A stretch of DNA of 64,000 nucleotides from Acidobacteriota bacterium. GTDB taxonomy: Bacteria; Acidobacteriota; Terriglobia; Acidiferrales; UBA7541. Positions 1 through 64,000 of this stretch are shown here, in pieces. The notes beneath the pieces were generated by a model. The model had not been told where the DNA came from. It was given only the letters and a program-made list of their open reading frames with translations, and ran no database searches. The position numbers and the translations under genes were made by a program. Where the stretch lies: assembly GCA_003223215.1 (NCBI GenBank), contig QHYH01000098.1, forward strand, positions 1-64,000. The letters are read 5' to 3'. The stretch's first letter is position 1; every line of letters begins with the position of its first letter.

Positions 1-927
1 GAGCATGTCTTGTTTGGGGCGTTGATAGACCGTTATATGCGCGAAAAGCTCCCGAGGCGTCATTCCACCGCGAGCAAGTATCGTTCATGGATCACGCATC
101 ACGTTAAGCCGAAGTGGGGGGCCATTCCTATAAGAAGGGTGAAACCTCTCCTTGTCGAGGAATGGCTTATGAGTCTCGACCTTGCACCGAAGAGCAAGGG
201 CCATGTCCGCAGCATCATGCATATCTTGTTCAATTGGGCGATGAAATGGGAGTTCATCGAAATTGGTAGGATGAATCCGATGAGTCTCGTCCGAGTAGAA
301 GGTTCTTCGAAGCGTCTTAGACAACCCAGGATCCTGTCTGTTAAGGAGTTCCGGGTGTTGTTGGACGAATTGCGAGAACCGATTCGAACGATGTGTATTG
401 TGGCGGCGTGTCTCGGCTTGAGGGCAAGCGAACTCGTGGGCTTGCAGTGGGGCGATTTCGATTGGAAGGCTTGCGAGGTCCATATTCAACGCGGAGTTGT
501 CATCGGTCGAGTCGATGAGGTGAAGACGACGAACTCAAACAGGAGACTGCCAGTTCAGCCGAATTTGGCAGATCTTCTGGTTGCGTACAAGACCGAGACG
601 GCTCCAGGAGCAGGGAACTGTGATTGGTTGTTCCCAAGTCCGTATGGGACGGGGCGTCCACGATGGCCGTGGACGATTCAACGCGATCACTTGCTTCCTG
701 CCGGAATCCGCGCCGGAGTTGGTCCTATCGGCTGGCACAGTTTCCGGCATTCGTACTCCACACTGCTTCGTTCGTTGCAAGTGGACTTGAAGGTTCAGCA
801 AGAACTTCTGCGGCATTCGGACATTCGCACAACAATGAACATTTACACACAAGCGGTGCCCGATGCGATGCGGGAGGCCAACAGTCGAGTCGTTGAAATG
901 GTTCTTCCGAAGAGAAAAGTGGGATGA
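1..927 (+). CDS. Tyrosine recombinase/integrase, 5' end outside the window
   Basis: This is a phage-type tyrosine integrase that would cut and join DNA at an attachment site. The frame is already open at base 1, so the true start lies to the left; a TTG at position 10 is the first possible start inside the window. The N-terminal part (about residues 1-90) looks like the SAM-like core-binding domain. The catalytic domain shows the first arginine in LGLRASEL, the HxxR box in HSFRHSYS, and the final RHSDIRTT-MNIYTQ segment with the nucleophilic tyrosine, so the protein looks catalytically complete. It ends 111 bp before a selC-like 25-bp repeat at 1039-1063, the usual position of an island integrase beside its att site. 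Confidence 0.9.
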   Translation, partial: EHVLFGALIDRYMREKLPRRHSTASKYRSWITHHVKPKWGAIPIRRVKPLLVEEWLMSLDLAPKSKGHVRSIMHILFNWAMKWEFIEIGRMNPMSLVRVEGSSKRLRQPRILSVKEFRVLLDELREPIRTMCIVAACLGLRASELVGLQWGDFDWKACEVHIQRGVVIGRVDEVKTTNSNRRLPVQPNLADLLVAYKTETAPGAGNCDWLFPSPYGTGRPRWPWTIQRDHLLPAGIRAGVGPIGWHSFRHSYSTLLRSLQVDLKVQQELLRHSDIRTTMNIYTQAVPDAMREANSRVVEMVLPKRKVG

Positions 928-1038
928 AGAAAACGAGGCGGCAAAAAGCCGGCATTAAGAATACCGAAGGATGGTAAGTCCTTCCAATTCAGTCCAAGGC
1001 CTTCCTCGTAAGTACTTGGAGAATCAGCTCCAAGTAAA

Positions 1039-1063
1039 TTCGACTCCCACACGCTTCCGCCAA
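1039..1063 (+). repeat. selC-like attachment-site repeat, copy 1
   Basis: These 25 bases recur exactly at 2122-2146. The sequence begins TTCGACTCCC and ends CTTCCGCCAA, which fits the T-loop, T-stem 3' side, 8-bp acceptor 3' side, discriminator G and CCA of a selenocysteine tRNA. No complete tRNA lies upstream, so this is an attachment-site remnant and not a tRNA gene. An 8-bp inverted repeat (ACTTGGAG/CTCCAAGT, 1014-1035) sits immediately to its left. The integrase ending at 927 is the obvious candidate user of this site; that link is inferred. Confidence 0.6.
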
Positions 1064-1072
1064 GTCCTTTCT

Positions 1073-1330
1073 TTACGCTGTTTTAACTGCTGAAGGTGAC
1101 TCCAATTCGAGGTCTGACTCCAATTGAGTGATGTTTTGCCTGATCCGCTGAGAGAACTTCTCAGCCGCAACCCGCTCGGCATCGCCAACGATGTGCGCGT
1201 AGTGCTCCAGGGTGACGTTTGAGTCCGCATGGCGCATAAGCCGGGTGACGACGTGAATCGGTGTTCCGGATTCGAGCAACTCTGAAGTTACACCGTGCCG
1301 GAAGCAGAAAGCGGGATTGCCATCTTGTGA
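1073..1330 (-). pseudogene. Tyrosine integrase, C-terminal remnant
   Basis: The reverse strand encodes the last part of a tyrosine recombinase: a degraded HxxR region (CFRHGVTSELLESG), then LMRHADSNVTLEHYAHIVGDAE with the catalytic tyrosine, then a tail ending at a TAA at 1073-1075. Nothing of the N-terminal domain or the first catalytic arginine remains upstream, because the toxin gene begins at 1353. It closely resembles the second remnant at 2189-2384 in sequence and in position next to an att repeat, which suggests that related islands inserted repeatedly at this locus. Confidence 0.75.
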
Positions 1331-1352
1331 TCTATAGGTTACACTTGAAAAC

Positions 1353-1679
1353 GTGATTGAGATTCGTCACTACGTCAACCGCGCCGGAAAAGATGTCTTC
1401 GACGATTGGTTGCACTGGCGGATGCCCGCGCACAGGCGAAGATTGCGACCCGAATCCAACCGACTGGCCGCCGGAAATTTTGGTGACTGCAAATCTCTGC
1501 GCCAGGGATTGTACGAGCTGCGGGTCGATTGGGGACCGGGCTACCGTGTCTATTACACGACGATCGGGAGGGAATGTATATTGCTTCTCTGCGGCGGCGA
1601 CAAGCGAAAGCAGTCCGCAGACATCGAGCGGGCGCTGGAATTCCTCAAGGATCACAGGGAAAGGAGCGGAACCTCATGA
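1353..1679 (+). CDS. RelE/ParE-family (HigB/COG3657-like) toxin with two compensating frameshifts
   Basis: This is a 108-residue addiction-module toxin, probably an mRNA endonuclease of the RelE fold. The start is GTG at 1353. The family core is clear on both sides: IEIRHYVNRAGKD at the start, then RLAAGNFGDCKSLRQG, YELRVDWGPGYRVYY and LLLCGGDKRKQS-DIERALEFLKD. Residues 21-36 do not fit the family. The expected segment (LADARAQAKIATRIN-like) is encoded in the neighbouring frame at 1412-1456, so one base is missing near 1411 and one extra base sits near 1457. The frame recovers, giving a full-length protein with a scrambled internal helix. Its stop overlaps the antitoxin start (ATGA). It may be an attenuated toxin or carry sequencing errors. 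Confidence 0.8.
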   Translation: MIEIRHYVNRAGKDVFDDWLHWRMPAHRRRLRPESNRLAAGNFGDCKSLRQGLYELRVDWGPGYRVYYTTIGRECILLLCGGDKRKQSADIERALEFLKDHRERSGTS

Positions 1680-1978
1680 AACGTAAAGCTAGTGTTTCGC
1701 ATGATGAGGCCATCATTCGACGACTCCGCAAGGACCCGGATTTTGCTGCCGAATACCTCAAGGCTGCCTTGGAAGATGAAGACGAGCCCCGCGTGCTGCT
1801 AATTGCGCTGCGCCATCTCGCGCAGGCCCAGGGAATTGCCAAGGTCGCCAAGGCTGCCGGCATCGAGCGCGAGAGCCTTTATCGAGCTTTGTCCGTGCAT
1901 GGCAACCCTCGTTTGTCCACCCTAGTCGCCGTCACCAAGGCAATCGGTCTGAGGCTCACCGTCGAAGCCGCGCAGTAG
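1676..1978 (+). CDS. Addiction-module antitoxin (HigA/XRE-like)
   Basis: This 100-residue protein is the expected antitoxin partner. Its ATG overlaps the toxin stop by the ATGA arrangement, which indicates translational coupling with the toxin transcribed first, as is usual for this family. The N-terminal half carries EAIIRRLRKDPDFAAEYLKAAL, and the C-terminal half a Cro/C1-type helix-turn-helix (GIAKVAKAAGIERESLYRALS, then PRLSTLVAVTKAIGLRL). It should neutralise the toxin and repress the pair's promoter. The pair lies entirely between the two selC-like att repeats, so it may stabilise that small segment. No frameshift is visible here. Confidence 0.85.
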   Translation: MKRKASVSHDEAIIRRLRKDPDFAAEYLKAALEDEDEPRVLLIALRHLAQAQGIAKVAKAAGIERESLYRALSVHGNPRLSTLVAVTKAIGLRLTVEAAQ

Positions 1979-2103
1979 GTGTTTCCAGATGGAAGTATGC
2001 ACCGAGCTAGGGTTAAGCTGCCTACCTCTGAAAAATAAGCTGACTCCAATTGACTCCAATTGGAGCTTGGCGGAAGCTGCAACGTCATCATTCGCCGCGA
2101 GTT

Positions 2104-2146
2104 GGGAGTCGAATGTTTGAGTTCGACTCCCACACGCTTCCGCCAA
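2104..2146 (+). repeat. selC-like attachment-site repeat, copy 2, with inverted arms
   Basis: Positions 2122-2146 repeat 1039-1063 exactly. In this copy the left side is also organised: GGGAGTCGAA (2104-2113), an 8-base spacer (2114-2121) and TTCGACTCCC (2122-2131) form a perfect 10-bp inverted repeat. Two inverted core arms around a short spacer is the usual layout of a tyrosine-recombinase crossover site. A further inverted 12-base fragment of the repeat, CTTGGCGGAAGC, lies at 2066-2077. The segment between the two repeat copies (about 1.1 kb) carries the toxin-antitoxin pair. Confidence 0.6.
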
Positions 2147-2188
2147 CTTCTTTCACTATCAATGAGTTGCAGAAAACTTAGCTCCGTT

Positions 2189-2384
2189 TTAGCGGGTTAG
2201 CTCCAAAACGCGGCCAGCAAGTGATTCCACCGCTCGCCGCTGTGCGTCACCAATGACGTGCGCGTACTTTTGCAAAGTGATACGCGAATCGCTGTGCCGC
2301 ATCTGGCGCTGCACCACAGATGGTGCTGCACCGCTCTCAATCAGTTCGCTCGCTGTCGCGTGTCGGCTATGTCTTCGGAAACAT
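2189..2384 (-). pseudogene. Second tyrosine integrase C-terminal remnant
   Basis: The reverse strand reads FRRHSRHATASELIESG, then MRHSDSRITLQKYAHVIGDAQRR and ends ELTR-stop at 2189-2191. This is the HxxR box plus the catalytic-tyrosine region of a phage-type integrase, related to the remnant at 1073-1330. The part encoding the core-binding domain and first arginine is missing. The 5' edge lies at a near-palindrome (about 2371-2390) where a different recombinase remnant starts on the other strand at the equivalent HSRH motif. Confidence 0.7.
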
Positions 2385-2603
2385 AGTCGTCATACCATGG
2401 CGATGGACCTTCTCCAAGAGGGCGTCGACCGCTCTGTGATTGCGTTGCGGCTCGGGCATGAGGCGATAGAGACGACGCAGATTTACTTGGAGGCAACTCT
2501 GGCGATAAAGGAGAAAGCCCTGGCCAAGACAACACCGCCCAATGGCAAAGCAACCCGTTATCACCCGGGCGATCAACTCCTCAGGTTCCTTAACAACCTG
2601 TAG
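2385..2603 (+). pseudogene. Recombinase C-terminal remnant, RIT/Tn554-like type
   Basis: The forward strand reads RKHSRHTMAMDLLQEG, RLGHEAIETTQIYLEATLA and KEKALAKTTPP, ending LRFLNNL-stop. This is the HxxR-to-tyrosine part of a XerD-like transposon recombinase. Its tail (IY..A.L..K.KAL.K) resembles the third recombinase of the RIT element near 58.4-59.4 kb more than the phage-type integrases beside it. The N-terminal two-thirds is absent. It is joined head to head with the reverse-strand remnant at 2189-2384. Confidence 0.65.
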
Positions 2604-2702
2604 GGTCGAGAAGACTATGTTGGGCGATACGCTCACCGCATCCGCGTTTTGATCTGAATATTCCGACTTGAACAGGTTGCTGCCCGATATCGCTCGACAT
2701 AG

Positions 2703-3383
2703 TCAGGAAGGGTAGATAGTGTCGGAACGCATGAACGCATGAAACGCCGCCTTCTCAACGCCCAACGCTTTAAGGGTGTCTTGCAGCTTGTACGCAACCT
2801 TGTCTCGCTGCATAGGCTTCCCCTTGGAGTTGGAGAAAAGCAGGTCTTCTTCATTCTCGCGCCAGTGTGACGCTAGGAATATGCGCAGCCACTTGGCTAG
2901 GGCTTCTGGCATCGGCAAATCAGCCGAGTTAGACCTAGACTTTGGCGAATGGGTTTTCCGCGTGGCGTGGTCAAGAGTACGCCGGATGCGGATTACCTTC
3001 TTATCAAAATCCAGATCACCGCGTTTCAATGCCAGTGCTTCACCCGCACGGCAACCAGTTAGACTGAGAACAGCCTACAAGGTTGAGTAAGGCTCTTCGC
3101 TTGCATTGATGATTCGCTTCACCTGCTCAGCAGTGAAGAAGCGTTCTTCTTGCTTCTCACCTTCGCGGGGCAGAGAAAGAGCAGACCTGTCGAACACAGC
3201 TGGAACATAACCCCACGCTTTTGCCGTTTTGAGCAAACCAGAAAGAGTCTGCAACACGTTGTTACAGGTTTTTCTAGTCAGCCCTTTGGTCGCTAGCGCA
3301 GAGATGAATGCCTGAACATCTCCCGGCAGCTGGCTGGCACAGTCCGCAACGCGCACGCGGCATTGCTGAGCGAGGCGAATCAT
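2703..3383 (-). pseudogene. Tyrosine integrase with an in-frame amber codon and lost C-terminus
   Basis: Two adjacent reverse-strand segments are one gene. Upstream (3383 to 3078) encodes a core-binding domain (residues such as FISALATKGLTRKTCNNVLQ). Downstream (3074 to 2703) continues in the same frame with LTGCRAGEALALKRGDLDFD, containing the first catalytic arginine, and a LLFSNSKGKPM beta region. A TAG codon at 3075-3077 separates them. The gene then fails soon after FHAF, so the HxxR box is incomplete and the RHxxxxT-Y segment is missing. It cannot make an active recombinase. Confidence 0.8.
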
Positions 3384-3722
3384 TGCGGAGGCACAGCCAA
3401 TTGTCGGGGCCGTGCGGCTAGTGTAACTTCTTCAACTCGCCGCACTTTAGCAATCCCAACAGTAGTTGCAGCATAACCGTTAGTGCGACTGACCCTACGT
3501 GTGCGAATGGCGGCGACTTCCTTTCGATCAGCAGTGCCAAGAACGACGAGCGGCAATTCCGTTGTGGTTTACGCGTGGCGTTGTAATTTCGCAACCTTCC
3601 GCCCGGGGCACGCCAAGGCGTGCCCCGGCATTTTCAAGTGCTCTTCTCCGGTTCTCAGTGTGATAGTGTTCTTCTTCTGATAGGTTCTAAAATCCAGAGC
3701 CATTCGGGGGCGGAGGTTTGCC
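3384..3722. other. Intergenic region upstream of the DUF1080 gene
   Basis: No gene is recognisable here. The notable content is a 12-bp perfect hairpin at 3603-3628, listed separately. The remainder is AT-poor sequence without a clear promoter. Confidence 0.5.
3603..3634 (+). terminator. Strong GC hairpin followed by T run
   Basis: CCGGGGCACGCC (3603-3614) and its complement GGCGTGCCCCGG (3617-3628) form a 12-bp stem with a 2-nt loop, followed by GCATTTT. It could work as a rho-independent terminator for anything transcribed rightward out of the integrase remnants and would insulate the gene starting at 3723. The T run is short, so it could instead be a dispersed palindromic repeat. Confidence 0.45.
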
Positions 3723-4352
3723 GTGAAGAGATGTGGTGGCATTCTCGTAGCCGTGTTGCTTCTCGCGATTCGCGAGGCTCAAGCTCCTCGGGAAGGCGGC
3801 TGGGTTCCTCTCTTCAATGGAAAAGATCTCAGTGGTTGGAAGAAGAATGGCGATGAAAAGTGGGTCGTGGAGCAGGGAACCATCTTCTGCGAAAGCACCG
3901 CCAACAAATACGGCTACTTAACCACAGAAAAGACGTATCGGGATTTCATTTTGCGCCTCAAGTTCAAAGGCGAGGCGGCCGGTAACAGCGGCGTGTTTCT
4001 CCACTCGCGAATTCTGGGCATCGATCCGCAACATGGGCCGGACATCGAAGGCATGCAAGTGGAGGTCGACCCCAATGTGGGCAAGCATACCGGCGGCCTC
4101 TACGAAAGCGGCGGCCGCGGTTGGGTGGCGATGCCGACGGCGGAGGGTGAACAGGCCCTGAAGCCCGGTGAGTGGAATGAGCTTGAAGTGTCCGTGCACG
4201 GAGCGCACATCGTGAGGCAGCTCAATGGCACGAAGATTGTGGATTTTACGGACCCTGCGCCCAAAGTCACGGATGGCGTGATTGGTTTGCAGATTCATAC
4301 TGGTGGTGGCGTGAAGATGCGGTGGAAAGACATTTATCTCAAGCCGCAATAG
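3723..4352 (+). CDS. DUF1080 (3-keto-disaccharide hydrolase-type) exported protein
   Basis: This 209-residue protein begins with GTG at 3723 and has a short signal peptide (CGGILVAVLLLAIREAQA). The mature part is a concanavalin-like jelly roll of the DUF1080 family: WVPLFNGKDLSGWKKNG near the start, DFILRLKFKGEAAGNSGVF in the middle and VTDGVIGLQIHTGG-KMRWKDIYL at the end. Family members include 3-keto-glycoside hydrolases acting outside the cytoplasm. It is directly followed by a TIM-barrel isomerase-like protein and a Gfo/Idh/MocA oxidoreductase, both with twin-arginine signals, a combination that fits oxidation and hydrolysis of sugars through 3-keto intermediates. The substrate is unknown. 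Confidence 0.85.
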   Translation: MKRCGGILVAVLLLAIREAQAPREGGWVPLFNGKDLSGWKKNGDEKWVVEQGTIFCESTANKYGYLTTEKTYRDFILRLKFKGEAAGNSGVFLHSRILGIDPQHGPDIEGMQVEVDPNVGKHTGGLYESGGRGWVAMPTAEGEQALKPGEWNELEVSVHGAHIVRQLNGTKIVDFTDPAPKVTDGVIGLQIHTGGGVKMRWKDIYLKPQ

Positions 4353-4405
4353 AATGCGGTAATGGGTTTCGGGCCGATGACATAGAACTTGACGTGACCG
4401 TGAGT

Positions 4406-5389
4406 ATGAATAGACAAAATCGTCGCATTTTCTTGCAAACTTCCGCAGCGGCGGCGCTGGCCGCTCCTTTTAGCAAAGTGGCTGGAGCAAAAAGCCAGCC
4501 CGCTTTCAATGCTCCACTTGCAGAGACCCTTCGTGCTGGTCAAAGCGCGCCTTATGTAGCCACCAATCAAGGGAAAAAGCCGCTGCGCCTTGGCCTGATT
4601 ATTGGCATCGGGAGGGATCCCGATGCTGCGATGGCCAAGGTGCGCGAGCTCGGCTTGCCGACCAGCCAGGTGTTTGCGGATGAATTTGAGATGGATCTTG
4701 TCGGCCGGCTGCGTCAAGCCCTGGAGAAGCGCCAGATTGAGGCGACCTCGCTGGTCGTCGGAGGGCCAGGGAAGGAAGTTTGGGACTTTTATCAAGGGCC
4801 GCTCACGATTGGCCTTGTTCCGCGCGAGACGCGTGCGGCGCGGATCGCGCACATCAAGAAAGCGTCGGACTTTGCCAAACAGTGCGGAATTCCGGCCGTG
4901 CAGACGCATTGCGGATTCATTCCCGAAAATCCGAACGATCCGGTGTACAAAGAAACCGTCGCAGCGATGCGGGAAGTGGCCTCTTACTGCAAGAACAACG
5001 GTCAGAATTTCCGCTACGAGACCGGCCAGGAGACTCCCATCACGCTGGTGCGCGCCATCCAGGACGTGGGCTTGGACAATCAGGGCGTGAACTTTGATCT
5101 CGCAAACCTGATTCTTTACGGCAAAGCCAATCCGGTGGACGCGATTGAGCTGCTCGGCCCCTACGTGCAGGGAATCCACGCCAAGGACGGATTGTTTCCC
5201 ACAAATTCGAAAGAACTCGGGAAGGAAGTTCCCATTGGGAAAGGCAAAGTGGATTTTCCGCGAATCATTGAACGTCTGAAGCAGCTCAACTATCGCGGCG
5301 CGGTCACCATCGAGCGCGAGATTTCCGGCCCGCAACAAGTTGCGGATGTTCGGGAAGCAAAGGCTTACTTGGAAAAACTGATTGGATAG
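4406..5389 (+). CDS. Tat-exported sugar phosphate isomerase/epimerase (xylose isomerase-like TIM barrel)
   Basis: I take the ATG at 4406, because it places NRRIFLQTSAAAALAA, a twin-arginine signal, at the N-terminus; the frame is open further upstream to 4322. The mature domain is an AP-endonuclease-2/xylose-isomerase-like barrel: PLRLGLIIGIGRDPDAAMAKVRELG, a central VQTHCGFIPENPNDPVY segment, the metal-site region NFDLANLILYG and the terminal GAVTIEREISG. Proteins of this family isomerise or eliminate sugar intermediates. It sits 53 bp after the DUF1080 gene and 21 bp before the oxidoreductase, so the three are probably cotranscribed. Confidence 0.85.
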   Translation: MNRQNRRIFLQTSAAAALAAPFSKVAGAKSQPAFNAPLAETLRAGQSAPYVATNQGKKPLRLGLIIGIGRDPDAAMAKVRELGLPTSQVFADEFEMDLVGRLRQALEKRQIEATSLVVGGPGKEVWDFYQGPLTIGLVPRETRAARIAHIKKASDFAKQCGIPAVQTHCGFIPENPNDPVYKETVAAMREVASYCKNNGQNFRYETGQETPITLVRAIQDVGLDNQGVNFDLANLILYGKANPVDAIELLGPYVQGIHAKDGLFPTNSKELGKEVPIGKGKVDFPRIIERLKQLNYRGAVTIEREISGPQQVADVREAKAYLEKLIG

Positions 5390-5410
5390 TTCCCAGAGAC
5401 AGGAGGAAGC

Positions 5411-6718
5411 ATGGCAGGCGATGTCAAGCGACGAAATTTCTCAAATGAACTGGACCGCCGGAAGTTTATCGGCGTGGCGGCGGCTACGGCGGGGGCGATG
5501 CTGATTAAGCCGGAGTTGGTGCGCGGCACGGCTGCGAATTCCGCGGTTCGCGTGGGATTGCTCGGATGTGGCGGACGCGGCACAGAAGATGCGTCGAACC
5601 TTGTGGATACGGGCAACGCTCGAGTCGCGGCGCTGGCCGACATGTTCCAGGATCAATTGGAGAACGCCAAAAAGCATTTCGACGAGATGCAACAAGGCAA
5701 GGGATACCAAGCAATTGACGCTTCGCAGATTTTCGTTGGCCCGAAAGCCTATCAGCAGATGGCAGCCTCCAAAGAAGTAGACGCCGTGGTGATTGCCACG
5801 CCGCCCTATTATCATCCTCAGCATTTGGAAGCCATCGTTGCTGGCGGAAAGCACGTCTACCTCGAGAAACCCGTGGCCGTTGACGTGCCCGGCGCCTTGA
5901 AGGTGATCGAGATCGGGAAAGGCGCCGAGGGAAAACTCAGTTTGGACGTGGGTTTCCAGATTCGAGATTGTCCCCCGTTTGTGGAACTGGTGAAGCGCAT
6001 CCACAACGGAGCGATTGGCAACATTGTCTGCGGCGAAGCGCACTATTTGGCTGGCTACATCGACCGGCCGGCCTGGCCGAACGCATCCCCTGTTGAAAAA
6101 CGTCTGCGCAACTGGGTTTACGACCGCGTTCTTTCCGGTGACATCATCGTCGAACAGAACATTCACGTCATTGATATCTGCAACTGGGTTCTCAAGAACC
6201 ATCCGTTGAAGGCGTCTGCGACCGGCGGGCGGTTGGGCCGTCCGGCCAACGACGGGGACGTCTACGGAAACTACAACGTGATCTTCCACTATCCCGATCA
6301 TGTGGACGTCGCCTTCAGCTCGACGCAGTTCGCCAAAGGCTGGTGGGATGTGACGGAACGCTTCTTCGGGACAAAAGGAACTTCGCAGTCGCCTTACACC
6401 GGGCCGCTGGGCGTTTGGGGTGATGAACCTTGGCAAGCGCCTTTGACACAGAAGCCTGGCACTGAGCAACAGGCCTTCTCCGTTACGGGAAATTTCACCT
6501 CCAACCTGGAATTTGCCGACCGCGAAAAGAAGAAGGCCTTCGTGGAAAGCATCACCAGCGGGAATTTTCATAACCAGGCCGCGAAAGGTAGCGAGTCCGC
6601 GCTCTCCTGCATGATGGCGCGCACCGCAGCTTACACAGGACGCGAAGTGACCTGGGATGAAACCATGAAATCCAAGGAGGTATGGGATTCGAAAATCGAC
6701 TTGAATAAACCGCGTTGA
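5411..6718 (+). CDS. Tat-exported Gfo/Idh/MocA-family oxidoreductase
   Basis: This 435-residue protein has an RBS (AGGAGG, 5400-5405) and a Tat signal (LDRRKFIGVAAATAGAML). A Rossmann fold follows (VRVGLLGCGGRGTED), then ADMFQD, and the family signature VYLEKPVAVDVPGALKVIE with the conserved EKP. The C-terminal alpha/beta domain includes VEQNIHVIDICNWVL. Family members oxidise sugars or glycosides with tightly bound NAD(P). Export by Tat suits a cofactor-loaded protein. With the neighbouring DUF1080 and isomerase-like proteins this looks like a periplasmic 3-keto-sugar pathway; that assignment is inference from context. Confidence 0.9.
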   Translation: MAGDVKRRNFSNELDRRKFIGVAAATAGAMLIKPELVRGTAANSAVRVGLLGCGGRGTEDASNLVDTGNARVAALADMFQDQLENAKKHFDEMQQGKGYQAIDASQIFVGPKAYQQMAASKEVDAVVIATPPYYHPQHLEAIVAGGKHVYLEKPVAVDVPGALKVIEIGKGAEGKLSLDVGFQIRDCPPFVELVKRIHNGAIGNIVCGEAHYLAGYIDRPAWPNASPVEKRLRNWVYDRVLSGDIIVEQNIHVIDICNWVLKNHPLKASATGGRLGRPANDGDVYGNYNVIFHYPDHVDVAFSSTQFAKGWWDVTERFFGTKGTSQSPYTGPLGVWGDEPWQAPLTQKPGTEQQAFSVTGNFTSNLEFADREKKKAFVESITSGNFHNQAAKGSESALSCMMARTAAYTGREVTWDETMKSKEVWDSKIDLNKPR

Positions 6719-6726
6719 GGTTGCCC

Positions 6727-6960
6727 ATGCGTCCTCCCACACGCGAGTTTTTCAATTCTTCGGTTACCGCCGCATGCGCAGCTAGCCTCGGCGGCGGAGC
6801 TCTGGCGGACTCTCTCGTAGCGGGTGCGACTTCCAAGACTTCGGCATCTCCTCCAACGCTCTCCCTCAAAAAGGGTGTGTGGTACGAAATGCTGCCCGCG
6901 AAGCTGAGCACCGCGGACCGCTTCAAAATGGTGACGGACGCAGGCGCCGACAGAGTCTGA
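6727..6960 (+). pseudogene. Second TIM-barrel sugar isomerase-like gene, truncated after about 77 codons
   Basis: The ATG at 6727 opens a Tat-type leader (REFFNSSVTAACAASLGGGA) and then GVWYEMLPAKLSTADRFKMVTDAG, the typical first strand and helix of a xylose-isomerase-like barrel. The family sequence stops at codon 77, where the frame hits TGA and reverse-strand sequence of an unrelated DUF2293 gene begins. The missing part is about 200 residues. It would have been a fourth gene of the cluster. Confidence 0.75.
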
Positions 6961-6974
6961 CGAGCGCAAGGCCG

Positions 6975-7332
6975 CGCGTCGTTGAGCATCGGCTTGGCAT
7001 TCTTTTTCTGCTCGCTCAAGCGCAGATACCTCGACCAAGATGCCCTGGCGCTCGTAGCGGCCACGCGACCGGCTAAAGCGAACAACGACCGCCGAAAGAC
7101 CGCTGTACTTTTTGGCACGACGTGTAAGGGCGGCATCCCCTCTGGGGAGGTACTCCAGATGATCGAAGTCAGCACAGCTCAGGCATAGTGCTCGTTCCCC
7201 ATCCAGAAAGAGGAGCTCACCCTTGCAAATTACCTGGCCGCAACCCGTACACTTAGAATCACGGAGGATCTCGAAAATAACCAGGTCTTTGGACCTTAGT
7301 GAGGATTCGGTCTCGCTCTGTGCTGCCTTCAT
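6975..7332 (-). pseudogene. DUF2293-like protein, C-terminus lost at a deletion junction
   Basis: From the ATG at 7332 the reverse strand encodes a zinc-ribbon-like segment (CTGCGQVICKGE, then CLSCADFDHLEYLP) followed by DAALTRRAKKYSGLSAVVVR and RGRYERQGILVEVSALERAE, which I recognise as DUF2293-type. After about residue 118 the frame runs on into the antisense of the truncated sugar-isomerase gene without family resemblance, so the original 3' end is missing. Function of the family is unknown to me. Confidence 0.6.
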
Positions 7333-7401
7333 GGCTCGACGACCTACTCCCCAGTGTTCGGCACGCCCGACGCAGCCGCTCTGGGGTCCTTTAAGTGAGT
7401 C

Positions 7402-7674
7402 TCAATGCATGCAAATCTCCGGCATCTCTACTAAGACTTTCCCCTCGTCTGTCATCCGGCGATGCTTACGGTATCCGGCCCACTCCTTTTCCAGCACGCG
7501 AGCTTTATCTCTAGTGGCGATTTCGAATCGGCCAAACGCCAGGATCAAAGTGCGCGTGCTTCGCGTGCTAACATGAGGCGGCGCTGCTCGAGCTGTCATC
7601 CCACATTTGCGGCAAATAATCAGCGGTGTCCGGATGTTTCGACTGGTTCGGATGCATTGAAGCATTCTCATCAA
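7402..7674 (-). CDS. Hypothetical protein
   Basis: A possible 90-residue protein with one CxxC (IICRKCGM) and a basic C-terminal half containing RVLEKEWAGYRKHRRMTDEGKV, which reads like real protein sequence. I recognise no family. It lies upstream of the DUF2293 remnant on the same strand. It may be a remnant or spurious. Confidence 0.25.
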   Translation of the reverse strand: MMRMLQCIRTSRNIRTPLIICRKCGMTARAAPPHVSTRSTRTLILAFGRFEIATRDKARVLEKEWAGYRKHRRMTDEGKVLVEMPEICMH

Positions 7675-7689
7675 GCTCGTCTCGAAGGC

Positions 7690-8731
7690 TGATCAGTGCG
7701 GGCATCGATGTTCCCTCGTGCCAGTTCGACCGTAACCGCGCGATCATTTTCTGGAAACCGCGTTCTCTGGGAATCGCCCGAGGGCATTTTTGAACTCTCC
7801 AACTAGGTCTGTATTGTTTCTGCCGTTGGCATTTTATTCTCGGAGCCGCTCGCCCGTGAACACAAAAGTTTCCCGAGTCAATACGAATGGCATCTGCCGC
7901 GCCGGAGTAAGGATCTTTTTCTAATTGCCGGATTTATTGGCACGACGAAATCCGGTGCAATGATTCCTTCTTGCTGGGTCAGCGATGAGGGTCAGTCCAA
8001 CTAGTGAACCAATTCCGATATCATTTGACAATGGATCAACTTGAATTGCGTTTGAGAGATTTTCTCTGCCACAACCACTCCGTCATCGCAAAGCAATCGA
8101 ACGCGGTCGCCAATACTCAACACCTCGATAAATTCCTCGAGGTTCATGCGCCGCTGGCAAAAATCTATCTGTAAGGGAGGGCTGACGTTCGCCGGTCGCG
8201 CTACTTCAAATTGATCGTGTCGAAGACGAGCCGCGATTGACCAAACGATGCCGCTAGCAAAACGCCAATATCTGCGCGCAGTCTTTTTGCACTTGTCCAG
8301 CGCCGCTGAGAAGGGCAAGCCGATGCTCCGGATTCCGTGCCTTTTCGACACCTTCCGTCCATTACCGCAGTTACTTTCCCCGCATCAAACGAATCTCTTG
8401 GATAGTAAGAGGATGCAACACCAGGCGAGCGCTGTCGTTGCTCGGGAGCAGGGAACAATACCAGCCTGATTAACGCGCAAAGGGCGGCCCCACATTCCCG
8501 ATTTGCCGGCGCTAGATAAAATGGCGCCCCTTTTGAAATAGGGTTGCGTCTCAACCGATCGGAAAAAAAAACTTGCCGGGTGGGATGAGAAGGCCGGTCT
8601 CCGCGGGATGCCATACGCTCCCACTGATCGACGTGCTCGAAGCACAAAGAAGAGGAGACCGGCAATCGAGAAGGTCGGCACCATACGGACGACGGCAGAC
8701 AGGCGTTTAAGTAAAAGGGGACAAGCTCACC
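7690..8731. other. Region without a recognisable gene
   Basis: About 1 kb with no convincing coding sequence. A 48-codon reverse frame at 8001-8147 (starting MNLEEFIEVLSIGDRVRLL) has plausible composition for a small SH3-like protein but no supporting context. A long reverse frame across 8201-9055 lacks protein-like composition and overlaps an IS110 remnant on the other strand. Confidence 0.4.
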
Positions 8732-8935
8732 AATGGTTTGCATTTGGGAGATCGCTCGAGTTCGTACCGCATCTTGAATGAAGCAGGAGAGATAGTTTTG
8801 GAGCACAAACTGGCAACTACGCCGGAAGCCATGAAGGAGATATTCGCCTCGGATGCCGCGAAGCCGGATGGCCCTGGCGCTCCGCCGAGCTGAATACATC
8901 AGTTCGCAGTGGTAGGCGCGCGGCATCTGAGAGGT
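8732..8935 (+). pseudogene. IS110-family transposase, N-terminal remnant
   Basis: The forward strand reads NGLHLGDRSSSYRILNEAG, EIVLEHKLATTPEAMKEIF and then, after a frame change near 8850, MPRSRMALA. This matches the start of IS110-family transposases, where a RuvC-like GLDLGD motif is followed by LDEAG.V and TTPEAL. The motif aspartate corresponding to GLDLG is replaced by His. Only about 60 codons remain. It is not a copy of the intact IS110 element at 47.9-49.7 kb, whose N-terminus is different. Confidence 0.5.
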
Positions 8936-9009
8936 CGGACCTGTTTCGCTCCAGAGACTGTGTACTGCGAGATTTGCTCGGCAGACCGTTCGCGAAGGCA
9001 GTGGCAGGC

Positions 9010-9501
9010 TCACACAAATCCGATAAAACGTCCAGCGGCAATAATTCCAGTCCATAGCAGAATCGAAACAAAACCCGAAACCTTCGCCTTCATGGGCAAG
9101 AGTGCGCCCTCATCCCAGTTTGCCACATCTCGATAGACGATCCAGTGGAAGATGAGCGCGTGCATGCCAGCCAGAAAAATCAATAGCATCTTCAGGCGAA
9201 ACGCGGGATTGCTATAGACCTTGACCGCTTCCGATGAAAATAGCAGCACCCCGGTAACCACTTGCACTGCAAATCCTGCCCAAGCCCAAGGAAGCAGCCT
9301 TCCGGCCAGAGCCGAAACGCGCTCCCGCCGCATGGCCCATCCCAAGAGGCGCAAATCGAGAACGGCCACAGTCCCTACGAGCGCCGCCATCCCAAGCAGA
9401 TGCACGGTTTCAATCGTTGGAAACAGCCACAGCGACTCCCGAACGGCGGCGCCCATCGCACTCTGATCCAGCCGCTCGCAAAGTGCCAGCAGGTCGGGCA
9501 T
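9010..9501 (-). CDS. DUF6644-type integral membrane protein
   Basis: A 163-residue membrane protein starting at ATG 9501 (MPDLLALCERLDQ). Four hydrophobic segments are visible: LWLFPTIETVHLLGMAALVG, LLPWAWAGFAVQVVTGVLLF, LKMLLIFLAGMHALIFHWIV and the terminal SILLWTGIIAAGRFIGFV. Conserved histidines lie in the first and third segments, as in small haem- or cytochrome b561-like membrane proteins, but I cannot assign a ligand. Its start is 2 nt after the stop of the exported DUF6152 protein, so they form an operon. Confidence 0.7.
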   Translation of the reverse strand: MPDLLALCERLDQSAMGAAVRESLWLFPTIETVHLLGMAALVGTVAVLDLRLLGWAMRRERVSALAGRLLPWAWAGFAVQVVTGVLLFSSEAVKVYSNPAFRLKMLLIFLAGMHALIFHWIVYRDVANWDEGALLPMKAKVSGFVSILLWTGIIAAGRFIGFV

Positions 9502-9503
9502 GT

Positions 9504-9893
9504 CTATGGCGCCGCCGACAGTATTTTGCCGTTGGAAAGCTGGACGGTAGTCAAAGACATATAAGCCGAGCCGTCTTTGGCGCGAAAGCCTTCGACCGTG
9601 ATCTGGGCTCCGCGCCTCACAGTGTCTGGCGCCCATCCGCCGAACCGCGTCAGCATTCCGAGACTCCCTAGCTCGAGCTTCCAGTTTGTGACCTTACCTT
9701 GCTCGTCTTTCACGTCCGCATAGATATATGCATGCGGGTTGATCCATCGAAAATCCGTAACGATGCCTTCGAGCTTCACCGGATGCTTCGTGTCAAACCT
9801 TGCGAGGCCGTGATGGCCGCGCAGGGAAGGTACGCCCAACAACAAAACACCTGTCAGTAGCAGGGCTGCTCTCAATCTGGGATTCATCGCCAT
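9504..9893 (-). CDS. DUF6152-type exported protein
   Basis: A small secreted protein of about 129 residues; ATGs at 9893 and 9887 both precede a signal peptide (RAALLLTGVLLLGVPSLRGHHG). The mature part has the family pattern: HHGLARFDTKHPVKLEGIV, DFRWINPHAYIYADV, KVTNWKLELGSLGMLTRFGW-like and GAQITVEGFRAKDGS. This is a small OB-like/beta protein of unknown function common in Acidobacteriota and proteobacteria. It is followed after 2 nt by the DUF6644 membrane protein, its usual partner. Confidence 0.8.
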   Translation of the reverse strand: MAMNPRLRAALLLTGVLLLGVPSLRGHHGLARFDTKHPVKLEGIVTDFRWINPHAYIYADVKDEQGKVTNWKLELGSLGMLTRFGGWAPDTVRRGAQITVEGFRAKDGSAYMSLTTVQLSNGKILSAAP

Positions 9894-10100
9894 CCTCAGT
9901 GCGTGGCGACACGCGCATCGCCTTAACGTCATGATCGTGTATCCCTTTCTGGTCCGGGTGCTTTCCCTTGAAATGATAGCGCACTGCCGACAGCGATTGG
10001 TCAGTGTTATCTCGAAGCGTACTGAACAACCAAGGAGCAGCTTGGGCGCTGCGCGTTGTCTTTTCCGAACTGCAATTCTTCAGAAATTGAGAGCTCGTCA

Positions 10101-10137
10101 TGTAAGGATAATGTAACGGCCATGTAAGGCCTTGTAA
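10101..10137. promoter_or_regulatory. Four phased TGTAA direct repeats
   Basis: TGTAA occurs at 10101, 10112, 10123 and 10133, spacings of 11, 11 and 10 bases, so all four face the same side of the helix. The array lies between the leftward DUF6152/DUF6644 pair and the rightward FG-GAP protein/Crp genes. Tandem half-sites at one helical turn are typical of OmpR/PhoB-type response-regulator sites. No such regulator is encoded nearby; the Crp-like gene at 11088 would prefer an inverted repeat. Confidence 0.5.
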
Positions 10138-10189
10138 ATTCTGCGCTCATTTTCGTTTTACGTTGCTCTCGGTCAAGGATGACTAGCGA

Positions 10190-11152
10190 TTGCGACGCAC
10201 TATCAACGCAGGGGGACTGAATGCCGATGAAGTGCTGGCTCAGGAGCTGAAGGTCGCTTTCGGCCCTCCTTCGTCAGGTGGCACTGTGATTTCACCCGAG
10301 TCTCAGGAAAGTCGAATATCGGAACGAACTGGCCAAGTTCATGTGGCACTGTTCGTTTGTCTTCTCGCTCTCCTCGGCCCGCTCATTGGTGGCGCAAATA
10401 CACGCGCCAATGATTCGCAAGGGTTCGCCGCCGGGCATGGGCTACTTGCCGCGAATGACAGGTTCGCGATTGATGATTTTGACGGAGATCTCGCCCCAGA
10501 CATTGCGATCGTCCAACCGGTGTCCAGCAATTCTTCGGGTACCAAGTACATCGTTCAACTGCAGTTCGGTTCCGGTCAGAGACGATCCATATGCCTGGCC
10601 GCACACTGGCGCGATGTGCGAATTGTTGCACGCGATGTGAACGGCGATCGTATTCCGAACCTAATCCTAAGTTCCGCGTGGAGCGAAGAGCCGTATGCCG
10701 TCCTGACCAACGAAGGAAACAGTGCTTTTCACCGGTTGATCCATCTTCAGTTAAAGCACTCTCTCGGGAATCTAAGCAGAGTCTCAATTGGCCCCCAACC
10801 ACGGCCCGTCGGAAACAGCTGCGACATCTCCATCGTATGGAGAACGGGACTGCGCGAAAACGAAATGTATTGGGGACACCTGCTCGACGAAGCGTTTTGT
10901 TTATCGACCCAATTCGATCTTAGTCCGCTGTCCTTTGCTTGCGTCCCTGCCTGGGCACGCCCCACCGAGACCCGCTCTGGTCCGAGGCTCATCCGCGTCT
11001 CACAAAACTGGCCGATGCCAACTTCATTCGGCGTGATCGTTCTCCTAACCGAGTTGCTCCAGGCCCAAATTCAAATTGAGGTCTACCATGTTTCAGAAGG
11101 GTCAAAAGCGTTCGATAACGAAGATCTTGGAGTTGTTTTCGGAGATTCCTGA
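10190..11152 (+). CDS. Exported FG-GAP/VCBS-repeat-like protein
   Basis: The frame opens with TTG at 10190, but the signal-like segment HVALFVCLLALLGPLIGG starts near codon 50, so a GTG around 10341 may be the true start. After it come FAIDDFDGDLAPDIAIV and ARDVNGDRIPNLILSS, two FG-GAP/VCBS-type calcium-loop blades. The second half lacks clear repeats and the frame overlaps the next gene by 65 bp, which suggests a 3' frameshift or an eroded end. Function is not known; such proteins are usually secreted or surface-bound. Confidence 0.6.
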   Translation: MRRTINAGGLNADEVLAQELKVAFGPPSSGGTVISPESQESRISERTGQVHVALFVCLLALLGPLIGGANTRANDSQGFAAGHGLLAANDRFAIDDFDGDLAPDIAIVQPVSSNSSGTKYIVQLQFGSGQRRSICLAAHWRDVRIVARDVNGDRIPNLILSSAWSEEPYAVLTNEGNSAFHRLIHLQLKHSLGNLSRVSIGPQPRPVGNSCDISIVWRTGLRENEMYWGHLLDEAFCLSTQFDLSPLSFACVPAWARPTETRSGPRLIRVSQNWPMPTSFGVIVLLTELLQAQIQIEVYHVSEGSKAFDNEDLGVVFGDS

Positions 11153-11801
11153 ACCTATCTCTGCAAGCGTCCTTTCTATGGGCCGTTTCAGAAACTTCCC
11201 GAGTGGCGAGATACTGTTTTGTCTTGGGGATCCGGCGAAGGAAGTATTCTTGTTGATTGAAGGCTGCGTAAAAACAACGCAGGTCACCAAGAACGGTGAG
11301 GAAGTCATACTGCGGCTTGAGTCGCCCACCGATTTATTCGGCTCACTTGGGATGGATTTACAGGGCAGGCACAATTCAACCGCACAAGCAATCGAAGAAA
11401 GCAAAGCGCTGGTCTGGGATACCAATATGTTTAAAGCTGCTCTGAGTCGCTTTCCGATCCTGGAGCGAAACACGCAAGGCATCCTGGAGCGGCGCATTCG
11501 CGAATTGGAACAAAGATTCTGTGAGGTAGCCACCGAGAAGGCGTCTGCCCGTCTCGCAGGCGAGCTCCTTCGGCTGCAGAAACAAATTGGTCGAAAGAGA
11601 AACGGCCAAAGAGAAATTAAGATTCGCCACGAGTGGGTGGCGGAGATGGCGGCGATGAGTGAGTTCACTGTGAGCCGGTTTCTGGCGGAATGGGAAAGGC
11701 AAGGTGTGGTAAGCGTGAGGCACGGGACAATCGCCATTCAAGATTATAAGAGTCTGAAAAGTTTGTGCCGAGAGCCGAGAACCCCGAGCGGTTTAATTTG
11801 A
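11088..11801 (+). CDS. Crp/Fnr-family transcriptional regulator
   Basis: I prefer the ATG at 11088 with a GAGG sequence 8 bases upstream over a TTG at 11076. The N-terminal half is a cyclic-nucleotide-binding-like beta barrel (FPSGEILFCLGDPAKEVFLL, then VKTTQVTKNGEEVILRLESP), followed by a long dimerisation helix and a C-terminal winged helix (HEWVAEMAAMSEFTVSRFLA, EWERQGVVSVRHGTI). There are no cysteines arranged for an Fe-S cluster in the N-terminus, so it is not a classical Fnr. The effector is unknown. It could control its neighbours. Confidence 0.88.
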   Translation: MFQKGQKRSITKILELFSEIPEPISASVLSMGRFRNFPSGEILFCLGDPAKEVFLLIEGCVKTTQVTKNGEEVILRLESPTDLFGSLGMDLQGRHNSTAQAIEESKALVWDTNMFKAALSRFPILERNTQGILERRIRELEQRFCEVATEKASARLAGELLRLQKQIGRKRNGQREIKIRHEWVAEMAAMSEFTVSRFLAEWERQGVVSVRHGTIAIQDYKSLKSLCREPRTPSGLI

Positions 11802-11938
11802 CGACCATCAAAAGGAACGGTTTTTTCTGAATCTCCTGCAGCTAGCGCATCGGACTCTTGACAGTCCGAAGGTCTTGTGTTGGTTCGGCAAGCCGGCTCT
11901 CCCTTTAGCGGTGACAAATTGTCTCGCGACAAGAAGTA

Positions 11939-12432
11939 ATGGAATGCAACCATTTCCGCATGCCGAAAGGGCCAGTAAGCCCAGGAAGAAAATGGGGCGG
12001 CTGGCTCCGTATAACGGTCGCTGACTTTAACGCCGAATTTCGAAATGACGATATATGCCTAGAATATATCAGGGAACAACGCTGGCCAACGGCCGTCACA
12101 GATTGCGTTGAAGGCGTGAAGAAAGTGGAAAGCCGCGATGCCTACAAACTGAAGCTCACCATGAAGAGTGGCCAGGTACGGCATCTCTGGGTCGATGCGG
12201 AGTCGTTCGCGGACGTCAAAGTCGAAGGCACGCCCAAACGTATGGATGGCAAGATGCGCCCCGTGGAAGTCTATTATCGCGATTACCGGAGCGTGAACGG
12301 CCTCATGGTTCCCTATGTTCTTTTCTTGAAACTACGGTGCAAAGGGTCAAGAAATCGCATAAGATGATCGTTGAGAGCGTTGTGGTGAAGCCTAAGATCG
12401 ACGACTCTCTGTTGACGCAACTGAAGCCCTAA
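11939..12432 (+). pseudogene. Outer-membrane lipoprotein-sorting (LolA)-like gene, frameshifted and 5'-truncated
   Basis: The readable core DAYKLKLTMKSGQVRHLWVD, KVEGTPKRMDGKMRPVEVYY and RSVNGLMVPYVL is typical of LolA/LolB-like exported proteins of Acidobacteriota. At about 12320-12327 the frame is lost: in the next frame the protein continues LETTVQRVKKSHKMIVESV and ends LLTQLKP at the TAA at 12430-12432. The signal peptide is also absent upstream. One indel in the TTCTTTTCTTG run explains the 3' break. Confidence 0.65.
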
Positions 12433-12512
12433 TAAGCATTGAGTAGACGCGCGAAATAATTCACCGAGTGATGGTGACCTAACCTACATGCTTCGCGCAC
12501 GAAAGGGGCGCC

Positions 12513-13028
12513 ATGAAAATGAACCGAATGGCGAAACAACTGGCGGCGGGGGCCGGCCTGTTATTTGTATGTGCGATGCCAGTACGGACTCGAGCACAAA
12601 GCGCTCCGCCGGCTCCGGTTCCGACTCCGCCCAAAGCCATACGCCCGACGCGAATGACGAAAGAAACTGGCCCGATGGACGATTTTGCCGGCCTGAACTT
12701 CACAGATGACCAGAAGGAAAGAATTAACAAGATCCATGAGGATTTCAAGGCGCGCCTGGACGCCGTGATTAAAGACGACAAGCTAAACACGGACCAGAAA
12801 GGGGCTATGCTCCAGGGCTTCCAGCGTATGGAGCGCGGTGAGGTTTACAAGGTGCTGACGCGGGAGCAGCAAGCAGAAGTTCGCAAACGGATCCTCGCCC
12901 GGCGCGCGGCAGCCCAGAAGGAACAGCAAGAGAGAAATACGCAACCCACTCCCACGCCGCATGCTCCCACGCAGCAGCCCGCGCGGCCCGTAGAGTCCTC
13001 GAAACCGCCGCAGCCCCCGCTGGCGTGA
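12513..13028 (+). CDS. Exported protein with a Spy/CpxP-like helical core and Pro-rich tail
   Basis: A 171-residue protein, ATG at 12513 with AAAGGGG upstream. The signal peptide (QLAAGAGLLFVCAMPVRTRAQS) precedes a Pro-rich linker, a helical segment FTDDQKERINKIHEDFKARL, LNTDQKGAMLQGFQRMERG, VYKVLTREQQAEVRKRI, then a long Gln/Thr/Pro tail. The helix pattern resembles LTXXQ-type periplasmic Spy/CpxP-like proteins, which bind unfolded protein or metal, but the assignment is by pattern only. Confidence 0.65.
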   Translation: MKMNRMAKQLAAGAGLLFVCAMPVRTRAQSAPPAPVPTPPKAIRPTRMTKETGPMDDFAGLNFTDDQKERINKIHEDFKARLDAVIKDDKLNTDQKGAMLQGFQRMERGEVYKVLTREQQAEVRKRILARRAAAQKEQQERNTQPTPTPHAPTQQPARPVESSKPPQPPLA

Positions 13029-13029
13029 T

Positions 13030-13670
13030 CATAGAACGATAAAGCACTGCTTCTCCGGACCCTCGACAAAAAGGTGGCAGCACGTTCCGCGCAACGAACG
13101 GCCGCAACTGGCTGACTACGCCTGCCTGCAAGCGAACACGCAGCTCAATCGGCTTGAAGTCCTTCGCTTGCGCTTGCTCAAATAGCTTGTTCAGATCCAA
13201 CCCTGCCATGGCAACGAGTTTCTTGGCCGCTTCGAACTGTATCCACGATGCCGCTTGTAATCTCGGTATGGCATCATTCTTCAGGTAGGCTGCTTCCCCA
13301 GGAATTCCGCACGACTTCCCAACCGTGATTCGCTAGGTCTGTGCGGTGAATCATTAGCGTCGCTATCGCCCGGCGCCGGGCTGTTTCTTCGAATTTGTAC
13401 GTCCATGTCCCGTAATACGTCAGTGCCTTCCCTTTGAAAAACTTTGGGTCATCGGATGCCGGCTGGTTCACAAATAAAAGCGCGACCTTGCCCTTCAGAT
13501 TGGTTCCCTTGTAGTCGTCCCAATCGTACTCCGGCGCCATGATCCCGTATCCAACGAATACGATCGGCAATGACCGTTCCCGCGAGAACACCGCGCACCG
13601 ATTGCGCCGCTAGAACTCCTGCAGACACAACTACGCTTAGCCAAAATACGGGTCGATAAACTGGTCGCAT
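13030..13670 (-). pseudogene. M28-family peptidase, degraded N-terminal part
   Basis: Reverse-strand fragments in two frames belong to one gene: a signal-like start near 13670, then PIVFVGYGIMAPEYDWDDYK, GKVALLFVNQPASDDPKFF and LTYYGTWTYKFEETARR (13591-13274), then DLNKLFEQAQAKDFKPIEL and ARNVLP (13209-13040). This is the PA-like insert and approach to the catalytic domain of acidobacterial M28 peptidases. It breaks where the first zinc ligands (YDH) should come, at the end of the convergent gene finishing at 13028. No catalytic domain remains. Confidence 0.7.
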
Positions 13671-13959
13671 TTTCCACCCCGCGACGGGATGTAGAGGCCC
13701 TCAGGTTTCTTTTAGCTAACGTGCGGAACAACCCCTGAACGCTTGCGGTTACGCATACGCTGGCACCCTAGCCTAGGGGACCGTGACACGGATGCAGAGC
13801 GATATTGAAAGCCCATCACAGCCGGGTCAGTCAGGTGATTACCCAGTAACGCGAGTAGCGATGAATTTTGGATGAATTTTGCCAGGGAAAAAGACCTTCG
13901 CAGGGGTGCCGGTATCTTCGACGGAAGCCACGCACCAAACTGGAACGTGGACGGCCAGT

Positions 13960-16005
13960 CTAGTTCTTCTGGTGCAGTTCAATGACCGTCACACTCTCAT
14001 GCCGAAAAGTACATTCCAGTTCCGCGCCTTCCAATTTGAGCGATCTCTCTCTCGGAATCACGGCTTCAGGATGAGCCTCGTCGTTCTTGTCATAAAGGCT
14101 GGCGGCAAACAGTGTTTGCACCGATCCTTCCGGTGCCGGGGCGAATCCGGCGAGGGAAATTCGAGCGGCGATGTCCTGCGTCAAGTGGCGATTCACGCAA
14201 AAAAGCGACAGCTTGTCGCCCGCGTCGTTGCGCGCTGCTACCACGTCAAGGTACGGAACGTCCGGAATGCTCGGCAGGCGGACCGACCCTTGCTGTATGT
14301 CATATTTCTCGACTTGTGTTCGCGCTTCCACGACTTGGCTAACATTCGCGTTCGAATACATTCGAAAGGCCCAATACGATGGCGCGCCGAACACGTCGCC
14401 GCGCTTCTTCCAGATGCCGCCAAACTCCATAATTCCCGTCATATCCGCGATCGGCACGATATCCGCCACGCGCATGAGCGTATTCAGGAACCCTGCGGTG
14501 CAAATTGCGCCTCCCATATTGTCGTAGCGCGGCGCGTCCCCCTGGCGCGCCCAAAACAGCCACTCCGTGAACGCCGTCTTCACCCTGTCGCGTGCCTGCG
14601 GGTTTTCCTGGATCTCGTCGTGCATTTCGCGCAGTTTTCGTTCCAACCCAACCGGCAGCGCAAAATCCGCCTGTGCGATGAAATCAGCCGTGGGATTTTG
14701 CCGTTCGACCCTGTCGTCTGTAACCACGAAATGCGTCGAAAGATAATCAAAGGCCTCCGCATTCGTGAGTTGCGTTTCATTCCAGTCGCGGTAGGAATCC
14801 TCATCCCCTCCCGTCGCAATCCATTTCGCCTTCGGATCCATCTTGCGTACGGCATCGCTGAACGCTTTGGTTCGCTCAGCCACACGCTGCCTCGTCGGAT
14901 ACCCTACCTGGAATGTCCCCCACAACTCGTTCCCGAGTTCCCACAGAACTCCGCCCGTGTGTTCGTCCCAATGTTCGTTGACGTACTTCACCCATCCCGC
15001 CGCTTCCTCGGTTGTTCCGCTTCCCAGGTTGAGCGCGATCTGCGGCCGCGCTCCGATCAGTTCACAAAAGCGCAGGAACTCGTCCGTCCCGAACGTATTG
15101 TATTCCGGCATGCCCCAGGCGATATTCAGCATGCTCACGCGTTTGTCGCGCGGCCCGATGCCGTCGCGCCAGTGATATGCCGACGTAAAGTTCCCGCCAA
15201 AACGAAGAAGCGGCGTCTTCATCGCCTTGGCCATCTCGACGATCTCCGGATCCATCCCGTCCACGTTGTCCGCCGGCATCAGCGAGGCTTGATCCACCAG
15301 CACGCGGCCTTTGTTTCCGACCGCGATCACAAAATCAGCCGGTTCGAGCGGCGTGATCTTTCCCGCCTCTAGATCAAGACGAAACTCATAGCGTTTCCAA
15401 TCATCTCCGGCAAGCCGAATCTTGCTACCCGCAAACACCTCTTCCGGGTGATCGCGCCTCCGGATGGAAACCTCGATTTCCCGGGGCCCGCTTTCGTACT
15501 TCGCGTACAAGCTCCCGACATATTTCAGCATTCGATGAACCGGAAGAAAAACTTTTTGCCGCACACCCACTGGCCTTTCCGGCAAGCCCATCAAGAAAAG
15601 CGAGCGGTAAGAATTGGCGGCATCATTCCACCGCGGCTCGTAACGGTTCCCCTGCTTGGCATCGAGCGGCTCCCATGGAAGCGGTAGGCCGAGCTCTGAA
15701 GCCCGTGCCAGTTGCGGCTCGTCGCTGAGCATCTTTTGGATCGCCCCGGCATTCCACAGATTGTCTTCGAAGCTCGGATTCTGCAAAAGTTCCGCCCACA
15801 ACCCGCCGTAAATCGCATTGCCAATCGGCTCCAAGAACGTTCCAAAAATCGTGCGCGGAATTTTGTAGCTCGCAGGCCTGGAAGCATCAATCGTAACGGT
15901 CGCCTCTAACGTTCGATCCCTCGCTGGCCTTTGTGACCCGGCGGCCAAAACCAGTGAGACGCCGGCGCAGGAGAGAAAAACACCCGAAACGAGTATTCTC
16001 CTCAT
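13960..16005 (-). CDS. Alpha-L-arabinofuranosidase, GH51-like
   Basis: A 681-residue exported glycosidase from ATG 16005, with a signal peptide (RRILVSGVFLSCAGVSLVLA). It removes terminal arabinofuranosyl groups from plant polysaccharides. The N-terminal part begins IFGTFLEPIGNAIYGGLWAE, as in GH51, followed by a carbohydrate-binding-like jelly roll. The catalytic barrel shows PLLRFGGNFTSAYHWRDGIG, the acid/base in LWELGNELWG and the nucleophile region in TAFTEWLFW. The end carries a beta domain (AELECTFRHESVTVIELHQ). A CBM inserted before the barrel is usual for long bacterial members. It stands alone, without a sugar operon around it. Confidence 0.88.
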   Translation of the reverse strand: MRRILVSGVFLSCAGVSLVLAAGSQRPARDRTLEATVTIDASRPASYKIPRTIFGTFLEPIGNAIYGGLWAELLQNPSFEDNLWNAGAIQKMLSDEPQLARASELGLPLPWEPLDAKQGNRYEPRWNDAANSYRSLFLMGLPERPVGVRQKVFLPVHRMLKYVGSLYAKYESGPREIEVSIRRRDHPEEVFAGSKIRLAGDDWKRYEFRLDLEAGKITPLEPADFVIAVGNKGRVLVDQASLMPADNVDGMDPEIVEMAKAMKTPLLRFGGNFTSAYHWRDGIGPRDKRVSMLNIAWGMPEYNTFGTDEFLRFCELIGARPQIALNLGSGTTEEAAGWVKYVNEHWDEHTGGVLWELGNELWGTFQVGYPTRQRVAERTKAFSDAVRKMDPKAKWIATGGDEDSYRDWNETQLTNAEAFDYLSTHFVVTDDRVERQNPTADFIAQADFALPVGLERKLREMHDEIQENPQARDRVKTAFTEWLFWARQGDAPRYDNMGGAICTAGFLNTLMRVADIVPIADMTGIMEFGGIWKKRGDVFGAPSYWAFRMYSNANVSQVVEARTQVEKYDIQQGSVRLPSIPDVPYLDVVAARNDAGDKLSLFCVNRHLTQDIAARISLAGFAPAPEGSVQTLFAASLYDKNDEAHPEAVIPRERSLKLEGAELECTFRHESVTVIELHQKN

Positions 16006-16212
16006 CGCTACAACCTCCGGCCCCGTGGCGATGCAAAAAACTGCTGCAACAATCGTCACTCATGTTGAAAAGCAGGCCTCTTTGTCTTACAACAAATCAC
16101 CGAAGGCAGGAATCAAATTCAGGGCTCAATTCGAACGCCGGTCTCCCCGCCTTCGCAATTTGTCTCGCGTACTACTTTCCAATTAACAAAAACCAGGTAT
16201 AATGCGCCATAT

Positions 16213-16590
16213 ATGGCCCCTCCTACCGAAGTGAAAGCGCCGGGGATGGTCCCGGACGAACTGAAGCAGGAGCCGCGTTCAAAAGGCATTGCCACCCCGC
16301 GCAAGAAAAAGCCCAAAGAACTAGCCGTCATCACCGAATGCTGCACCGGTTGCGCCGGCTCTCCCGCCTGCGTTGAATACTGCCCTGTCGAAGATTGCAT
16401 GTTTTGGGTTCCCGACGAGGACCATCCGCCATTCGGACGCATTCAGATCGATCCGATTCTCTGCATAGGCTGCAAGAAGTGCCTTAGCAAGGGCCCGGAC
16501 GGTTGCTTCCTCGATGGCTGCCCCTGGGACGCCATCGTCATGGTGGATACGACCACAGTGGAAAAAGAAGTCGGCCCCATGTCCTACTGA
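16213..16590 (+). CDS. Ferredoxin with two 4Fe-4S cluster motifs
   Basis: A 125-residue electron carrier. After a charged N-terminal extension of about 40 residues come ECCTGCAGSPACVEYCPVED and ILCIGCKKCLSKGPDGCF followed by DGCPWDAIVM. The cysteine spacing is that of a bacterial 2x[4Fe-4S] ferredoxin with insertions in both clusters. It has no signal peptide, so it is cytoplasmic. It is monocistronic and convergent with the small membrane-protein remnant at 16699. The extension and the extra cysteines (CC at the start) are unlike minimal ferredoxins. Confidence 0.85.
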   Translation: MAPPTEVKAPGMVPDELKQEPRSKGIATPRKKKPKELAVITECCTGCAGSPACVEYCPVEDCMFWVPDEDHPPFGRIQIDPILCIGCKKCLSKGPDGCFLDGCPWDAIVMVDTTTVEKEVGPMSY

Positions 16591-16877
16591 AGCCGCATGA
16601 GGGCGCGCCAGCGCCCAGGTGAGTTGCAGCAGCCCCATCCCACAGCGCATCGAACCATTATTCGAGGCTTTGCCAATCTCCCTGCGGGCCTGATTCTATT
16701 AGAGCGCTAGCCAGCCAAGAAGCAGGGTCATCGTGCTGCAAATAAGGAACGCCATCGCGATGATCCCATCGGCGGCAACTCTCCTCTTGCTTCCGCTTGC
16801 TGTGTCGGCTTTCGCTGGAGTGTGGGTCGGTAGGGCAGCCATTCCTTCCGGTTCTGGATGGGCGAAACAGGCTGCGC

Positions 16878-18013
16878 TAGTGCAGTGCGTCATAAATAGC
16901 ATGACTTATGTCCATCTTGCGTATATCCTGCGGCCATGAGCCGAATAGCTGCACCCATCTTGCTTTCCGACCAGGAGCGAACCACCTTGCAAACGTGGGC
17001 CAGGGCCAGAAGCCAGGCGCAGCGCGTGGTTCAGCGGGCGCAGATCATTCTGCTGGCCGCCGATGGCGTCGAGAGTCAGGTGATCGCACCAGCGGCTTCG
17101 CGTCTCGCGGCCCACCGTGCAACTGTGGCGCGAACGTTTTTTGGCCTTGCGCACGGAAGGATTGCAGAAAGACGCGCCTCGTCCGGGTCGCCTTCCTGCG
17201 ATTCCCGACCATAAGGTCGCCGCGATTGTGGAGGCGACGCTGCACCGTCAACCACCGAACGCCACGCACTGGAGCACACGACTGATGGCCAAGACGCAAG
17301 GCGTCAGCGAAGCAACGGTGCGACGCATTTGGAAGCGGGCATGGTTTGAAGCCACACCGCATCTCGACGTTTAAAGTCAGTCGCGACCCGCAGTTCGTTC
17401 AGAAACTCATCGACGTAGTCGGCCTGTACCTGAACCCACCCGACAAAGCGCTGGTGTTCTGTATGGATGAAAAGAGCCAGATTCAAGCGCTCGACCGCAC
17501 GCAACCTGGTTTGCCGCTGAAACCCGGCCGCTGCGGCACGCATGACTACAAACGCCATGGCACGACCACCTTGTTCGCCGCACTGAACACGCTCGACGGC
17601 AAGGTCATTGGCGACTGCATGCTGCAACACCGGCATCAAGTATTCATCCGCTTCCTGAAGCACATCGATCAAGAGACACCGAGAGAATTTGAGCTGCACC
17701 TGATCATGGATAACTATGCCACCCGCAAGCACGCGAGCGTCAAACGCTGGTTGCGCCGCAATTCGCGTTTTCACCTGCACTTTACGCCCACTTCTTCGTC
17801 TTGGCTGAACTTGGTCGAACGTTGGTTTCGAGATCTGACACAGCAACGGCTGCGCCGTGGGTCCTTTCATCACGTAACGGAACTGATTCGTGCGATCAGC
17901 GACTACATCGACAACAACAACCAGAATCCGCGAGTCTTGGTCTGGAGCGCCTCAGTCGAACAGATCCTTACAAAGATCGCCAAATGTAAAGAAGCGTTAG
18001 ACGCACTACACTA
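16878..18013 (+). mobile_element. IS630/Tc1-like insertion sequence
   Basis: The element has terminal inverted repeats TAGTGCAGTGCGTC (16878-16891) and GACGCACTACACTA (18000-18013), 13 of 14 bases matching, with TA at both outer ends, the target duplication of IS630/Tc1 elements. It is 1136 bp and carries one transposase reading frame, disrupted twice. The stop codon of the transposase uses the terminal TA plus the first flanking G. It inserted into the small gene downstream of the M48 protease. Confidence 0.9.
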
Positions 18014-18014
18014 G
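16936..18014 (+). pseudogene. IS630 transposase with two frameshifts
   Basis: The protein is spread over three frames, each time shifted in the same direction. Frame one (from ATG 16936) holds the N-terminal helix-turn-helix (LSDQERTTLQTWARARSQAQ). Near 17100 it passes to VQLWRERFLALRTEGLQKDA and LPAIPDHKVAAIVEATLH. Near 17340 it passes to [17 protein letters not shown]. The catalytic triad is intact: Asp in [12 protein letters not shown], Asp in [11 protein letters not shown] and Glu in WLNLVERWF. Programmed frameshifting is known in some IS630 relatives, but two separate shifts suggest an inactive gene. Confidence 0.85.
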
Positions 18015-18064
18015 CTGTTGGCTTCCCTTTTGCAACCATAACGGCATTTCCCATGCGAAACGCC

Positions 18065-20038
18065 TCACGGTTTTTGCGGCGGGTCGGGCCTCGGCAGGCC
18101 GGGAAGCTCCTCCTGCCGGATCTGAGGTTTTGGCGGAGCGTCCATCTGGGTGGCGGCTTCCGTGCCTGGGGCGGGTGAGGCTGGTGCATTCTCCACGAGG
18201 CGCGTCAGGTAAAACATGAACGGGGTGATCTGGAACGGGGTATTCTCCCCTTCGGCCACGGTCCCCACCGGTTTGGACTTCAGCATGCGTAACTGATCGT
18301 TCCACGGATCAACCTTAACGCGTCCGCCGAGCGGGAGCGCCACGATCGCGTTGGCCGCTGGCTTTTCCTCGGGCGGAGTCGCCGGCTTATCGCTCGCAGA
18401 AGATTTGTCCGCCGGCGCCGGCCGAGCGGACGCCGCCGTCCAGCCGGCCGAAACGCTGTCCCCTAGGTGCGGACTGATCAGGTTCGGAATTTCCTTCGCG
18501 CGACTCCGGGCCGCGTCCAAAAACAGTTGCGCGCTCGCAGCCTTGTCCTTGTAAGGCGAATTCTTCAGCAGCTCCATCCCTTTTTGGCGTGCCGCTTCTT
18601 CCTCATCCGGAGTGCGCGCAAAATCAAAATGCTTGAACGTGTCCTTATCGTCGAACCGCAGCCGGCTGAAGAACGCATACTGCGAGTCGATGCGGTGTCC
18701 CAGGACGATGTGGCCCAGTTCGTGCGCCAGTATGGCCGCGAGACTGGCTTCGTCCGGCAGCACGTCAATCAACCCGCGGCTCAGCACGATGCTGTGCCCG
18801 AGCGTGAACGACTCGAGCGTCGAGGTCATCAACACGCGGCAGCGCACTTCGGGCTGGATGTCGAGATCATTCGTGACCTCCAGGTTGTTGACCACCGTCT
18901 CGAGCACTTTGTCCACTTCGCCGTAGGGCGCCAGCAGGCCCAGCCGCTCGAGCCGGTCCGTCACATTGTCTTCTGCCTGATGGTCCCAGGAACGCTCCGC
19001 CTGTAGCGGCGAATAATCATTCTGATTTTCCGACTGGTCGCGGACTCCCGCCGAAGACTCGATGAGCACCTTGCTCAACTCTTGTTGCTGCCGGGCGTGC
19101 CCCAGGTTGTAGCCCCAAAGCCGCGTCTGCGCGCGAAATGCCTTGTATCCGATGTTCACGGACCGCTTGTCGCGCACGCTGCCTTCTTCGCTGTAAATGA
19201 ACGAAGGGAGCCAGAGGTTTTTCCCGACGTTGGCGCGCCAACTGTCGAAATTGAAGTAGTTGCTGGTCAGCGACGACCCGCCATACGCGCCGTCGAAACG
19301 CACGATGTGAAAATCCTGATCCTCCACCCAGATGCGTCCGACGAAGCGTCCTTTATCCTTCCTGCTTACCGGATCGACGTCAAAAACCAGGCAGCGCACC
19401 TCGCCCAAAAACTCGCGCCGCACATACTCCAACCGGTAATGCGAGCGGTCGAAGCTGTTAACGTCCAGGTAAATCATCTGCAGGAAGCCGCGCGGGAGAA
19501 ACTCCGAGTTGAAGAACTCTCCCCAGCTTCCGATCAGCTTGTGCTTTATGCCCTGGTCGCGGTCGAGCGGCTCCAGTTCGACGCCCTTCGAGAGTTCGGC
19601 GCGGCCGAGATAATATTTGTCGCCGGCGGGAGCTGCCCCGAGCTGCTTATCCGGCCGGAGATACTGGATGTAGGTCTCGACCAGCGGCGAGTACTGGCGA
19701 AGCAGACCGACTTCGGTCCGCTCCTGCGCCATAATCTTTTCGACCACCTCTTCGGAGGTTAATGGCCGCTGCGTTGCGAAGGCCGGAAGCGAGGGTTGCG
19801 CGCCGGCCGCCTGCGGCAAGGGCTGGTCCGCGGGGGCTGGGGGCGCTTGCTGAGGGGTTGGAGCCGGCGGGGATTGCTGCGCGCCTGCTCCGGAGGGCAA
19901 CTGGGCACTTGCCGTCGGCGGCCAAAGCAGAAGAGCCAGCGCCAGCAGCGCAAGCAAAGCCGCCGCGGGTGGCGCAAAATTGGCCAAAACCGGCCGCGGG
20001 CGGGATGTTGAGGCAAGCAAAATCCTGGGGCTGCGCAT
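18065..20038 (-). CDS. M48-family zinc metalloprotease, exported
   Basis: A 657-residue protein with a long signal/anchor (ALLALLALALLLWPPTASAQ) and Pro/Gln/Ala-rich linker. The first half (about 120-320) is a beta-rich domain of unknown function (HYRLEYVRREFLGEVRCLVF, DQDFHIVRFDGAYGGSSL). The peptidase domain follows: SIVLSRGLIDVLPDEASLAA, then the zinc motif LAHELGHIVLGH near residue 445. The C-terminus is disordered and Pro-rich. M48 proteins act in envelope protein quality control. The upstream region 20039-20478 holds no gene. A small membrane-protein gene originally followed it with an overlapping ribosome site. Confidence 0.85.
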   Translation of the reverse strand: MRSPRILLASTSRPRPVLANFAPPAAALLALLALALLLWPPTASAQLPSGAGAQQSPPAPTPQQAPPAPADQPLPQAAGAQPSLPAFATQRPLTSEEVVEKIMAQERTEVGLLRQYSPLVETYIQYLRPDKQLGAAPAGDKYYLGRAELSKGVELEPLDRDQGIKHKLIGSWGEFFNSEFLPRGFLQMIYLDVNSFDRSHYRLEYVRREFLGEVRCLVFDVDPVSRKDKGRFVGRIWVEDQDFHIVRFDGAYGGSSLTSNYFNFDSWRANVGKNLWLPSFIYSEEGSVRDKRSVNIGYKAFRAQTRLWGYNLGHARQQQELSKVLIESSAGVRDQSENQNDYSPLQAERSWDHQAEDNVTDRLERLGLLAPYGEVDKVLETVVNNLEVTNDLDIQPEVRCRVLMTSTLESFTLGHSIVLSRGLIDVLPDEASLAAILAHELGHIVLGHRIDSQYAFFSRLRFDDKDTFKHFDFARTPDEEEAARQKGMELLKNSPYKDKAASAQLFLDAARSRAKEIPNLISPHLGDSVSAGWTAASARPAPADKSSASDKPATPPEEKPAANAIVALPLGGRVKVDPWNDQLRMLKSKPVGTVAEGENTPFQITPFMFYLTRLVENAPASPAPGTEAATQMDAPPKPQIRQEELPGLPRPDPPQKP

Positions 20039-20478
20039 GACGCCTCCCAGACGGGACCTAATGAATGGGCTGTAATTCGCAGCGTAACCCCAAGGACAGC
20101 CGGTGCCACCTGTCCTTAAGGGCAGTTTCCGGCCAGCCGTTCGCGCGGAGGGCGAACATTAATCGTAAGTTGTGGACGGTAAGTCGCGACTGGCGATATG
20201 GCAACCGCGGTTGGACTCGAGCGCCTTACCGGCCGTGCGAATTCGTGTCAAGGCGGAGACGCTCGGAGAAGAACTGGTCATCCACAACTCTGGCCATGGG
20301 GAGCCGACATTACGCTCGCCTGGGATAACCTCGCAAACCTGGCACCAGCGTTTGCTTCCGGGCGAGCTGGGGCGGTGCCCGGATACAGAGCTAACTGCAC
20401 AACTAAACGCCAGAGGCGGGGTCGCGGCAGGCTAGCCCAAGGCTAGCCCGGCCAAATCAAGAGGGAGTGCCAGCGAAC
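20039..20478. other. Divergent intergenic region
   Basis: This 440-bp stretch separates the leftward M48 gene from the rightward phosphoesterase gene and must hold both promoters. I see no coding sequence and no clear operator. Confidence 0.5.
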
Positions 20479-21843
20479 ATGCGGCTTCAGAATCCCATTC
20501 TGATTCTTCCGGCTGCGGCTTGCCTGCTTGCCGCCGGATTGCTCGTGAACTCCGGCGGATGTGGGGGAAGCGGAACAACGGTTACGCCGCCACCCCCTCC
20601 GTCGCCCTTTGGGCAGAAAATTCAGCACGTGGTGGTGATCTTTCAAGAGAATCGCACGCCGGATAATCTTTTCCACGGGCTGCCCAATGCGGATATCGCC
20701 GCGAGCGGCGTGAACTCGCTCGGGCAAACTATCACTTTGCAACCGATCACCCTGGCGAATAACTACGACCTGAGCCACGCGCATACGGCTTTCGTAAAGA
20801 TGTATGACGGCGGGAAAATGGATGGAGCCGATCTTGTGGGCTTGGGCTGCCAGGCGGGGGCCGTGGGCTGTCCGCCGCCGAACCCGCAGTTCATGTACGT
20901 CAATCCATCGGAAGTGGCGCCGTATTTCCAATTGGCAGAGACGTACACGTTTGGCGACCGCATGTTCCAGACGAATCAGGGGCCGAGCTTCCCGGCGCAC
21001 CAATTCATTATTTCCGGCACTTCCGTGCCGACGGCGACGAGCAATCTGTTTGCGTCGGAGAATCCGCACGTGCCCACGGCGGGCGCAGTCGTGGGCTGCA
21101 CGGCTCCTGCGGGTGAGTTTGTGCTGCTGATCGATCCTACGGGGGCGGAGAATTCATCGCAGTATCCATGCTTCGAGCATCCGACGCTCGTGGATGAGCT
21201 GGACGCAAAATCCGTTGCCTGGAAATACTACACGCCGACGCCGGGCTCGATCTGGACGGGGCCGAACGCCATCGAGCATCTGCGCATGGGCCCGGACTGG
21301 ACCAGCAGCGTAATCACACCGTCGACGCAGATTTTGACGGACATCACGAACGGGCAACTGGCGCAGGTGAGCTGGGTCATACCCACTGCGGCGGCTTCCG
21401 ATCATGCGTCTTCGAACGACGGCTCCGGTCCGTCGTGGGTGGCTTCGATTGTAAACGCTGTAGGGAATAGCCAATTCTGGTCGAGCACGGCGATCATTAT
21501 TACCTGGGACGACTGGGGCGGGTGGTATGACCACGTGGCGCCGAAAATCACGAATTCCTATGAATACGGTTTCCGCGTCCCGCTGATCGTGGTGTCACCA
21601 TTCGCGAAGCCCGCCTACGTGTCGCATGTGACGCACGATTTTGGGAGCATCCTGAAGTTTATTGAGGAGGTCTTTCAGGTGCCCACCCTTGGGTACGCGG
21701 ATACGCCGGCCGACGACCTTTCTGATTGCTTTGACCTCACGCGAACTCCGGGGCCTTTTCAATTCATCGCTGCACCGCGGGACGCAACGTTCTTTCTGAA
21801 CGACAAGCGCCCTGCAGAAGGCCCGGATAACGACGATTTGTGA
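20479..21843 (+). CDS. Phosphoesterase family protein (phospholipase C/acid phosphatase-like), exported
   Basis: A 454-residue protein; I choose ATG 20479 because AGAGGGA lies 12 bases upstream, too close to the alternative GTG at 20467. The N-terminus is hydrophobic (LILPAAACLLAAGLLVNSGG) and ends at a Cys, possibly a weak lipobox. The family signature IQHVVVIFQENRTPDNLFHG begins the catalytic domain, with the metal/nucleophile region and later HASSNDGSGPSWVASIVNAV and IIITWDDWGGWYDHVAP. Members hydrolyse phosphate esters of lipids or nucleotides outside the cell. It ends NDKRPAEGPDNDDL and stands alone. Confidence 0.85.
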   Translation: MRLQNPILILPAAACLLAAGLLVNSGGCGGSGTTVTPPPPPSPFGQKIQHVVVIFQENRTPDNLFHGLPNADIAASGVNSLGQTITLQPITLANNYDLSHAHTAFVKMYDGGKMDGADLVGLGCQAGAVGCPPPNPQFMYVNPSEVAPYFQLAETYTFGDRMFQTNQGPSFPAHQFIISGTSVPTATSNLFASENPHVPTAGAVVGCTAPAGEFVLLIDPTGAENSSQYPCFEHPTLVDELDAKSVAWKYYTPTPGSIWTGPNAIEHLRMGPDWTSSVITPSTQILTDITNGQLAQVSWVIPTAAASDHASSNDGSGPSWVASIVNAVGNSQFWSSTAIIITWDDWGGWYDHVAPKITNSYEYGFRVPLIVVSPFAKPAYVSHVTHDFGSILKFIEEVFQVPTLGYADTPADDLSDCFDLTRTPGPFQFIAAPRDATFFLNDKRPAEGPDNDDL

Positions 21844-22108
21844 AGGTACTACTACCTACCTTGCGGCCGAGACGAATACCACGAGGTACTAGGGTATTCA
21901 CTGGATTGCTATTCCAGCGGATGACATCTACTTTGGGTCACGGCCCGAAATCCTCGAAGAGAGCAAGAAGAACAAAAATAACAACTGAAGCTAAGGTTCC
22001 GCAGCCAAACCAGCTACCGAGAGCCAAGCACCCAGCCCGACCTTCCGTGCACCAGCCCTGTTCGTGCAGGTTACCAGCTCAAGTTCCTTGAAAAGGGGCG
22101 CATAGGGG
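21844..22108. other. Intergenic region before the PilZ gene
   Basis: 265 bp with no recognisable gene. No strong hairpin followed by a T run is evident after the phosphoesterase stop. Confidence 0.4.
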
Positions 22109-22477
22109 ATGAATCTGGATAGCCGCCTCACCGGCAGAGAAGAAAAAAGGCTCCCAATTATGATGGAAGTGAAACTCGCGCCCGTCGCGGGTGCGACGAG
22201 CGGGCCGCCTGAAAGGACCATCACCGATAATATGAGTCCGCATGGCATCCGCGTGCGCTCGACATGCGAGTGGCGGCTTGGCGAGCAGGCAGAGATTGTT
22301 CCCACGAAGGGGGGAACGCCCATGAGGGGCGAGGTGGTCTACTGCCAAAAAGTTGAAGGTGGGCGCTTCTTTGTGGGTCTAAGGTTTGCGAGCAGCCGCG
22401 TCCCGTGGTCTATCCTGCAGCGGTTTAACGGCCTGCTTCTCGGGGATATCTTTTGCGCCATGCGATGGAAAGCTTAG
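22109..22477 (+). CDS. PilZ-domain protein
   Basis: A 122-residue cytoplasmic protein. It begins MNLDSRLTGREEKRLPIMME, with the RxxxR-like arginines expected to contact cyclic di-GMP, and continues with TDNMSPHGIRVRS (the D/NxSxxG element) and RGEVVYCQKVEGGRFFVGLR, the PilZ barrel. The ligand motif looks complete, so it may bind c-di-GMP. Its stop overlaps by 4 bases the convergent HEAT-repeat gene that ends at 22474. The target pathway is not shown by the neighbours. Confidence 0.8.
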   Translation: MNLDSRLTGREEKRLPIMMEVKLAPVAGATSGPPERTITDNMSPHGIRVRSTCEWRLGEQAEIVPTKGGTPMRGEVVYCQKVEGGRFFVGLRFASSRVPWSILQRFNGLLLGDIFCAMRWKA

Positions 22478-23394
22478 GGCTCGCTGGAGGCCCGGGAACG
22501 GATGGCTTGATCGGCGAGGAGAGCTTGCTCGCGGATGCGGTCGGGGATGTCGCGGGATTCGCGTTCGTAGGGGCGAATCGCCGGTAAGTCCTCGGCGCGG
22601 CCGATGATGTACAGCGCGCGCAGGGCTTCCCAGACTTGTTCGTCGCCGGGATCGACGACGGCGATTTCCTCACCGGCGGCGACGCTGGCTCCCGCGGCGG
22701 CAGAGAGCGAGTGGATGCGGCCGCTGATCGGCGAGCGCAGATCCGTCCTCTTTTCGGAGCCGTAGCTGAGTTTGGCGATGATGCCGCCTTGATGGATGGC
22801 GGTGCCTGGTCTGTCTGCGTCGATGATATGACCGCCGAATGGGGCGACGATGTGAACAGGCTCGAGCAGCGCCACGATTTGCGCGCGGCCCGATGCGTCG
22901 CGGAAGCGCACCAGCGAGAGTGCCGCGTTGCCCCGCACTATGGGCGAAGAATCCTGCAACATCTTTAATAGGGCTTCGTGGAACCCTGCCCCGGAAGGGT
23001 CTTGCCCCATGACCCACGCGTCGGTGTTGCGCACTTCCTCGACGGGATAGGTCGAGAGGCGGACGAGTACGGGATACCAGCGCGCGGCCGAATCTTGGCG
23101 TGTGATGCGCTCGCCGACTTGCACCAGAGCCTGCTGGATGTGGCGGGGGTGCTTGTCGTCGGTCAGATATTCCGTGATCTGCCGGTCGGAGAGGCGGCGG
23201 CCAAACCAGCTGTTCCACCAGAACAGAAAGGGAAGCAGCACGATGAGCCACGCGGCGAGATAGAAGAGAAGACGCGTGCGCGTGGACATGCCGTCGGCAG
23301 ATTGGCCGGACGCCGCGCCAGTTTGCGGCGCGGAAGCTTCTTTCAGGAGTGCTTCCACATCACCGTTTGACGAAGAGCGTGAGGGGGTGTCCAT
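22474..23394 (-). CDS. Membrane-anchored HEAT-repeat protein with a biotinyl/lipoyl-like domain
   Basis: From ATG 23394 this is a 306-residue protein. After about 45 polar residues a membrane helix (LLFYLAAWLIVLLPFLFWW) is followed by HEAT-like repeats (ITRQDSAARWYPVLVRLSTY, ALLKMLQDSSPIVRGNAALS). A barrel-sandwich hybrid comes next (IVAPFGGHIID, AIHQGGIIAKLSYG, RSPISGRIHSLSAAAG, VAAGEEIAVVDPG) and resembles the lipoyl/biotinyl fold without the modified-lysine motif, as in membrane-fusion proteins. It is the last gene of the bc-complex operon. A role in assembly or regulation of that complex is an inference. Confidence 0.7.
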   Translation of the reverse strand: MDTPSRSSSNGDVEALLKEASAPQTGAASGQSADGMSTRTRLLFYLAAWLIVLLPFLFWWNSWFGRRLSDRQITEYLTDDKHPRHIQQALVQVGERITRQDSAARWYPVLVRLSTYPVEEVRNTDAWVMGQDPSGAGFHEALLKMLQDSSPIVRGNAALSLVRFRDASGRAQIVALLEPVHIVAPFGGHIIDADRPGTAIHQGGIIAKLSYGSEKRTDLRSPISGRIHSLSAAAGASVAAGEEIAVVDPGDEQVWEALRALYIIGRAEDLPAIRPYERESRDIPDRIREQALLADQAIRSRASSEP

Positions 23395-23535
23395 GCTGGT
23401 GGATGAGTTTGTCAAAAAGAAGGCCGAGAAGCAAAAGGCTCGGGCCTCTCGAGTCCTGGCCGCGGCAGATTCCAACCCCTCCCAGCCCAGGCGCCCTTCG
23501 ACCGTGCTGCGAGTAAACAAGCTCCGCCGCTCGAA

Positions 23536-23763
23536 TTAACCTTCGTCGGAGGGCGAGCCGGGCTTGGACGGGCCAGCCGGCTTGTTTTTGCCGCGAAGCT
23601 CCCAGAAAGCATTGAGAAAGAAGACGGCAGAGAGGCTGAGCATGATGAGAATCTCGAACAGCCCGTCGACCGTGGTCATCGTGCCACTGACGACGATCCA
23701 GGCAATGCCAGCAAGCGGAATCAGCCCAAGCACGATGGAGATCAAGAGCATCACGGCAAGCAA
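23536..23763 (-). CDS. Small two-helix membrane protein of the bc operon
   Basis: A 75-residue protein with two hydrophobic helices (LAVMLLISIVLGLIPLAGIA, then LFEILIMLSLSAVFFLNAFW) and a short Pro/Ser/Gly tail. It lies between the lipoprotein and the HEAT/biotinyl protein on the same strand. Its location suggests a small accessory subunit of the quinol-oxidising complex. I recognise no named family. Confidence 0.6.
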   Translation of the reverse strand: MLAVMLLISIVLGLIPLAGIAWIVVSGTMTTVDGLFEILIMLSLSAVFFLNAFWELRGKNKPAGPSKPGSPSDEG

Positions 23764-23888
23764 GTCGCCTCCTCACATTTCGCGTAAGCTCAGTATCAAG
23801 CGATAAGCACGTTCCTCGTCTGCAGCGTTTGCCTGCGGCAGGCGCCGCGGAATGGAAATGGCCATGGAAAATCGTTTCGTCACGCCCA

Positions 23889-24665
23889 CTACGGTTTGAA
23901 CGTCTCGTCGACCGTCTTATTGTCTTTGGCCGCGAGCGTGACTTTCTCGTCTTTTTCGCCAAGCTTTTCGTGGACGAAAGCCAGGGTATAGTCGCCTGGC
24001 GGCAAGCCCTTGATCTCAAACTTCCCGTCGGCGTCCGTGACCGCGTAGAAGGGACTCTTCACCACGTTGATGTACATCTTCATCCACGGATGCTGGTTAC
24101 ACTTGACGGGAAGAAGAATTTCTTCGCGCGCAAAACTCTTGTCAAGGGGGGCGGACTGCGGTGGTTGCGATTCGTTCCATTCGCGGTTGTCTTTTGGCTG
24201 GGGGTGAATGTTGTGCGTGGTGGGGTCGCTGTTGACGATCTTGACCTCCTGGCCGATCATCACGCCGAGCATGTGCGGATGGTATTTGCAGCCGCTCTGG
24301 TCGAGAGTGACGGGTTGTTTCGGCACATCGAAAGTGCGACTGCCAAGGCCGTCCTTGACATAGACGAACACGTTGGCGAGGTGGCCGCCGCTGGCGAGGA
24401 GGGCTTCCGCGGTGTTCGTGCCCTTGCAGGCGGGGTCCTGGCTCATGTCGATTTTCGCGCCCGCGGGCGCTGTGCCCTCAAATTTGACAGTGCCGGCGAC
24501 GGTGGCAACCGTGGCGGGATCGACAGGCGCGGCGGTCGGGGCCGCCGCGGGAGCAGCCGCGGGCTGCTCGGCAGTTTCCTCCTTCTTGCCGCCACATCCG
24601 GCGAGGAGGACGAATCCACATGCCACGGGCATACCGAGAATTGTCACCCAGGTTTTCGTTTTCAT
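23889..24665 (-). CDS. Lipoprotein with cupredoxin-like and carboxypeptidase-regulatory-like parts
   Basis: From ATG 24665 the protein has a lipoprotein signal (FVLLAGCGG) and an Ala/Pro-rich linker. A beta-sandwich follows (VATVAGTVKFEGTAPAG, GHLANVFVYVKDGLGSRTFD), with a histidine/cysteine set spread over CKYHPHMLGVMIGQEVKIVN, DPTTHNIHPQP and VKCNQHPWMKMYINV that looks like a cupredoxin copper site (His, Cys, His, Met). The C-terminus (DADGKFEIKGLPPGDYTLAF) is a carboxypeptidase-regulatory-like fold. It follows the multihaem cytochrome gene by 41 bp. It could be the copper electron carrier between the bc complex and the oxidase. Confidence 0.75.
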   Translation of the reverse strand: MKTKTWVTILGMPVACGFVLLAGCGGKKEETAEQPAAAPAAAPTAAPVDPATVATVAGTVKFEGTAPAGAKIDMSQDPACKGTNTAEALLASGGHLANVFVYVKDGLGSRTFDVPKQPVTLDQSGCKYHPHMLGVMIGQEVKIVNSDPTTHNIHPQPKDNREWNESQPPQSAPLDKSFAREEILLPVKCNQHPWMKMYINVVKSPFYAVTDADGKFEIKGLPPGDYTLAFVHEKLGEKDEKVTLAAKDNKTVDETFKP

Positions 24666-24706
24666 TTTGTGCCCTCTTCCTGAGAATGGGAATCTCACAG
24701 AAAATC

Positions 24707-27700
24707 CTATTTGCTGACGCCGCGGCCGCCGCTGCCGGCCGCAACGGGAGGACCAGGAGTTACTGCGGCGCGTGAGCGCCCCATCCCAGAAGCGACGCGG
24801 CGCTGTTCTTCGGCCGTGAGCTGCAAAATGTAGTCCACGAGGAGCTTCGTATGGTCCTTGTCATACCCTTGGAAGGAAGGCGGCGTCGGCCCGGAAAAGA
24901 CCCAATGGCCGTCCTGGCGCTTGAACAAACCTGAAGGCATTGAAGTGCCAGGACTAATGGCTTGCGGATCGAGCATCCACTGCTCCATCCAATCGGGCTT
25001 TAGGCGGCCGCGAGCCTGGAGAAAATTCGGCGCGGTGGCAGTGCGGTCGTGCACAGGATCGCCAGTGGCATGACACTTGAGGCACGGCGCGGCAGTGCTG
25101 CTAAAGAGACTGCGCGCCATTTCGGTTTCCTTGGCGGTGAGCACGGGGACTTCTTCGGGGATGTACGGGAACGGCTGGCGCGAAAGCGCCTGAAAGAACC
25201 GCACCAGTTTGCCAAGCTCGTTTTCGGAGAACGAGAACGTTGGCATGCGCACCTGCAGGTAGCTGCGAATGCCGTTGCGATTCGTGTCGTTGTCGTTGAG
25301 CGCAGGATTTTTCAGGAAGCGCAGCAACCATTGGGGATCGACGCGCGCGCCCTCGGTGAGCAGCTTCGGAGGCAACTGTTCCTGCGCGTCTTGATAACGC
25401 GCCAACCCCATGAGGATGGTTTTTTGGCCGGGAATGAGCTGGTGACAGCCCATGCAGTTGTACTTCTTGACCACCCACCAGCCTTCCTGAATGTCTTTGC
25501 GATAGTCGAGCGGCTTGTATTGATAGCTGGGGGGAAGCGGGTTTTCCTGGCTGCCGAGAAGGAACGTGGTGAGCGCGCGAATCTGCTCCTTCGTGAGATG
25601 CAAGTTCGGCATGCGCAGCTTTTCGGTTTCGTCGTTGAAGATTTTCCCCTGGTCCCAGATGTTGGGTTCGGCCAGCTTGTGTTCAAAGAAGCCCTGGTGG
25701 TCGTACCAGGGCTCCTTGGCCGGGCCTTCGGGCAGACGCGCGAGGTCCTCGGGGTCCTTGATGGGCTCATTGCCGCCGCGCTCGGCGACTTCCGTAAGCA
25801 GCGCGAAATCGAGGCGCTCGACCGGCTTGCTGCCCTCGGCCGTCAGTTCCGTACCGATGCGGCCCTCGTCCTCGAGCCCGGAAAGCTCATGGCAGCCAAA
25901 GCACCCAAAGAAGCGAACCCACTTCTTGCCTTGCTCCTTGAGCTGCGGGTCGTCCATGAACGAGGCGTCCGCGTAGTCGGAGGGACTCTTTTTCCTGAGC
26001 GTGATGAGATAGCTGGCGATATCCTCGGCGTCGGTTTCGGAGAGGCGGAGGCTCGGCATTACCGTCATGTTCTGGACTTGGAGTTCATGGCCGTCGTTCG
26101 GGCACTTGCTGTGATCGAGATCGAAGACGAAAGGCACCCCTTTCTTTTTGTAGTCCTCGGGGCCGATGTCTTTTTTCTCGTACGGACAATAGGGGCGCGT
26201 GCGTTCGCGAGCATTGTGGACCCAGCGAACCAGATAATCATAATTCGCTTTTTCGCCGACGCGTGTGAGATTTGCCGCAAACGTGCCGCCCTCGATCTGA
26301 TCGCCTTCGCCGATGGAATGGCAGGCGAGGCAGCCGCGCGTTTCGAACAATTCCTTGCCATGAGCGGCGTTGCCGGGTTTGTGCTTGGGCGGGGGATCGG
26401 TAAGGCCGGATTGCCAGACGAATGCGGAAATGGCCCGAATCTGTTCGTCGGTCAAGCGAAAGTTGGGCATCTTGGTGGTGGGGCGGAAGTCCGTGGGCTT
26501 CTTCAGCCAAACGGGAATCCAGTTCTTGTTCAGCTTCAGACGCACATCCTTGAGGTTGGGCCCGACTTTCTTCATGTCTTGCAGCAGGCTTTTGGTGGTG
26601 CGGTCGAGCTGCATGATGCGGAGGTCGACTTTGCTGTTCTCGACTTTCAGGGCCACGGCGCGATCGTTCAGGTGGTTGGCTTCCTCGTTTGTAGCGGCTT
26701 TGTCGGCCTGCGCCATGAAGTCGTCGGCTTGCTTCAGATGGTCTTTCTTCTGCTGTTCGAGAAGCTTGATTTCCTGAGCGATGGAGAGAAGGTCTTCGGG
26801 CTCTTTGTCGTAGCCTTCGTAGCGGTGGCAGCCGACGCACCCGCGCTGGCGGAAAAGATCCTTGCCTTCACCGATCACCCAGCCGACGTCGTTGTTCACC
26901 AGAACCATGTCCGCGGAGTGGCAAATCTGGCAACCGGCTTCGTAATTTCCGGCTCGGAAGATAGGCCACAGCCAATGTTCGTAAGTGCCGTGAGCTTTTT
27001 CGACGCTGGTGGTGGCGCGGCCATTGCCTTGGTGGCACGGCGAACAGCCGAATCTCTCGGAATCATGAATTCGCAGCAGGTCGCGGTTGGGATGGCTGGT
27101 AAAAGCGCGCGCGTACTCATCCGGTTTCTTGCCGGGCAAAGACATGGCAGCCGCGGTGAGGTTGACCGGTTCGCGAATGCCGAGGTGGCAGGACTCACAG
27201 CGGTCGACAATCTGGGCGCTGTCTTCGCGCTCGAGGTTGGCGGCGTGCTCGTTCACATTGATCTGGCGAATCGCGGGAGTCAACGATTCCACGCTGTTTT
27301 GCAGGTTGAGCAATTGAGAAGAAGTGAGGCTCACCATGTGATCGGCGAGGTAGGAATCCATCAATTCCTTCTTTTCGGTTACGGGTTTCAGTAGTTCGCC
27401 GAGTTCCGCGCTCAATTGCGTGCGCTCATTTTTCAGGTCGTTGTAGACCTCTTCGAGCTCGCCGAAGTTCTTGAAGGTTTGCACCTTGCCGTCGGGCATT
27501 TCGACAGTGCTGGGTTCCGCCTTGTACGCATCGAGGTCCCTTTGCTTGCCCTGTTTTGCGGAAGAACTGGCGGTGGTTTCGATGTCGTAAGTGACGGCGG
27601 TGACGTAGGCGCGCCGGTCGGTGAAATGACCGGGGCCATCCTGGACCGCCAGAATCTTCGCACCTACTTCCCGGAGCCTTTCTCTAAGTTCGTTGATGCG

Positions 27701-27991
27701 CGACTCCGCGCTCTTGCTGGCAGCCTCGTAATCCTGCTTCAGTTTTTGATAATCCGGACTGTTCTCGATTTCCTTTTGGGATTGCGCCGATTGCGTGCGG
27801 GCGGTCTTCAGAAAAGCGGAGTAGCGGCTTTTCCATTCGTGCTGGAAAGTCTTCCACGGGCGCTGGCCGAAATCTTCATCCCAAAGGGCCCAGAAGAGCG
27901 TGGCCATCAGGACGACCATGCATATAACGTAATGCGGCGCGAGGGATTTGGTTACAATCGGATCGTTTTCGGGGATGGGCTTATCCGGCAC
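24707..27991 (-). CDS. Membrane-anchored eight-haem c-type cytochrome of the bc complex
   Basis: A 1094-residue protein with one N-terminal membrane anchor (HYVICMVVLMATLFWALW) and no cleavable signal. A coiled-coil region spans roughly 55-250. Eight CxxCH sites are visible: CESCH, CSPCH, CQICH, CVGCH, CLACH, CFGCH, CMGCH and CLKCH, at about residues 265, 318, 357, 387, 555, 700, 848 and 973. The later ones lie in class-I-like cytochrome domains with downstream Met ligands (TKMPNFRLTDEQIRAIS, LRMPNLHLTKEQIRALT). It directly follows the split cytochrome b genes, so it probably replaces cytochrome c1 as the electron exit. Its size and haem number are unusual for a bc complex. Confidence 0.88.
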   Translation of the reverse strand: MPDKPIPENDPIVTKSLAPHYVICMVVLMATLFWALWDEDFGQRPWKTFQHEWKSRYSAFLKTARTQSAQSQKEIENSPDYQKLKQDYEAASKSAESRINELRERLREVGAKILAVQDGPGHFTDRRAYVTAVTYDIETTASSSAKQGKQRDLDAYKAEPSTVEMPDGKVQTFKNFGELEEVYNDLKNERTQLSAELGELLKPVTEKKELMDSYLADHMVSLTSSQLLNLQNSVESLTPAIRQINVNEHAANLEREDSAQIVDRCESCHLGIREPVNLTAAAMSLPGKKPDEYARAFTSHPNRDLLRIHDSERFGCSPCHQGNGRATTSVEKAHGTYEHWLWPIFRAGNYEAGCQICHSADMVLVNNDVGWVIGEGKDLFRQRGCVGCHRYEGYDKEPEDLLSIAQEIKLLEQQKKDHLKQADDFMAQADKAATNEEANHLNDRAVALKVENSKVDLRIMQLDRTTKSLLQDMKKVGPNLKDVRLKLNKNWIPVWLKKPTDFRPTTKMPNFRLTDEQIRAISAFVWQSGLTDPPPKHKPGNAAHGKELFETRGCLACHSIGEGDQIEGGTFAANLTRVGEKANYDYLVRWVHNARERTRPYCPYEKKDIGPEDYKKKGVPFVFDLDHSKCPNDGHELQVQNMTVMPSLRLSETDAEDIASYLITLRKKSPSDYADASFMDDPQLKEQGKKWVRFFGCFGCHELSGLEDEGRIGTELTAEGSKPVERLDFALLTEVAERGGNEPIKDPEDLARLPEGPAKEPWYDHQGFFEHKLAEPNIWDQGKIFNDETEKLRMPNLHLTKEQIRALTTFLLGSQENPLPPSYQYKPLDYRKDIQEGWWVVKKYNCMGCHQLIPGQKTILMGLARYQDAQEQLPPKLLTEGARVDPQWLLRFLKNPALNDNDTNRNGIRSYLQVRMPTFSFSENELGKLVRFFQALSRQPFPYIPEEVPVLTAKETEMARSLFSSTAAPCLKCHATGDPVHDRTATAPNFLQARGRLKPDWMEQWMLDPQAISPGTSMPSGLFKRQDGHWVFSGPTPPSFQGYDKDHTKLLVDYILQLTAEEQRRVASGMGRSRAAVTPGPPVAAGSGGRGVSK

Positions 27992-28000
27992 CAGGTCCTC

Positions 28001-28930
28001 CTAGATATTGAACCAGGGCGTGATCCAAAGGTATTTGATGTGAAAGAGCAGACGGATCAGGATCTTAATCGGAAGAGCCACCATGATCAGGAAAAATGTC
28101 ATCATGATGGAATACTGCAGCAGACTCATGCGCTTATAATCCTTGGGATTGTAGCGGCGGAACAATCCGTTCACGATGAGCCCGCCGATGACGAAGTATC
28201 CGCCAACGACGATCGCTCCAAAGATGCCCTTCCACAAATTCGAAGTGATCCCGAGAAGGTCGGGCAAGTCGCGGTTCACTTCATAAATGAGGCGGTTGTG
28301 GTCCCAGGTCTGCCCCGGCCAGAACCACTGCCAACCCGGCCCGCGAATGAAGGTGCCGATGAAAATCATGGACACCCACAAGATGACAAAGCCGAACAGA
28401 AAAGTGCTGATGGCAAACTTGCGCTGCTTCCAGGTGTAGTAGCCAGAGCCCAGCGGATTGGTATCAATATAAGGAATCACCATCAAACCGATGATGATCA
28501 GCGTGGGCATAACCACGCCGGCGATCCAGGGATCGAAATAGACCAGCATTTCCTGGAGGCCGAGGAAGTACCAGGGCGCTTTCGCCGGGTTCATGGTCAG
28601 GTTGGGGTTGGCGGGTTCTTCGAGCGGCGCGTTCAACGTGATGGACCAGACCATCAGAATGATGGTGACGATGATTGCCGCCAGAAATTCCACGCGCAAC
28701 AAAAACGGCCAAACGTGGACTTCCTTCTGCCATCCCGGTCGGAAAGGCCAGGTCCTGCGGTGATGCGTTTTCGCCAGCGCCGGATTGGCGCTCAGATCCG
28801 CGATGAGTTTGTCGTTGGCAAACGCCTGCCTCCCGGCAAGATAAATGTAGAAGGCCAGCAGCGGGATCATGGCGATGATCGGAACGTTGTCCGCGGCGGA
28901 GAGGATCTGCCAGAGTTGCTTCCAATCCAT
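28001..28930 (-). CDS. Cytochrome b, C-terminal-domain protein (subunit IV-like)
   Basis: A 309-residue integral membrane protein carrying the helices that follow the haem-binding domain in cytochrome b. The quinol-site motif appears as KAPWYFLGLQEMLVYFDPW, the counterpart of PEWY. Further hydrophobic helices include FLAAIIVTIILMVWSITL and TLIIIGLMVIPYIDTNPLG. The start is 2 nt downstream of the preceding cytochrome b gene, so the two are translationally coupled. Splitting cytochrome b into two proteins is typical of b6f-like and several acidobacterial complexes. Confidence 0.85.
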   Translation of the reverse strand: MDWKQLWQILSAADNVPIIAMIPLLAFYIYLAGRQAFANDKLIADLSANPALAKTHHRRTWPFRPGWQKEVHVWPFLLRVEFLAAIIVTIILMVWSITLNAPLEEPANPNLTMNPAKAPWYFLGLQEMLVYFDPWIAGVVMPTLIIIGLMVIPYIDTNPLGSGYYTWKQRKFAISTFLFGFVILWVSMIFIGTFIRGPGWQWFWPGQTWDHNRLIYEVNRDLPDLLGITSNLWKGIFGAIVVGGYFVIGGLIVNGLFRRYNPKDYKRMSLLQYSIMMTFFLIMVALPIKILIRLLFHIKYLWITPWFNI

Positions 28931-28932
28931 GG

Positions 28933-29859
28933 CTATTTTTTCGCCTCCTTGACCTCGGAGTCGAGAACCACTTGAGCCGGCCCGGATATCCCGCCATCCT
29001 TTCGCACGCGCCAGAAGTGCAAGATCATGAAGACGGAAGCAATGATGGGAATGCCGATGCAGTGCCAGATGTAAGAGCGCAGGAGCGCGTTGGCGTCCAC
29101 AATCGATCCGCCAAGCAGTCCGAAGCGCACATCATTGTAAGGAGTCATCCCAAACTGTGGGCCAAACGGGCCTTCGTGGCCTAATAAAGGTGTGGCGCGC
29201 GCCATGTTGGTGCCGACGGTGACGGCCCAGAAGCCGAGCTGATCGTCGGGCAGGAGGTAGCCGGTGAAGGAGAGGAGCAGAGTCAGGACCAGGAGGATGA
29301 CGCCGACGGTCCAGTTGAATTCGCGCGGCTTTTTATAGGAACCGGTGAGAAAGACGCGGAACATGTGCAGCTCGACGGCGATGACCATCAAGTGCGCGGC
29401 CCAGCGGTGCATGTTGCGCAGGAGCTTTCCGTAAGGGACGTCGTGTTCGAGATAAAGAACGTCGCGGAACGCCTGAACTTTGCTGGGGTGGTAATAGAAC
29501 ATGAGCAAGACGCCGGTGAGCGTGAGGACAAAGAACAAATAAAAAGTGATGCCGCCCATGCCCCAGGTGTAGCTGTAGCGCACCGCGTCGCGATTGACTT
29601 TCGCCGGATGCAGATGCAGAAAGACGTTGGAAAGCACTCCGAGCGCGCGGTTGCGGGGCGTGTCGTCGTGCTTGTGTCGGAAGATGGAAGTGTAGAGCTG
29701 CGTCTTGGTGGGCTTACTCAGAATTTCGATCTGTTCTTTGGCCTTCGCTGGCAGATCGGTCTTTAGGGCCTCCACGTCTTCTTTGACGCCCGCCGTGACT
29801 CGCGTAAGCAGCCCGCCCGGTTTGCCGTTGTTCCCGTTTCCCTTGTTTTCGTCAGCCAT
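28933..29859 (-). CDS. Cytochrome b, N-terminal haem-binding protein
   Basis: From ATG 29859 (a TTG 66 bp further upstream is possible, but the ATG has GGGGGCG in front) this 308-residue protein has a charged N-terminus and then the four-helix haem-b bundle. The paired histidines lie in MHRWAAHLMVIAVELHMFRV and RSYIWHCIGIPIIASVFMIL-HFW. GITFYLFFVLTLTGVLLMFY is the first helix. It is the quinone-reducing half of the bc complex and is transcribed between the Rieske gene and the C-terminal cytochrome b gene. Confidence 0.9.
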   Translation of the reverse strand: MADENKGNGNNGKPGGLLTRVTAGVKEDVEALKTDLPAKAKEQIEILSKPTKTQLYTSIFRHKHDDTPRNRALGVLSNVFLHLHPAKVNRDAVRYSYTWGMGGITFYLFFVLTLTGVLLMFYYHPSKVQAFRDVLYLEHDVPYGKLLRNMHRWAAHLMVIAVELHMFRVFLTGSYKKPREFNWTVGVILLVLTLLLSFTGYLLPDDQLGFWAVTVGTNMARATPLLGHEGPFGPQFGMTPYNDVRFGLLGGSIVDANALLRSYIWHCIGIPIIASVFMILHFWRVRKDGGISGPAQVVLDSEVKEAKK

Positions 29860-29961
29860 CGTGACGCCCCCGTTCTCTTCCGCTCGAGAATTCTTTCCTT
29901 TTAGCCTCGTCAACAGGCGGGACAAGCCCCGAGCTCCGCCGCTCCAAGTCCATCGACATTG

Positions 29962-30618
29962 CTACACGGGCAAATATGAGCCGGGGTCATTGAAACGGCT
30001 CGGTTGTCCCTTGGGCCAGGAAAACAGGCGCGAAGTGTCCACAATGATCTGTCCGTCCGGCGCCAGTTGGACATTGGCGCGGTCCATCGGGCGGGGCGCT
30101 GGACCTTCGAAGTTGATCCCTTCGCTGTCGTAACCGCTGCCGTGGCAGGGGCACTTGAATTTGTTTTCGCTGGCCTTCCAATCCGGGGTGCAGCCGAGAT
30201 GCGTGCAGCGCGCATAAATAACAAAGATGCGATCGGGAGTGCGGTCCACCCAGATGCGGTATCTTTGCTGAAACTTGCTGTCTACGCCAAGCGCGTAATC
30301 GGACGGATACCCGATCTTGAAAATCGTGGGAGGCTCGAAAAGCGTGCGCGAGAGGAAAAAGCGAAGGAAAGCAATCACCCAGGCGCCCAGAAATGCGGTG
30401 ACGCTGCACCAAACCAGCCGGCGACGTCGTTCGTTGGCGGCGCTGGGCTCCGGCCCAACGGTACCGAGACCGCCTGCGGCGGCCGCTTTGGACGTGCCAA
30501 CGGCAGGAGTGCCGACATACTTGGTCGCATCCGCTTTGTTTGCGTTTCCACCGTCGGCAGCGGTAGATTTCGTCGCCTCCGGTTTTGGTTTGACCGTTTC
30601 CGATTCCGGCGCCGCCAT
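29962..30618 (-). CDS. Rieske iron-sulfur protein
   Basis: Start ATG 30618, with GGAGGA just upstream. The protein has a long Ala/Lys/Thr-rich N-terminal region, a single membrane helix (VTAFLGAWVIAFLRFFL), and a C-terminal Rieske domain with both cluster-binding loops: ARCTHLGCTPDW and FKCPCHGSGYD. It transfers one quinol electron from cytochrome b to the cytochrome c partner. It is the first gene of the leftward bc operon. The N-terminal extension before the helix (about 75 residues) is longer than usual. Confidence 0.92.
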   Translation of the reverse strand: MAAPESETVKPKPEATKSTAADGGNANKADATKYVGTPAVGTSKAAAAGGLGTVGPEPSAANERRRRLVWCSVTAFLGAWVIAFLRFFLSRTLFEPPTIFKIGYPSDYALGVDSKFQQRYRIWVDRTPDRIFVIYARCTHLGCTPDWKASENKFKCPCHGSGYDSEGINFEGPAPRPMDRANVQLAPDGQIIVDTSRLFSWPKGQPSRFNDPGSYLPV

Positions 30619-31296
30619 GCAGATCCTCCTCAACTATGCACTGCTCTGAATTCGTGCGCGGCAGCCGAGTCGGCCGCCGCTGTTTCTCTTCCCAGCCAGG
30701 CCCGTCGTTTTCGCGCCCTCGTGATTTGAGCCCGTAACGTCCTTCATAACCTGGCAGCTCTGAAATCGCCGTCCTGGGTTACCCCGCAAAACGAGCGGAG
30801 CTCTGCGCACACCCAAGCCGGCAAGCGGCGCTCTCGCGGGAACTGCAAAACATTTTTGGGTGGAGTGGAGAAATGACACGCGAAAAGCAAATCAGCTCCG
30901 AGCGCCGGTGGCCCATCGAATTGAAAAGGCATTTTTCTCGACCATCGCGAGGCCCCTAACATTTCACCGGCCCCCCAGGGTTCGACCCGGATATTACTCA
31001 AATCAAAAAAATTCGTCAATCGTATTGCGCAAATAAACCGCACCATCGAAGAAGCCAAAGATGGGTGCCGCGGGAGCTTACAAGCCCGCGCGGGGAACGA
31101 AATTCGAACCGGCGTGCGCATTTCGCCAGCCCGCCGGTCAACAATCCCCGCAATTCCAGTCCGAAGAACTTGCTTTGCTTCGCGAAAAACTGTGATATAT
31201 TCGCCCCGTTTTGGACTTTCCGCTCTGGCGAGTGGCAGGAATTTCGGCGCGCTGCGGGGAAAGCCCAAAGACAAAACTGGGGGAGGTTCACGTCCC
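30619..31296. promoter_or_regulatory. Divergent promoter region between the bc and oxidase operons
   Basis: No gene is recognisable in these 678 bp. For the oxidase operon a possible promoter is TTGCTT (31170-31175), 17 bases, then TGATAT (31193-31198). Both operons start here in opposite directions, which would allow common control of the two ends of the respiratory chain. No clear shared operator is visible. Confidence 0.3.
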
Positions 31297-32106
31297 ATGG
31301 GCCTCGCGCTGCTGCTGGTCATCTGGCTGATTACTCTGATCGGCTCGTATTTCATCATCGCCAAAACCTGGTGGCTGCCGGTCGGAGCCTCCGCGGCCGC
31401 CGCGGGAATCGATCACCACTTCACCACCACGTTCATTCTCATGGGAGCCGTATTCATTGCCGCGCAGTTGGCCCTGGGATGGTTCTCGTGGAAGTACCGC
31501 GACCGCGGCGCTGGTTCCGGGCCGGCGCAGTATTCGCACGGCAGCACTAAGCTTGAGATGGTGTGGACCATCCTTACCATGATTTTGTTTATCGGTCTGA
31601 ACCTGGCGAGCGAATCCATCTGGGCGACGGAGCGCTTCGAAACGGCGAAACCTGGTGCCGTGCAAGTGGAAGTCACGGGAATGCAGTTTGCCTGGTATTT
31701 CCGCTATCCGGGGCCGGACGGAAAGTTCGGGGCGACCAAGCCGGAGCTGGAGGACGCGTCGTTAGGCGGCGCGGGCGCTTTGGGGTTGGACCCGACCGAT
31801 CCCGCTGCGAAAGACGACGTGATCACGGGAACCATGGTCGTGCCGGTGAATCGCGAGATTGAGGTGATCCTGCGGTCGCACGACGTGATTCACAGCTTCT
31901 TCGTGCCGGCAATGCGCTTCAAACAAGATGCCGTGCCGGGGTTGGCGATTCACATGCACTTTACGCCGATTGAGACCGGGGAGTTCGAGATTGCCTGTGC
32001 GGAGCTTTGCGGGCTCGGCCATTACAAGATGCACGGAATTGTAAAGGTCGTCAGCGATGAGGAATTTAGCCAATGGCTGGCGGCACGGGAGGCGGAGAAG
32101 CAATAA
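31297..32106 (+). CDS. coxB: Cytochrome c oxidase subunit II
   Basis: The ATG at 31297 has a GGGGGAGG ribosome site 10 bases before it. Two membrane helices at the N-terminus (LALLLVIWLITLIGSYFIIA and LEMVWTILTMILFIGLNLA) are followed by the periplasmic cupredoxin domain. The CuA ligands are in CAELCGLGHYKMHG, together with the upstream His in HDVIHSFFVPAMRF. It takes electrons from the soluble or membrane-bound carrier and passes them to subunit I. No fused cytochrome c domain is present. It is the first gene of a five- to six-gene operon. Confidence 0.92.
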   Translation: MGLALLLVIWLITLIGSYFIIAKTWWLPVGASAAAAGIDHHFTTTFILMGAVFIAAQLALGWFSWKYRDRGAGSGPAQYSHGSTKLEMVWTILTMILFIGLNLASESIWATERFETAKPGAVQVEVTGMQFAWYFRYPGPDGKFGATKPELEDASLGGAGALGLDPTDPAAKDDVITGTMVVPVNREIEVILRSHDVIHSFFVPAMRFKQDAVPGLAIHMHFTPIETGEFEIACAELCGLGHYKMHGIVKVVSDEEFSQWLAAREAEKQ

Positions 32107-32107
32107 C

Positions 32108-33838
32108 ATGGTTAGCCACGATTCCCACGCGCACGCAGCCCCGCAAGGCTTCATTCGCAAATACATCTTCAGCCTGGATCACAAAGTCATCGGCTTGCAG
32201 TATTTTTTCCTGGCGCTGGTGGCGGTGTTCGCCGGCATTTTCCTCTCGCTGCTGATGCGCATCCATTTGGTCTGGCCCACCGCGTCACTTCCGTTCTTTG
32301 GGGAGATCAAGCCGGAGACCTATCTGAGTTTGCTGACCATGCACGGCACGATCATGGTGTTTTTCGTCCTGACCACCGCGCCGCAGGGGGGCTTCGGGAA
32401 CTATTTCCTGCCGATTCAACTTGGCGCGCCGGACATGGCGTTTCCGGTCCTCAACATGCTTTCGTTCTGGACTACCTTCCTTGGGTTTCTCGTACTGGTG
32501 GCCGCTTTCTTTGTGACCGGAGGAGCGCCGCTGCATGGCTGGACCGGATATGCGCCGCTCAGCGCGCTGCCATCGGCAGGACCCGGCGAAGGGCTAGGGG
32601 CGGACCTCTGGATCATCAGCATCGCGATTTTCTGCATTGGCGCGTTGATGGGCGCGCTGAACTTCATTACCACCACCCTGGACATGCGCGCGAAGGGTAT
32701 GACCCTGATGCGCATGCCTCTGACGTGCTGGGCGTGGTTTGTGACCGCGATTCTGGGATTGCTGGCTTTTGGCGTGCTGCTGTCGGCGGGAATTCTGCTG
32801 CTGATGGATCGCAATCTCGGCACCAGCTTCTTTGTGCCGCTGGTCACGGTGAATGGAGTTCTCACGGGACATAAAGGCGGCTCGCCGCTTTTGTGGCAGC
32901 ACTTGTTCTGGTTCTTCGGGCATCCCGAGGTTTACATCGCAATCTTGCCGGCCATGGGGCTTTGCTCGCAGTTGCTCTCCGTGTTTTCACGCAAGCCTAT
33001 CTTTGGCTACCGAGCCATGGTGTATGCCATTCTGGCGATCGGCTTCCTTGGGTTCATGGTGTGGGGCCACCACATGTTCATGAGCGGGATGAGCCCGTAC
33101 ACCGCGTTTGCGTTTTCCATCATGACCATGGGCATCGGCGTCCCGTCAGCCATCAAGACCTTTAACTGGCTCGGGACGCTGTGGGGAGGGAAGATCCGTT
33201 TCTCGTCGCCGATGTTGTTTGCAATCGGATTCGTTTCGCTGTTTGTTGTCGGCGGAATCAGCGGCCCGTTCCTGGCGCAGCCCGTGCTGGACATTTACTT
33301 GCACGAGACGTACTTCGTCATCGCGCACTTCCATTTGATCATGGGCGTGGCGTCGATCTTCGGCATTTTTGCCGCAACCTATTATTGGTTCCCGAAAATG
33401 TTCGGGCGCATGATGAATGAACCTCTGGCGAAGACCCACTTCTGGCTTACGTTTGTGGGTGCGTACGCCATCTTCATGCCCATGCATTATTACGGGATGG
33501 CCGGCGGCCTGCGCCGCTATTCGCAGGGCACCGAAGTAGGCTGGATTCATAAGTTGGCTCCCATCCAGCAGTTCATCACCTTCGCGGCTTTCATTACCAT
33601 CGCCAGTCAGTTCATCTTCGTGTTCAACCTTTTCTGGAGCATGAAGAAAGGTGAGAAGGCCGCCGACAATCCGTGGGAGGCGACGACTCTCGAATGGACT
33701 ACGGCAACGCCCCCGCCGCACGATAATTTCGGCGGAATCACGCCGGTGGTGCACAACGGTCCGTATGAGTACAGCGTGCCCGGGGCGCCGCGCGATTTCG
33801 TGATGCAGACCGATGCGCCCGTCGCCGCGAGACACTAG
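32108..33838 (+). CDS. coxA: Cytochrome c oxidase subunit I
   Basis: A 576-residue haem-copper oxidase subunit; the ATG is 1 base after the coxB stop. Signatures include LTMHGTIMVFFVLTTAPQGG (haem a ligand), the CuB motif WFFGHPEVYIAILPAMG, and VWGHHMFMSGMSPYTA with the two other CuB histidines, then HETYFVIAHFHLIMG with the haem ligands. The HPEVY sequence is the A-type cross-linked His/Tyr and ETYFVIAHFH is as in A-type oxidases. It reduces oxygen to water and pumps protons. Confidence 0.95.
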   Translation: MVSHDSHAHAAPQGFIRKYIFSLDHKVIGLQYFFLALVAVFAGIFLSLLMRIHLVWPTASLPFFGEIKPETYLSLLTMHGTIMVFFVLTTAPQGGFGNYFLPIQLGAPDMAFPVLNMLSFWTTFLGFLVLVAAFFVTGGAPLHGWTGYAPLSALPSAGPGEGLGADLWIISIAIFCIGALMGALNFITTTLDMRAKGMTLMRMPLTCWAWFVTAILGLLAFGVLLSAGILLLMDRNLGTSFFVPLVTVNGVLTGHKGGSPLLWQHLFWFFGHPEVYIAILPAMGLCSQLLSVFSRKPIFGYRAMVYAILAIGFLGFMVWGHHMFMSGMSPYTAFAFSIMTMGIGVPSAIKTFNWLGTLWGGKIRFSSPMLFAIGFVSLFVVGGISGPFLAQPVLDIYLHETYFVIAHFHLIMGVASIFGIFAATYYWFPKMFGRMMNEPLAKTHFWLTFVGAYAIFMPMHYYGMAGGLRRYSQGTEVGWIHKLAPIQQFITFAAFITIASQFIFVFNLFWSMKKGEKAADNPWEATTLEWTTATPPPHDNFGGITPVVHNGPYEYSVPGAPRDFVMQTDAPVAARH

Positions 33839-33845
33839 TCCGGTC

Positions 33846-34589
33846 ATGGCCAGCTTCAGCACAACCGCAACCTTAGACGAGCCCCAGGTTTCCCGCGGCA
33901 ACGAGGGAGGCGCGCCGCCGATTTTCGGCGGTGGTGATGACGGTCGTGCGGGGCGTGGATTGCCCAATTACCCGACGCGATTGCGCCGTGCTCGATTGGG
34001 ATTGCTCGTTGCGTTGACGCCGGTGCTGATGCTTTTTGTTTCCTTCACGAGCGCCTACGTGATGCGCCAGGGGTTGCCGACTTGGGATACGCGGACCAAT
34101 CAGTTGGTGCACGATTGGATTCCGGTGAAGCTGCCGGCGCTGCTTTGGGTCAACACGCTGGTTTTGCTGGTGAGCAGCGTGGGAATGGAGTTGGCGCGGC
34201 GCCAAACGAAGGTTCGAGCCGCAGCCGTGAGCACGCAGCCGGCGGGGCCGGCTCCAGCCGGCGCGGAAGGGAAGATGCCTTGGCTCACGATGACCATCGC
34301 TCTCGGACTTCTGTTCTTGTTGGGGCAGTGGATGGCGTGGAAGCGACTGGCGGCGAGCGGCTTTTATGTGGCGACGACGCCGAGCAGCTCGTTTGTTTAT
34401 TTGCTGACGGGGGCCCACGCAGTCCACTTGATGGGCGGCGTCGTGGCGCTGCTGGTGGCCGGACTTTTTGTATTGCTGCGGCGGCCGGTGACGACGCGGA
34501 GCATCGTCGTAGACGTCGCGGGGTGGTACTGGCATTTCATGGCGGCGTTGTGGGTGTACATTTTGTGCCTGCTGGAGTTTGCGAGATAA
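33846..34589 (+). CDS. Haem-copper oxidase subunit III-like protein, first copy
   Basis: A 247-residue membrane protein starting 7 bp after coxA. It has a polar N-terminal 45 residues and then helices LGLLVALTPVLMLFVSFTSA, LPALLWVNTLVLLVSSVGME, LTMTIALGLLFLLGQWMAW, AHAVHLMGGVVALLVAGLFV and VAGWYWHFMAALWVYILCLL. The HAVHLMGG and WHF..LW patterns are those of CoxC. A second subunit III-like gene follows directly, so this operon has two. Subunit III stabilises the oxidase. Confidence 0.8.
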   Translation: MASFSTTATLDEPQVSRGNEGGAPPIFGGGDDGRAGRGLPNYPTRLRRARLGLLVALTPVLMLFVSFTSAYVMRQGLPTWDTRTNQLVHDWIPVKLPALLWVNTLVLLVSSVGMELARRQTKVRAAAVSTQPAGPAPAGAEGKMPWLTMTIALGLLFLLGQWMAWKRLAASGFYVATTPSSSFVYLLTGAHAVHLMGGVVALLVAGLFVLLRRPVTTRSIVVDVAGWYWHFMAALWVYILCLLEFAR

Positions 34590-34615
34590 GCAGGGGTAGG
34601 GAGGAGGCCTCGGGC

Positions 34616-35413
<798 letters not shown>

Positions 35414-35426
35414 GAGCCTGAAGAAA

Positions 35427-35765
35427 ATGGACGCAACTCAAATCGCGATTGCGGAACGCGTTGCCGAAGAGCAACGCCATCACAAGAAGGCGCAATTTCT
35501 GTGGGTCTGGGCGGCGCTGCTGGTGATGACCGGGATCGAAGTGTATCTGACCTATCAGAATATGGCGCCGGCGAAGATGCTGACGATTCTGATGGGCTTG
35601 TCGCTGATCAAGGCGGCGCTGATCATCGGGTTCTTCATGCACTTGCGGTACGAGATTTCGCGCATGAAATGGATCACCATGTGCTCCGTGGTGGCCTGCC
35701 TGATTCTGATGACCATCTTTTTCTTCCCCGACGCGCATCGTATTATTACGTTGGGAGTGAAGTGA
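35427..35765 (+). CDS. Cytochrome c oxidase subunit IV
   Basis: A 112-residue protein with an amphipathic N-terminus and three helices (FLWVWAALLVMTGIEVYLTY, MLTILMGLSLIKAALIIGFF, ITMCSVVACLILMTIFFF). The central KAALIIGFFMHLRYE is the signature of the bacterial COX4/CoxD-type family. It closes the structural part of the oxidase operon, 13 bp after subunit III. Confidence 0.88.
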   Translation: MDATQIAIAERVAEEQRHHKKAQFLWVWAALLVMTGIEVYLTYQNMAPAKMLTILMGLSLIKAALIIGFFMHLRYEISRMKWITMCSVVACLILMTIFFFPDAHRIITLGVK

Positions 35766-35841
35766 GGCTGTCAAGGCAAGAGGGATTCCTCTCTCCGATC
35801 GGAATGACGGGGAGAAGGTTGCAACAAGATGCAGGAACAAC

Positions 35842-36084
35842 ATGAGAGTGCGCAGCGCAGTTTTGGCGACGTTTCTATTCCTGAGTTTGCTGTGTATCGC
35901 GCCGCCCTCGTTCAGCCAGGGCTGCGCGATGTGTTCGAGCTACGTTGCGGCGAGCTCGAAGGCCGGGCAGAAAGCCGTCAATAAGGGCGTGCTTTTGCTG
36001 CTGCTGCCCGCCGCCGGGTTCATGAGCGTGGGTGTAGCGATGGCCTATCGCTACAGCCGGAAACGCGACCTGGAACAAAGCTGA
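35842..36084 (+). CDS. Small exported or anchored CAMC protein
   Basis: An 80-residue protein with a signal peptide (VLATFLFLSLLCIAPPSFSQ), a GCAMCSSYVAAS segment directly after the cleavage site, and one C-terminal membrane helix (GVLLLLLPAAGFMSVGVAMA). A two-cysteine motif placed next to a membrane and beside an oxidase operon suggests copper or redox handling. That function is inferred; I recognise no named family. Confidence 0.65.
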   Translation: MRVRSAVLATFLFLSLLCIAPPSFSQGCAMCSSYVAASSKAGQKAVNKGVLLLLLPAAGFMSVGVAMAYRYSRKRDLEQS

Positions 36085-36336
36085 CAATAGAAATTCGAAA
36101 TACGAAAGCCGGAAAGACAAGTCTTCCTTTTGCAACCCCGGGACGGAGACCCTAAGATCGAAAAGGCGCGAGATCTCTTTCTCCGTTTTTTTCAAGGCTG
36201 CGGATTCCCAGAGTAAACGCTGGCAACCACGCACGCCGAGACACTTCTCGTGTGGGCGACGGGCCGAGCGGCGCTGCGCCCCGGCGAAGGGCCGCAAAAG
36301 AACGCGCTGGCGCGCGCCCTTACACCTCGCAGATCG

Positions 36337-36549
36337 TCAGCGGATGCGCGTGCAGGGGAAGCGCACTCCGATTTTCCTGTGGTAGTACTCTTCCTTAGCT
36401 GGCGATTGCATCAGCTCGTCGTAGACGCCGGAAGGAACATTGTAATAGTGGCAAACTTCACCGCGGGAGAACTGGATTTCCAGGGTCTCGGAATCTTCCT
36501 GGTAACCAATTTGGGTAATATCGACCGAGGTAACGGGGATCCGACGCAT
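36337..36549 (-). CDS. KTSC-domain protein
   Basis: A 70-residue protein starting MRRIPVTSVDITQIGYQEDS. EIQFSRGEVCHYYNVPSGVY and the terminal region are the KTSC fold, which is found alone or with DUF or lysyl-tRNA synthetase domains. Its function is unknown. The start codon is an ATG at 36549 with no close neighbour upstream on this strand. It is a short but confident family member. Confidence 0.8.
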   Translation of the reverse strand: MRRIPVTSVDITQIGYQEDSETLEIQFSRGEVCHYYNVPSGVYDELMQSPAKEEYYHRKIGVRFPCTRIR

Positions 36550-36752
36550 GGAAAAGAGGCCCCTTTCTCAAGGACGCCGTTGCCGGGGAAGACTGCCCAC
36601 TTCGAAGTAGTGATGGCAGGCTTTACGTCGTCAGGCGCGTGGTCAAGCTCCTTAGCTTTTAGCCAAACGCGCGGGCCGCGCTCTCCGGTCGTCGCCCTTG
36701 GTAATGCTTATGAGGCGGATTCTATCGCGACAACAGCCGCCCGTCATTGCTT

Positions 36753-36847
36753 ATGAACAAATTGTCGTGCCCTCTCGAGCGAGATTGCGGTGACCTGCAG
36801 GACGGTCATGCGAGCCGGGTCAACCGAGGGGTGTTTTGGGGAGGTAG
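36753..36847. repeat. Direct repeat of a 95-bp noncoding sequence, copy 1
   Basis: These about 95 bp resemble 37316-37410 at roughly 75-80% identity, with the first 27 bases identical apart from none, including GAACAAATTGTCGTGCCC and CTCGAG. The copies flank the gene at 36921-37301. Copy 2 forms the upstream region of that gene; copy 1 lies past its end. It may be a duplicated leader or promoter region left from loss of a paralogue. Confidence 0.6.
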
Positions 36848-36920
36848 CGGGCGAACAGAAAGAAGCGTTCCTCGAGGGGACGGCGTCCTTAGGGAATGCC
36901 TTTACCGAGTGCCGGGTGAC

Positions 36921-37301
36921 TCAGGAGTTGGCAGCCGCCCGTTCTCGCTCCAGACGATGGATGGTGGCTCTTAGCCAATTGCCAAGGGCTTCTTCGATTT
37001 CAAGCTGCGTGGCGGATTCATATAACGAAGCGAGCGTTTCGCCGTCGCTGTTTAGCGGGATGTGCCGACAGGGGATTTGTTCGGTAGCGCGGCCGGGCGG
37101 AACGAACTTCATGAGGAGGCACGCGCTGTAGGGAGTGCGGTCCTGACTGTTGAAGTTCATGCAGGTGAGAGAGTCTTCAAAGATGAGGGATGCCCGGCGC
37201 GCTGCGTGCGGCGATTGTCCATAGCCGCCGTCTTCGAGAAAGCGAAGCTCGAATTGGAGCATTTCCAACAGGTCGCGATCGTCTTTTTGGGGCTTAGCCA
37301 T
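36921..37301 (-). CDS. Conserved-looking hypothetical protein
   Basis: A 126-residue cytoplasmic protein. The ATG at 37301 has GGAGGAAGCC before it. The sequence is soluble and slightly acidic: MAKPQKDDRDLLEMLQFELR, SLIFEDSLTCMNFNSQD, LMKFVPPGRATEQIPCRHIP, TQLEIEEALGNWLRATIHRL. I recognise no family. Direct repeats at 36753-36847 and 37316-37410 flank it. Confidence 0.6.
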   Translation of the reverse strand: MAKPQKDDRDLLEMLQFELRFLEDGGYGQSPHAARRASLIFEDSLTCMNFNSQDRTPYSACLLMKFVPPGRATEQIPCRHIPLNSDGETLASLYESATQLEIEEALGNWLRATIHRLERERAAANS

Positions 37302-37315
37302 GGCTTCCTCCCTCG

Positions 37316-37410
37316 ATGAACAAATTGTCGTGCCCTCTCGAGTGAGCTCGCGGTGACCTCCGGCACGGCGGTAGGTGACCCGGGTCACGGACACTTGTTT
37401 GGGGGGAAGT
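37316..37410. repeat. Direct repeat of a 95-bp noncoding sequence, copy 2
   Basis: This is the partner of 36753-36847 and lies 15 bp upstream of the reverse-strand gene starting at 37301, so it probably contains that gene's leader. It also carries TGACCCGGGTCA, a perfect 12-bp palindrome (37377-37388) that copy 1 has lost (GAGCCGGGTCA), a possible operator. Confidence 0.55.
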
Positions 37411-37576
37411 ACTAGGCCCAGTTGGAGAACACTTGAGCTACCTGCTGAAACGGTTTGCACCTGTCGAAACGTCTAACTATTGCGCGTAAGTTGGCTGTGC
37501 GCATAAGCCGGGGCGAAGATCCCCAAACCCTCGTCCCGTGTCATCCCGGAAAATTCAGAAGCTGTGGACAGTGCCG

Positions 37577-38812
37577 ATGGCGTTCTCTGATTTGAAGCTC
37601 ATAAAGATCTTTCTGCCGCTCACCCTGTTTGTGGTCGCCGGCGTGGCGATGACCACGCCTCTGCGAGCGGCCGCGCTCGGCGCACGCTCGGCGAGCGCTC
37701 AAGCTCCCAACCCGGCGCGCCCGGTGGGAACGATTAAGTCGGTTTCCGGGAACAACATCATATTGGCAACGGATGCGGGAGGGGATGTAACGGTCGTGGT
37801 GCAAGAAGGGGCGAGGCTGCTTCGCGTGGAGCCCGGGCAAAAAGATTTGAAGGAGGCAGCACCCATTTCCTTGCAAGAATTACTCCCCGGAGACCGCATT
37901 CTGGTGCGCGGACAGCTTGCCCAGGACGGGAAAACTGTTCTTGGGAGCACCCTTATCGCAATGAAGAAAGCCAGCATTGCGGAAAAGCAGACCCATGAGC
38001 GCGAGGAATGGCGGAGGCAAGGAGTCGGAGGGTTGGTAAGCAGCATTGATCCAGCGGCAAACTCCATTGTGATCACCCAGCAGGGGATGGGCGAGAAGAA
38101 AACAGTGACCATCCATTTTGCCAAAGACACCATCGTTCGCAGGTACGCGCCCGATTCGATCAAGTTTGACGATGCAAAGCCAGCTCGGCTCGAGGAAATC
38201 AAGCCTGGTGACCAGCTTCGCGCGCGGGGCACGCGCAGCGCCGACGGAAGCGAGCTCGCCGCGGCTGAAATCGTGTGCGGCACTTTCCGGAACATCGCCG
38301 GGACGATTTCTTCGATCGACGCTTCCGCCAATACCATCACGGTAGAGGACTTAGCGACCAAGAAAACCGTCACGCTGCGAATCACGGGAGATTCGCAGAT
38401 CCGCAAGCTGCCCTTACAGATGGCTCAGGGCATCGCCATGCGCCTGAGGAGAATGGGGCAGAACTCCGCCGCGGCAGGAGGCGCGACAGCAGCGCAAGGA
38501 GGGAGATCCGGTGAGATGCAAACGAGCAGCGCGTCAGGCGGTCCCGGAGGGGCGGGCAGAAACGGCGGCGGTGGTGGAGACTTCCAGCAAGCCCTCAATC
38601 GCATGCCGCCGGCGACGCTCGCGGAATTACAGAAGGGCGACGCGGTAATGATGGTTGCTACGGAGGGAGGGCCCAACGGGGAGCCGTCGGTGATTACGCT
38701 GCTCGGGGGAGTAGAGCCTATCCTCCAGGCTTCGCCGAATAGCAACGCTTCTACGATCCTCTCGCCCTGGAGCCTGAGCGAAGCGCCCGGCGGGGAAGCA
38801 GGGAACCCGTGA
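37577..38812 (+). CDS. DUF5666-type exported repeat protein
   Basis: A 411-residue secreted protein; ATG 37577 begins AFSDLKLIKIFLPLTLFVVA, a signal peptide. A GTG at 37538 is possible. Three similar beta domains of the DUF5666 type follow: PVGTIKSVSGNNIILATDAG with a later LPGDRILVRGQL; VGGLVSSIDPAANSIVITQQ with IKPGDQLRARGTRSADGSEL; and IAGTISSIDASANTITVEDL. Each contains an OB-like strand set and a G-x-G-D loop. A Gly/Ala/Ser-rich stretch and a last domain end the protein. It precedes the TonB receptor by 43 bp and is likely in the same transcript. Confidence 0.75.
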   Translation: MAFSDLKLIKIFLPLTLFVVAGVAMTTPLRAAALGARSASAQAPNPARPVGTIKSVSGNNIILATDAGGDVTVVVQEGARLLRVEPGQKDLKEAAPISLQELLPGDRILVRGQLAQDGKTVLGSTLIAMKKASIAEKQTHEREEWRRQGVGGLVSSIDPAANSIVITQQGMGEKKTVTIHFAKDTIVRRYAPDSIKFDDAKPARLEEIKPGDQLRARGTRSADGSELAAAEIVCGTFRNIAGTISSIDASANTITVEDLATKKTVTLRITGDSQIRKLPLQMAQGIAMRLRRMGQNSAAAGGATAAQGGRSGEMQTSSASGGPGGAGRNGGGGGDFQQALNRMPPATLAELQKGDAVMMVATEGGPNGEPSVITLLGGVEPILQASPNSNASTILSPWSLSEAPGGEAGNP

Positions 38813-38855
38813 TGGCGCGCACTTCAAGCGCAATCCCACAGAATTAGGAGAATGG

Positions 38856-41828
38856 ATGAGCTTTCGGCTGGTTCGAACTACCTGTGCATTTTTCTTATGT
38901 TTCTTTCTGCTCCCCCTCTTCACGCAGCGTGTGTGCGCGCAGGCACCGGCAGGCGGGGCCACGGGGCAAGCAGCCGCCCCAGCGGCAGGCGCTACTGGAG
39001 GATTGACCGGATTTGTGACCGACCCTTCGGGCGCAGGGATTCCCAAGGCGTCCGTGCGTTTAACGAGCGCAAGCGGCACTTCCTATGACGGCGCCACCAA
39101 TAAAGAGGGAATCTATGAGTTGAAGGATCTCCCGCCGGGAGCTTACACGCTCAAGGCGGCGGCGAAGGGCTTTGCCCTGTTTACGAAAGAGAATGTCCAG
39201 ATCATCGCGAAGCAACAAGTACAGGTGAACATCAGCCTGAGCATCCAGATTGAAGAGCAAAAAGTCGAGGTAACCGACGAAACGACGAAAGTCGACGTCA
39301 ACCCATCAAACAATGCCGGCACGGTGGTTATGAAGGGGAAAGACCTCGAAGCGCTCTCGGACGATCCGGACGAACTGCAATCGGAGTTAGAGGCGTTGGC
39401 GGGGCCGTCGGCAGGGCCGAACGGGGGACAGATCTATATTGATGGATTCACCGCAGGGCAGCTTCCGCCGAAAGCCTCGATTCGCGAGATTCGCATCAAT
39501 CAGAATCCGTTCTCTTCGGAATACGACAAACTGGGGTACGGCCGCATAGAAATCCTGACCAAGCCGGGAACGGACCGACTGCACGGACAGGTCATGGTCA
39601 TGGGCAATGCCTCGGCCTTCAACTCGCGAAACCCGTTCGCGGGTAGTGCAGCACCTCCGAGCTACGATTCGGAGCACTACGAGGGAAATCTCGGGGGATC
39701 GCTGAGCAAGAGGATTTCCTTTTTCACCAACATCGAGAGACGGAATCTCAACGATCTTTCCGTGGTGAACACGCCGGTTGTGGATCCCGCCACGCTTCAA
39801 GTCTCGCAGTTCGCCGGCGCGTTTCCCAATCCGCACACACGCACTGAGGTGAGCCAGCGCTTCGATTTTCAACTTACGCCGAACAACACGCTGATCACGC
39901 GCTACCAGTATTGGCGCAACAACGAGGTCGGGGACGGTATCGGATCGTTCAGCCTGCCGGACGTGGCGTACAACGCCCTCAGCACCGAGCATACCTTTCA
40001 GATGACGGATACGGAGGTGCTTGGTCCTCGTGCCATCAACGAAATACGGTTTCAGTACATCCACCAGGAACGGGACCAGAATCCGCTCAACACGACTCCC
40101 ACGATTTCAATTCAAGGGGCATTTACGACCGGGGGCAGCAGCAGCGGAACGAACCTTGATACGCAGAACCGCTATGAACTGCAGAACATCACTTATTTCA
40201 ATGTGGGCAAGCATGCCCTCAAGTACGGAGGACGGTTGCGCGCAACAACGGATGATTATTTGTCGAGCGCGCAATTTAACGGCGTGTACGATTTTGGATC
40301 GCGGCCGCTCCCGGGCTGCAGTCCGAGGCCGGCGACGAGCTGCCAGCTCACTGGCCTGGAGGCCTATCAAATCACGCTTATGAACCAAAAGAATGGCAGT
40401 CCGGCCACGGCGAACGGGGGAGGCGCGAGTAATTATTCGGTGAATTCAAGCGCGACCGGGAATGCCGCTGCCGACGTCACTTGGTTTGACGGCGCGCTCT
40501 TTCTCCAGGACGACTGGCGGATCCGTCCAAACTTGACGCTGAGCACGGGGTTGCGTTATGAAATGCAAAACAATCTGGGAGATCACAGCGATTTCGCGCC
40601 GCGGGTCGACATTGCCTGGGGTTTGGATGGAAACGGGAAGAACAAATCCCCTAAGACCGTGCTGCGTGCGGGTTACGGCATTTTCTATGATCGCTTTACC
40701 TACGACCTGGTCTTGCAGCAGGAATTGCAGAACGGATCCGTTCAGCAGCAATTCCTCGTTCAGAACCCGCCGTTCTTTAATCCCAGTGGGCTTGTGCAGC
40801 CGACGGGCACCGAGCCTCAGGTCGTTTACCATGTCAACTCCGCTCTTCGCAGTCCTTACATCATGCAAACCGGTGTCACCGTCGAGCGGCAATTGGGCAA
40901 GTACGCGAATCTTTCCGTCACCTATCTCAATTCACGCGGGGTGCATCAGTTCTATACGAATTATGTCGATCCGAGTTTTTTGGTCCCGCCGCCCGCCACT
41001 CCGCAAATTCCCTATGCGTACGCGTCAGGCGGAACCTTCAAGCAAAATCAGCTCATCGTAAATAACAGGGTACAGATGGGAGCCAACCTCACGTTGTTGG
41101 GTTCTTACACTCTGAACTACGCGAACAGCAACACCTCTGGCGCTGGCTACATCCCATCGATCCCCTGCGCAACATCGACCCTGCCGGCGTGCGGTATACC
41201 GGAAGACTATGGACGGGCATCGTTCGATGTGCGGCATCGCGCGTTTGTTGGCGGCACCGTGAGCCTGCCCTGGGGCTTTCGCGTGAGCCCGTTTCTGATC
41301 GCTCAGTCCGGGCCACCCTTCAACATCACCACCGGTCAGGATTTGTACGGAATCAATAGCTTCAACGCGCGACCGACTGTGGGCACCTGTGGCAGTTCGG
41401 GCGTGATATCCACAGTGTATGGTTGCTTTAATGAAGTGGCACAACCCGGGCAAATTGGCATTCCGATCAATCAGGAGACCGGGCCGGGGCGATTCGCGTT
41501 GAATCTGCGATTGAGCAAAACCTTTGGCTTTGGCGAAAAGAAAGAGACAGCCGCGAGAGGCGGAGGGATGAGCGCTGGCACGTTTGGGCGCGGGTCGGGG
41601 CCACACGGCGATCGTCAAGGAGGCATGTGGGGTGGTCCTTCGCAAAACCACTACAATCTCACCTTCACCGTCAACGCACGAAACGTCTTCAACAACGTGA
41701 ACGTATCCAACCCCATTGGCAATCTCAGTTCGCCACTGTTTGGTCAGTCCAACGGCCTAGCCCCCGGACCATTCTCCAACTCCACGGCCAACCGCCTGAT
41801 CTATTTGCAATGCCTTTTCAATTTCTAG
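38856..41828 (+). CDS. Oar-like TonB-dependent receptor with carboxypeptidase-regulatory domain
   Basis: A 990-residue outer-membrane protein with TAGGAG 7 bases upstream. The signal peptide (FFLCFFLLPLFTQRVCAQ) is followed by the regulatory-like domain (LTGFVTDPSGAGIPKASVRL, GIYELKDLPPGAYTLKAAAK), the plug (ALAGPSAGPNGGQIYIDGFT, EIRINQNPFSSEYDKLGYG) and a long beta-barrel. The end IYLQCLFNF carries the aromatic C-terminal residue of barrels. Such receptors are abundant in Acidobacteriota and import large substrates with TonB energy; the substrate is unknown. It is not linked to a saccharide operon. Confidence 0.88.
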   Translation: MSFRLVRTTCAFFLCFFLLPLFTQRVCAQAPAGGATGQAAAPAAGATGGLTGFVTDPSGAGIPKASVRLTSASGTSYDGATNKEGIYELKDLPPGAYTLKAAAKGFALFTKENVQIIAKQQVQVNISLSIQIEEQKVEVTDETTKVDVNPSNNAGTVVMKGKDLEALSDDPDELQSELEALAGPSAGPNGGQIYIDGFTAGQLPPKASIREIRINQNPFSSEYDKLGYGRIEILTKPGTDRLHGQVMVMGNASAFNSRNPFAGSAAPPSYDSEHYEGNLGGSLSKRISFFTNIERRNLNDLSVVNTPVVDPATLQVSQFAGAFPNPHTRTEVSQRFDFQLTPNNTLITRYQYWRNNEVGDGIGSFSLPDVAYNALSTEHTFQMTDTEVLGPRAINEIRFQYIHQERDQNPLNTTPTISIQGAFTTGGSSSGTNLDTQNRYELQNITYFNVGKHALKYGGRLRATTDDYLSSAQFNGVYDFGSRPLPGCSPRPATSCQLTGLEAYQITLMNQKNGSPATANGGGASNYSVNSSATGNAAADVTWFDGALFLQDDWRIRPNLTLSTGLRYEMQNNLGDHSDFAPRVDIAWGLDGNGKNKSPKTVLRAGYGIFYDRFTYDLVLQQELQNGSVQQQFLVQNPPFFNPSGLVQPTGTEPQVVYHVNSALRSPYIMQTGVTVERQLGKYANLSVTYLNSRGVHQFYTNYVDPSFLVPPPATPQIPYAYASGGTFKQNQLIVNNRVQMGANLTLLGSYTLNYANSNTSGAGYIPSIPCATSTLPACGIPEDYGRASFDVRHRAFVGGTVSLPWGFRVSPFLIAQSGPPFNITTGQDLYGINSFNARPTVGTCGSSGVISTVYGCFNEVAQPGQIGIPINQETGPGRFALNLRLSKTFGFGEKKETAARGGGMSAGTFGRGSGPHGDRQGGMWGGPSQNHYNLTFTVNARNVFNNVNVSNPIGNLSSPLFGQSNGLAPGPFSNSTANRLIYLQCLFNF

Positions 41829-41935
41829 CGGGCTAACGCTGTCAACGATGATGGCCGCAGTTCGGTGACCGCCAGCAGGCCTGACTCCGCACGATGCTTC
41901 CTTCCGCAACCTGGTTGCGTTAACCTCTCGTTACC

Positions 41936-42094
41936 ATGAAGCGGAGGAAGAAGAGAACGATCGACGTAGGCAAAGAGGCGCGGCGCGTGGCGCGAAAGTC
42001 CGGTTTAGCCCCCGCGGTAACGCGGGTGATTCCGGATAAGAGAAAAAAGCCCGAGAAGCACAAGAAGCGTTGGCCGGAAATCGCGCTGAACTAA
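41936..42094 (+). CDS. Small highly basic protein
   Basis: A 52-residue protein starting MKRRKKRTIDVGKEARRVAR and ending KRKKPEKHKKRWPEIALN. It is about 40% Lys/Arg with a proline break in the middle. It starts 107 bp after the receptor gene. I recall similar short basic proteins in Acidobacteriota genomes, but cannot name a family. A nucleic-acid-binding or ribosome-associated role would fit its composition. Confidence 0.55.
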   Translation: MKRRKKRTIDVGKEARRVARKSGLAPAVTRVIPDKRKKPEKHKKRWPEIALN

Positions 42095-42214
42095 CGCTAA
42101 ATGACTCCGGGAATGGGTGTTTTATTTAAGCCACGGACGCGTCTTCCTAGATCCCACCCAAAAACCAAAACATAGGCTGCACTCAGGCCCGGACCGGACC
42201 TAGTTCTTGGAACT

Positions 42215-42709
42215 TCATCCCGGTTTGTTGGCGGGGACGACTTCGTCCGGGCGAAACAGGGGAGTGAGAGCGATCTTGCGGCGCTCGGCCAATTCGTTGG
42301 CGATGGTCTCCAAATCCTTCTTGTCAAAACCGGTGGAGCTGACCTTCACCTTGCCGCCGGACTCAATCAGAAAAATCGTCGGGACAGTGGTCAGCCCATA
42401 AGCATTGGAGAGTGGATAAGCGTCGGAATCCAGAACCAACGGGAACGTGACGCCGTATTCGGAGGCGAAGCTTTTGGTTGCGCGAGCGTCGTCCTGCGAG
42501 ACACCGAGGACGGTTACACCGCTGGAGCCGTAATACTGGTGGAGGCGTTCCAAAAAGGGGAAAGTAAACTGGCAAACGGGACAGGAAATTTTGAAGAAAG
42601 CTGCGACGACGGGGCCTCGCTCGAGTAGCGCACCGAGCGAGTACTCCTTCTGGTCGAGCGATTTGAGAGAGAATTCGGGAGCCGGGTTTCCTGCTGCGAG
42701 GTGAGTCAT
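42215..42709 (-). CDS. Peroxiredoxin/TlpA-like redoxin
   Basis: A 164-residue thioredoxin-fold protein from ATG 42709. The N-terminus GNPAPEFSLKSLDQKEYSLG is the AhpC/TSA/redoxin pattern, followed by VAAFFKISCPVCQFTFPFLE with a CPVC active site, then VTVLGVSQDDARATKSFASE, and the cis-proline region TTVPTIFLIE. A CxxC at this position points to a reductase or bacterioferritin-comigratory-like activity. No signal peptide is seen, so it acts in the cytoplasm. It is monocistronic. Confidence 0.85.
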   Translation of the reverse strand: MTHLAAGNPAPEFSLKSLDQKEYSLGALLERGPVVAAFFKISCPVCQFTFPFLERLHQYYGSSGVTVLGVSQDDARATKSFASEYGVTFPLVLDSDAYPLSNAYGLTTVPTIFLIESGGKVKVSSTGFDKKDLETIANELAERRKIALTPLFRPDEVVPANKPG

Positions 42710-43009
42710 ATTGTCCTGAATCCTATCCAGCGTGAAAGCCGCCGCAAAATACCCACCGTCAAATTGTAACGCAAAAAAGAAGAGTGGACATCCCGAGCGC
42801 GACCTGACGCGTGATCCCCCGCGGTAGTTCGGGGGGCGGCATTGCATGCGGGAAAGGTGGTAGAAGGCTTTTCGCGATTCAATGAGAAAATGGCAATACA
42901 GAAGCTTCCCGAAACTGTTGTGGGTTGCGAATTCTTAGGGACTGCCCCTGAACGCTCCCTTGTCAGGCAGTCCCGCAAAGAGAATTAGTGAGAATAGGCC
43001 GTCGTTTCA

Positions 43010-43426
43010 TCACTTTTTGCTTTTATGTACTTTCACTCGAGTACCCACAGGCGCTTTGCTCTTCAATTTGATCTGATTGTAGTCAACGGCAGCACGGACG
43101 AGATTTTTTAGAGCACGGGCATTAATTTTATCGCCCTCGAAAAGATCGATCGCTCGCCACACGTTGCCTTCGAGGCTCGCGTTGAAGAGCTTGTCAGGAT
43201 CTGGGAGCCTCGCCCCGTGGGCAAAGGTAAGCTTTACCTTATCTTTGTGGGCGTTGCCGACCGCGATGATCCCGTCGCGAGACCACACTGGGCTGCCCAT
43301 CCACTTCCATTCCTCGATGATCTCCCGGTCGGCCTCCAGGATGCTCTTGCGGATGCTGGCGAGCGTTTTGCCACGCCAGTCTGTGAGTCCTGCGACGAGC
43401 TGGTCAATACGTTCCGATGGATTCAT
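43010..43426 (-). CDS. DUF1801 (YdhG-like) protein
   Basis: A 138-residue cytoplasmic protein: MNPSERIDQLVAGLTDWRGK, IRKSILEADREIIEEWKWMG, GSPVWSRDGIIAVGNAHKDK and VKLTFAHGARLPDPDKLFNA match the DUF1801/YdhG fold, a small sterol-carrier-like family of uncertain function. It lies head to tail with a small membrane protein and the SRPBCC/VOC/ArsR group; such genes often travel together. Confidence 0.8.
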   Translation of the reverse strand: MNPSERIDQLVAGLTDWRGKTLASIRKSILEADREIIEEWKWMGSPVWSRDGIIAVGNAHKDKVKLTFAHGARLPDPDKLFNASLEGNVWRAIDLFEGDKINARALKNLVRAAVDYNQIKLKSKAPVGTRVKVHKSKK

Positions 43427-43459
43427 TGGATCTCGATGCCTCGAATTCTTGTCCCGTTT

Positions 43460-43699
43460 TCATGCGAGTAGTTTCGCCGCAGCGTCTTGTTTGGCCGGTC
43501 TTCTCGAAGTAAGTCGTCGAAGGAGATGGCCTTTCCACATCCACAATCCCGAAAGGACCATTATGGGAACAAAGACAAACCGAGTCGCGGGGGCATAGTT
43601 TGGAATTTTGTCAAACGGACTATAAATATAACCGAGTATCGGAATACTAAAGACGATGTGAATCCAGCGAAGGATTAAACGTATGGTGCCTTGGTTCAT
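43460..43699 (-). CDS. Small membrane protein with two helices
   Basis: From ATG 43699 this is a 79-residue protein with helices LILRWIHIVFSIPILGYIYS and FVFVPIMVLSGLWMWKGHLL. The pattern of a His and Trp in each helix (RWIHIVFSIP, LWMWKGH) is seen in small membrane proteins near DUF1801 genes. It is transcribed with its neighbours on the reverse strand. Function unknown. Confidence 0.6.
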   Translation of the reverse strand: MNQGTIRLILRWIHIVFSIPILGYIYSPFDKIPNYAPATRFVFVPIMVLSGLWMWKGHLLRRLTSRRPAKQDAAAKLLA

Positions 43700-43721
43700 G
43701 ATGTTGCGATCCACCTCCGAT

Positions 43722-44273
43722 TCACGAATTTTGAGCCGCCTTAGGCGGCCATTTGGGCGTTTCAATACCGAACTGCCTGGCGTACTCGGCGTTCAATCGC
43801 TGCCAGCCGCCGAACTTCATGACCTCGGCGCCGACGATGCGTCCAATCGGCTGACCCGCGAGGAAGCGCTCAAGGACGTCGAAGGAGATGTGCCAGCCCG
43901 CGGCGCCCCACGAGATGAAGCGGCGATCGATGCTGTGCCACAGCGTCAGGCGCGTGCCGCCACCAGAGGCTTCGAGTTCCCACCGGGTATCGTTGTACTC
44001 CAGTACCTTGGGAGCGTCGGCTCGCGTCACTTTAGTTTCGATCGCTGTGGGCGTTCCCACCCAGGTGAGCCTCACCGTTCCAACCGTACCCAGGCTCCCA
44101 TCGACCTCAAATGGCGCCCACTCGCGCAGATGCGCCGGGTCGGTAAGCGCCTGCCAGACTTTTTCCGGCGGGTGGCGCAGTTCTCTGACGAGAACGAGCG
44201 TTCACTTCTCTCCGTCCTTTCGTACCTGCGCCCCGCTGGCCGGACCCGGTGTGTACTGCTCGCGATCGGTCAT
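43722..44273 (-). pseudogene. SRPBCC (AHSA1-like) gene with an in-frame TGA
   Basis: From ATG 44273 the frame is MTDREQYTPGPASGAQVRKD GEK, then TGA at 44204-44202, then TLVLVRELRHPPEKVWQALT, DPAHLREWAPFEVDG, RLTWVGTPTAIETKVTRADA and later sequences of an activator-of-Hsp90-like SRPBCC fold. The stop replaces what is probably a Trp codon (TGG to TGA) in the first strand. Translation from an internal start would lose this strand. The ATG overlaps the stop of the VOC gene (ATGA), so it is the third gene of the ArsR operon. Confidence 0.75.
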
Positions 44274-44677
44274 CGCGCCGCCTGTGATTTGCGTGCCAGT
44301 TGGACAAGCTGGATGAGGTTGCCGCAGGTGTCGTTCAGCATCGCAATGATGGAGGCGGTCACGTCGGTGGGCGGCATCGTGAACTGGGCGCCGCGGGCCT
44401 TGATCCGCTCGTAGTCGCCCTTCACGTCGTCGGTGTAGAACATGGCCGTCGGCTGGCCTTGTTGAAACATCGCCTGCTGATACGCTTTGGCCGCGGGGTT
44501 GTTGTTCAGCGCCAGCTGCAGCTCAGTGCCGTCCGGCTCCTCGGGCGAGGCCACCGTCAGCCATCGAAATGGGCCCTGACTGAAATCGGTCTTCTTGGCA
44601 AAGCCCAGTACCTCCGTATAGAAGCGCAGGGCCTTGTCCTGGTCATCCACGTATACGCTGGTCACTTTGATTTTCAT
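44270..44677 (-). CDS. VOC-family (glyoxalase/bleomycin-resistance-like) protein
   Basis: A 135-residue protein: KIKVTSVYVDDQDKALRFYT, VLGFAKKTDFSQGPFRWLTV, ELQLALNNNPAAKAYQQAMF, GDYERIKARGAQFTMPPTDV, IAMLNDTCGNLIQLVQLA. It has the paired beta-alpha-beta-beta-beta modules of the VOC fold; the metal ligands of a typical glyoxalase are only partly visible. Both ends overlap its neighbours by ATGA, so it is translationally coupled to the ArsR gene and the SRPBCC gene. Confidence 0.88.
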   Translation of the reverse strand: MKIKVTSVYVDDQDKALRFYTEVLGFAKKTDFSQGPFRWLTVASPEEPDGTELQLALNNNPAAKAYQQAMFQQGQPTAMFYTDDVKGDYERIKARGAQFTMPPTDVTASIIAMLNDTCGNLIQLVQLARKSQAAR

Positions 44678-45075
44678 TTTGCTTCTCCTTTGTCAGGTTC
44701 GCGGTTTGCGCCGCGTCCTTTTCTCCTTGTCTTCCTTTTCGTTGGTGTTGCCCTTTTCGTTGCTGCAGCTTGATCTATGCGGTCGAGGTGGCGTTCGAGA
44801 GCATCCACGTGATCGGACCAGAACCGGCGGAACTGATCCAGCCAGGCATCCACCTCTTGAAATGGTTCAGGTTTCAGCCGGTAGAGACGGCGCTGTGCGT
44901 CCACCGTGGATTCCACGAACCCGGCCTCGCGCAGCACTCGCAGGTGCTTTGACACGGTCGGCTGCGACATGCGAAGCTGACGCTCGATCTCTCCAACCGA
45001 CTGTTGCGACGAGACCAGCAGGCTCAATATCGCGCGGCGGTTCGGCTCCGCAATGATTTCGAACACAGATTCCAT
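44674..45075 (-). CDS. ArsR-family transcriptional regulator
   Basis: A 133-residue winged-helix regulator: EPNRRAILSLLVSSQQSVGE, IERQLRMSQPTVSKHLRVLR, EAGFVESTVDAQRRLYRLKP. There are no metal-binding cysteines in the recognition helix, so it is not an arsenic sensor; regulators of this subgroup with SRPBCC and VOC partners are common. The C-terminus is Lys/Arg-rich. It is the first gene of the operon and probably represses it. Start ATG 45075 chosen over an upstream in-frame codon at 45132. Confidence 0.88.
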   Translation of the reverse strand: MESVFEIIAEPNRRAILSLLVSSQQSVGEIERQLRMSQPTVSKHLRVLREAGFVESTVDAQRRLYRLKPEPFQEVDAWLDQFRRFWSDHVDALERHLDRIDQAAATKRATPTKRKTRRKGRGANREPDKGEAK

Positions 45076-45483
45076 GCTCTTGGTATACTCCACTGAGCAT
45101 ATACGTGTCAAGGCATATGTAAGCGGGGTCACCAGGCAAGCGAGAAGGTCTACCCGCTTCCGCGCGATTCTCCAGAAATATGGGGTTCTTGTCGGGGGCG
45201 TGTGGGTGATAGGTGGGAATCACTACCGGCTCGAACCACGCTTTCACCGGGCCGGTCTGCTGGGGCGGGTACGTTGGGGAATTCAAATTTCATCGGGCTT
45301 TCTTCCCTGGCGGTAGCCTATAAGCGTAGAGCTTGCAGGAGCGGCCGGCATATAGAGCAGCAACATTCCCCATGAGAGATGGGGGCGCAAATAAAGCAAA
45401 TAAATAAATAATGATGTTCAGCGACCGTTAGGAGAAATAGCCAAATTTGTGCAGTTGTTTGACCTTAATCCTGCGCGCGTTCC

Positions 45484-45660
45484 CTAAAGGGCCGGACGCA
45501 GCTTCGCTTGATTAGCGGTAATCACGACCGCCGAGCCGTCGAGTCCCGCCGAGGAAGCTTCGACCCGGATGCTTCCAGGCTGCTTAAGTGCTTGAACAAG
45601 TGCCATGCAGAGCCCGTTGAATGCGCTGCGTCTCGCCTCCGTAAACGAGGAGGGCTTGTC
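45484..45660 (-). pseudogene. GH2 beta-galactosidase-type C-terminal fragment
   Basis: The reverse strand reads SAFNGLCMALVQALKQPGSI, RVEASSAGLDGSAVVITANQ and ends LRPAL-stop at 45484-45486. The pattern FNG.C.A.VQ..K.PG.I.V.ASS.GL...V.I is that of the C-terminal beta-sandwich of acidobacterial GH2 enzymes. Only about 55 codons remain, so it is a relic. Confidence 0.5.
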
Positions 45661-45833
45661 CGATAGCGCTCACCAAGGTTGATCCTCACCTCTGCTCAGA
45701 TGATTGGCCCAGCAACCGTTTCACTGCAAACGTTTTGAGCGCAGTTTGCCTGTGTTTCTCTCCAAGCTGGGGGAGGCGGGTCGGTTGTAATGGCGACGTG
45801 AATCGGTAGCGCGAGGTATTGCGCGAAAGAAAA

Positions 45834-45882
45834 TCCTTGCCTACCCTCTCGACACCGACATGTCGATCGGGTAGGACAAGGA
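45834..45882. repeat. Interrupted inverted repeat
   Basis: TCCTTGCCTACCC (45834-45846) pairs with GGGTAGG-A-CAAGGA (45869-45882), 13 bp with one bulged A and a 22-nt loop. No T run follows. It lies in a region without genes. Confidence 0.45.
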
Positions 45883-46363
45883 TGCTTTGTTTAAACGGAT
45901 CTCCATCTTAAGCCAAAACCTGGGTTTTTAGTGCTCAAAATCCAGGAGCAGTTTCAGGGCGTCCCGGATTGGTATCGCCGCAGCGGCGTCCGCGCTCTGG
46001 TCAGGCAGTATTACGTCGAGTTGCGCTCGGTCCTCTGTACCCACCCTCATCTGCGGTCCTGTCTGTGCCGACCGTTCTGAGATCCTCGACAAAAGGGAAA
46101 GGGGTGGCCCTAAATGGACCGCTAAAATGGCCCAGTCGCTCACCGCCTCTGACACGGACGAGCGTTGTCAGTGGTAGAACAGACGCTTCCTAAGCTTAGG
46201 CGGCTATCACAGACCTGGTGCGATGGATCTCGAGGAAGTCCGCTTACGCCAAAACCGTAGAGAATTCGCAAGCGATACACGAAAAGGGATCAGCGAATCT
46301 AGGGCGCGGTATTCCCAAATCGCGCTGAGATCAACACTCGGCCGCCCAGGCCCAGGGTTGATG

Positions 46364-46777
46364 TTATCTAAGGACATGAAACGATTGGCGGCGTTTTGGA
46401 CCGAAGCGAAATACGGCAAAATGAGCATCGAGGGACGCGACCCGATCAATACCCAGACGCCGCATTACAGCGAAGCTGGTGCGATCCACGATGGAAAATT
46501 CCTGGTCACGCCAGGAAACGCCCATATCCCAAGCAACCTCCAGGTCCGCCAAAGTAACCGTCTCGATTACCGCTATCCCACTCCGCAAGCCTTCCCAAAA
46601 GCGCTCCGCAGCTTTGCGGTCAAGCTTGTGGTGAAGCAACGTCCATGTTTCGACCAAAACGTGATCCGAGGTCACCAGCGTTTCACCGGACTTGAGAATC
46701 GCTTTTGAGCGAGCGTTGCTGCGGTCGGAAGAGTCCGCGGCGGCATACCACATGGAAGTGTCGACAAATAGGCTCAT
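46364..46777 (-). CDS. PIN-domain ribonuclease toxin (VapC-like)
   Basis: A 137-residue protein from ATG 46777. The PIN domain begins SLFVDTSMWYAAADSSDRSN, with the first catalytic Asp, then HVLVETWTLLHHKLDRKAAE with the conserved Glu, DQEFSIVDRTSFAVMRRLGI with the later acidic residues and VASLDAHFAVFRFGP. All four acidic positions appear present. It would cleave RNA when free of antitoxin. Its antitoxin gene lies just upstream (13 bp), so the pair is a VapBC-like module. Confidence 0.85.
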   Translation of the reverse strand: MSLFVDTSMWYAAADSSDRSNARSKAILKSGETLVTSDHVLVETWTLLHHKLDRKAAERFWEGLRSGIAVIETVTLADLEVAWDMGVSWRDQEFSIVDRTSFAVMRRLGIDRVASLDAHFAVFRFGPKRRQSFHVLR

Positions 46778-46790
46778 ATCGCGAGAGCAG

Positions 46791-47048
46791 CTAGCGACGC
46801 CGGAGTTTCCTGTGCGCAAATTGGAAAGCCTCGGCGATCATGGAATCCTTCTGGCTCGCAATATCCGAGCCGCCCGAGCTTCCGAGATCGAAAATACGGT
46901 CTACGTGAGCTGCTGTCTCAGGGCGAGCAAGATCGCGTGCCACCAGACGGCGAAAATACTCTGCGAGAGACACCCCGAGATCACTGGCGCGTTGGCGCGC
47001 ACGGCGCTGCATCTCAGTTTCAAGTGAGATCTGGGTCTTAGCCATCAT
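46791..47048 (-). CDS. Ribbon-helix-helix antitoxin (VapB-like)
   Basis: An 84-85-residue protein; two adjacent ATGs (47048, 47045) can start it. MAKTQISLETEMQRRARQRA and DLGVSLAEYFRRLVARDLAR form a CopG/ribbon-helix-helix DNA-binding fold; the C-terminal tail (SMIAEAFQFAHRKLRRR) would wrap the toxin. Upstream is TATGATGG about 15-25 bases before the start, a plausible -10 region that the pair may autoregulate. Confidence 0.8.
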   Translation of the reverse strand: MMAKTQISLETEMQRRARQRASDLGVSLAEYFRRLVARDLARPETAAHVDRIFDLGSSGGSDIASQKDSMIAEAFQFAHRKLRRR

Positions 47049-47548
47049 TATGGCTCCATCATACCATATTAACCGCTTCCGCAGACGTCCGACGTCCGAG
47101 CGCTCACGCGTTGCAACTGCAGCTCCCAATCGCCGTAGTGCAATGCCAGGAAGTGTCCATGGTCGAGTCCTACATCCGAAGCCCCGCGAGCTTCTAATCT
47201 TGACCGCGACCAGGGAGCGAATCTGCGAAGAATCCCTCTAAGTTGCTGGTTATAGAAGGCTTACGAAATTCGCCCGAATCGCAGAAACTGACGTTTCTCG
47301 CGAGAAAAGGACGGTTTTGCATGGTTTTGGAAAATATGGAAAATGGGCGCGGCGTGCACGGTCGCTTAGTCGTGTATGAATCAGCAAGATCGAGAGAGGG
47401 TGGGCGTAGTTCAATGGCAGAATAGAAGCGTCCCAAGCTTCCTCTAGCAAACTCTAAGTTGCTGGAACAGCGGCACTTATCCACGATAGCGCGGCTGTCA
47501 AATGGACAATAAAGCTCGGGTTCCATCGGAAGTACTGTGAAACACGGA
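47049..47548. other. Junction region with tRNA-Gly fragment and short direct repeats
   Basis: No intact gene. CTCTAAGTTGCTGG occurs at 47236-47249 and 47452-47465, bounding about 216 bp that contain the partial tRNA-Gly at 47400-47441 and its upstream region. The forward strand near 47325 reads VLENMENG, similar to the C-terminal tail of the integrase ending at 53787. Confidence 0.5.
47400..47441 (+). pseudogene. tRNA-Gly(CCC) 5'-half fragment
   Basis: The bases match the acceptor 5' strand (GTGGGCG), D-arm and anticodon stem-loop (GAAGC-GTCCCAA-GCTTC) of the complete tRNA-Gly at 53709-53782. After the anticodon stem the sequence diverges, so the T-arm and acceptor 3' side are missing. Together with the 66 bp upstream (from 47334) it is a diverged copy of 53641-53750. 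Confidence 0.75.
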
Positions 47549-47943
47549 TCAGTGCGCGGATTGAGCCGCCGCCGGGACGCTTGCGGCGACCGCGTTGAGC
47601 GGGGCGATTGCATCCGAAGGGAGTTCTAGCGCCGCAGCTGCGAGATTCTCTCGAAGGTGGCTTGTCGAAGATGTGCCGGGAATCGGCAGAATGTTGGGAG
47701 AACGCTGAAGAAGCCAGGCAAGGGCGACCTGCATGGGGGAAGCGTGCATGGATGCCGCTACACGGTCGACCACCGACGATTGTAATGGGGTGAATCCTCC
47801 CAGCGGGAAGAACGGGACATAAGCTATCCCTTGCTGCGCGAGAGCATCGATGAAGGTATCGTCGCTGCGCCGTGCCACGTTGTAGAAGTTTTGGACACAA
47901 ACTATCTCCGTGATTTTCTGACCCTCCTGGAGTTGCCGAGGAG

Positions 47944-48233
47944 CACCGGCCACCGCTTTGCGGTGGTTGTATGAGCCTGAAACTCTTTTCGAGAGCTCGC
48001 CAGTTATGGTGTGGCCCAAGTAAAATCCGAGGCACAACCTGGCTCGGCAGCTAAGGCCGCATTTTCCCTGGAGCGTTCCTGCCCGACGAGGAGCATGGCT
48101 CCGGTTCTGGCGATTGTGTAGATGGCGGCGGGCGTTGTCCTGAAAAAGGAGAACGGCCCGACCCCGCTGGCGAGATTGTGTAGTTTCCGCCAACCGGGCC
48201 GAGCCAAGTTGAATTCAGTACAGGAAGGTTAGC
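47944..48233 (+). ncRNA. Predicted IS110 bridge RNA region
   Basis: In IS110-group elements the left noncoding end encodes a structured bridge RNA with target- and donor-binding loops that guides the transposase. This 290-nt stretch is long, lacks a coding frame and contains several inverted segments, for example CCACCGC-TTT-GCGGTGG at 47950-47966. I could not identify the guide loops by eye with certainty; a CGACGAGGAG segment near 48090 resembles the target CCGAGGAG. The call rests on family knowledge and position. Confidence 0.5.
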
Positions 48234-49685
48234 ATGAAATCTAAGCCAGAGGAGCAAAACAAAAGAGCCACCAACCATCCAACGCAGCACCAATGGCACG
48301 AGATGAACCGCAAGCAACGACGCGAGATAACGCGCCAGATCCAGAGCGAAGACCTCAGCCTAGAAGTGATCCATCCCGACGCTGGTGGCATTGATATTGG
48401 CAACGAATCCCACTACGTGGCAGTACCGCCAGGCCGAGATAACCAATCGGTACGGCGGTTCGGATGCACCACCGCCCAGCTAAAGGCGATGGCCGCCTGG
48501 CTAAAGCAATGCAGAATTCGAACAGTCGCGATGCAATCCACCGGAGTTTATTGGGTTGCGGTATACGACATTCTGGAACAAGCGGGTTTGGAGGTGTACC
48601 TGGTGAATGCCCGGGACACGAAGAATCTGCCCGGGCGGAAGAGCGACGTGCAGGAGAGTCAATGGTTGATGAAGCTGCACACCTATGGACTGTTGCGAAA
48701 TTCGTTCCGGCCATCACAGGAGATTCGCGAGATGCGGACCTACTGGCGGCAGCGCAACGATCTCGTGCAGAGTGCGGGTCGGCATATTCTGCGGATGCAG
48801 AAGGCGCTGACACAGATGAACATTCAATTGGCCAATGTGTTGACCGATATCAGCGGAACAACCGGACAGGCCATTATCAAGGCCATTCTGGCAGGCGAAC
48901 GCAATCCGCATAAGCTGGCTGAGTTTCGGGATCCTCGCGTCAAGGCGAGTGAGGAACAGATTGCGCAGAGTCTGGAAGGCAACTGGCAAGAGGATTTGCT
49001 GTTCGTGTTGAAGCAAGAGCATAAGGGCTACGAGTTCTGCCAGAAGCAGATGGCGGAGTGCGATCGACAGCTCAAGCAGTATCTCCAGCAGCGAGAGGAT
49101 CGCAGCCACGGTGCTCCTCTGCCGGAAGAGAAGCGCAAGGGACGGCTCAAGAAGAAGAAGGGAAATGCGCCGCAGTTCGACTTGCGCGAAGGCTTGTTCC
49201 GCATGACCGGCACGGACCTAACCCGGATCGACGGCATCGATGTCATGACCGCCACGACCATCATTAGCGAAGCAGGATGGGATATGAGCAAATGGAAAAC
49301 CGAGGACCATTTTGTTTCCTGGCTGCGGCTGTGTCCGGACAATCGCATCAGCGGGAACAAGGTCATTGGCAAAGGCCGGCTGCCCACCAATAATCCCATC
49401 ACTATCGCGTTGAAGATGGCGGCTACCACCTTGCGGTTAAGCAAAACCTATCTGGGAGCGCAGTTCCGTCGATTGCGAACCAGGTTGGAGGCTCCCATCG
49501 CGATCAAGGCCATGGCCGCCAAGCTGGCCCGCTTGGTCTACCGCATGCTGCGCTACGGCATGAAATACGTGGACCAAGGAGCAGCCGTCTACGAGCTTCG
49601 ACACCGAGAGTTACAGATCAAGCGCCTCAAGGCCAAAGCCCAAAAGCTCGGATACCGAGTCACCCCAATACCGGCGGCGGCCTAA
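48234..49685 (+). CDS. IS110-family transposase
   Basis: A 483-residue DEDD transposase. It begins with a 55-residue basic extension, then the RuvC-like start IHPDAGGIDIGNESHYVAVP (first Asp), the conserved VAMQSTGVYWVAVYDILEQA (Glu), LVNARDTKNLPGRKSDVQES (Asp, Asp) and in the second half GLFRMTGTDLTRIDGIDVMT, the transposase-20 domain with NNPITIALKMAATTLRLSKT and the serine-region. All characteristic residues seem present, and the frame is intact. It would excise and insert the element using a guide RNA. It is not related closely to the remnant at 8732. Confidence 0.9.
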   Translation: MKSKPEEQNKRATNHPTQHQWHEMNRKQRREITRQIQSEDLSLEVIHPDAGGIDIGNESHYVAVPPGRDNQSVRRFGCTTAQLKAMAAWLKQCRIRTVAMQSTGVYWVAVYDILEQAGLEVYLVNARDTKNLPGRKSDVQESQWLMKLHTYGLLRNSFRPSQEIREMRTYWRQRNDLVQSAGRHILRMQKALTQMNIQLANVLTDISGTTGQAIIKAILAGERNPHKLAEFRDPRVKASEEQIAQSLEGNWQEDLLFVLKQEHKGYEFCQKQMAECDRQLKQYLQQREDRSHGAPLPEEKRKGRLKKKKGNAPQFDLREGLFRMTGTDLTRIDGIDVMTATTIISEAGWDMSKWKTEDHFVSWLRLCPDNRISGNKVIGKGRLPTNNPITIALKMAATTLRLSKTYLGAQFRRLRTRLEAPIAIKAMAAKLARLVYRMLRYGMKYVDQGAAVYELRHRELQIKRLKAKAQKLGYRVTPIPAAA

Positions 49686-50245
49686 CAAGTAGGAGTTTCT
49701 GGCGAGTGACGTTGCTGAGGCCGATGTGACCAATCAATTCCTGGCGCTTCAGTTCGGCGAGCACAGTAAGTGGTTCTTCGATAGAGCCCTCCGATGGCTC
49801 CAGGACTGCACCAACCCTGAGGTTGACGACATCGAGCCGATCGACACCGAGATTTCGAAGATTGTCATGAACGCCGTCAATCAACGCCTTACGTGAAAGT
49901 GCTGGAATCCAAGATTTGTCTTCACCGCGACGGGCGCCCAGCTTGGTTACGATTACCAGGCTGTCCGGATAGGGATGAAGCGCCTTCTTGATAATCTGAT
50001 TGGTTACATGAGGGCCGTAGTAGTCGCTGGTGTCGATATGGTTTACGCCGGCGGCGATCACCGCTCGGAGAACAGCAACCGCGGCGTTGACGTCCGGTGG
50101 AGGTCCCCAAACTTCAGGGCCGGCAAGTTGGATCGCGCCGTAGCCCATCCGGTACAGGCTGATTGAGGTGCTAGGAAGCGTGAAGGTGCCACCGAGCTTC
50201 GTTTGTTTCGTCATTGTGTTTCCCTCCGATTTGCAGTTCTGAACT

Positions 50246-51493
50246 CTACGCTTCAACAAGGAGTGCCTTAAGTCCGCGGAAACTGAAGTTGGGAAGCCAC
50301 TCCGGCTCTGCTGAAACTGAACGCATCTCCGGGAACTCTTGGAGGATTCTCAACACTGCCACCTGACCCTCAAGCCGAGCAAGCTGATTTCCGATGCAGA
50401 AATGAGCACCGGCACCAAATGCGAGGTGTGGATTTTTCGCACGTTTCAGGTCCAGACGGTCGGGATCCTCGAACTGACTCCCATCGCGATTGGCCGCCCC
50501 CAGCATGAAAATAATCTCCTGACCGCGGCGTGCCGGGACGCCGCAGAACTCAAAGTCCTGCAGGACCATGCGGCCCGTATACTGAACAGGGCTTTCATAG
50601 CGCAGTAACTCCTCGACGGCGCTCCGGATCAGCTCGGGATTGTTGCGAAGCTCGGCAGCCTGTTCAGGGTGACGAAGCAGCGTATACAGACCGTTCCCGA
50701 TAAGATTGCGTGTGGTTTCGTGCCCGCCGAAGAGCAACATCACACACTGCGCATACAATTCTTCCTCGGTAAGAACGTCTCCATCTTCTTCGATCTCCAG
50801 GAGCAAGCTGATTAGATCGTTTCCCTTTTGCCTGCGGCGCACGGCAACGGCTTCGCGAAAGTAACTCGTGAGGCCATGGATGGCCTGCTGTGCCGCAACG
50901 AGATCATCCACGGTCCGATAGGGATTGCCGAAGACGGTAGCGACGGCATTTGACCAGCGGATAAACTTTTCGTGCAGCGAGTCCGGAACACTGAGCAACT
51001 CGGCGATCACGTATGTAGGAAGCGGGTGAGCGAACTGCGGAAGAATATCCATCCGGTGGTTATTGCGGAGCGGCATGAGTAGCCGATGGACGATTTTCTC
51101 GATCTGCGGCCTGAGAGATTCGATTGCCACTGGAGAGAAGCCTTTGTTCATGAGCTTGCGAAGGCGCGTGTGTTCGGGGGCGTCAAAGAAAAGCATCCAA
51201 AGACTGAGGGTACGGGCGAGTTCGGCAAATTCCTTTTGCTTTTCGGTAGGAAACTCGTCAATCAGAGTGCCAGTGCGCTTGGCAGAAAGTCTGGGATCCC
51301 GAAGAAATGTCGAGCAATCTGCATGCTTGAAAGCGGCCCACACTCCTCCATGAATAGTGAGGAACTGAAGCCCGGGCCCGTCAAGGTACCGACGATAGAT
51401 AGGATACGGATCTCTCAGCAATTCCGGCGTAAAGAATTCCTGTGCTGATAAGGGTGGAGGAACATTCGCCATTGCATTAACTCGTTCAGCCAT
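50246..51493 (-). CDS. Cytochrome P450
   Basis: A 415-residue soluble bacterial P450. The I-helix oxygen-binding region is MLLFGGHETTRNLIGNGLYT, the ExxR motif lies in VEELLRYESPVQYTGR and the haem-thiolate loop is HLAFGAGAHFCIGNQLARLE, with Cys ligand. The protein should hydroxylate a small hydrophobic substrate with external redox partners; none are encoded nearby. Start at ATG 51493 has GGGG upstream; an internal ATG at 51472 is also possible. The aldo/keto reductase gene follows 31 bp downstream. Confidence 0.93.
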   Translation of the reverse strand: MAERVNAMANVPPPLSAQEFFTPELLRDPYPIYRRYLDGPGLQFLTIHGGVWAAFKHADCSTFLRDPRLSAKRTGTLIDEFPTEKQKEFAELARTLSLWMLFFDAPEHTRLRKLMNKGFSPVAIESLRPQIEKIVHRLLMPLRNNHRMDILPQFAHPLPTYVIAELLSVPDSLHEKFIRWSNAVATVFGNPYRTVDDLVAAQQAIHGLTSYFREAVAVRRRQKGNDLISLLLEIEEDGDVLTEEELYAQCVMLLFGGHETTRNLIGNGLYTLLRHPEQAAELRNNPELIRSAVEELLRYESPVQYTGRMVLQDFEFCGVPARRGQEIIFMLGAANRDGSQFEDPDRLDLKRAKNPHLAFGAGAHFCIGNQLARLEGQVAVLRILQEFPEMRSVSAEPEWLPNFSFRGLKALLVEA

Positions 51494-51601
51494 GAAGGCC
51501 CCACAGGCCCCCTGAAATTGAGAGAGGGCGAAACAAAAAACCCTAGCACAAGGCTAACACAGTACAAACAACGCTTTTGGTGCGGTGGGTGCCGTCGGCT
51601 C

Positions 51602-51934
51602 TTAGATGTCGTCACTGTGCTCGACGAGTATGTCTCTGGCAGCGGATGACAAGCTTGGGGCAAGCCAGCGGAAGAGGAAGGTTGCACCAACGGCTCCAAG
51701 GATTTGCGCGAGGATGAACACCGGCGCATCGATGGGGCGAATCCCGGCAAAAGTATCGCTTAAGGACCTCGCTATGGTCACAGCGGGATTGGCGAAAGAC
51801 GTTGATGCCGTGAACCAGTACGCCGCCGTAATGTAGGCTCCCACAACGAAGGGCACAAACTCTTCGCAGGCACGCGAGCATCCCCAAATGACCGAAACAA
51901 GGCGAAATAACGTGGCGATGAACTCAAACATCAT
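51602..51934 (-). pseudogene. Aquaporin/MIP channel, C-terminal half
   Basis: The frame encodes FVPFVVGAYITAAYWFTAST, SFANPAVTIARSLSDTFAGI and PVFILAQILGAVGATFLFRW, the second half of an aquaporin with the second NPA motif (NPAVT). The first three helices and first NPA are missing upstream; the apparent start MMFEFIATLFRLVSVIWG only follows the break. No channel could form. Confidence 0.7.
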
Positions 51935-52518
51935 GCGATAAAAGATCTCACGCGTAGTTGCTGTGCCTAGCGGAAGGGCTTTGCAACTTCCGGGTCGTTG
52001 GATCGCTCACAACAGGCAGCTCATTTCATCGAGATTCGCTGCGGTACTCCTCAGCTCAGCGTTGCAACTCCATTACCACCCCATTTTTCGTGTGCGTGTT
52101 GCCGTGGTTGACCACGTCGATTCTCAGCTCCTACGAGCTATAATAGTTAGGCAAAATGCAGTCCGCGAGACGACAGGTCGTGAGAAGGAGGGACTGCCTT
52201 CACATCGACACATCGACACCTTCGGTCGAAGTACGGTCGTTCGTGACACCGCGATCGGTATCTCAGAGCAGGCGATCAATGTGATTGCTGAAGACGCGAT
52301 TTTTGATTCCTTTCACGGAGCAAACAGCCAGTACCTTACCAGTGCCCACACGAGTGGGACGCCTGACAAGACGGCGAATGCCAAGGTCGAGAGGAGGTGA
52401 GAGATGGAGATATTGACTTCACGGGTCTTATCGCTACGTTCCGAAAAGAGAGGCATCAGATCCTGACCTCATGTACACAATCAAGATGGGTAGTCACCTG
52501 CCAGCCTCGCTCTGTGAA
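51935..52518. other. Region without a recognisable gene
   Basis: About 580 bp with no coding sequence that I can support on either strand. Confidence 0.4.
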
Positions 52519-53015
52519 CTACCGAACTTCGAGCGGCCGTCTCGAATTGGCCCCACCGTGTTGTCCGGTTTTGCGTGCCGGGCCGAATTGATCGTACTGG
52601 CGCATGAGAGCAGTCACTTGCATGCGAGCGCGAAAGAACCGAGCTTTTAGAGTGCCTTCTGGAACACCAAGAGCTGTGGCTGCTTCGGACGTCGTCAATC
52701 CTTCAAACACGCGGAGGCGAAAAGCGACGCGAAGTCGAACGGGCAGGTTTTCCACTACTCGCTCCAGGTTCTCACGCGTTTGCGTTTCACGAAGAGTTTC
52801 TTGAGTGTCCGGGCAGAATCCTGAAGCCGCTCAGGCCAAATGGGCACTCCTTCTTTGCTTTGCTCGTCGAGTGAAACGAGAGCGTGGTTTATCCGGCGTC
52901 GAAGTTGCATGCTGGCGGCGTTCAGAACAATGCTGCCGAGCCAAGTTGAAAACTGAGCGTCGCCTCTTAACTGGTGCACGTGTTTGAAGGCCGAGGCGTT
53001 TTCCAAGGGGAAATT
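52519..53015 (-). pseudogene. ECF sigma factor, frameshifted and 5'-truncated
   Basis: Region 2 (FKHVHQLRGDAQFSTWLGSI, VLNAASMQLRRR) is encoded from about 53015. Near 52815 the frame is lost: the true continuation in the next frame is ETLRETQTRENLERVVENLP, then region 4 RLRVAFRLRVFEGLTTSEAA, TALGVPEGTLKARFFRARMQ, ending at 52519. The gene lacks the start of region 2, so an initiation factor could not be made. Confidence 0.75.
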
Positions 53016-53640
53016 GGAAAATATGGATGTTAACGCCAGTGAAAAACGGAGCCATTATGGCCGGTGTTGGGCGGGGCCACTGATCCACCAGAGCCCGCTG
53101 GTAAGGACGCAGTAAGAACTCTAAATTAGTTTCTAAATCTTGCACACCGCCGCGCTTCGATTTAAATTCTCGTCAGGAGTTTAACTAGTTTCCGTTTTTG
53201 GCTTTCAATGTTCAACTCCAGCGCCAAACTCTCTCTTGCTCTCGCGGAAGGAATGCCGGAGCTGTGTAGTGTTCCTCATGCAAGACCACTCCAGCCGCCG
53301 AGTCTACGCCTGCCTAGCTTTCCCATATCCCAACAAATCACGCCAGACTACTACTGCTGCGTGTCGGGAAGGATCAGCGGGCAGAAAAATTGCGCTCGGT
53401 CATCGAGTCGGTCAAGATGGCACACCGAACACAACCGACATTCTACGAATCACGATCCTGCTGACGGCGCGGGAGGAACGCCAGTGAGCTGACAGCGTGA
53501 TCTGGCGGGAAATAAACTCGAAACTGAGACTGCTCGCTTCATGCACAGTCAGCGTGTGGGCGTGCCCCAAGGCAGCCCTTCAGACAAATGGCTCAGCGCA
53601 AAACGGCGAAAGTGGATCCCTTTTAAACCGGCGCTAACAA
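53016..53640. other. Region without a recognisable gene
   Basis: About 625 bp between the sigma-factor relic and the tRNA-Gly upstream region. Forward frames such as the one near 53236-53487 show no recognisable family. Confidence 0.4.
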
Positions 53641-53708
53641 ATATGGAAAATGGCCGATCTGTACGTGCAGTCGCTTAGTCGTATATAATCAGCAAGCTAG
53701 AGAAGCGA
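53641..53708 (+). promoter_or_regulatory. tRNA-Gly promoter region, also present as a diverged copy at 47334
   Basis: The region holds TATAAT at 53684-53689, 20 bases before the tRNA. The first copy has TATGAA at the same place, so its promoter is weakened. Both start ATATGGAAAATGG and contain GTCGCTTAGTCG. Confidence 0.55.
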
Positions 53709-53782
53709 GCGGGCGTCGTACAATGGCAGTATAGAAGCTTCCCAAGCTTCGGACGTGGGTTCGATTCCCATCGCCCGCTCCA
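53709..53782 (+). tRNA. tRNA-Gly (anticodon CCC)
   Basis: A complete 74-nt tRNA with encoded CCA. The acceptor pairs GCGGGCG (53709-53715) with CGCCCGC; the D-arm is GTAC/GTAT; the anticodon arm is GAAGC-TTCCCAA-GCTTC with CCC at 53741-53743; the T-arm is GTGGG-TTCGATT-CCCAT; the discriminator is T, followed by CCA at 53780-53782. The integrase gene ends 5 bp downstream on the other strand, so this tRNA's 3' end is probably its attachment site. Confidence 0.92.
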
Positions 53783-53786
53783 GATT

Positions 53787-55022
53787 CTAAAGAACTTGCA
53801 CCGCTACCTCATTTTCCATTTTTTCCAAAATATCAATTTTGTTGCCAAACTTTGTGGAAAATTCGATGCGGATTTGTTCGAGAGGAATCTCTCCCGTGTA
53901 CCGTGCCGTCATCGCAGAGGACGTGTGCCCCATTTGCTGACGGATCACTGCAGGGTTGATACCGGCGAGTTCCCATCGGCGGTTGCAGCCACGTCGAAAG
54001 GCATGCAAACCGGCCTTCTTTAGTCCCAGAGCCGTCACGGCCGGATGTAGACATTGATTCAGCACATAGGTTTCGCGGAGTGGACCGCCACGCTTCGAGC
54101 GGAAGACCAAGGCATGGGAGCTAACGGAGGTTCCGAGGAACCCCTTCAGTCTCTGCATTGCCCTTCGACCCTCAGGGTCCCGAAGGAGAACCGTTCGATA
54201 GGCCGTTACGTTCTTACAGGGTCCAATCTTCCCGGCGCTTCGTTGATCTGAGGATTCTTCTACCCGAACTGTGCCCGCACCGAAGTCAAGGTCATTCGCC
54301 CTCAGTGCGAGGAGCTCACTTGTTCGCAAGCCTGACGCTGCTGCCAGAAGGAACAGCGTGGCGTACTGTTCTCGACGGGCCTTGCCAAGCCGGTCCATCT
54401 TGCCGACGTATTCGGCAATCTGTTGCGCTTGGGCCCAAGAGAACGACACCTTTCGGCGGCTGTCTATCTTCATCTGCAGCTTGTCACGCTCAGAAATTGC
54501 GAGCCCGCTTTGGGAGAAAGGAGGCTTTTTGTCCTTCGAGGATGCCGAGAGAACTCGCTGCATCGTGCGCAGGATGTTCTTTATCGTCACCCAGGAGAGT
54601 CTCTGCTCCCGCTTCTTCCATATCCACTCATTCACTGAATCGATGTTGATATGCTCTACCGGAATGTTTTTCCAGTCCGCCTCGAGGTGGGCCTTGAGGT
54701 GCCCATCTGCAACCGAAAAAGTGGACGCTCGAAGCATTCGTGGGGCAAACACTTCCCGGTAGTACGAGACAGCATCGGCGAAGGTCCTGGAGGAAGGAAT
54801 GTGATAGTCACTCGAATTGAGTTCCAGCCTCGAGATGAATTCCAGTTTCTTCCGCGCGGCTTCGCTTTTCGTCATCTGGCTTGTCGGTCCGATAACTTCT
54901 GTCTGACGCTTTCTTTCTTCTTGTCCCGGAAGATCAATCCAGTACTGAAAAAAGAAGAACTTCTGGCCGTCGGCACGTTTTCCTACGCGCACCTTCGGAT
55001 TCTGCCCTTTCCTGCGACTCAT
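53787..55022 (-). CDS. Tyrosine integrase beside tRNA-Gly
   Basis: From ATG 55022 (MSRRKGQNPKVRVGKRADGQ, GAGGAA upstream) this is a 411-residue integrase. It has an N-terminal beta-sheet arm-binding domain (KFFFFQYWIDLPGQEERKRQ), a core-binding domain (FADAVSYYREVFAPRML) and the catalytic domain: ASGLRTSELLALRANDLDFG, LHAFRRGCNRRWELAG and QQMGHTSSAMTARYTGEIP with the nucleophile. It looks intact. The gene points at the tRNA-Gly 3' end, so it is the integrase of an element inserted there. The frame continues upstream without interruption into a relic of another gene, which is not part of it. Confidence 0.88.
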   Translation of the reverse strand: MSRRKGQNPKVRVGKRADGQKFFFFQYWIDLPGQEERKRQTEVIGPTSQMTKSEAARKKLEFISRLELNSSDYHIPSSRTFADAVSYYREVFAPRMLRASTFSVADGHLKAHLEADWKNIPVEHINIDSVNEWIWKKREQRLSWVTIKNILRTMQRVLSASSKDKKPPFSQSGLAISERDKLQMKIDSRRKVSFSWAQAQQIAEYVGKMDRLGKARREQYATLFLLAAASGLRTSELLALRANDLDFGAGTVRVEESSDQRSAGKIGPCKNVTAYRTVLLRDPEGRRAMQRLKGFLGTSVSSHALVFRSKRGGPLRETYVLNQCLHPAVTALGLKKAGLHAFRRGCNRRWELAGINPAVIRQQMGHTSSAMTARYTGEIPLEQIRIEFSTKFGNKIDILEKMENEVAVQVL

Positions 55023-55179
55023 GCGTTTTCCTCGCTTTCGAGTCGCTTGAACTGGCGGCACGTCAATGTTATCAGTACGCGAAGCGCGGTCAACGGGCAT
55101 CTGGCGCTCGATGGGCGAAGCGGTGGAAGACTGAGAAATGAAATTGCTGGATATTGAAACAGCCGTCATTTTGTTGAAG

Positions 55180-55673
55180 CTATTCCTTAACGAGTCCGCC
55201 GATGCGCCGGTCGAGGTCTTCGGCGCGATAGGCCAAAATCTGCTCGGCGAAAGGGCGCATGCAGCTGCCGTTTTTCCCGAGCCCACCGCACCCACAATGG
55301 CGGTGCCCGTGAAAAGGCCTCGTTCCGGGATGACCAGCCAGCGCGGTGCTTCCGAGGGCCTTTGCTTGCGGGGGTGATGTACCTCGCCTACTACGAGAGG
55401 AAGTTCTGTCCTCTTCCGGAGGACAGGATAAGGAGGCAGTTTGCCCGCCCGAATCTGGCGGCCTGCCTTGAGGGCGAACATGTAGATGCCGGAAGCAGGA
55501 TCGAATAGGCGATGTAAGGTGTTGTATAGAGGAAGAGGGCGTAGGAGTAGTTGAAAAAGAGAGGCCGAGGCTGAGCGGATGGCCATGACCCGTAGGAAGT
55601 AGAGCGCTATTCGCGTGGCCGCCGAGAGAAGACAGGCGAGGAAGTGCCTCGAGTGGAGAATTCGTTGAATCAT
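55180..55673 (-). pseudogene. Type IV coupling protein (TraG/VirD4-like), truncated and frameshifted
   Basis: The first 130 codons give an N-terminal hydrophobic segment, then PPYPVLRKRTELPLVVGEVH, RWLVIPERGLFTGTAIVGAV and a Walker A GAVGSGKTAA. After a one-base frame change just past it (near 55260) the other frame gives CMRPFAEQILAYRAEDLDRR, IGGLVKE-stop, the expected continuation. The ATPase core beyond this point is lost. This is a relic of a conjugation system's DNA pump and suggests that the element was once an integrative conjugative element. Confidence 0.7.
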
Positions 55674-55808
55674 GCCCGCGCCACGTTTGGCGCGGTGTGG
55701 CTAACCTTCCTCTCAGTCTGCGTCTGCTGTTGCTTGCGCCAGCGGCCGAGATCCACATCTCTCCAAACATGATTTCTCCTTTCCTTAGCTCTTCTTGGCA
55801 TTACAGGA

Positions 55809-55926
55809 CGCGGGCAAAACACCCGGTGAACAGAGAATCATCCTGTTCACTGGGCTGGAGCGACCGCCACGGTTCCCGTGGCAACGAAGTGGGGTCGCTC
55901 CAGCCCATTCCGGTGTTTTGCCCGCG
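55809..55926. other. 118-nt multi-armed inverted-repeat structure
   Basis: Four nested or adjacent stems can be read directly. Outer: 55809-55826 with 55910-55926, 17 bp with one bulged C. Arm A: GTGAACAG (55826-55833) with CTGTTCAC (55843-55850). Arm B: GGGCTGGAGCGACC (55852-55865) with GGTCGCTCCAGCCC (55893-55906), 14 bp perfect. Inside B, arm C: GCCACGG (55866-55872) with CCGTGGC (55876-55882). Another 9-bp hairpin (GGTGACGGG/CCCGTCACC) lies at 56002-56044. It could be a folded single-stranded DNA site (such as a transfer origin) or a structured RNA. No reverse transcriptase or transposase lies beside it. Confidence 0.7.
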
Positions 55927-55957
55927 CCCAAATTGATCGTCGCGCCATGCGCAACCG

Positions 55958-56240
55958 CTATGCTCCCAACAACTTCGCGGCACCCCGGGGGTGACGCGAA
56001 CGGTGACGGGAAGAGTTACGTGTGTCTTTCACGCACCCGTCACCGCGACGATTGATCTCCGCCACTGGTGAACCGTGTTCCTGCACCAGGAGGGTCCCGA
56101 AAAATACGGGCCGGTCGGGCTTGAGTTGCGAAAACCCCAACCGTAAGTCACGCTCCGTGATCGTCCCCGTGCTCCATGCCTGATAGAGGCTTTCGAAGCG
56201 GGCACCATGGAATCGCCGGCGGGCATCTCTTTCAGATTTC
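55958..56240 (-). CDS. Hypothetical protein or fragment
   Basis: The reverse strand encodes FHGARFESLYQAWSTGTITE, RDLRLGFSQLKPDRPVFFGT and LLVQEHGSPVAEINRRGDG, which reads like real protein sequence with a GFSQLKPD.PVFFG core, ending at 55958. I see no family and no secure start codon, so the 5' end may be lost. Conjugation modules often have small genes at this position. Confidence 0.35.
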
Positions 56241-56362
56241 TGGTGACGAGCATTCCCCGTCCCTAGCTCCTGTTAAACAGCGATTGCGGACAGGTGAAAT
56301 CCGTTGCGGAATCGGGCCAGCCACTTCTACGAGTACGCCACTAACCAGGAGTCAATGCCGCT

Positions 56363-57136
56363 TCACAGCGCAAATTGCTTCCGAAGCGCCCCGGCGAAAT
56401 CGTTCGGACCCCACCCCAGTCGCTGTTCGTTCTCACCGAGGAATGTCTCCGCCGCTTCCCTCAGTCGGTCGGATATTTCGCGTTGATTCAACTCGGCAAT
56501 CAATGCTGGTACCGCCCGAGATTCTTTTCGATTGGCTAAGGCGACGAGTGCTTCTTCGCGTACATCGCAATTGGGGTCGCTCATTCGTTCCAGTAGTACT
56601 TCACGTATCTCAGGCGAATCCTTATCTCCAAGTACACCGAGGCCAAACGTTGCCCAATCCCGCACGTCGTCGTCAACATCGTGCATCAGTGTCATTAATA
56701 CTGGCGCGGCACGCGGGTCATCTGCAAAGTTGCCTAATGCACAGGCCACAGCAAATCTGACATCCGGGTTCTCGTGCTCGCAATTTGCAATCACCAAAGG
56801 CACCGCGAGGGGATTTCCTACATGTCCGAGCGCGTGAATTGCTGAGAGCAATGGCAACGGGTCCCGTTCTCGTTCCGCTAACGCCGACAGAATCAAATAA
56901 GATTCGTCGGGGAAATTGTTAGTGGGGTGTTCGCCCGTCCGCCCAATTTGCGCGAGCACATCTGCTCCGCGAGCACGTTTCAGCGGGTCCTCTGAACCAC
57001 ACCACTCCGCGGCCCGCTCGAAAACGGCGCGACTGCCTATCTTTCGCAATGCCTGGACGGCTTCCCACGGCAAATCATCGTCGTAGTCACCAACCAAGGT
57101 TTGAGCGAAAATGCCGTCGAATTGTTCCAAAATCAT
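56363..57136 (-). CDS. HEAT-repeat protein (PBS lyase-like)
   Basis: A 257-residue all-helical protein with about six HEAT-like repeats, for example LPWEAVQALRKIGSRAVFER, LLSAIHALGHVGNPLAVPLV, VRFAVACALGNFADDPRAAP, VRDWATFGLGVLGDKDSPEI and VREEALVALANRKESRAVPA. Such proteins bind partner proteins; they are not themselves enzymes. It is monocistronic and uninterrupted within a region of broken genes. Confidence 0.85.
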   Translation of the reverse strand: MILEQFDGIFAQTLVGDYDDDLPWEAVQALRKIGSRAVFERAAEWCGSEDPLKRARGADVLAQIGRTGEHPTNNFPDESYLILSALAERERDPLPLLSAIHALGHVGNPLAVPLVIANCEHENPDVRFAVACALGNFADDPRAAPVLMTLMHDVDDDVRDWATFGLGVLGDKDSPEIREVLLERMSDPNCDVREEALVALANRKESRAVPALIAELNQREISDRLREAAETFLGENEQRLGWGPNDFAGALRKQFAL

Positions 57137-57367
57137 AGCAAAAGCATACCACTCGGATGGCTAGGTCCCGAGTAACAGCGTTCGCGTCCATGTGGAATAC
57201 GCCAAAACCGGGAGTTAGTGGCGTTGTCTCTCGGACAGCCTCTAACAAAGCAAACGAATGCGGAGAGTTCAAGCCGTTGGAATGAGCGGTTCGTGTCCGG
57301 TTCAGCACAACGACTCGTCCGCCGCCGGGCGGCTACGTCCTAACGCCGTCATCGGTAAAGAGGTTTC
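57137..57367. other. Intergenic region
   Basis: 230 bp; no gene recognised. Confidence 0.4.
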
Positions 57368-57574
57368 CTACCTGTGAGCGTTCCAGACGAAAACGAGCAC
57401 AACGAAACAAACGACCGCACCCCATGCAATAAGGAAAGCCACCAGCACCTTTTTCGTCGGCTTTCGCCATATTTCCCTTTGTGGCCCAAGCCCAGATAGA
57501 AGCGCATAGAACAACAGCGGCAAGCCGAGGAGTATTTTGACCGCTAGCCACAAGTTGTCTTTCTCTTTCGTCAT
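57368..57574 (-). CDS. Small membrane protein with two helices
   Basis: From ATG 57574 this is a 68-residue protein with helices LAVKILLGLPLLFYALLSGL and VLVAFLIAWGAVVCFVVLVF separated by a charged loop (GPQREIWRKPTKK). Its composition is protein-like. Family unknown. Confidence 0.5.
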   Translation of the reverse strand: MTKEKDNLWLAVKILLGLPLLFYALLSGLGPQREIWRKPTKKVLVAFLIAWGAVVCFVVLVFVWNAHR

Positions 57575-57699
57575 ACGAGAGAATGTACTTAAATTTCGGT
57601 CCAAGTCCTCGGAAGCGTGGTAATCGGAAATCGGCGCGTAGCGTCCGACTTGGGTTTGGATACCAAGCCCGCGAATTAGGCGCCAGCCAGCTTCGCTTC

Positions 57700-58327
57700 A
57701 ACGCGGCTGGCTGAGCTGCTTCAGCTTCTGCTCCGCGCTGTCGCGGATTCCCTTGCGCCGATCTTCCAACAGCTCCGTCACACCAACACGCTGCTCTCCA
57801 ATGCCCTGCTACTGACTCGCGCCACCGGGATCCGTGCCCAAGAATGCATCGATCTCCGCTTGGATTGCCTGCAGCAGGTGGGGGAACAAGAAGCCGCACT
57901 ACATGTGCCATTGGGCAAGCTCCATTCCGAACGCTGGGTACCCGTCGATCAGGAAACGCAACACATCTTGGCGCGTATTGTGGAGCTGCGCGCTCTTTCT
58001 CCAGCTACCTGGTTGGCGAAGTCTGACAACTTCTTGCTCCCTCGCTGCCGCGGAGGACGTCATCCCGTCCACGACATGCTCTGTCATGCCTTAGCCCAAG
58101 CCGCCCTGCGCGCTGGTTGTACCAGCAAGGTGACCCTGCATCGTCTTCGTCACACCTACGCTACAGAAATGATCCGTCTCGGCGTCAGCCTGCCTGCACT
58201 CATGCAAATGCTAGGGCATAAAGACATCAACATGACCTTGCGCTACTATCTGCAGAAAGTAGATATGTGTAGTTGGTGTCCCAAGTCACGTGTTGTCAAC
58301 GTGCGCGCGTGGCTGGACTCAGCATAA
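57700..58327 (+). pseudogene. XerD-like recombinase, 5'-truncated, interrupted by the RIT element at the catalytic Tyr
   Basis: The frame from about 57700 encodes TRATGIRAQECIDLRLDC (first Arg), VPLGKLHSERWVPVDQETQ, LHRLRHTYATEMIRLGVSLP (HxxR) and GHKDINMTLRYYLQ. The catalytic Tyr is the first Tyr of RYYLQ, coded TAC at 58244-58246, exactly the left end of the RIT terminal repeat. Everything after is RIT sequence; the apparent tail (VDMCSWCPKSRVV) is not family-like. The N-terminal domain is missing. Confidence 0.8.
58244..58278 (+). repeat. RIT terminal inverted repeat, left
   Basis: Starts TACTATCTGC and carries TATGT (58264-58268) and AGTTG near its inner end (58271-58275). Pairs with 61732-61766. 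Two conserved blocks separated by 10 variable bases suggest two recombinase binding sites. Confidence 0.85.
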
Positions 58328-58391
58328 TATCCTCGGTTGATTGGCGGAGCCCGGGTCGGGGTTGTCATGTGACGCGTGTCCTTAGGGAGGG

Positions 58392-59402
58392 TTACAAGGA
58401 ATGGAGCCAGTCAAGAAGGTCTTTGTTCTGCTGCCAGCATGGGATCGTCTGGACTGACGGAGGCTCGCTGATTTTTTCAAGGGCCTTTCGTTTCATCTCC
58501 AGATTTGCCCTCGCGTAAATCTGAGTCGTTTTAGCATCCACGTGGCCGAGGAAGTCGCGGATCATGTCCAGCGAGACCCCGCTCTGCAACAGGTGCATAC
58601 CCTTCGTGTGCCTCAGCGTGTGCGGACTTACGGTGCGGTTCAAACTCGGGCGCCTGCTTTGTGCCAGGACCACGTATTTGTGAAGGATGTACCGGATTCC
58701 CGAACGCGTCAGTCGTTCGTGGTGCGCATTCTGGAAAAGAGGCTTGTCGAACTGTTCGGGACGATCAAGGTGGTTTTCCTGCATGTGCTTGCGCAGAAGC
58801 TGAACTGTGTTTCCCATCAAAGGCACAGCGCGCATCTTGCGCCCCTTGCCCAGAAGGCGCAGCTGCGCGGGTGGATCCAAACGCACGTCTCCGACGGAAA
58901 GATCGACCAGCTCCTGAACACGCGCTCCCGCGTCGTAGAGGACGCTCAACAAAACCGCATCTCTCCGACCCTCTGGTGTTTGGAGGTCTGGCTGCGCCAG
59001 GATCTCCGCCAACTCTTCTTTGGAAAGGTAGTTGACGGTTGGCCGAGCATGTTTCCGCAGCGGGATCGCGAGGACTTTTTGACACTGATGCATACGGGCC
59101 GGCTCTTCCGCTTGAACATATCGGAAGAATGCGTGCAAGGCCGCAAGGCGTTGATTGCGCGTGCGGGGTGAAGACTTTCTTTCTCGCTCCAAGTAGTCCA
59201 GGAATGCTTCGACGAGCGAAACATCAATCTGTTCAAGACGCAGCCTTTCCGGAGCGATTCCCCGCACATCGCGGCAGAATCGTAGAAGCAGAGTGAATAC
59301 GTCGCGGTAGGCCTTGATGGTGTTCGGGCTGAGATTCCGCTGGGCCGCCAGATAATGTGTCAAAAAGTTCGTGACGTGAACGGAGAGATCGGTCGGTTTC
59401 AT
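58392..59402 (-). CDS. ritC: RIT recombinase C
   Basis: A 336-residue tyrosine recombinase, third gene of the trio; its ATG overlaps the ritB stop (ATGA). Core-binding domain: HVTNFLTHYLAAQRNLSPNT. Catalytic residues: Arg in LYDAGARVQELVDLSVGDVR, HxxR in SPHTLRHTKGMHLLQSG, and LGHVDAKTTQIYARANLEMK with the nucleophile Tyr. The C-terminal tail (SEPPSVQTIPCWQQNKDLLD) is longer than in XerD and resembles the remnant at 2385-2603. All three recombinases are presumed to act together to move the element. Confidence 0.88.
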   Translation of the reverse strand: MKPTDLSVHVTNFLTHYLAAQRNLSPNTIKAYRDVFTLLLRFCRDVRGIAPERLRLEQIDVSLVEAFLDYLERERKSSPRTRNQRLAALHAFFRYVQAEEPARMHQCQKVLAIPLRKHARPTVNYLSKEELAEILAQPDLQTPEGRRDAVLLSVLYDAGARVQELVDLSVGDVRLDPPAQLRLLGKGRKMRAVPLMGNTVQLLRKHMQENHLDRPEQFDKPLFQNAHHERLTRSGIRYILHKYVVLAQSRRPSLNRTVSPHTLRHTKGMHLLQSGVSLDMIRDFLGHVDAKTTQIYARANLEMKRKALEKISEPPSVQTIPCWQQNKDLLDWLHSL

Positions 59403-60379
59403 GGTTCGACCCTCCGCGGAATGACATCGCCAAAGGCCGCGTCCGCTCGCGCCGTAATCTCGGGAAAAAGTTCGGCGGTCAGATGAAGGTAACGCTGAGT
59501 TCCGGAAAGATCCTGATGGCCAAGGTAAGTAGCCAGAAGAGGAAGTTTGGCATCCAGATCCTCACCGTCTTGATACCAGCGTCGTAAGACACGGACGGCG
59601 AACAGGTGCCGAGCGTCGTGGATCCTGGGTCCCTTGCCTCGCCCGGCGTGAGGAATTCCGCACTGCAGCAGCAGTTGTCGGAACACCGTATAAACCGTGC
59701 GTAGGCTCACGGGCCCTCCATTTGGTCCCGGGAAGAAGATTGCATCGGGCGGGCGTTTTTCGAAATGGGCAGCATACTTTTGCAAGCGGTTCACGAGAGG
59801 CAAGGAGGGGGGAACCAAGCGGTCTTTGCGGAATTTCCCCTGGCGAACCGTGATGATGCCTTGATTCAGATCGACGTCTCGAACTCGCAGTTTTAGTACT
59901 TCTCCGACCCGAAACCCGCAGCTGTACAGGAGCCGAAAGATTTCGGGCATAACGAGATGCCGCTGAGGTGAACGCGCCGTTGGCTGCAAGGCGTCCACGG
60001 CCTGAAAGAACCTTCCAAGCTCTTCGTCGGTTAGCAACCTTGGCACAAAAGTCGATGGGTTTCGAGTACCGAAAGTGGAATCAGGCACGTAAGCGGAATA
60101 ACCTACCCGCAACAAAAACCTTGAGAATTGGCGAGTGACGACGATCCGTTGCTGGTGCGTTCCTGCACTTTCGTGTGCTTTCTTTGCTAACCATTTCCGG
60201 GTGATGGAGACAGGTAACTCATACCTCGCCAATCCCTCCTGCACCAAAAAGTCGTCGAGGCGCTGCAAGATTCGAGTCTGCTCCCTATAGGCGTACCCAC
60301 AGGCATGCTTTTCCTGAAGAAAATTCTCCATGTAGGCAGACAGAACGCTTTGGAACCGGTTGGATGGATCAGCGGGCAT
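59399..60379 (-). CDS. ritB: RIT recombinase B
   Basis: A 326-residue recombinase, second of the trio. The N-terminal domain includes FLQEKHACGYAYREQTRILQ and VTRQFSRFLLRVGYSAYVP. Catalytic residues: Arg in SCGFRVGEVLKLRVRDVDLN, the HxxR box as IHDARHLFAVRVLRRW and LGHQDLSGTQRYLHLTAE with the nucleophile. It overlaps ritA by 11 bp and ritC by 4 bp, so translation is coupled. The beta-hairpin (GIITVRQGKFRKDRLVP) carries the catalytic Lys. Confidence 0.88.
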   Translation of the reverse strand: MPADPSNRFQSVLSAYMENFLQEKHACGYAYREQTRILQRLDDFLVQEGLARYELPVSITRKWLAKKAHESAGTHQQRIVVTRQFSRFLLRVGYSAYVPDSTFGTRNPSTFVPRLLTDEELGRFFQAVDALQPTARSPQRHLVMPEIFRLLYSCGFRVGEVLKLRVRDVDLNQGIITVRQGKFRKDRLVPPSLPLVNRLQKYAAHFEKRPPDAIFFPGPNGGPVSLRTVYTVFRQLLLQCGIPHAGRGKGPRIHDARHLFAVRVLRRWYQDGEDLDAKLPLLATYLGHQDLSGTQRYLHLTAELFPEITARADAAFGDVIPRRVEP

Positions 60380-61625
60380 GATTCACCTCCTCTGGGTCCA
60401 ACGCCACACCTCGTAAGGCTTCTACATCCACCTTCGCGTAGATACGTGTTGATTCCAAGCTGGTGTGTCCCAAGATTTCCGAAATGGTTGGAAGCGGCGT
60501 GCCTTTTTCTAGAAGCCGACTTGCTAGAGTATGGCGCAGCGAATGGAGGCCCCGCTTTTGTGGGCTCCGAAAGGTGATCCTCGCCAGCCAGCGCCAATAG
60601 TTGACAATGTCGTACAAATGGTTGTTTTCCTTGAAAGGATCAAACGGTGGCTTCACTTTTAGGAATACCTCTCGGTGTGTCGTTTTGGGACGACCCGACT
60701 TCAAGTAGTCAATCAGAGCCTCACCGACCTCGTTGGTCAAAGGCAAAATCAACGCCGCGTCCGTCTTCGCTTGCGTGATTTCTATGGTCGACTCCGCCCA
60801 ACGAAGGTTGTCCAGTTTCAGTGTGCGAATATCCCCAGCGCGCATTCCCAATCGGTATGCCAGTAAGAGGATGGCGTAATCTCGTTTCCCTTTCGCGGAA
60901 CTGCGATCGACCGCACCAAGAAGTCGGACGAGGAGTTCCTGATCCCACACCGAAGGGATGGTTGCATCCCTGGGAACACGGATTTTCGGCAGTTCCGCAC
61001 TGAGATCTTTCTCTAGAATCCCACGCATGGTGAGGAACCGGAGAAAACACCGCACATCGGATACGATTCGCGCGACCGTCTTCGGCTGTAAGTGATCTCG
61101 ACTTGACACGAACTCGGATAGATCCGCCGACTGAATTTGTCCCAGTGTCCGCTCTTTCTTTGAATGGAGAAAATCCAAAAAGATCGTCAGTCCTGTGGTA
61201 CGCAGAACAAGGGTCGATGGTCGCAGATGAATCCGATCCTTACAGTACTGCTCGTAATCATGCAGTGTGTTCTGCATGGCGGGGGGAAGATGGATAGCCT
61301 GCACAAGTGTGCGAGGTCGTTCAATGCGCCCGTTCTCAGCGAAATCGGCGAGCACCTTTAGTTCGAACGCCACATGCCGACGCCAGCCATCGCTCGGCCC
61401 ATCCGGCTGCTCGTCCCTGACGCGACACTCCTCGAGAAAGCGCGCCGCCAAATCTGCGGAAAACTCATCTCCTAGTTCCTCCCGACGGGAAAATTCGATG
61501 AGGTGTTCCCAGGTTGTTCGATACCGATACCGTGATTTCCTGCTATAGCCCAACCGTTCGATCTTGCCCAGCGCGCCAGCGACCAGTCGTTCCAGTTGCA
61601 AGTTTTCCGAATGGCTTTGTTCCAT
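60369..61625 (-). CDS. ritA: RIT recombinase A
   Basis: From ATG 61625 (AGGAGGG at about 10 bases upstream) this is a 418-residue recombinase, first of the trio. It has an extended N-terminal part (GKIERLGYSRKSRYRYRTTW), a core-binding domain (YEQYCKDRIHLRPSTLVLRT) and the catalytic domain: AYRLGMRAGDIRTLKLDNLR, GLHSLRHTLASRLLEKG and LGHTSLESTRIYAKVDVEAL with the nucleophile. In-frame codons further upstream lack a ribosome site. The longer N-terminus compared with B and C fits the A-type member. Confidence 0.88.
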   Translation of the reverse strand: MEQSHSENLQLERLVAGALGKIERLGYSRKSRYRYRTTWEHLIEFSRREELGDEFSADLAARFLEECRVRDEQPDGPSDGWRRHVAFELKVLADFAENGRIERPRTLVQAIHLPPAMQNTLHDYEQYCKDRIHLRPSTLVLRTTGLTIFLDFLHSKKERTLGQIQSADLSEFVSSRDHLQPKTVARIVSDVRCFLRFLTMRGILEKDLSAELPKIRVPRDATIPSVWDQELLVRLLGAVDRSSAKGKRDYAILLLAYRLGMRAGDIRTLKLDNLRWAESTIEITQAKTDAALILPLTNEVGEALIDYLKSGRPKTTHREVFLKVKPPFDPFKENNHLYDIVNYWRWLARITFRSPQKRGLHSLRHTLASRLLEKGTPLPTISEILGHTSLESTRIYAKVDVEALRGVALDPEEVNHAR

Positions 61626-61731
61626 GACGACCCTCCTCTGAGATGTGGCTTCGATGGCCACCGAGGGGTCCATCATGAAATTTTATGTGCTGTGATCCAA
61701 CAGGAATGAACTGATCGGCAAGCACTTACAG

Positions 61732-61766
61732 CAGCAACTCTACATAACGCCCCACCGCAGATAGTA
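61732..61766 (-). repeat. RIT terminal inverted repeat, right
   Basis: On the reverse strand it begins TACTATCTGC at 61766 and carries TATGT and AGTTG at the same spacing as the left end. The outer TAC is the catalytic-tyrosine codon of the flanking reverse-strand recombinase. Confidence 0.85.
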
Positions 61767-62330
61767 CTTCTGTGTGGTCGCGAGCGACTTGTGCCCTAGC
61801 ATCACCTGAATGTCACGCATTGACACGCTAGCGTGGAGCCAACGAGTCGCGCACGTCTTGCGAAACCTGTGCAGGATGTAATGCTCGCACACGGGATGCG
61901 TCTTGCAGGAGACTTCGACGCGCTTCTTGCCGTTGTACTCACCGACCGTGATTGTCGTCTTGCACTGACCGCAATTCTTGCCCGCACGCAGAGCAATCTT
62001 TTTCAGTTTGCGCAAGAAGTGATTGTCAGGCTTGCCCTGCTTCGATAGGAAGATGAAGCGGTCATGTGGGTGCTTCTCGCGGCGTTCCTTCAGTTCGCGA
62101 ATGAGGCTCGCGGGAAGTTCGATTGTGCGGGACTCATGACTCTTCGGCTTGAATCCGACATCTTCCTTTTTGCGGACGTGGTAAGTCCGTGCTTTGAAGT
62201 CGATGTCTGACCACGCAGCAAAAGTCACTTCGCGGTCACGGCATCCTGAACCGAGAAAGAAGCGATAGCGGATTCGCTCTTCGTCGTCCATAGCACCGAA
62301 GAGCCCGTCGCCACCACGGTTTCCAGTGGC
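61740..62330 (-). pseudogene. Zinc-finger-containing tyrosine recombinase, 5'-truncated, ending inside the RIT repeat
   Basis: The readable part starts near LFGAMDDEERIRYRFFLGSG and CRDREVTFAAWSDIDF (first Arg), passes RKKEDVGFKPKSHESRTIEL, a four-cysteine insert (NCGQCKTTITV, VSCKTHPVCEHY), HRFRKTCATRWLHASV (HxxR) and MLGHKSLATTQKYYLRWGVM-stop. The catalytic Tyr codon TAC (61766-61764) is the first codon of the RIT terminal repeat. The N-terminal half is lost; upstream sequence belongs to another gene. Confidence 0.75.
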
Positions 62331-63217
62331 GCTGTATCTCACTCTTCAGCTTCGCCTCAATTTCTAGCTCAGACTTGGTCGCAATGGCGAGACTTTCCGC
62401 TGTAGCACACAGCAGGTCCCGCACGCGCTTGCGCTGATCTTCTGGGAACTCATCTTCGTCAAAGATCGTGTGCAGCACCAGCTTTAGCTCGTAGCGCCGC
62501 ACGAACTCGGTTTCAAGACTCTTCTTGGACATACGGTTCCGCAAGTCAAGGAATGGAGGAAACTCGGCGTTGTAAAAGAGCCGGACCCTTCCCTGAAGCG
62601 GGCGAATGGAAAACCCAACCCTCTGCGGATCGTGAGGCCAGCCGAGGGTAGCCCAGGCCGCATCCGTGGTCTTCACCGGAATCGGCGTCACGACCGGGAT
62701 CTCCACCTCAGTGAAGTCCTTCTTCCGAACCTTAACCTTAATGACCTTCTTCGAGTCTTCGTCTTCCTGTTCAGTGGGCGTTTCCGGCTTTGGCTTGGGC
62801 TTCGGTGCGGGTTTCGCCACCACCTCGACCGGCAGCATGGCGGTCATTGCCGACCCTGTGGCGAATTCCAGCTGTGCTTGGATAAAACCCTTGGTCGTGA
62901 CAGACACCATCTCATCGGCTCCCGTATACCGAATCGCATGAGCCGTTACTTTGATCTTCGATAGTGAGGGCTCGGCCGGGTTCCAATACGACGGCGAGGC
63001 ATCTGTTTCGAAGACGAAGCTGTACCGCTGTCCAGGGTGCATCTTGACGACCGTGCCGGCAAAGCGCCACCGGATAAAGGTGGGGGCCCTACGGCCTCAA
63101 TCGGCGGCGGCTCCGGCTTCCCTTTCCCGGGGCTGTTCTTCTTCGACAATGTTCCATTTCTCGACCTTCCGGACCAGTTTCCTCTCCCGGTCTTGATTCC
63201 TCCCGTCGGGGCTAAGA
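62236..63217 (-). pseudogene. Unassigned protein with an in-frame TGA, 3' end fused to the recombinase remnant
   Basis: Main frame: FIRWRFAGTVVKMHPGQRYS (from about 63090), GFIQAQLEFATGSAMTAMLP, an acidic/Pro linker (KPKPKPETPTEQEDEDSKKV), ATLGWPHDPQRVGFSIRPLQ, PPFLDLRNRMSKKSLETEFV, KLVLHTIFDEDEFPEDQRKR and LLCATAESLAIATKSELEIE. The same frame is open upstream (KLVRKVEKWNIVEEEQ) but interrupted by TGA at 63097-63099 (reverse complement TCA). Past about 62320 it overlaps the antisense of the recombinase remnant, so its end is probably lost. It looks like the C-terminal part of a large protein; I cannot name a family. Confidence 0.5.
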
Positions 63218-63346
63218 TGTCCTTGTCAACGGAACCCGTCACAAAACTGACTCATCCACTTTCATTGCGCGACCTTCTCAAATTGTCGAAAAACGGGCAG
63301 AATCCATGGGTGCAGCTAAGCACGAGTAACGGCTAGACAATTCGGG

Positions 63347-64000
63347 ATGAGAATCAATCCGCAGAGCTTCTTTAATTTTTGCGCCAATCACGCGCCACTG
63401 TTGAGCACGCTGGCGGCGCGCGGCGGGGACTTTTCCGAGGCGGAAGCCATGCGGTTGATTCGCGCCAATCCTGGCATTGGCGAGGAGTTGCCCGAAACAG
63501 CGTGGCGGCGACTGCGCGAGCTGCAGATTCTCATTCCCACCGAACCCGGCAGTGAAGTCTTCTTCATGGCCGAACCAGTGGCGAGACTGCTTAACTATTT
63601 GTTCAATGAAGCGAACCCTGCTACGCCAGAAATAATTTGCGGTTACGTCGCGTCACTCGAAACCGTCAATAAGCAACTCGCCGGCGCATTGGATGACGAG
63701 GATGTACAACGCATCAGTTCAGCTTTCGAGGAAATCAGCCAGACATTGCGACGAATCCATGCCGACCTGAATGAGACGCAGAGTGCGATTCTAGCTGAGG
63801 TCACGCGTTACAAAACCGAACGCCCCCGTGTTTCGGTGCGGGAAAAGTATAGGCGCATCGTTTATTGGATGGGCCGTTATGTTGAGCCCATGATTGAAAT
63901 CGTCCGCGTCGACGGGCCGCTGCGCACCGCATTTGACGAAACCGAACGGCTGCTTCATCGCGCCCGCGAAGAGGCGTTGTTCAACGACCACCCAGCACTC
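63347..64000 (+). CDS. Kleisin-like (MukF/MksF/JetA-type) protein, 3' end outside the window
   Basis: From ATG 63347 the frame stays open to the window edge, 218 codons. The N-terminal part looks like a winged helix: MRINPQSFFNFCANHAPLLS, RGGDFSEAEAMRLIRANPG, ETAWRRLRELQILIPTEPGS. A helical region follows, with GYVASLETVNKQLAGALDDE, ISQTLRRIHADLNETQSAI, LAEVTRYKTERPRVSVREKY and YVEPMIEIVRVDGPLRTAFD. This order (winged helix, then long helices with an R/K-YKT and Y-V-P-M segment) resembles MksF/JetA subunits of bacterial SMC complexes. If so, MksE/JetB and MksB/JetC should follow to the right. The assignment is by pattern only. Confidence 0.55.
   Translation, partial: MRINPQSFFNFCANHAPLLSTLAARGGDFSEAEAMRLIRANPGIGEELPETAWRRLRELQILIPTEPGSEVFFMAEPVARLLNYLFNEANPATPEIICGYVASLETVNKQLAGALDDEDVQRISSAFEEISQTLRRIHADLNETQSAILAEVTRYKTERPRVSVREKYRRIVYWMGRYVEPMIEIVRVDGPLRTAFDETERLLHRAREEALFNDHPAL

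Follow-up and report, generated by a model that had tools for sequence, protein, structure and literature searches.

What is the compact, branched structure that lies among conjugation relics in this Acidobacteriota genome, and what might it do? The stretch of 64,000 nucleotides that we analyzed (hereafter the window) had previously been given a sequence-only reading, which described a closed branched fold at 55809-55926 and listed a transfer origin and a structured RNA among its possible functions. We find that the branched element is a real fold and a member of a conserved family, and its association with conjugative transfer modules is well supported. Based on the evidence set out below, we consider it probable that the element is the branched-hairpin part of the oriT region in a family of T4SS integrative elements of the Acidobacteriota.

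The folding calculations bear out the claim of a closed branched fold. Folded as RNA, positions 55809-55926 reach -83.9 kcal/mol on the plus strand (z -10.3) and -86.1 kcal/mol on the minus strand (z -11.6), and folded as DNA, positions 55806-55929 give z -11.7 on the minus and z -11.0 on the plus strand; none of 200 shuffles equals the native sequence in any of these four calculations. The element spans 124 nt and is three-armed: the outer stem closes it, and inside lie a short hairpin and a long one that carries an inner 7-bp hairpin at its tip. On the minus strand, read from c1 toward TraG, one outer arm is followed by the long hairpin, then by the short hairpin and the other outer arm (Table 1). 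The four stems named in the earlier reading are all present, although their sizes were slightly off: the outer stem is 15 bp unbroken (arms of 18 nt, 94% complementary) and the short hairpin 8-9 bp plus 2 bp beyond a bulge. The stem of the long hairpin measures 14-15 bp, and its 15-nt arms are 100% complementary. Inverted repeats capable of forming hairpins are a general trait of oriT regions, and the branched element has them. The covariance model R1, of whose 21 seeds the window copy is itself one, scores this copy at 104 bits (55805-55930, minus strand).

Table 1. Positions in the window of the branched element, its arms, the upstream repeat words and the neighboring features
Feature	Position	Strand	Basis or comment
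Branched element	55806..55929	-	RNA and DNA folds, covariance model (CM) match
Outer stem, left arm	55806..55823		pairs with 55912-55929
Outer stem, right arm	55912..55929		complement of 55806-55823
Short hairpin, left arm GTGAACAG	55826..55833		RNA folds; sequence varies among copies
Short hairpin, right arm CTGTTCAC	55843..55850		RNA folds
Long hairpin, left arm GGGCTGGAGCGACC	55851..55865		almost invariant across 21 aligned copies
Inner 7-bp hairpin GCCACGG-TTC-CCGTGGC	55866..55882		sequence and length vary among copies
Long hairpin, right arm	55893..55907		complement of 55851-55865; alignment
Repeat word CGTCAC, direct, -66 from element start	55991..55996	-	word search
Repeat word CGTCAC, direct, -78	56003..56008	-	word search
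Repeat word CGTCAC, inverted, -113	56038..56043	+	word search
c1 relic	55961..56272 (stop-to-stop frame)	-	local HMM, 52 bits
RBS-like stretch and ATG, start site of the RHH-like gene in relatives	55768..55784	-	comparison with relatives
TraG/VirD4 relic, two frames	55183..55700 (limits approximate)	-	local HMM, 132 + 36.6 bits
Tyrosine integrase part of ORF 53787-55673	53787..55022 (boundary approximate, by reading)	-	PF00589
tRNA-Gly(ccc) beside integrase end	53709..53782	+	possible attachment site

The window copy has decayed to a relic, with c1, TraG, and the small RHH-like gene all disrupted. The earlier placement between a TraG relic and a hypothetical gene was right in outline, except that the c1 relic, which the earlier reading had no means of recognizing, intervenes between the element and the hypothetical gene. 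The window ORF behind the start site of the RHH-like gene does not encode an RHH-like protein, and the first part of the TraG relic runs on into the integrase frame, where the only domain that Pfam detects is the integrase domain PF00589 (E 1.3e-17, residues 428-593). The 3' region of the adjoining tRNA-Gly has no repeat of at least 12 nt elsewhere in the window, and no second att copy was seen there. Given that the fold is intact in this relic, one may speculate that it still serves in trans. Two further features of the window deserve mention: four adjacent recombinase-like ORFs lie beside the relic in one direction (58392-62342, minus strand), two of which were scanned and contain PF00589 while the other two are recombinase-like by reading, and a transposase-like ORF, which we take to be of IS110 type from its translation, occupies 48234-49685 on the plus strand.

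Homologs of the element are found well beyond this locus. A DNA search located three more places with the branched element in the same genome and matches in 32 of the 89 genomes of the taxonomic family. We oriented and hand-curated an alignment of 21 copies, in which the pairing expected of the outer stem and long hairpin (34 pairs) is retained: standard pairs fill 91.8% of cells, compared with 84.1% in shuffled alignments, and fall to 39-49% when the alignment is slid by 1-3 columns. Changes on both sides affect ten pairs (shuffled alignments give 7.2, and 5 of 500 reach 10), and the compensating base changes for which the sequence-only reading had suggested looking amount to 52 double-change cells as opposed to 18.2 in shuffles, a count that none of 500 shuffles attains. 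Most of this covariation resides in the outer stem, where 9 of 17 pairs show changes on both sides; the long hairpin is almost invariant, apart from a single pair that covaries strongly (G-C to U-A).

The covariance model R1, built from these 21 curated copies and hence matching its own seeds by construction, recovers the element from 37 of the 89 family genomes, 38 of the 95 in the order, 45 of a class sample of 399, and 13 of a phylum sample of 396 with the source genome counted; these samples overlap, stricter search filters were used, and the E-values are rough. The covariance search that had been proposed turned up homologs in many related genomes, and with the pairing conserved as well, the outcome is the opposite of what the sequence-only reading had named as a refutation. 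The top matches per genome in the phylum sample are weak (34-44 bits). Of the 14 loci from all 12 other genomes of that sample, 6 loci, from 5 of the 12 genomes, show c1 as the immediate upstream neighbor (L165, L166, L167, L171, L172, and L176; here and below, L numbers denote loci and G numbers genomes), and none of these was used to build R1. Locus L171 is an ICE with a hairpin between c1 and TraG; its match covers a near-symmetric hairpin only and is slightly better on the strand opposite c1. In L164, c1 and c2 lie ~4 kb away on the other strand, and this locus was left out of the member count together with L163, L168, and four genomes of a single genus from another class. Folding of loci from these four genomes (L169, L173, L174, and L175; L170 belongs to the same group as a locus) gives a similar GGACGGGAGCGACCCCC hairpin in another context, where GTGCAC-like words are seen upstream by eye and neither c1 nor TraG is matched, possibly yet another type of element with the same fold. 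Loci retrieved by alignment of c1 belong to Acidobacteria MAGs (gp1, gp2, Candidatus Acidiferrum, Acidiferrales, and Terriglobia).

Several copies may share one genome, as in G000 with nine CM matches, both strands counted, at six places. Tandem copies in the same orientation, 0.3-0.8 kb apart, were also noticed in L048 (9442-9568 and 9876-10000), L116 (1050-1175 and 1718-1825), and L117 (205-329 and 1155-1275), and the two copies in L117 differ in their upstream repeat words (CTTCAC and CGTCAC). A search against Rfam returned no family for the element at gathering score; the permissive matches to snoR9, PyrR210, and Ms1 were far below their gathering scores and were judged to be chance. Neither the DNA of the c1-TraG stretch nor the c1 protein found a match among plasmids, and none of 61 pattern stretches in viral contigs encodes a c1 relative. 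No description of the branched element was found in a literature search whose coverage excludes most subscription journals.

The position of the element within its gene neighborhood is specific. We mapped neighboring genes with local profile HMMs around 58 copies, namely those element-strand CM matches, out of all CM matches, that fall within a chosen set of stretches; opposite-strand rows among the 118 CM matches are not counted, nor are matches in L014, L016, L033, L065, L074, L078, and L082. The gene c1 is immediately upstream in 37 of the 58 copies, and a TraG/VirD4 coupling-protein gene is immediately downstream in 22; each shares the strand of the element without exception (37 of 37 and 22 of 22). 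Coupling-protein or mobilization genes alongside are a further oriT trait, which is provided here by TraG in the 22 copies, c1 being a neighbor to which no function is assigned. Around 16 of the 58 copies c1 and TraG occur together with one or more VirB genes. Among these are genomes from five further families of the class (L098, L099, L100, L102, and, as weak fragments only, L104), whose gene order in the part examined is that of the fullest contexts. The fullest contexts, for example L040, L042, L046, and L049, are T4SS integrative modules in which the order is VirB4, VirB9 (CagX), VirB10 (TrbI), VirB5-like, VirB8, c2, and c1 upstream of the element and RHH-like, TraG, VirB11, a RepB-type primase, often an HTH gene, and a tyrosine integrase downstream of it. 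The Pfam names in this order come from L046, where "VirB5-like" is our reading of the sequence and VirB4 is likewise a presumptive assignment from the sequence. As a separate observation, the T4SS genes of L060 are accompanied by a CHAT-domain TPR protein paired with an S41 peptidase (6768-8057 and 7997-10783, minus strand), which has relatives in L058 and L061 and looks like a defense or signaling module.

The converse test gives a compatible picture. Among 34 loci retrieved by alignment of c1, 27 carry the element just after c1 on the same strand (one is cut by a contig end), a result that is only partly independent because the query was taken from element loci and many of the places are identical (e.g., L129 and L046). 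Three loci that do not carry it end too early (L145, L148, and L162), and 4 of the 34 keep flanking sequence past c1 yet have no intact element: L152 and L139 retain apparent arm remnants, L151 has none, and L153 has only ~33 nt between c1 and the TraG match.

The element is also present in cut-down elements. In 9 of the 58 copies, two of them on short contigs (L114 and L115), it is accompanied by c1 and a tyrosine integrase and no TraG or VirB gene is matched in the stretch examined; the RHH-like gene passes a strict filter in six of these nine. In 5 of the 58 (L105, L097, L008, L123, and L107) a serine recombinase gene lies downstream, and no c1, c2, or TraG is matched in the mapped stretch. 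L097, L123, and L008 supplied the serine-recombinase profile, such that only L105 and L107 are new finds; Pfam confirms the recombinase of L097, and in L008 an RHH-like ORF lies between the element and the recombinase gene. Homology among L097, L107, and L123 falls into two blocks, the first over the repeats and the element and the second over the recombinase gene. An integrase alone stands beside the element in six rows, in one of them on the other strand. This retention of one site with unrelated recombinases is the behavior expected of a cis-acting mobilization site that is used in trans. The picture is incomplete, as both c1 and TraG are missing from 21 of the 58 copies, of which 8, some of them near contig ends, have no recognized neighbor.

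On the c1 side, part of the copies carry an array of a 6-base word at about -67 and about -79 and, inverted, at about -113. The word itself is specific to the element: CGTCAC in the window and, elsewhere, words such as CTTCAC, GTTCTG, and CGTTCA. If one mismatch is allowed, this geometry is found in 18 of 47 copies that remain after removal of similar upstream regions (7 exact, at the same anchor), compared with a mean of 0.17 and a maximum of 2 in shuffled controls and 0-4 at other anchor positions, and the remaining 29 do not show it; since the anchor was picked after inspection of the word test, we treat this count as descriptive evidence. In that simpler test, which asks for at least two direct copies and one inverted copy of a word within 150 nt and keeps relatives in both counts, 35 of 58 upstream stretches score against 8.1 expected, as do 8 of 56 downstream stretches.

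Which proteins could act on such a site? Behind 29 of the 58 copies the strict filter detects a small ORF (70-95 aa) whose pattern is strand-helix-helix, and a few more are seen by eye; its start is 32-82 nt past the element in all but two of the 29. None of the five sequences scanned fits a Pfam family, and the only match of the ORF's profile in the PDB is chain 2jxg, listed as a proline dehydrogenase (E 0.11), which we take to be the RHH domain of PutA. "RHH-like" is thus a reading of a sequence pattern together with one weak structural match. Structure models of c1 and c2 are usable (pLDDT 84.5 and 79.1, respectively), and a fold search with them points to N-terminal winged-helix domains: that of c2 resembles MarR-type regulators (Z 10-12 over 70-98 residues), and that of c1 scores Z 6-7, a range that the tool calls common. 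No relaxase-like match appears for either protein among the matches listed, a result that bears mainly on the N-terminal domains; the C-terminal half of c2 may, speculatively, be of PD-(D/E)XK type. Replic_Relax (PF13814), suggested for c2 by a reading of its sequence, was rejected because nine members of c2 gave no Pfam match, and where this profile exceeds its cut-off, in 2 of 12 genomes, the match is not at c2.

A relaxase in the vicinity, for whose nick site the earlier reading had advised looking, was not found with five Pfam profiles in 12 element-bearing genomes. PF03432, PF08751, PF03389, and PF07514 exceed their cut-offs in 1, 4, 1, and 2 genomes, respectively, and PF02486 in none; with the exception of PF03432 in G285, where the match is ~149 kb or more from the elements, no match over cut-off is on an element-bearing contig. 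PF03432 is presumably also the family of SmpP, the relaxase of the staphylococcal plasmid pWBG749.

Taken together, place, orientation, retention in cut-down elements, and an anatomy resembling that of pWBG749 make the transfer origin the best supported of the functions suggested previously. Against it count that neither a nic site nor, with the five profiles, a relaxase was found close by, that 21 mapped copies have neither c1 nor TraG and four c1 loci no intact element, that 29 of 47 copies do not fit the repeat geometry, and that wobble pairs lend a single-strand role no support (see below). The single-strand recombination site that was suggested alongside it has no specific support. We hypothesize that the RHH-like protein, c2 and c1, or some of these, would bind the upstream repeat array and so recognize their own element, and that the near-invariant fold would form when the strand is single or extruded. 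A DNA-processing protein and the TraG coupling protein could then grip the fold, one strand would be nicked nearby and enter the T4SS, and small elements with the same site could be moved by the same machinery in trans. By analogy with pWBG749, the fold would be the processing part and the repeat array the identity part of the oriT. More tentatively, and with considerable doubt, we suggest an oriT that is served by a relaxase of no described family, c1 and/or c2, and combines a near-invariant fold with separately evolving repeats and layered satellites. If this is true, the satellites would range down to a site and a recombinase.

Other explanations have to be weighed against an oriT. The folded strand could instead be a site for priming or second-strand synthesis, recognized by the RepB-type primase of the element or by the host primosome, with a primer laid on it after transfer or during rolling-circle replication. 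We regard this role, and either of these settings for it, as unlikely but worth serious consideration: the ICE carries a RepB_primase gene (PF16793, E 1.2e-27 in L046), of which 13 of the 58 mapped copies have homologs downstream, and precedents exist in the 40-nt ssi hairpin used by RSF1010 RepB' and the sso of ICEBs1 (PMC4434180, PMC4595007). However, no primase is matched in the stretches of the cut-down elements examined, the fold is three times longer than ssiA and differently built, and a spot between c1 and a coupling-protein gene with specificity-like repeats is more typical of an oriT, by analogy with the oriT of pWBG749 (PMC4652767). The two roles may coexist in one region. It seems less likely still that the element is a double-stranded protein-binding or cruciform control site, an operator or oriV that the RHH-like or winged-helix proteins would bind and that is not nicked. 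Iteron-like repeats lie upstream, and RHH and winged-helix proteins are often autoregulators; however, an operator needs no 124-nt branched fold with compensatory changes, such a site leaves the presence beside unrelated recombinases unexplained, and it would in any case share its location with an oriT.

The non-standard pairs bear on this control site and on a further alternative, that the element is a structured RNA, a leader or intercistronic element of a c1-RHH-TraG transcript that controls the RHH-like and TraG genes. Across 48 distinct rows aligned to the model structure (one opposite-strand row, L016, is included), 35 G.T and 39 A.C pairs occur in 1606 cells (17 pairs each), and the best 22 rows hold 13 and 18, respectively. 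Near-equal numbers are expected if both strands matter alike, as in a control site. An RNA transcribed from the modeled strand should tolerate G-U, which is rare and no commoner than A.C. The short distance to the RHH-like gene and the RNA fold (z -10 to -12) would suit a leader; the absence of an Rfam match at gathering, with permissive matches far below it, the lack of visible G-U tolerance, the occurrence of the element before serine recombinase genes, and the folding of the opposite strand all count against it, and we therefore hold the structured RNA of the sequence-only reading to be improbable. By the same counts, G.T not being above A.C, a single-strand role, at least of the modeled strand, is unsupported by wobble; the counts clearly favor neither DNA strand, and the slight A.C excess corresponds to G.T on the other strand. 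A selfish palindromic repeat of MITE or REP type that spreads by itself would account for several copies per genome, such as the six places in G000, yet wherever c1 or TraG is the neighbor, the copies occupy a single gene junction in a fixed orientation, and they diverge and covary, which makes this explanation very improbable indeed.

If the element is part of an oriT region, as we favor, its conserved DNA signature would be searchable and would mark transferable elements, including small satellites that gene-based searches miss, in the Acidobacteriota, abundant soil bacteria whose gene exchange has been little studied. It also points to a transfer module (c2, c1, and RHH-like) near which none of the five relaxase profiles is matched.

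Several known integrative and plasmid systems share features with the element. An sso has been described for ICEBs1 (PMC4595007), and RSF1010 has ssiA and ssiB, hairpin sites for a RepB-type primase, just as the ICE of the element encodes a RepB_primase-domain protein. However, the ssi site that RepB' recognizes is 40 nt long with one hairpin and 5' and 3' single-stranded tails (PMC4434180), as opposed to ~124 nt and three arms here, and it differs from the element in location and companion genes. The oriT of SGI1 is a GC-rich stretch of 125 bp with several inverted repeats beside genes for the atypical mobilization proteins MpsA and MpsB (PMC6414798), and it is like the element in size, inverted repeats, atypical proteins alongside, and residence in an integrative element. 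An integrative element can, on this evidence, use atypical mobilization proteins. In contrast to c1 and c2, for which winged-helix domains are predicted, MpsA is tyrosine-recombinase-like, and the part of the SGI1 description at hand mentions neither a branched fold nor a fixed repeat geometry (PMC6414798).

The closest published anatomy that we found, as an analogy, is the oriT of the pWBG749 family of Staphylococcus aureus. Its minimal form of ~126 bp is predicted to form a single-stranded DNA branched hairpin from IR1-IR3, with AR accessory repeats, whose subfamily sets specificity, and an adjoining RHH gene, smpO, whose product sets specificity too; copies on plasmids that are not self-transmissible are mobilized in trans (PMC4652767, PMC8136818). 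Size, branched hairpin, and repeats alongside are alike, and the small gene behind 29 of 58 copies in the Acidobacteriota, RHH-like by a sequence pattern and one weak match, may be the counterpart of smpO. The earlier statement that no described element has this exact architecture accordingly needs qualifying, because staphylococci are known to have oriTs that combine a branched hairpin with repeats and a neighboring RHH gene. None of 176 loci contains the pWBG749 core CTTATGCTCTT exactly, and its one match in the window, at 49015 and 6.8 kb from the element, is at chance level. As a PF03432 relaxase is likewise not alongside (1 of 12 genomes, and there far away), the element is not a member of the pWBG749 family. 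Host phylum and T4SS differ as well, and, unlike in pWBG749, a GC-rich hairpin within the fold is near-invariant and the variable words stand in an array outside the fold. As an oriT, the element would show for a second time, and in a different phylum, the plan known from staphylococcal plasmids, in which a conserved branched fold is combined with switchable repeats.
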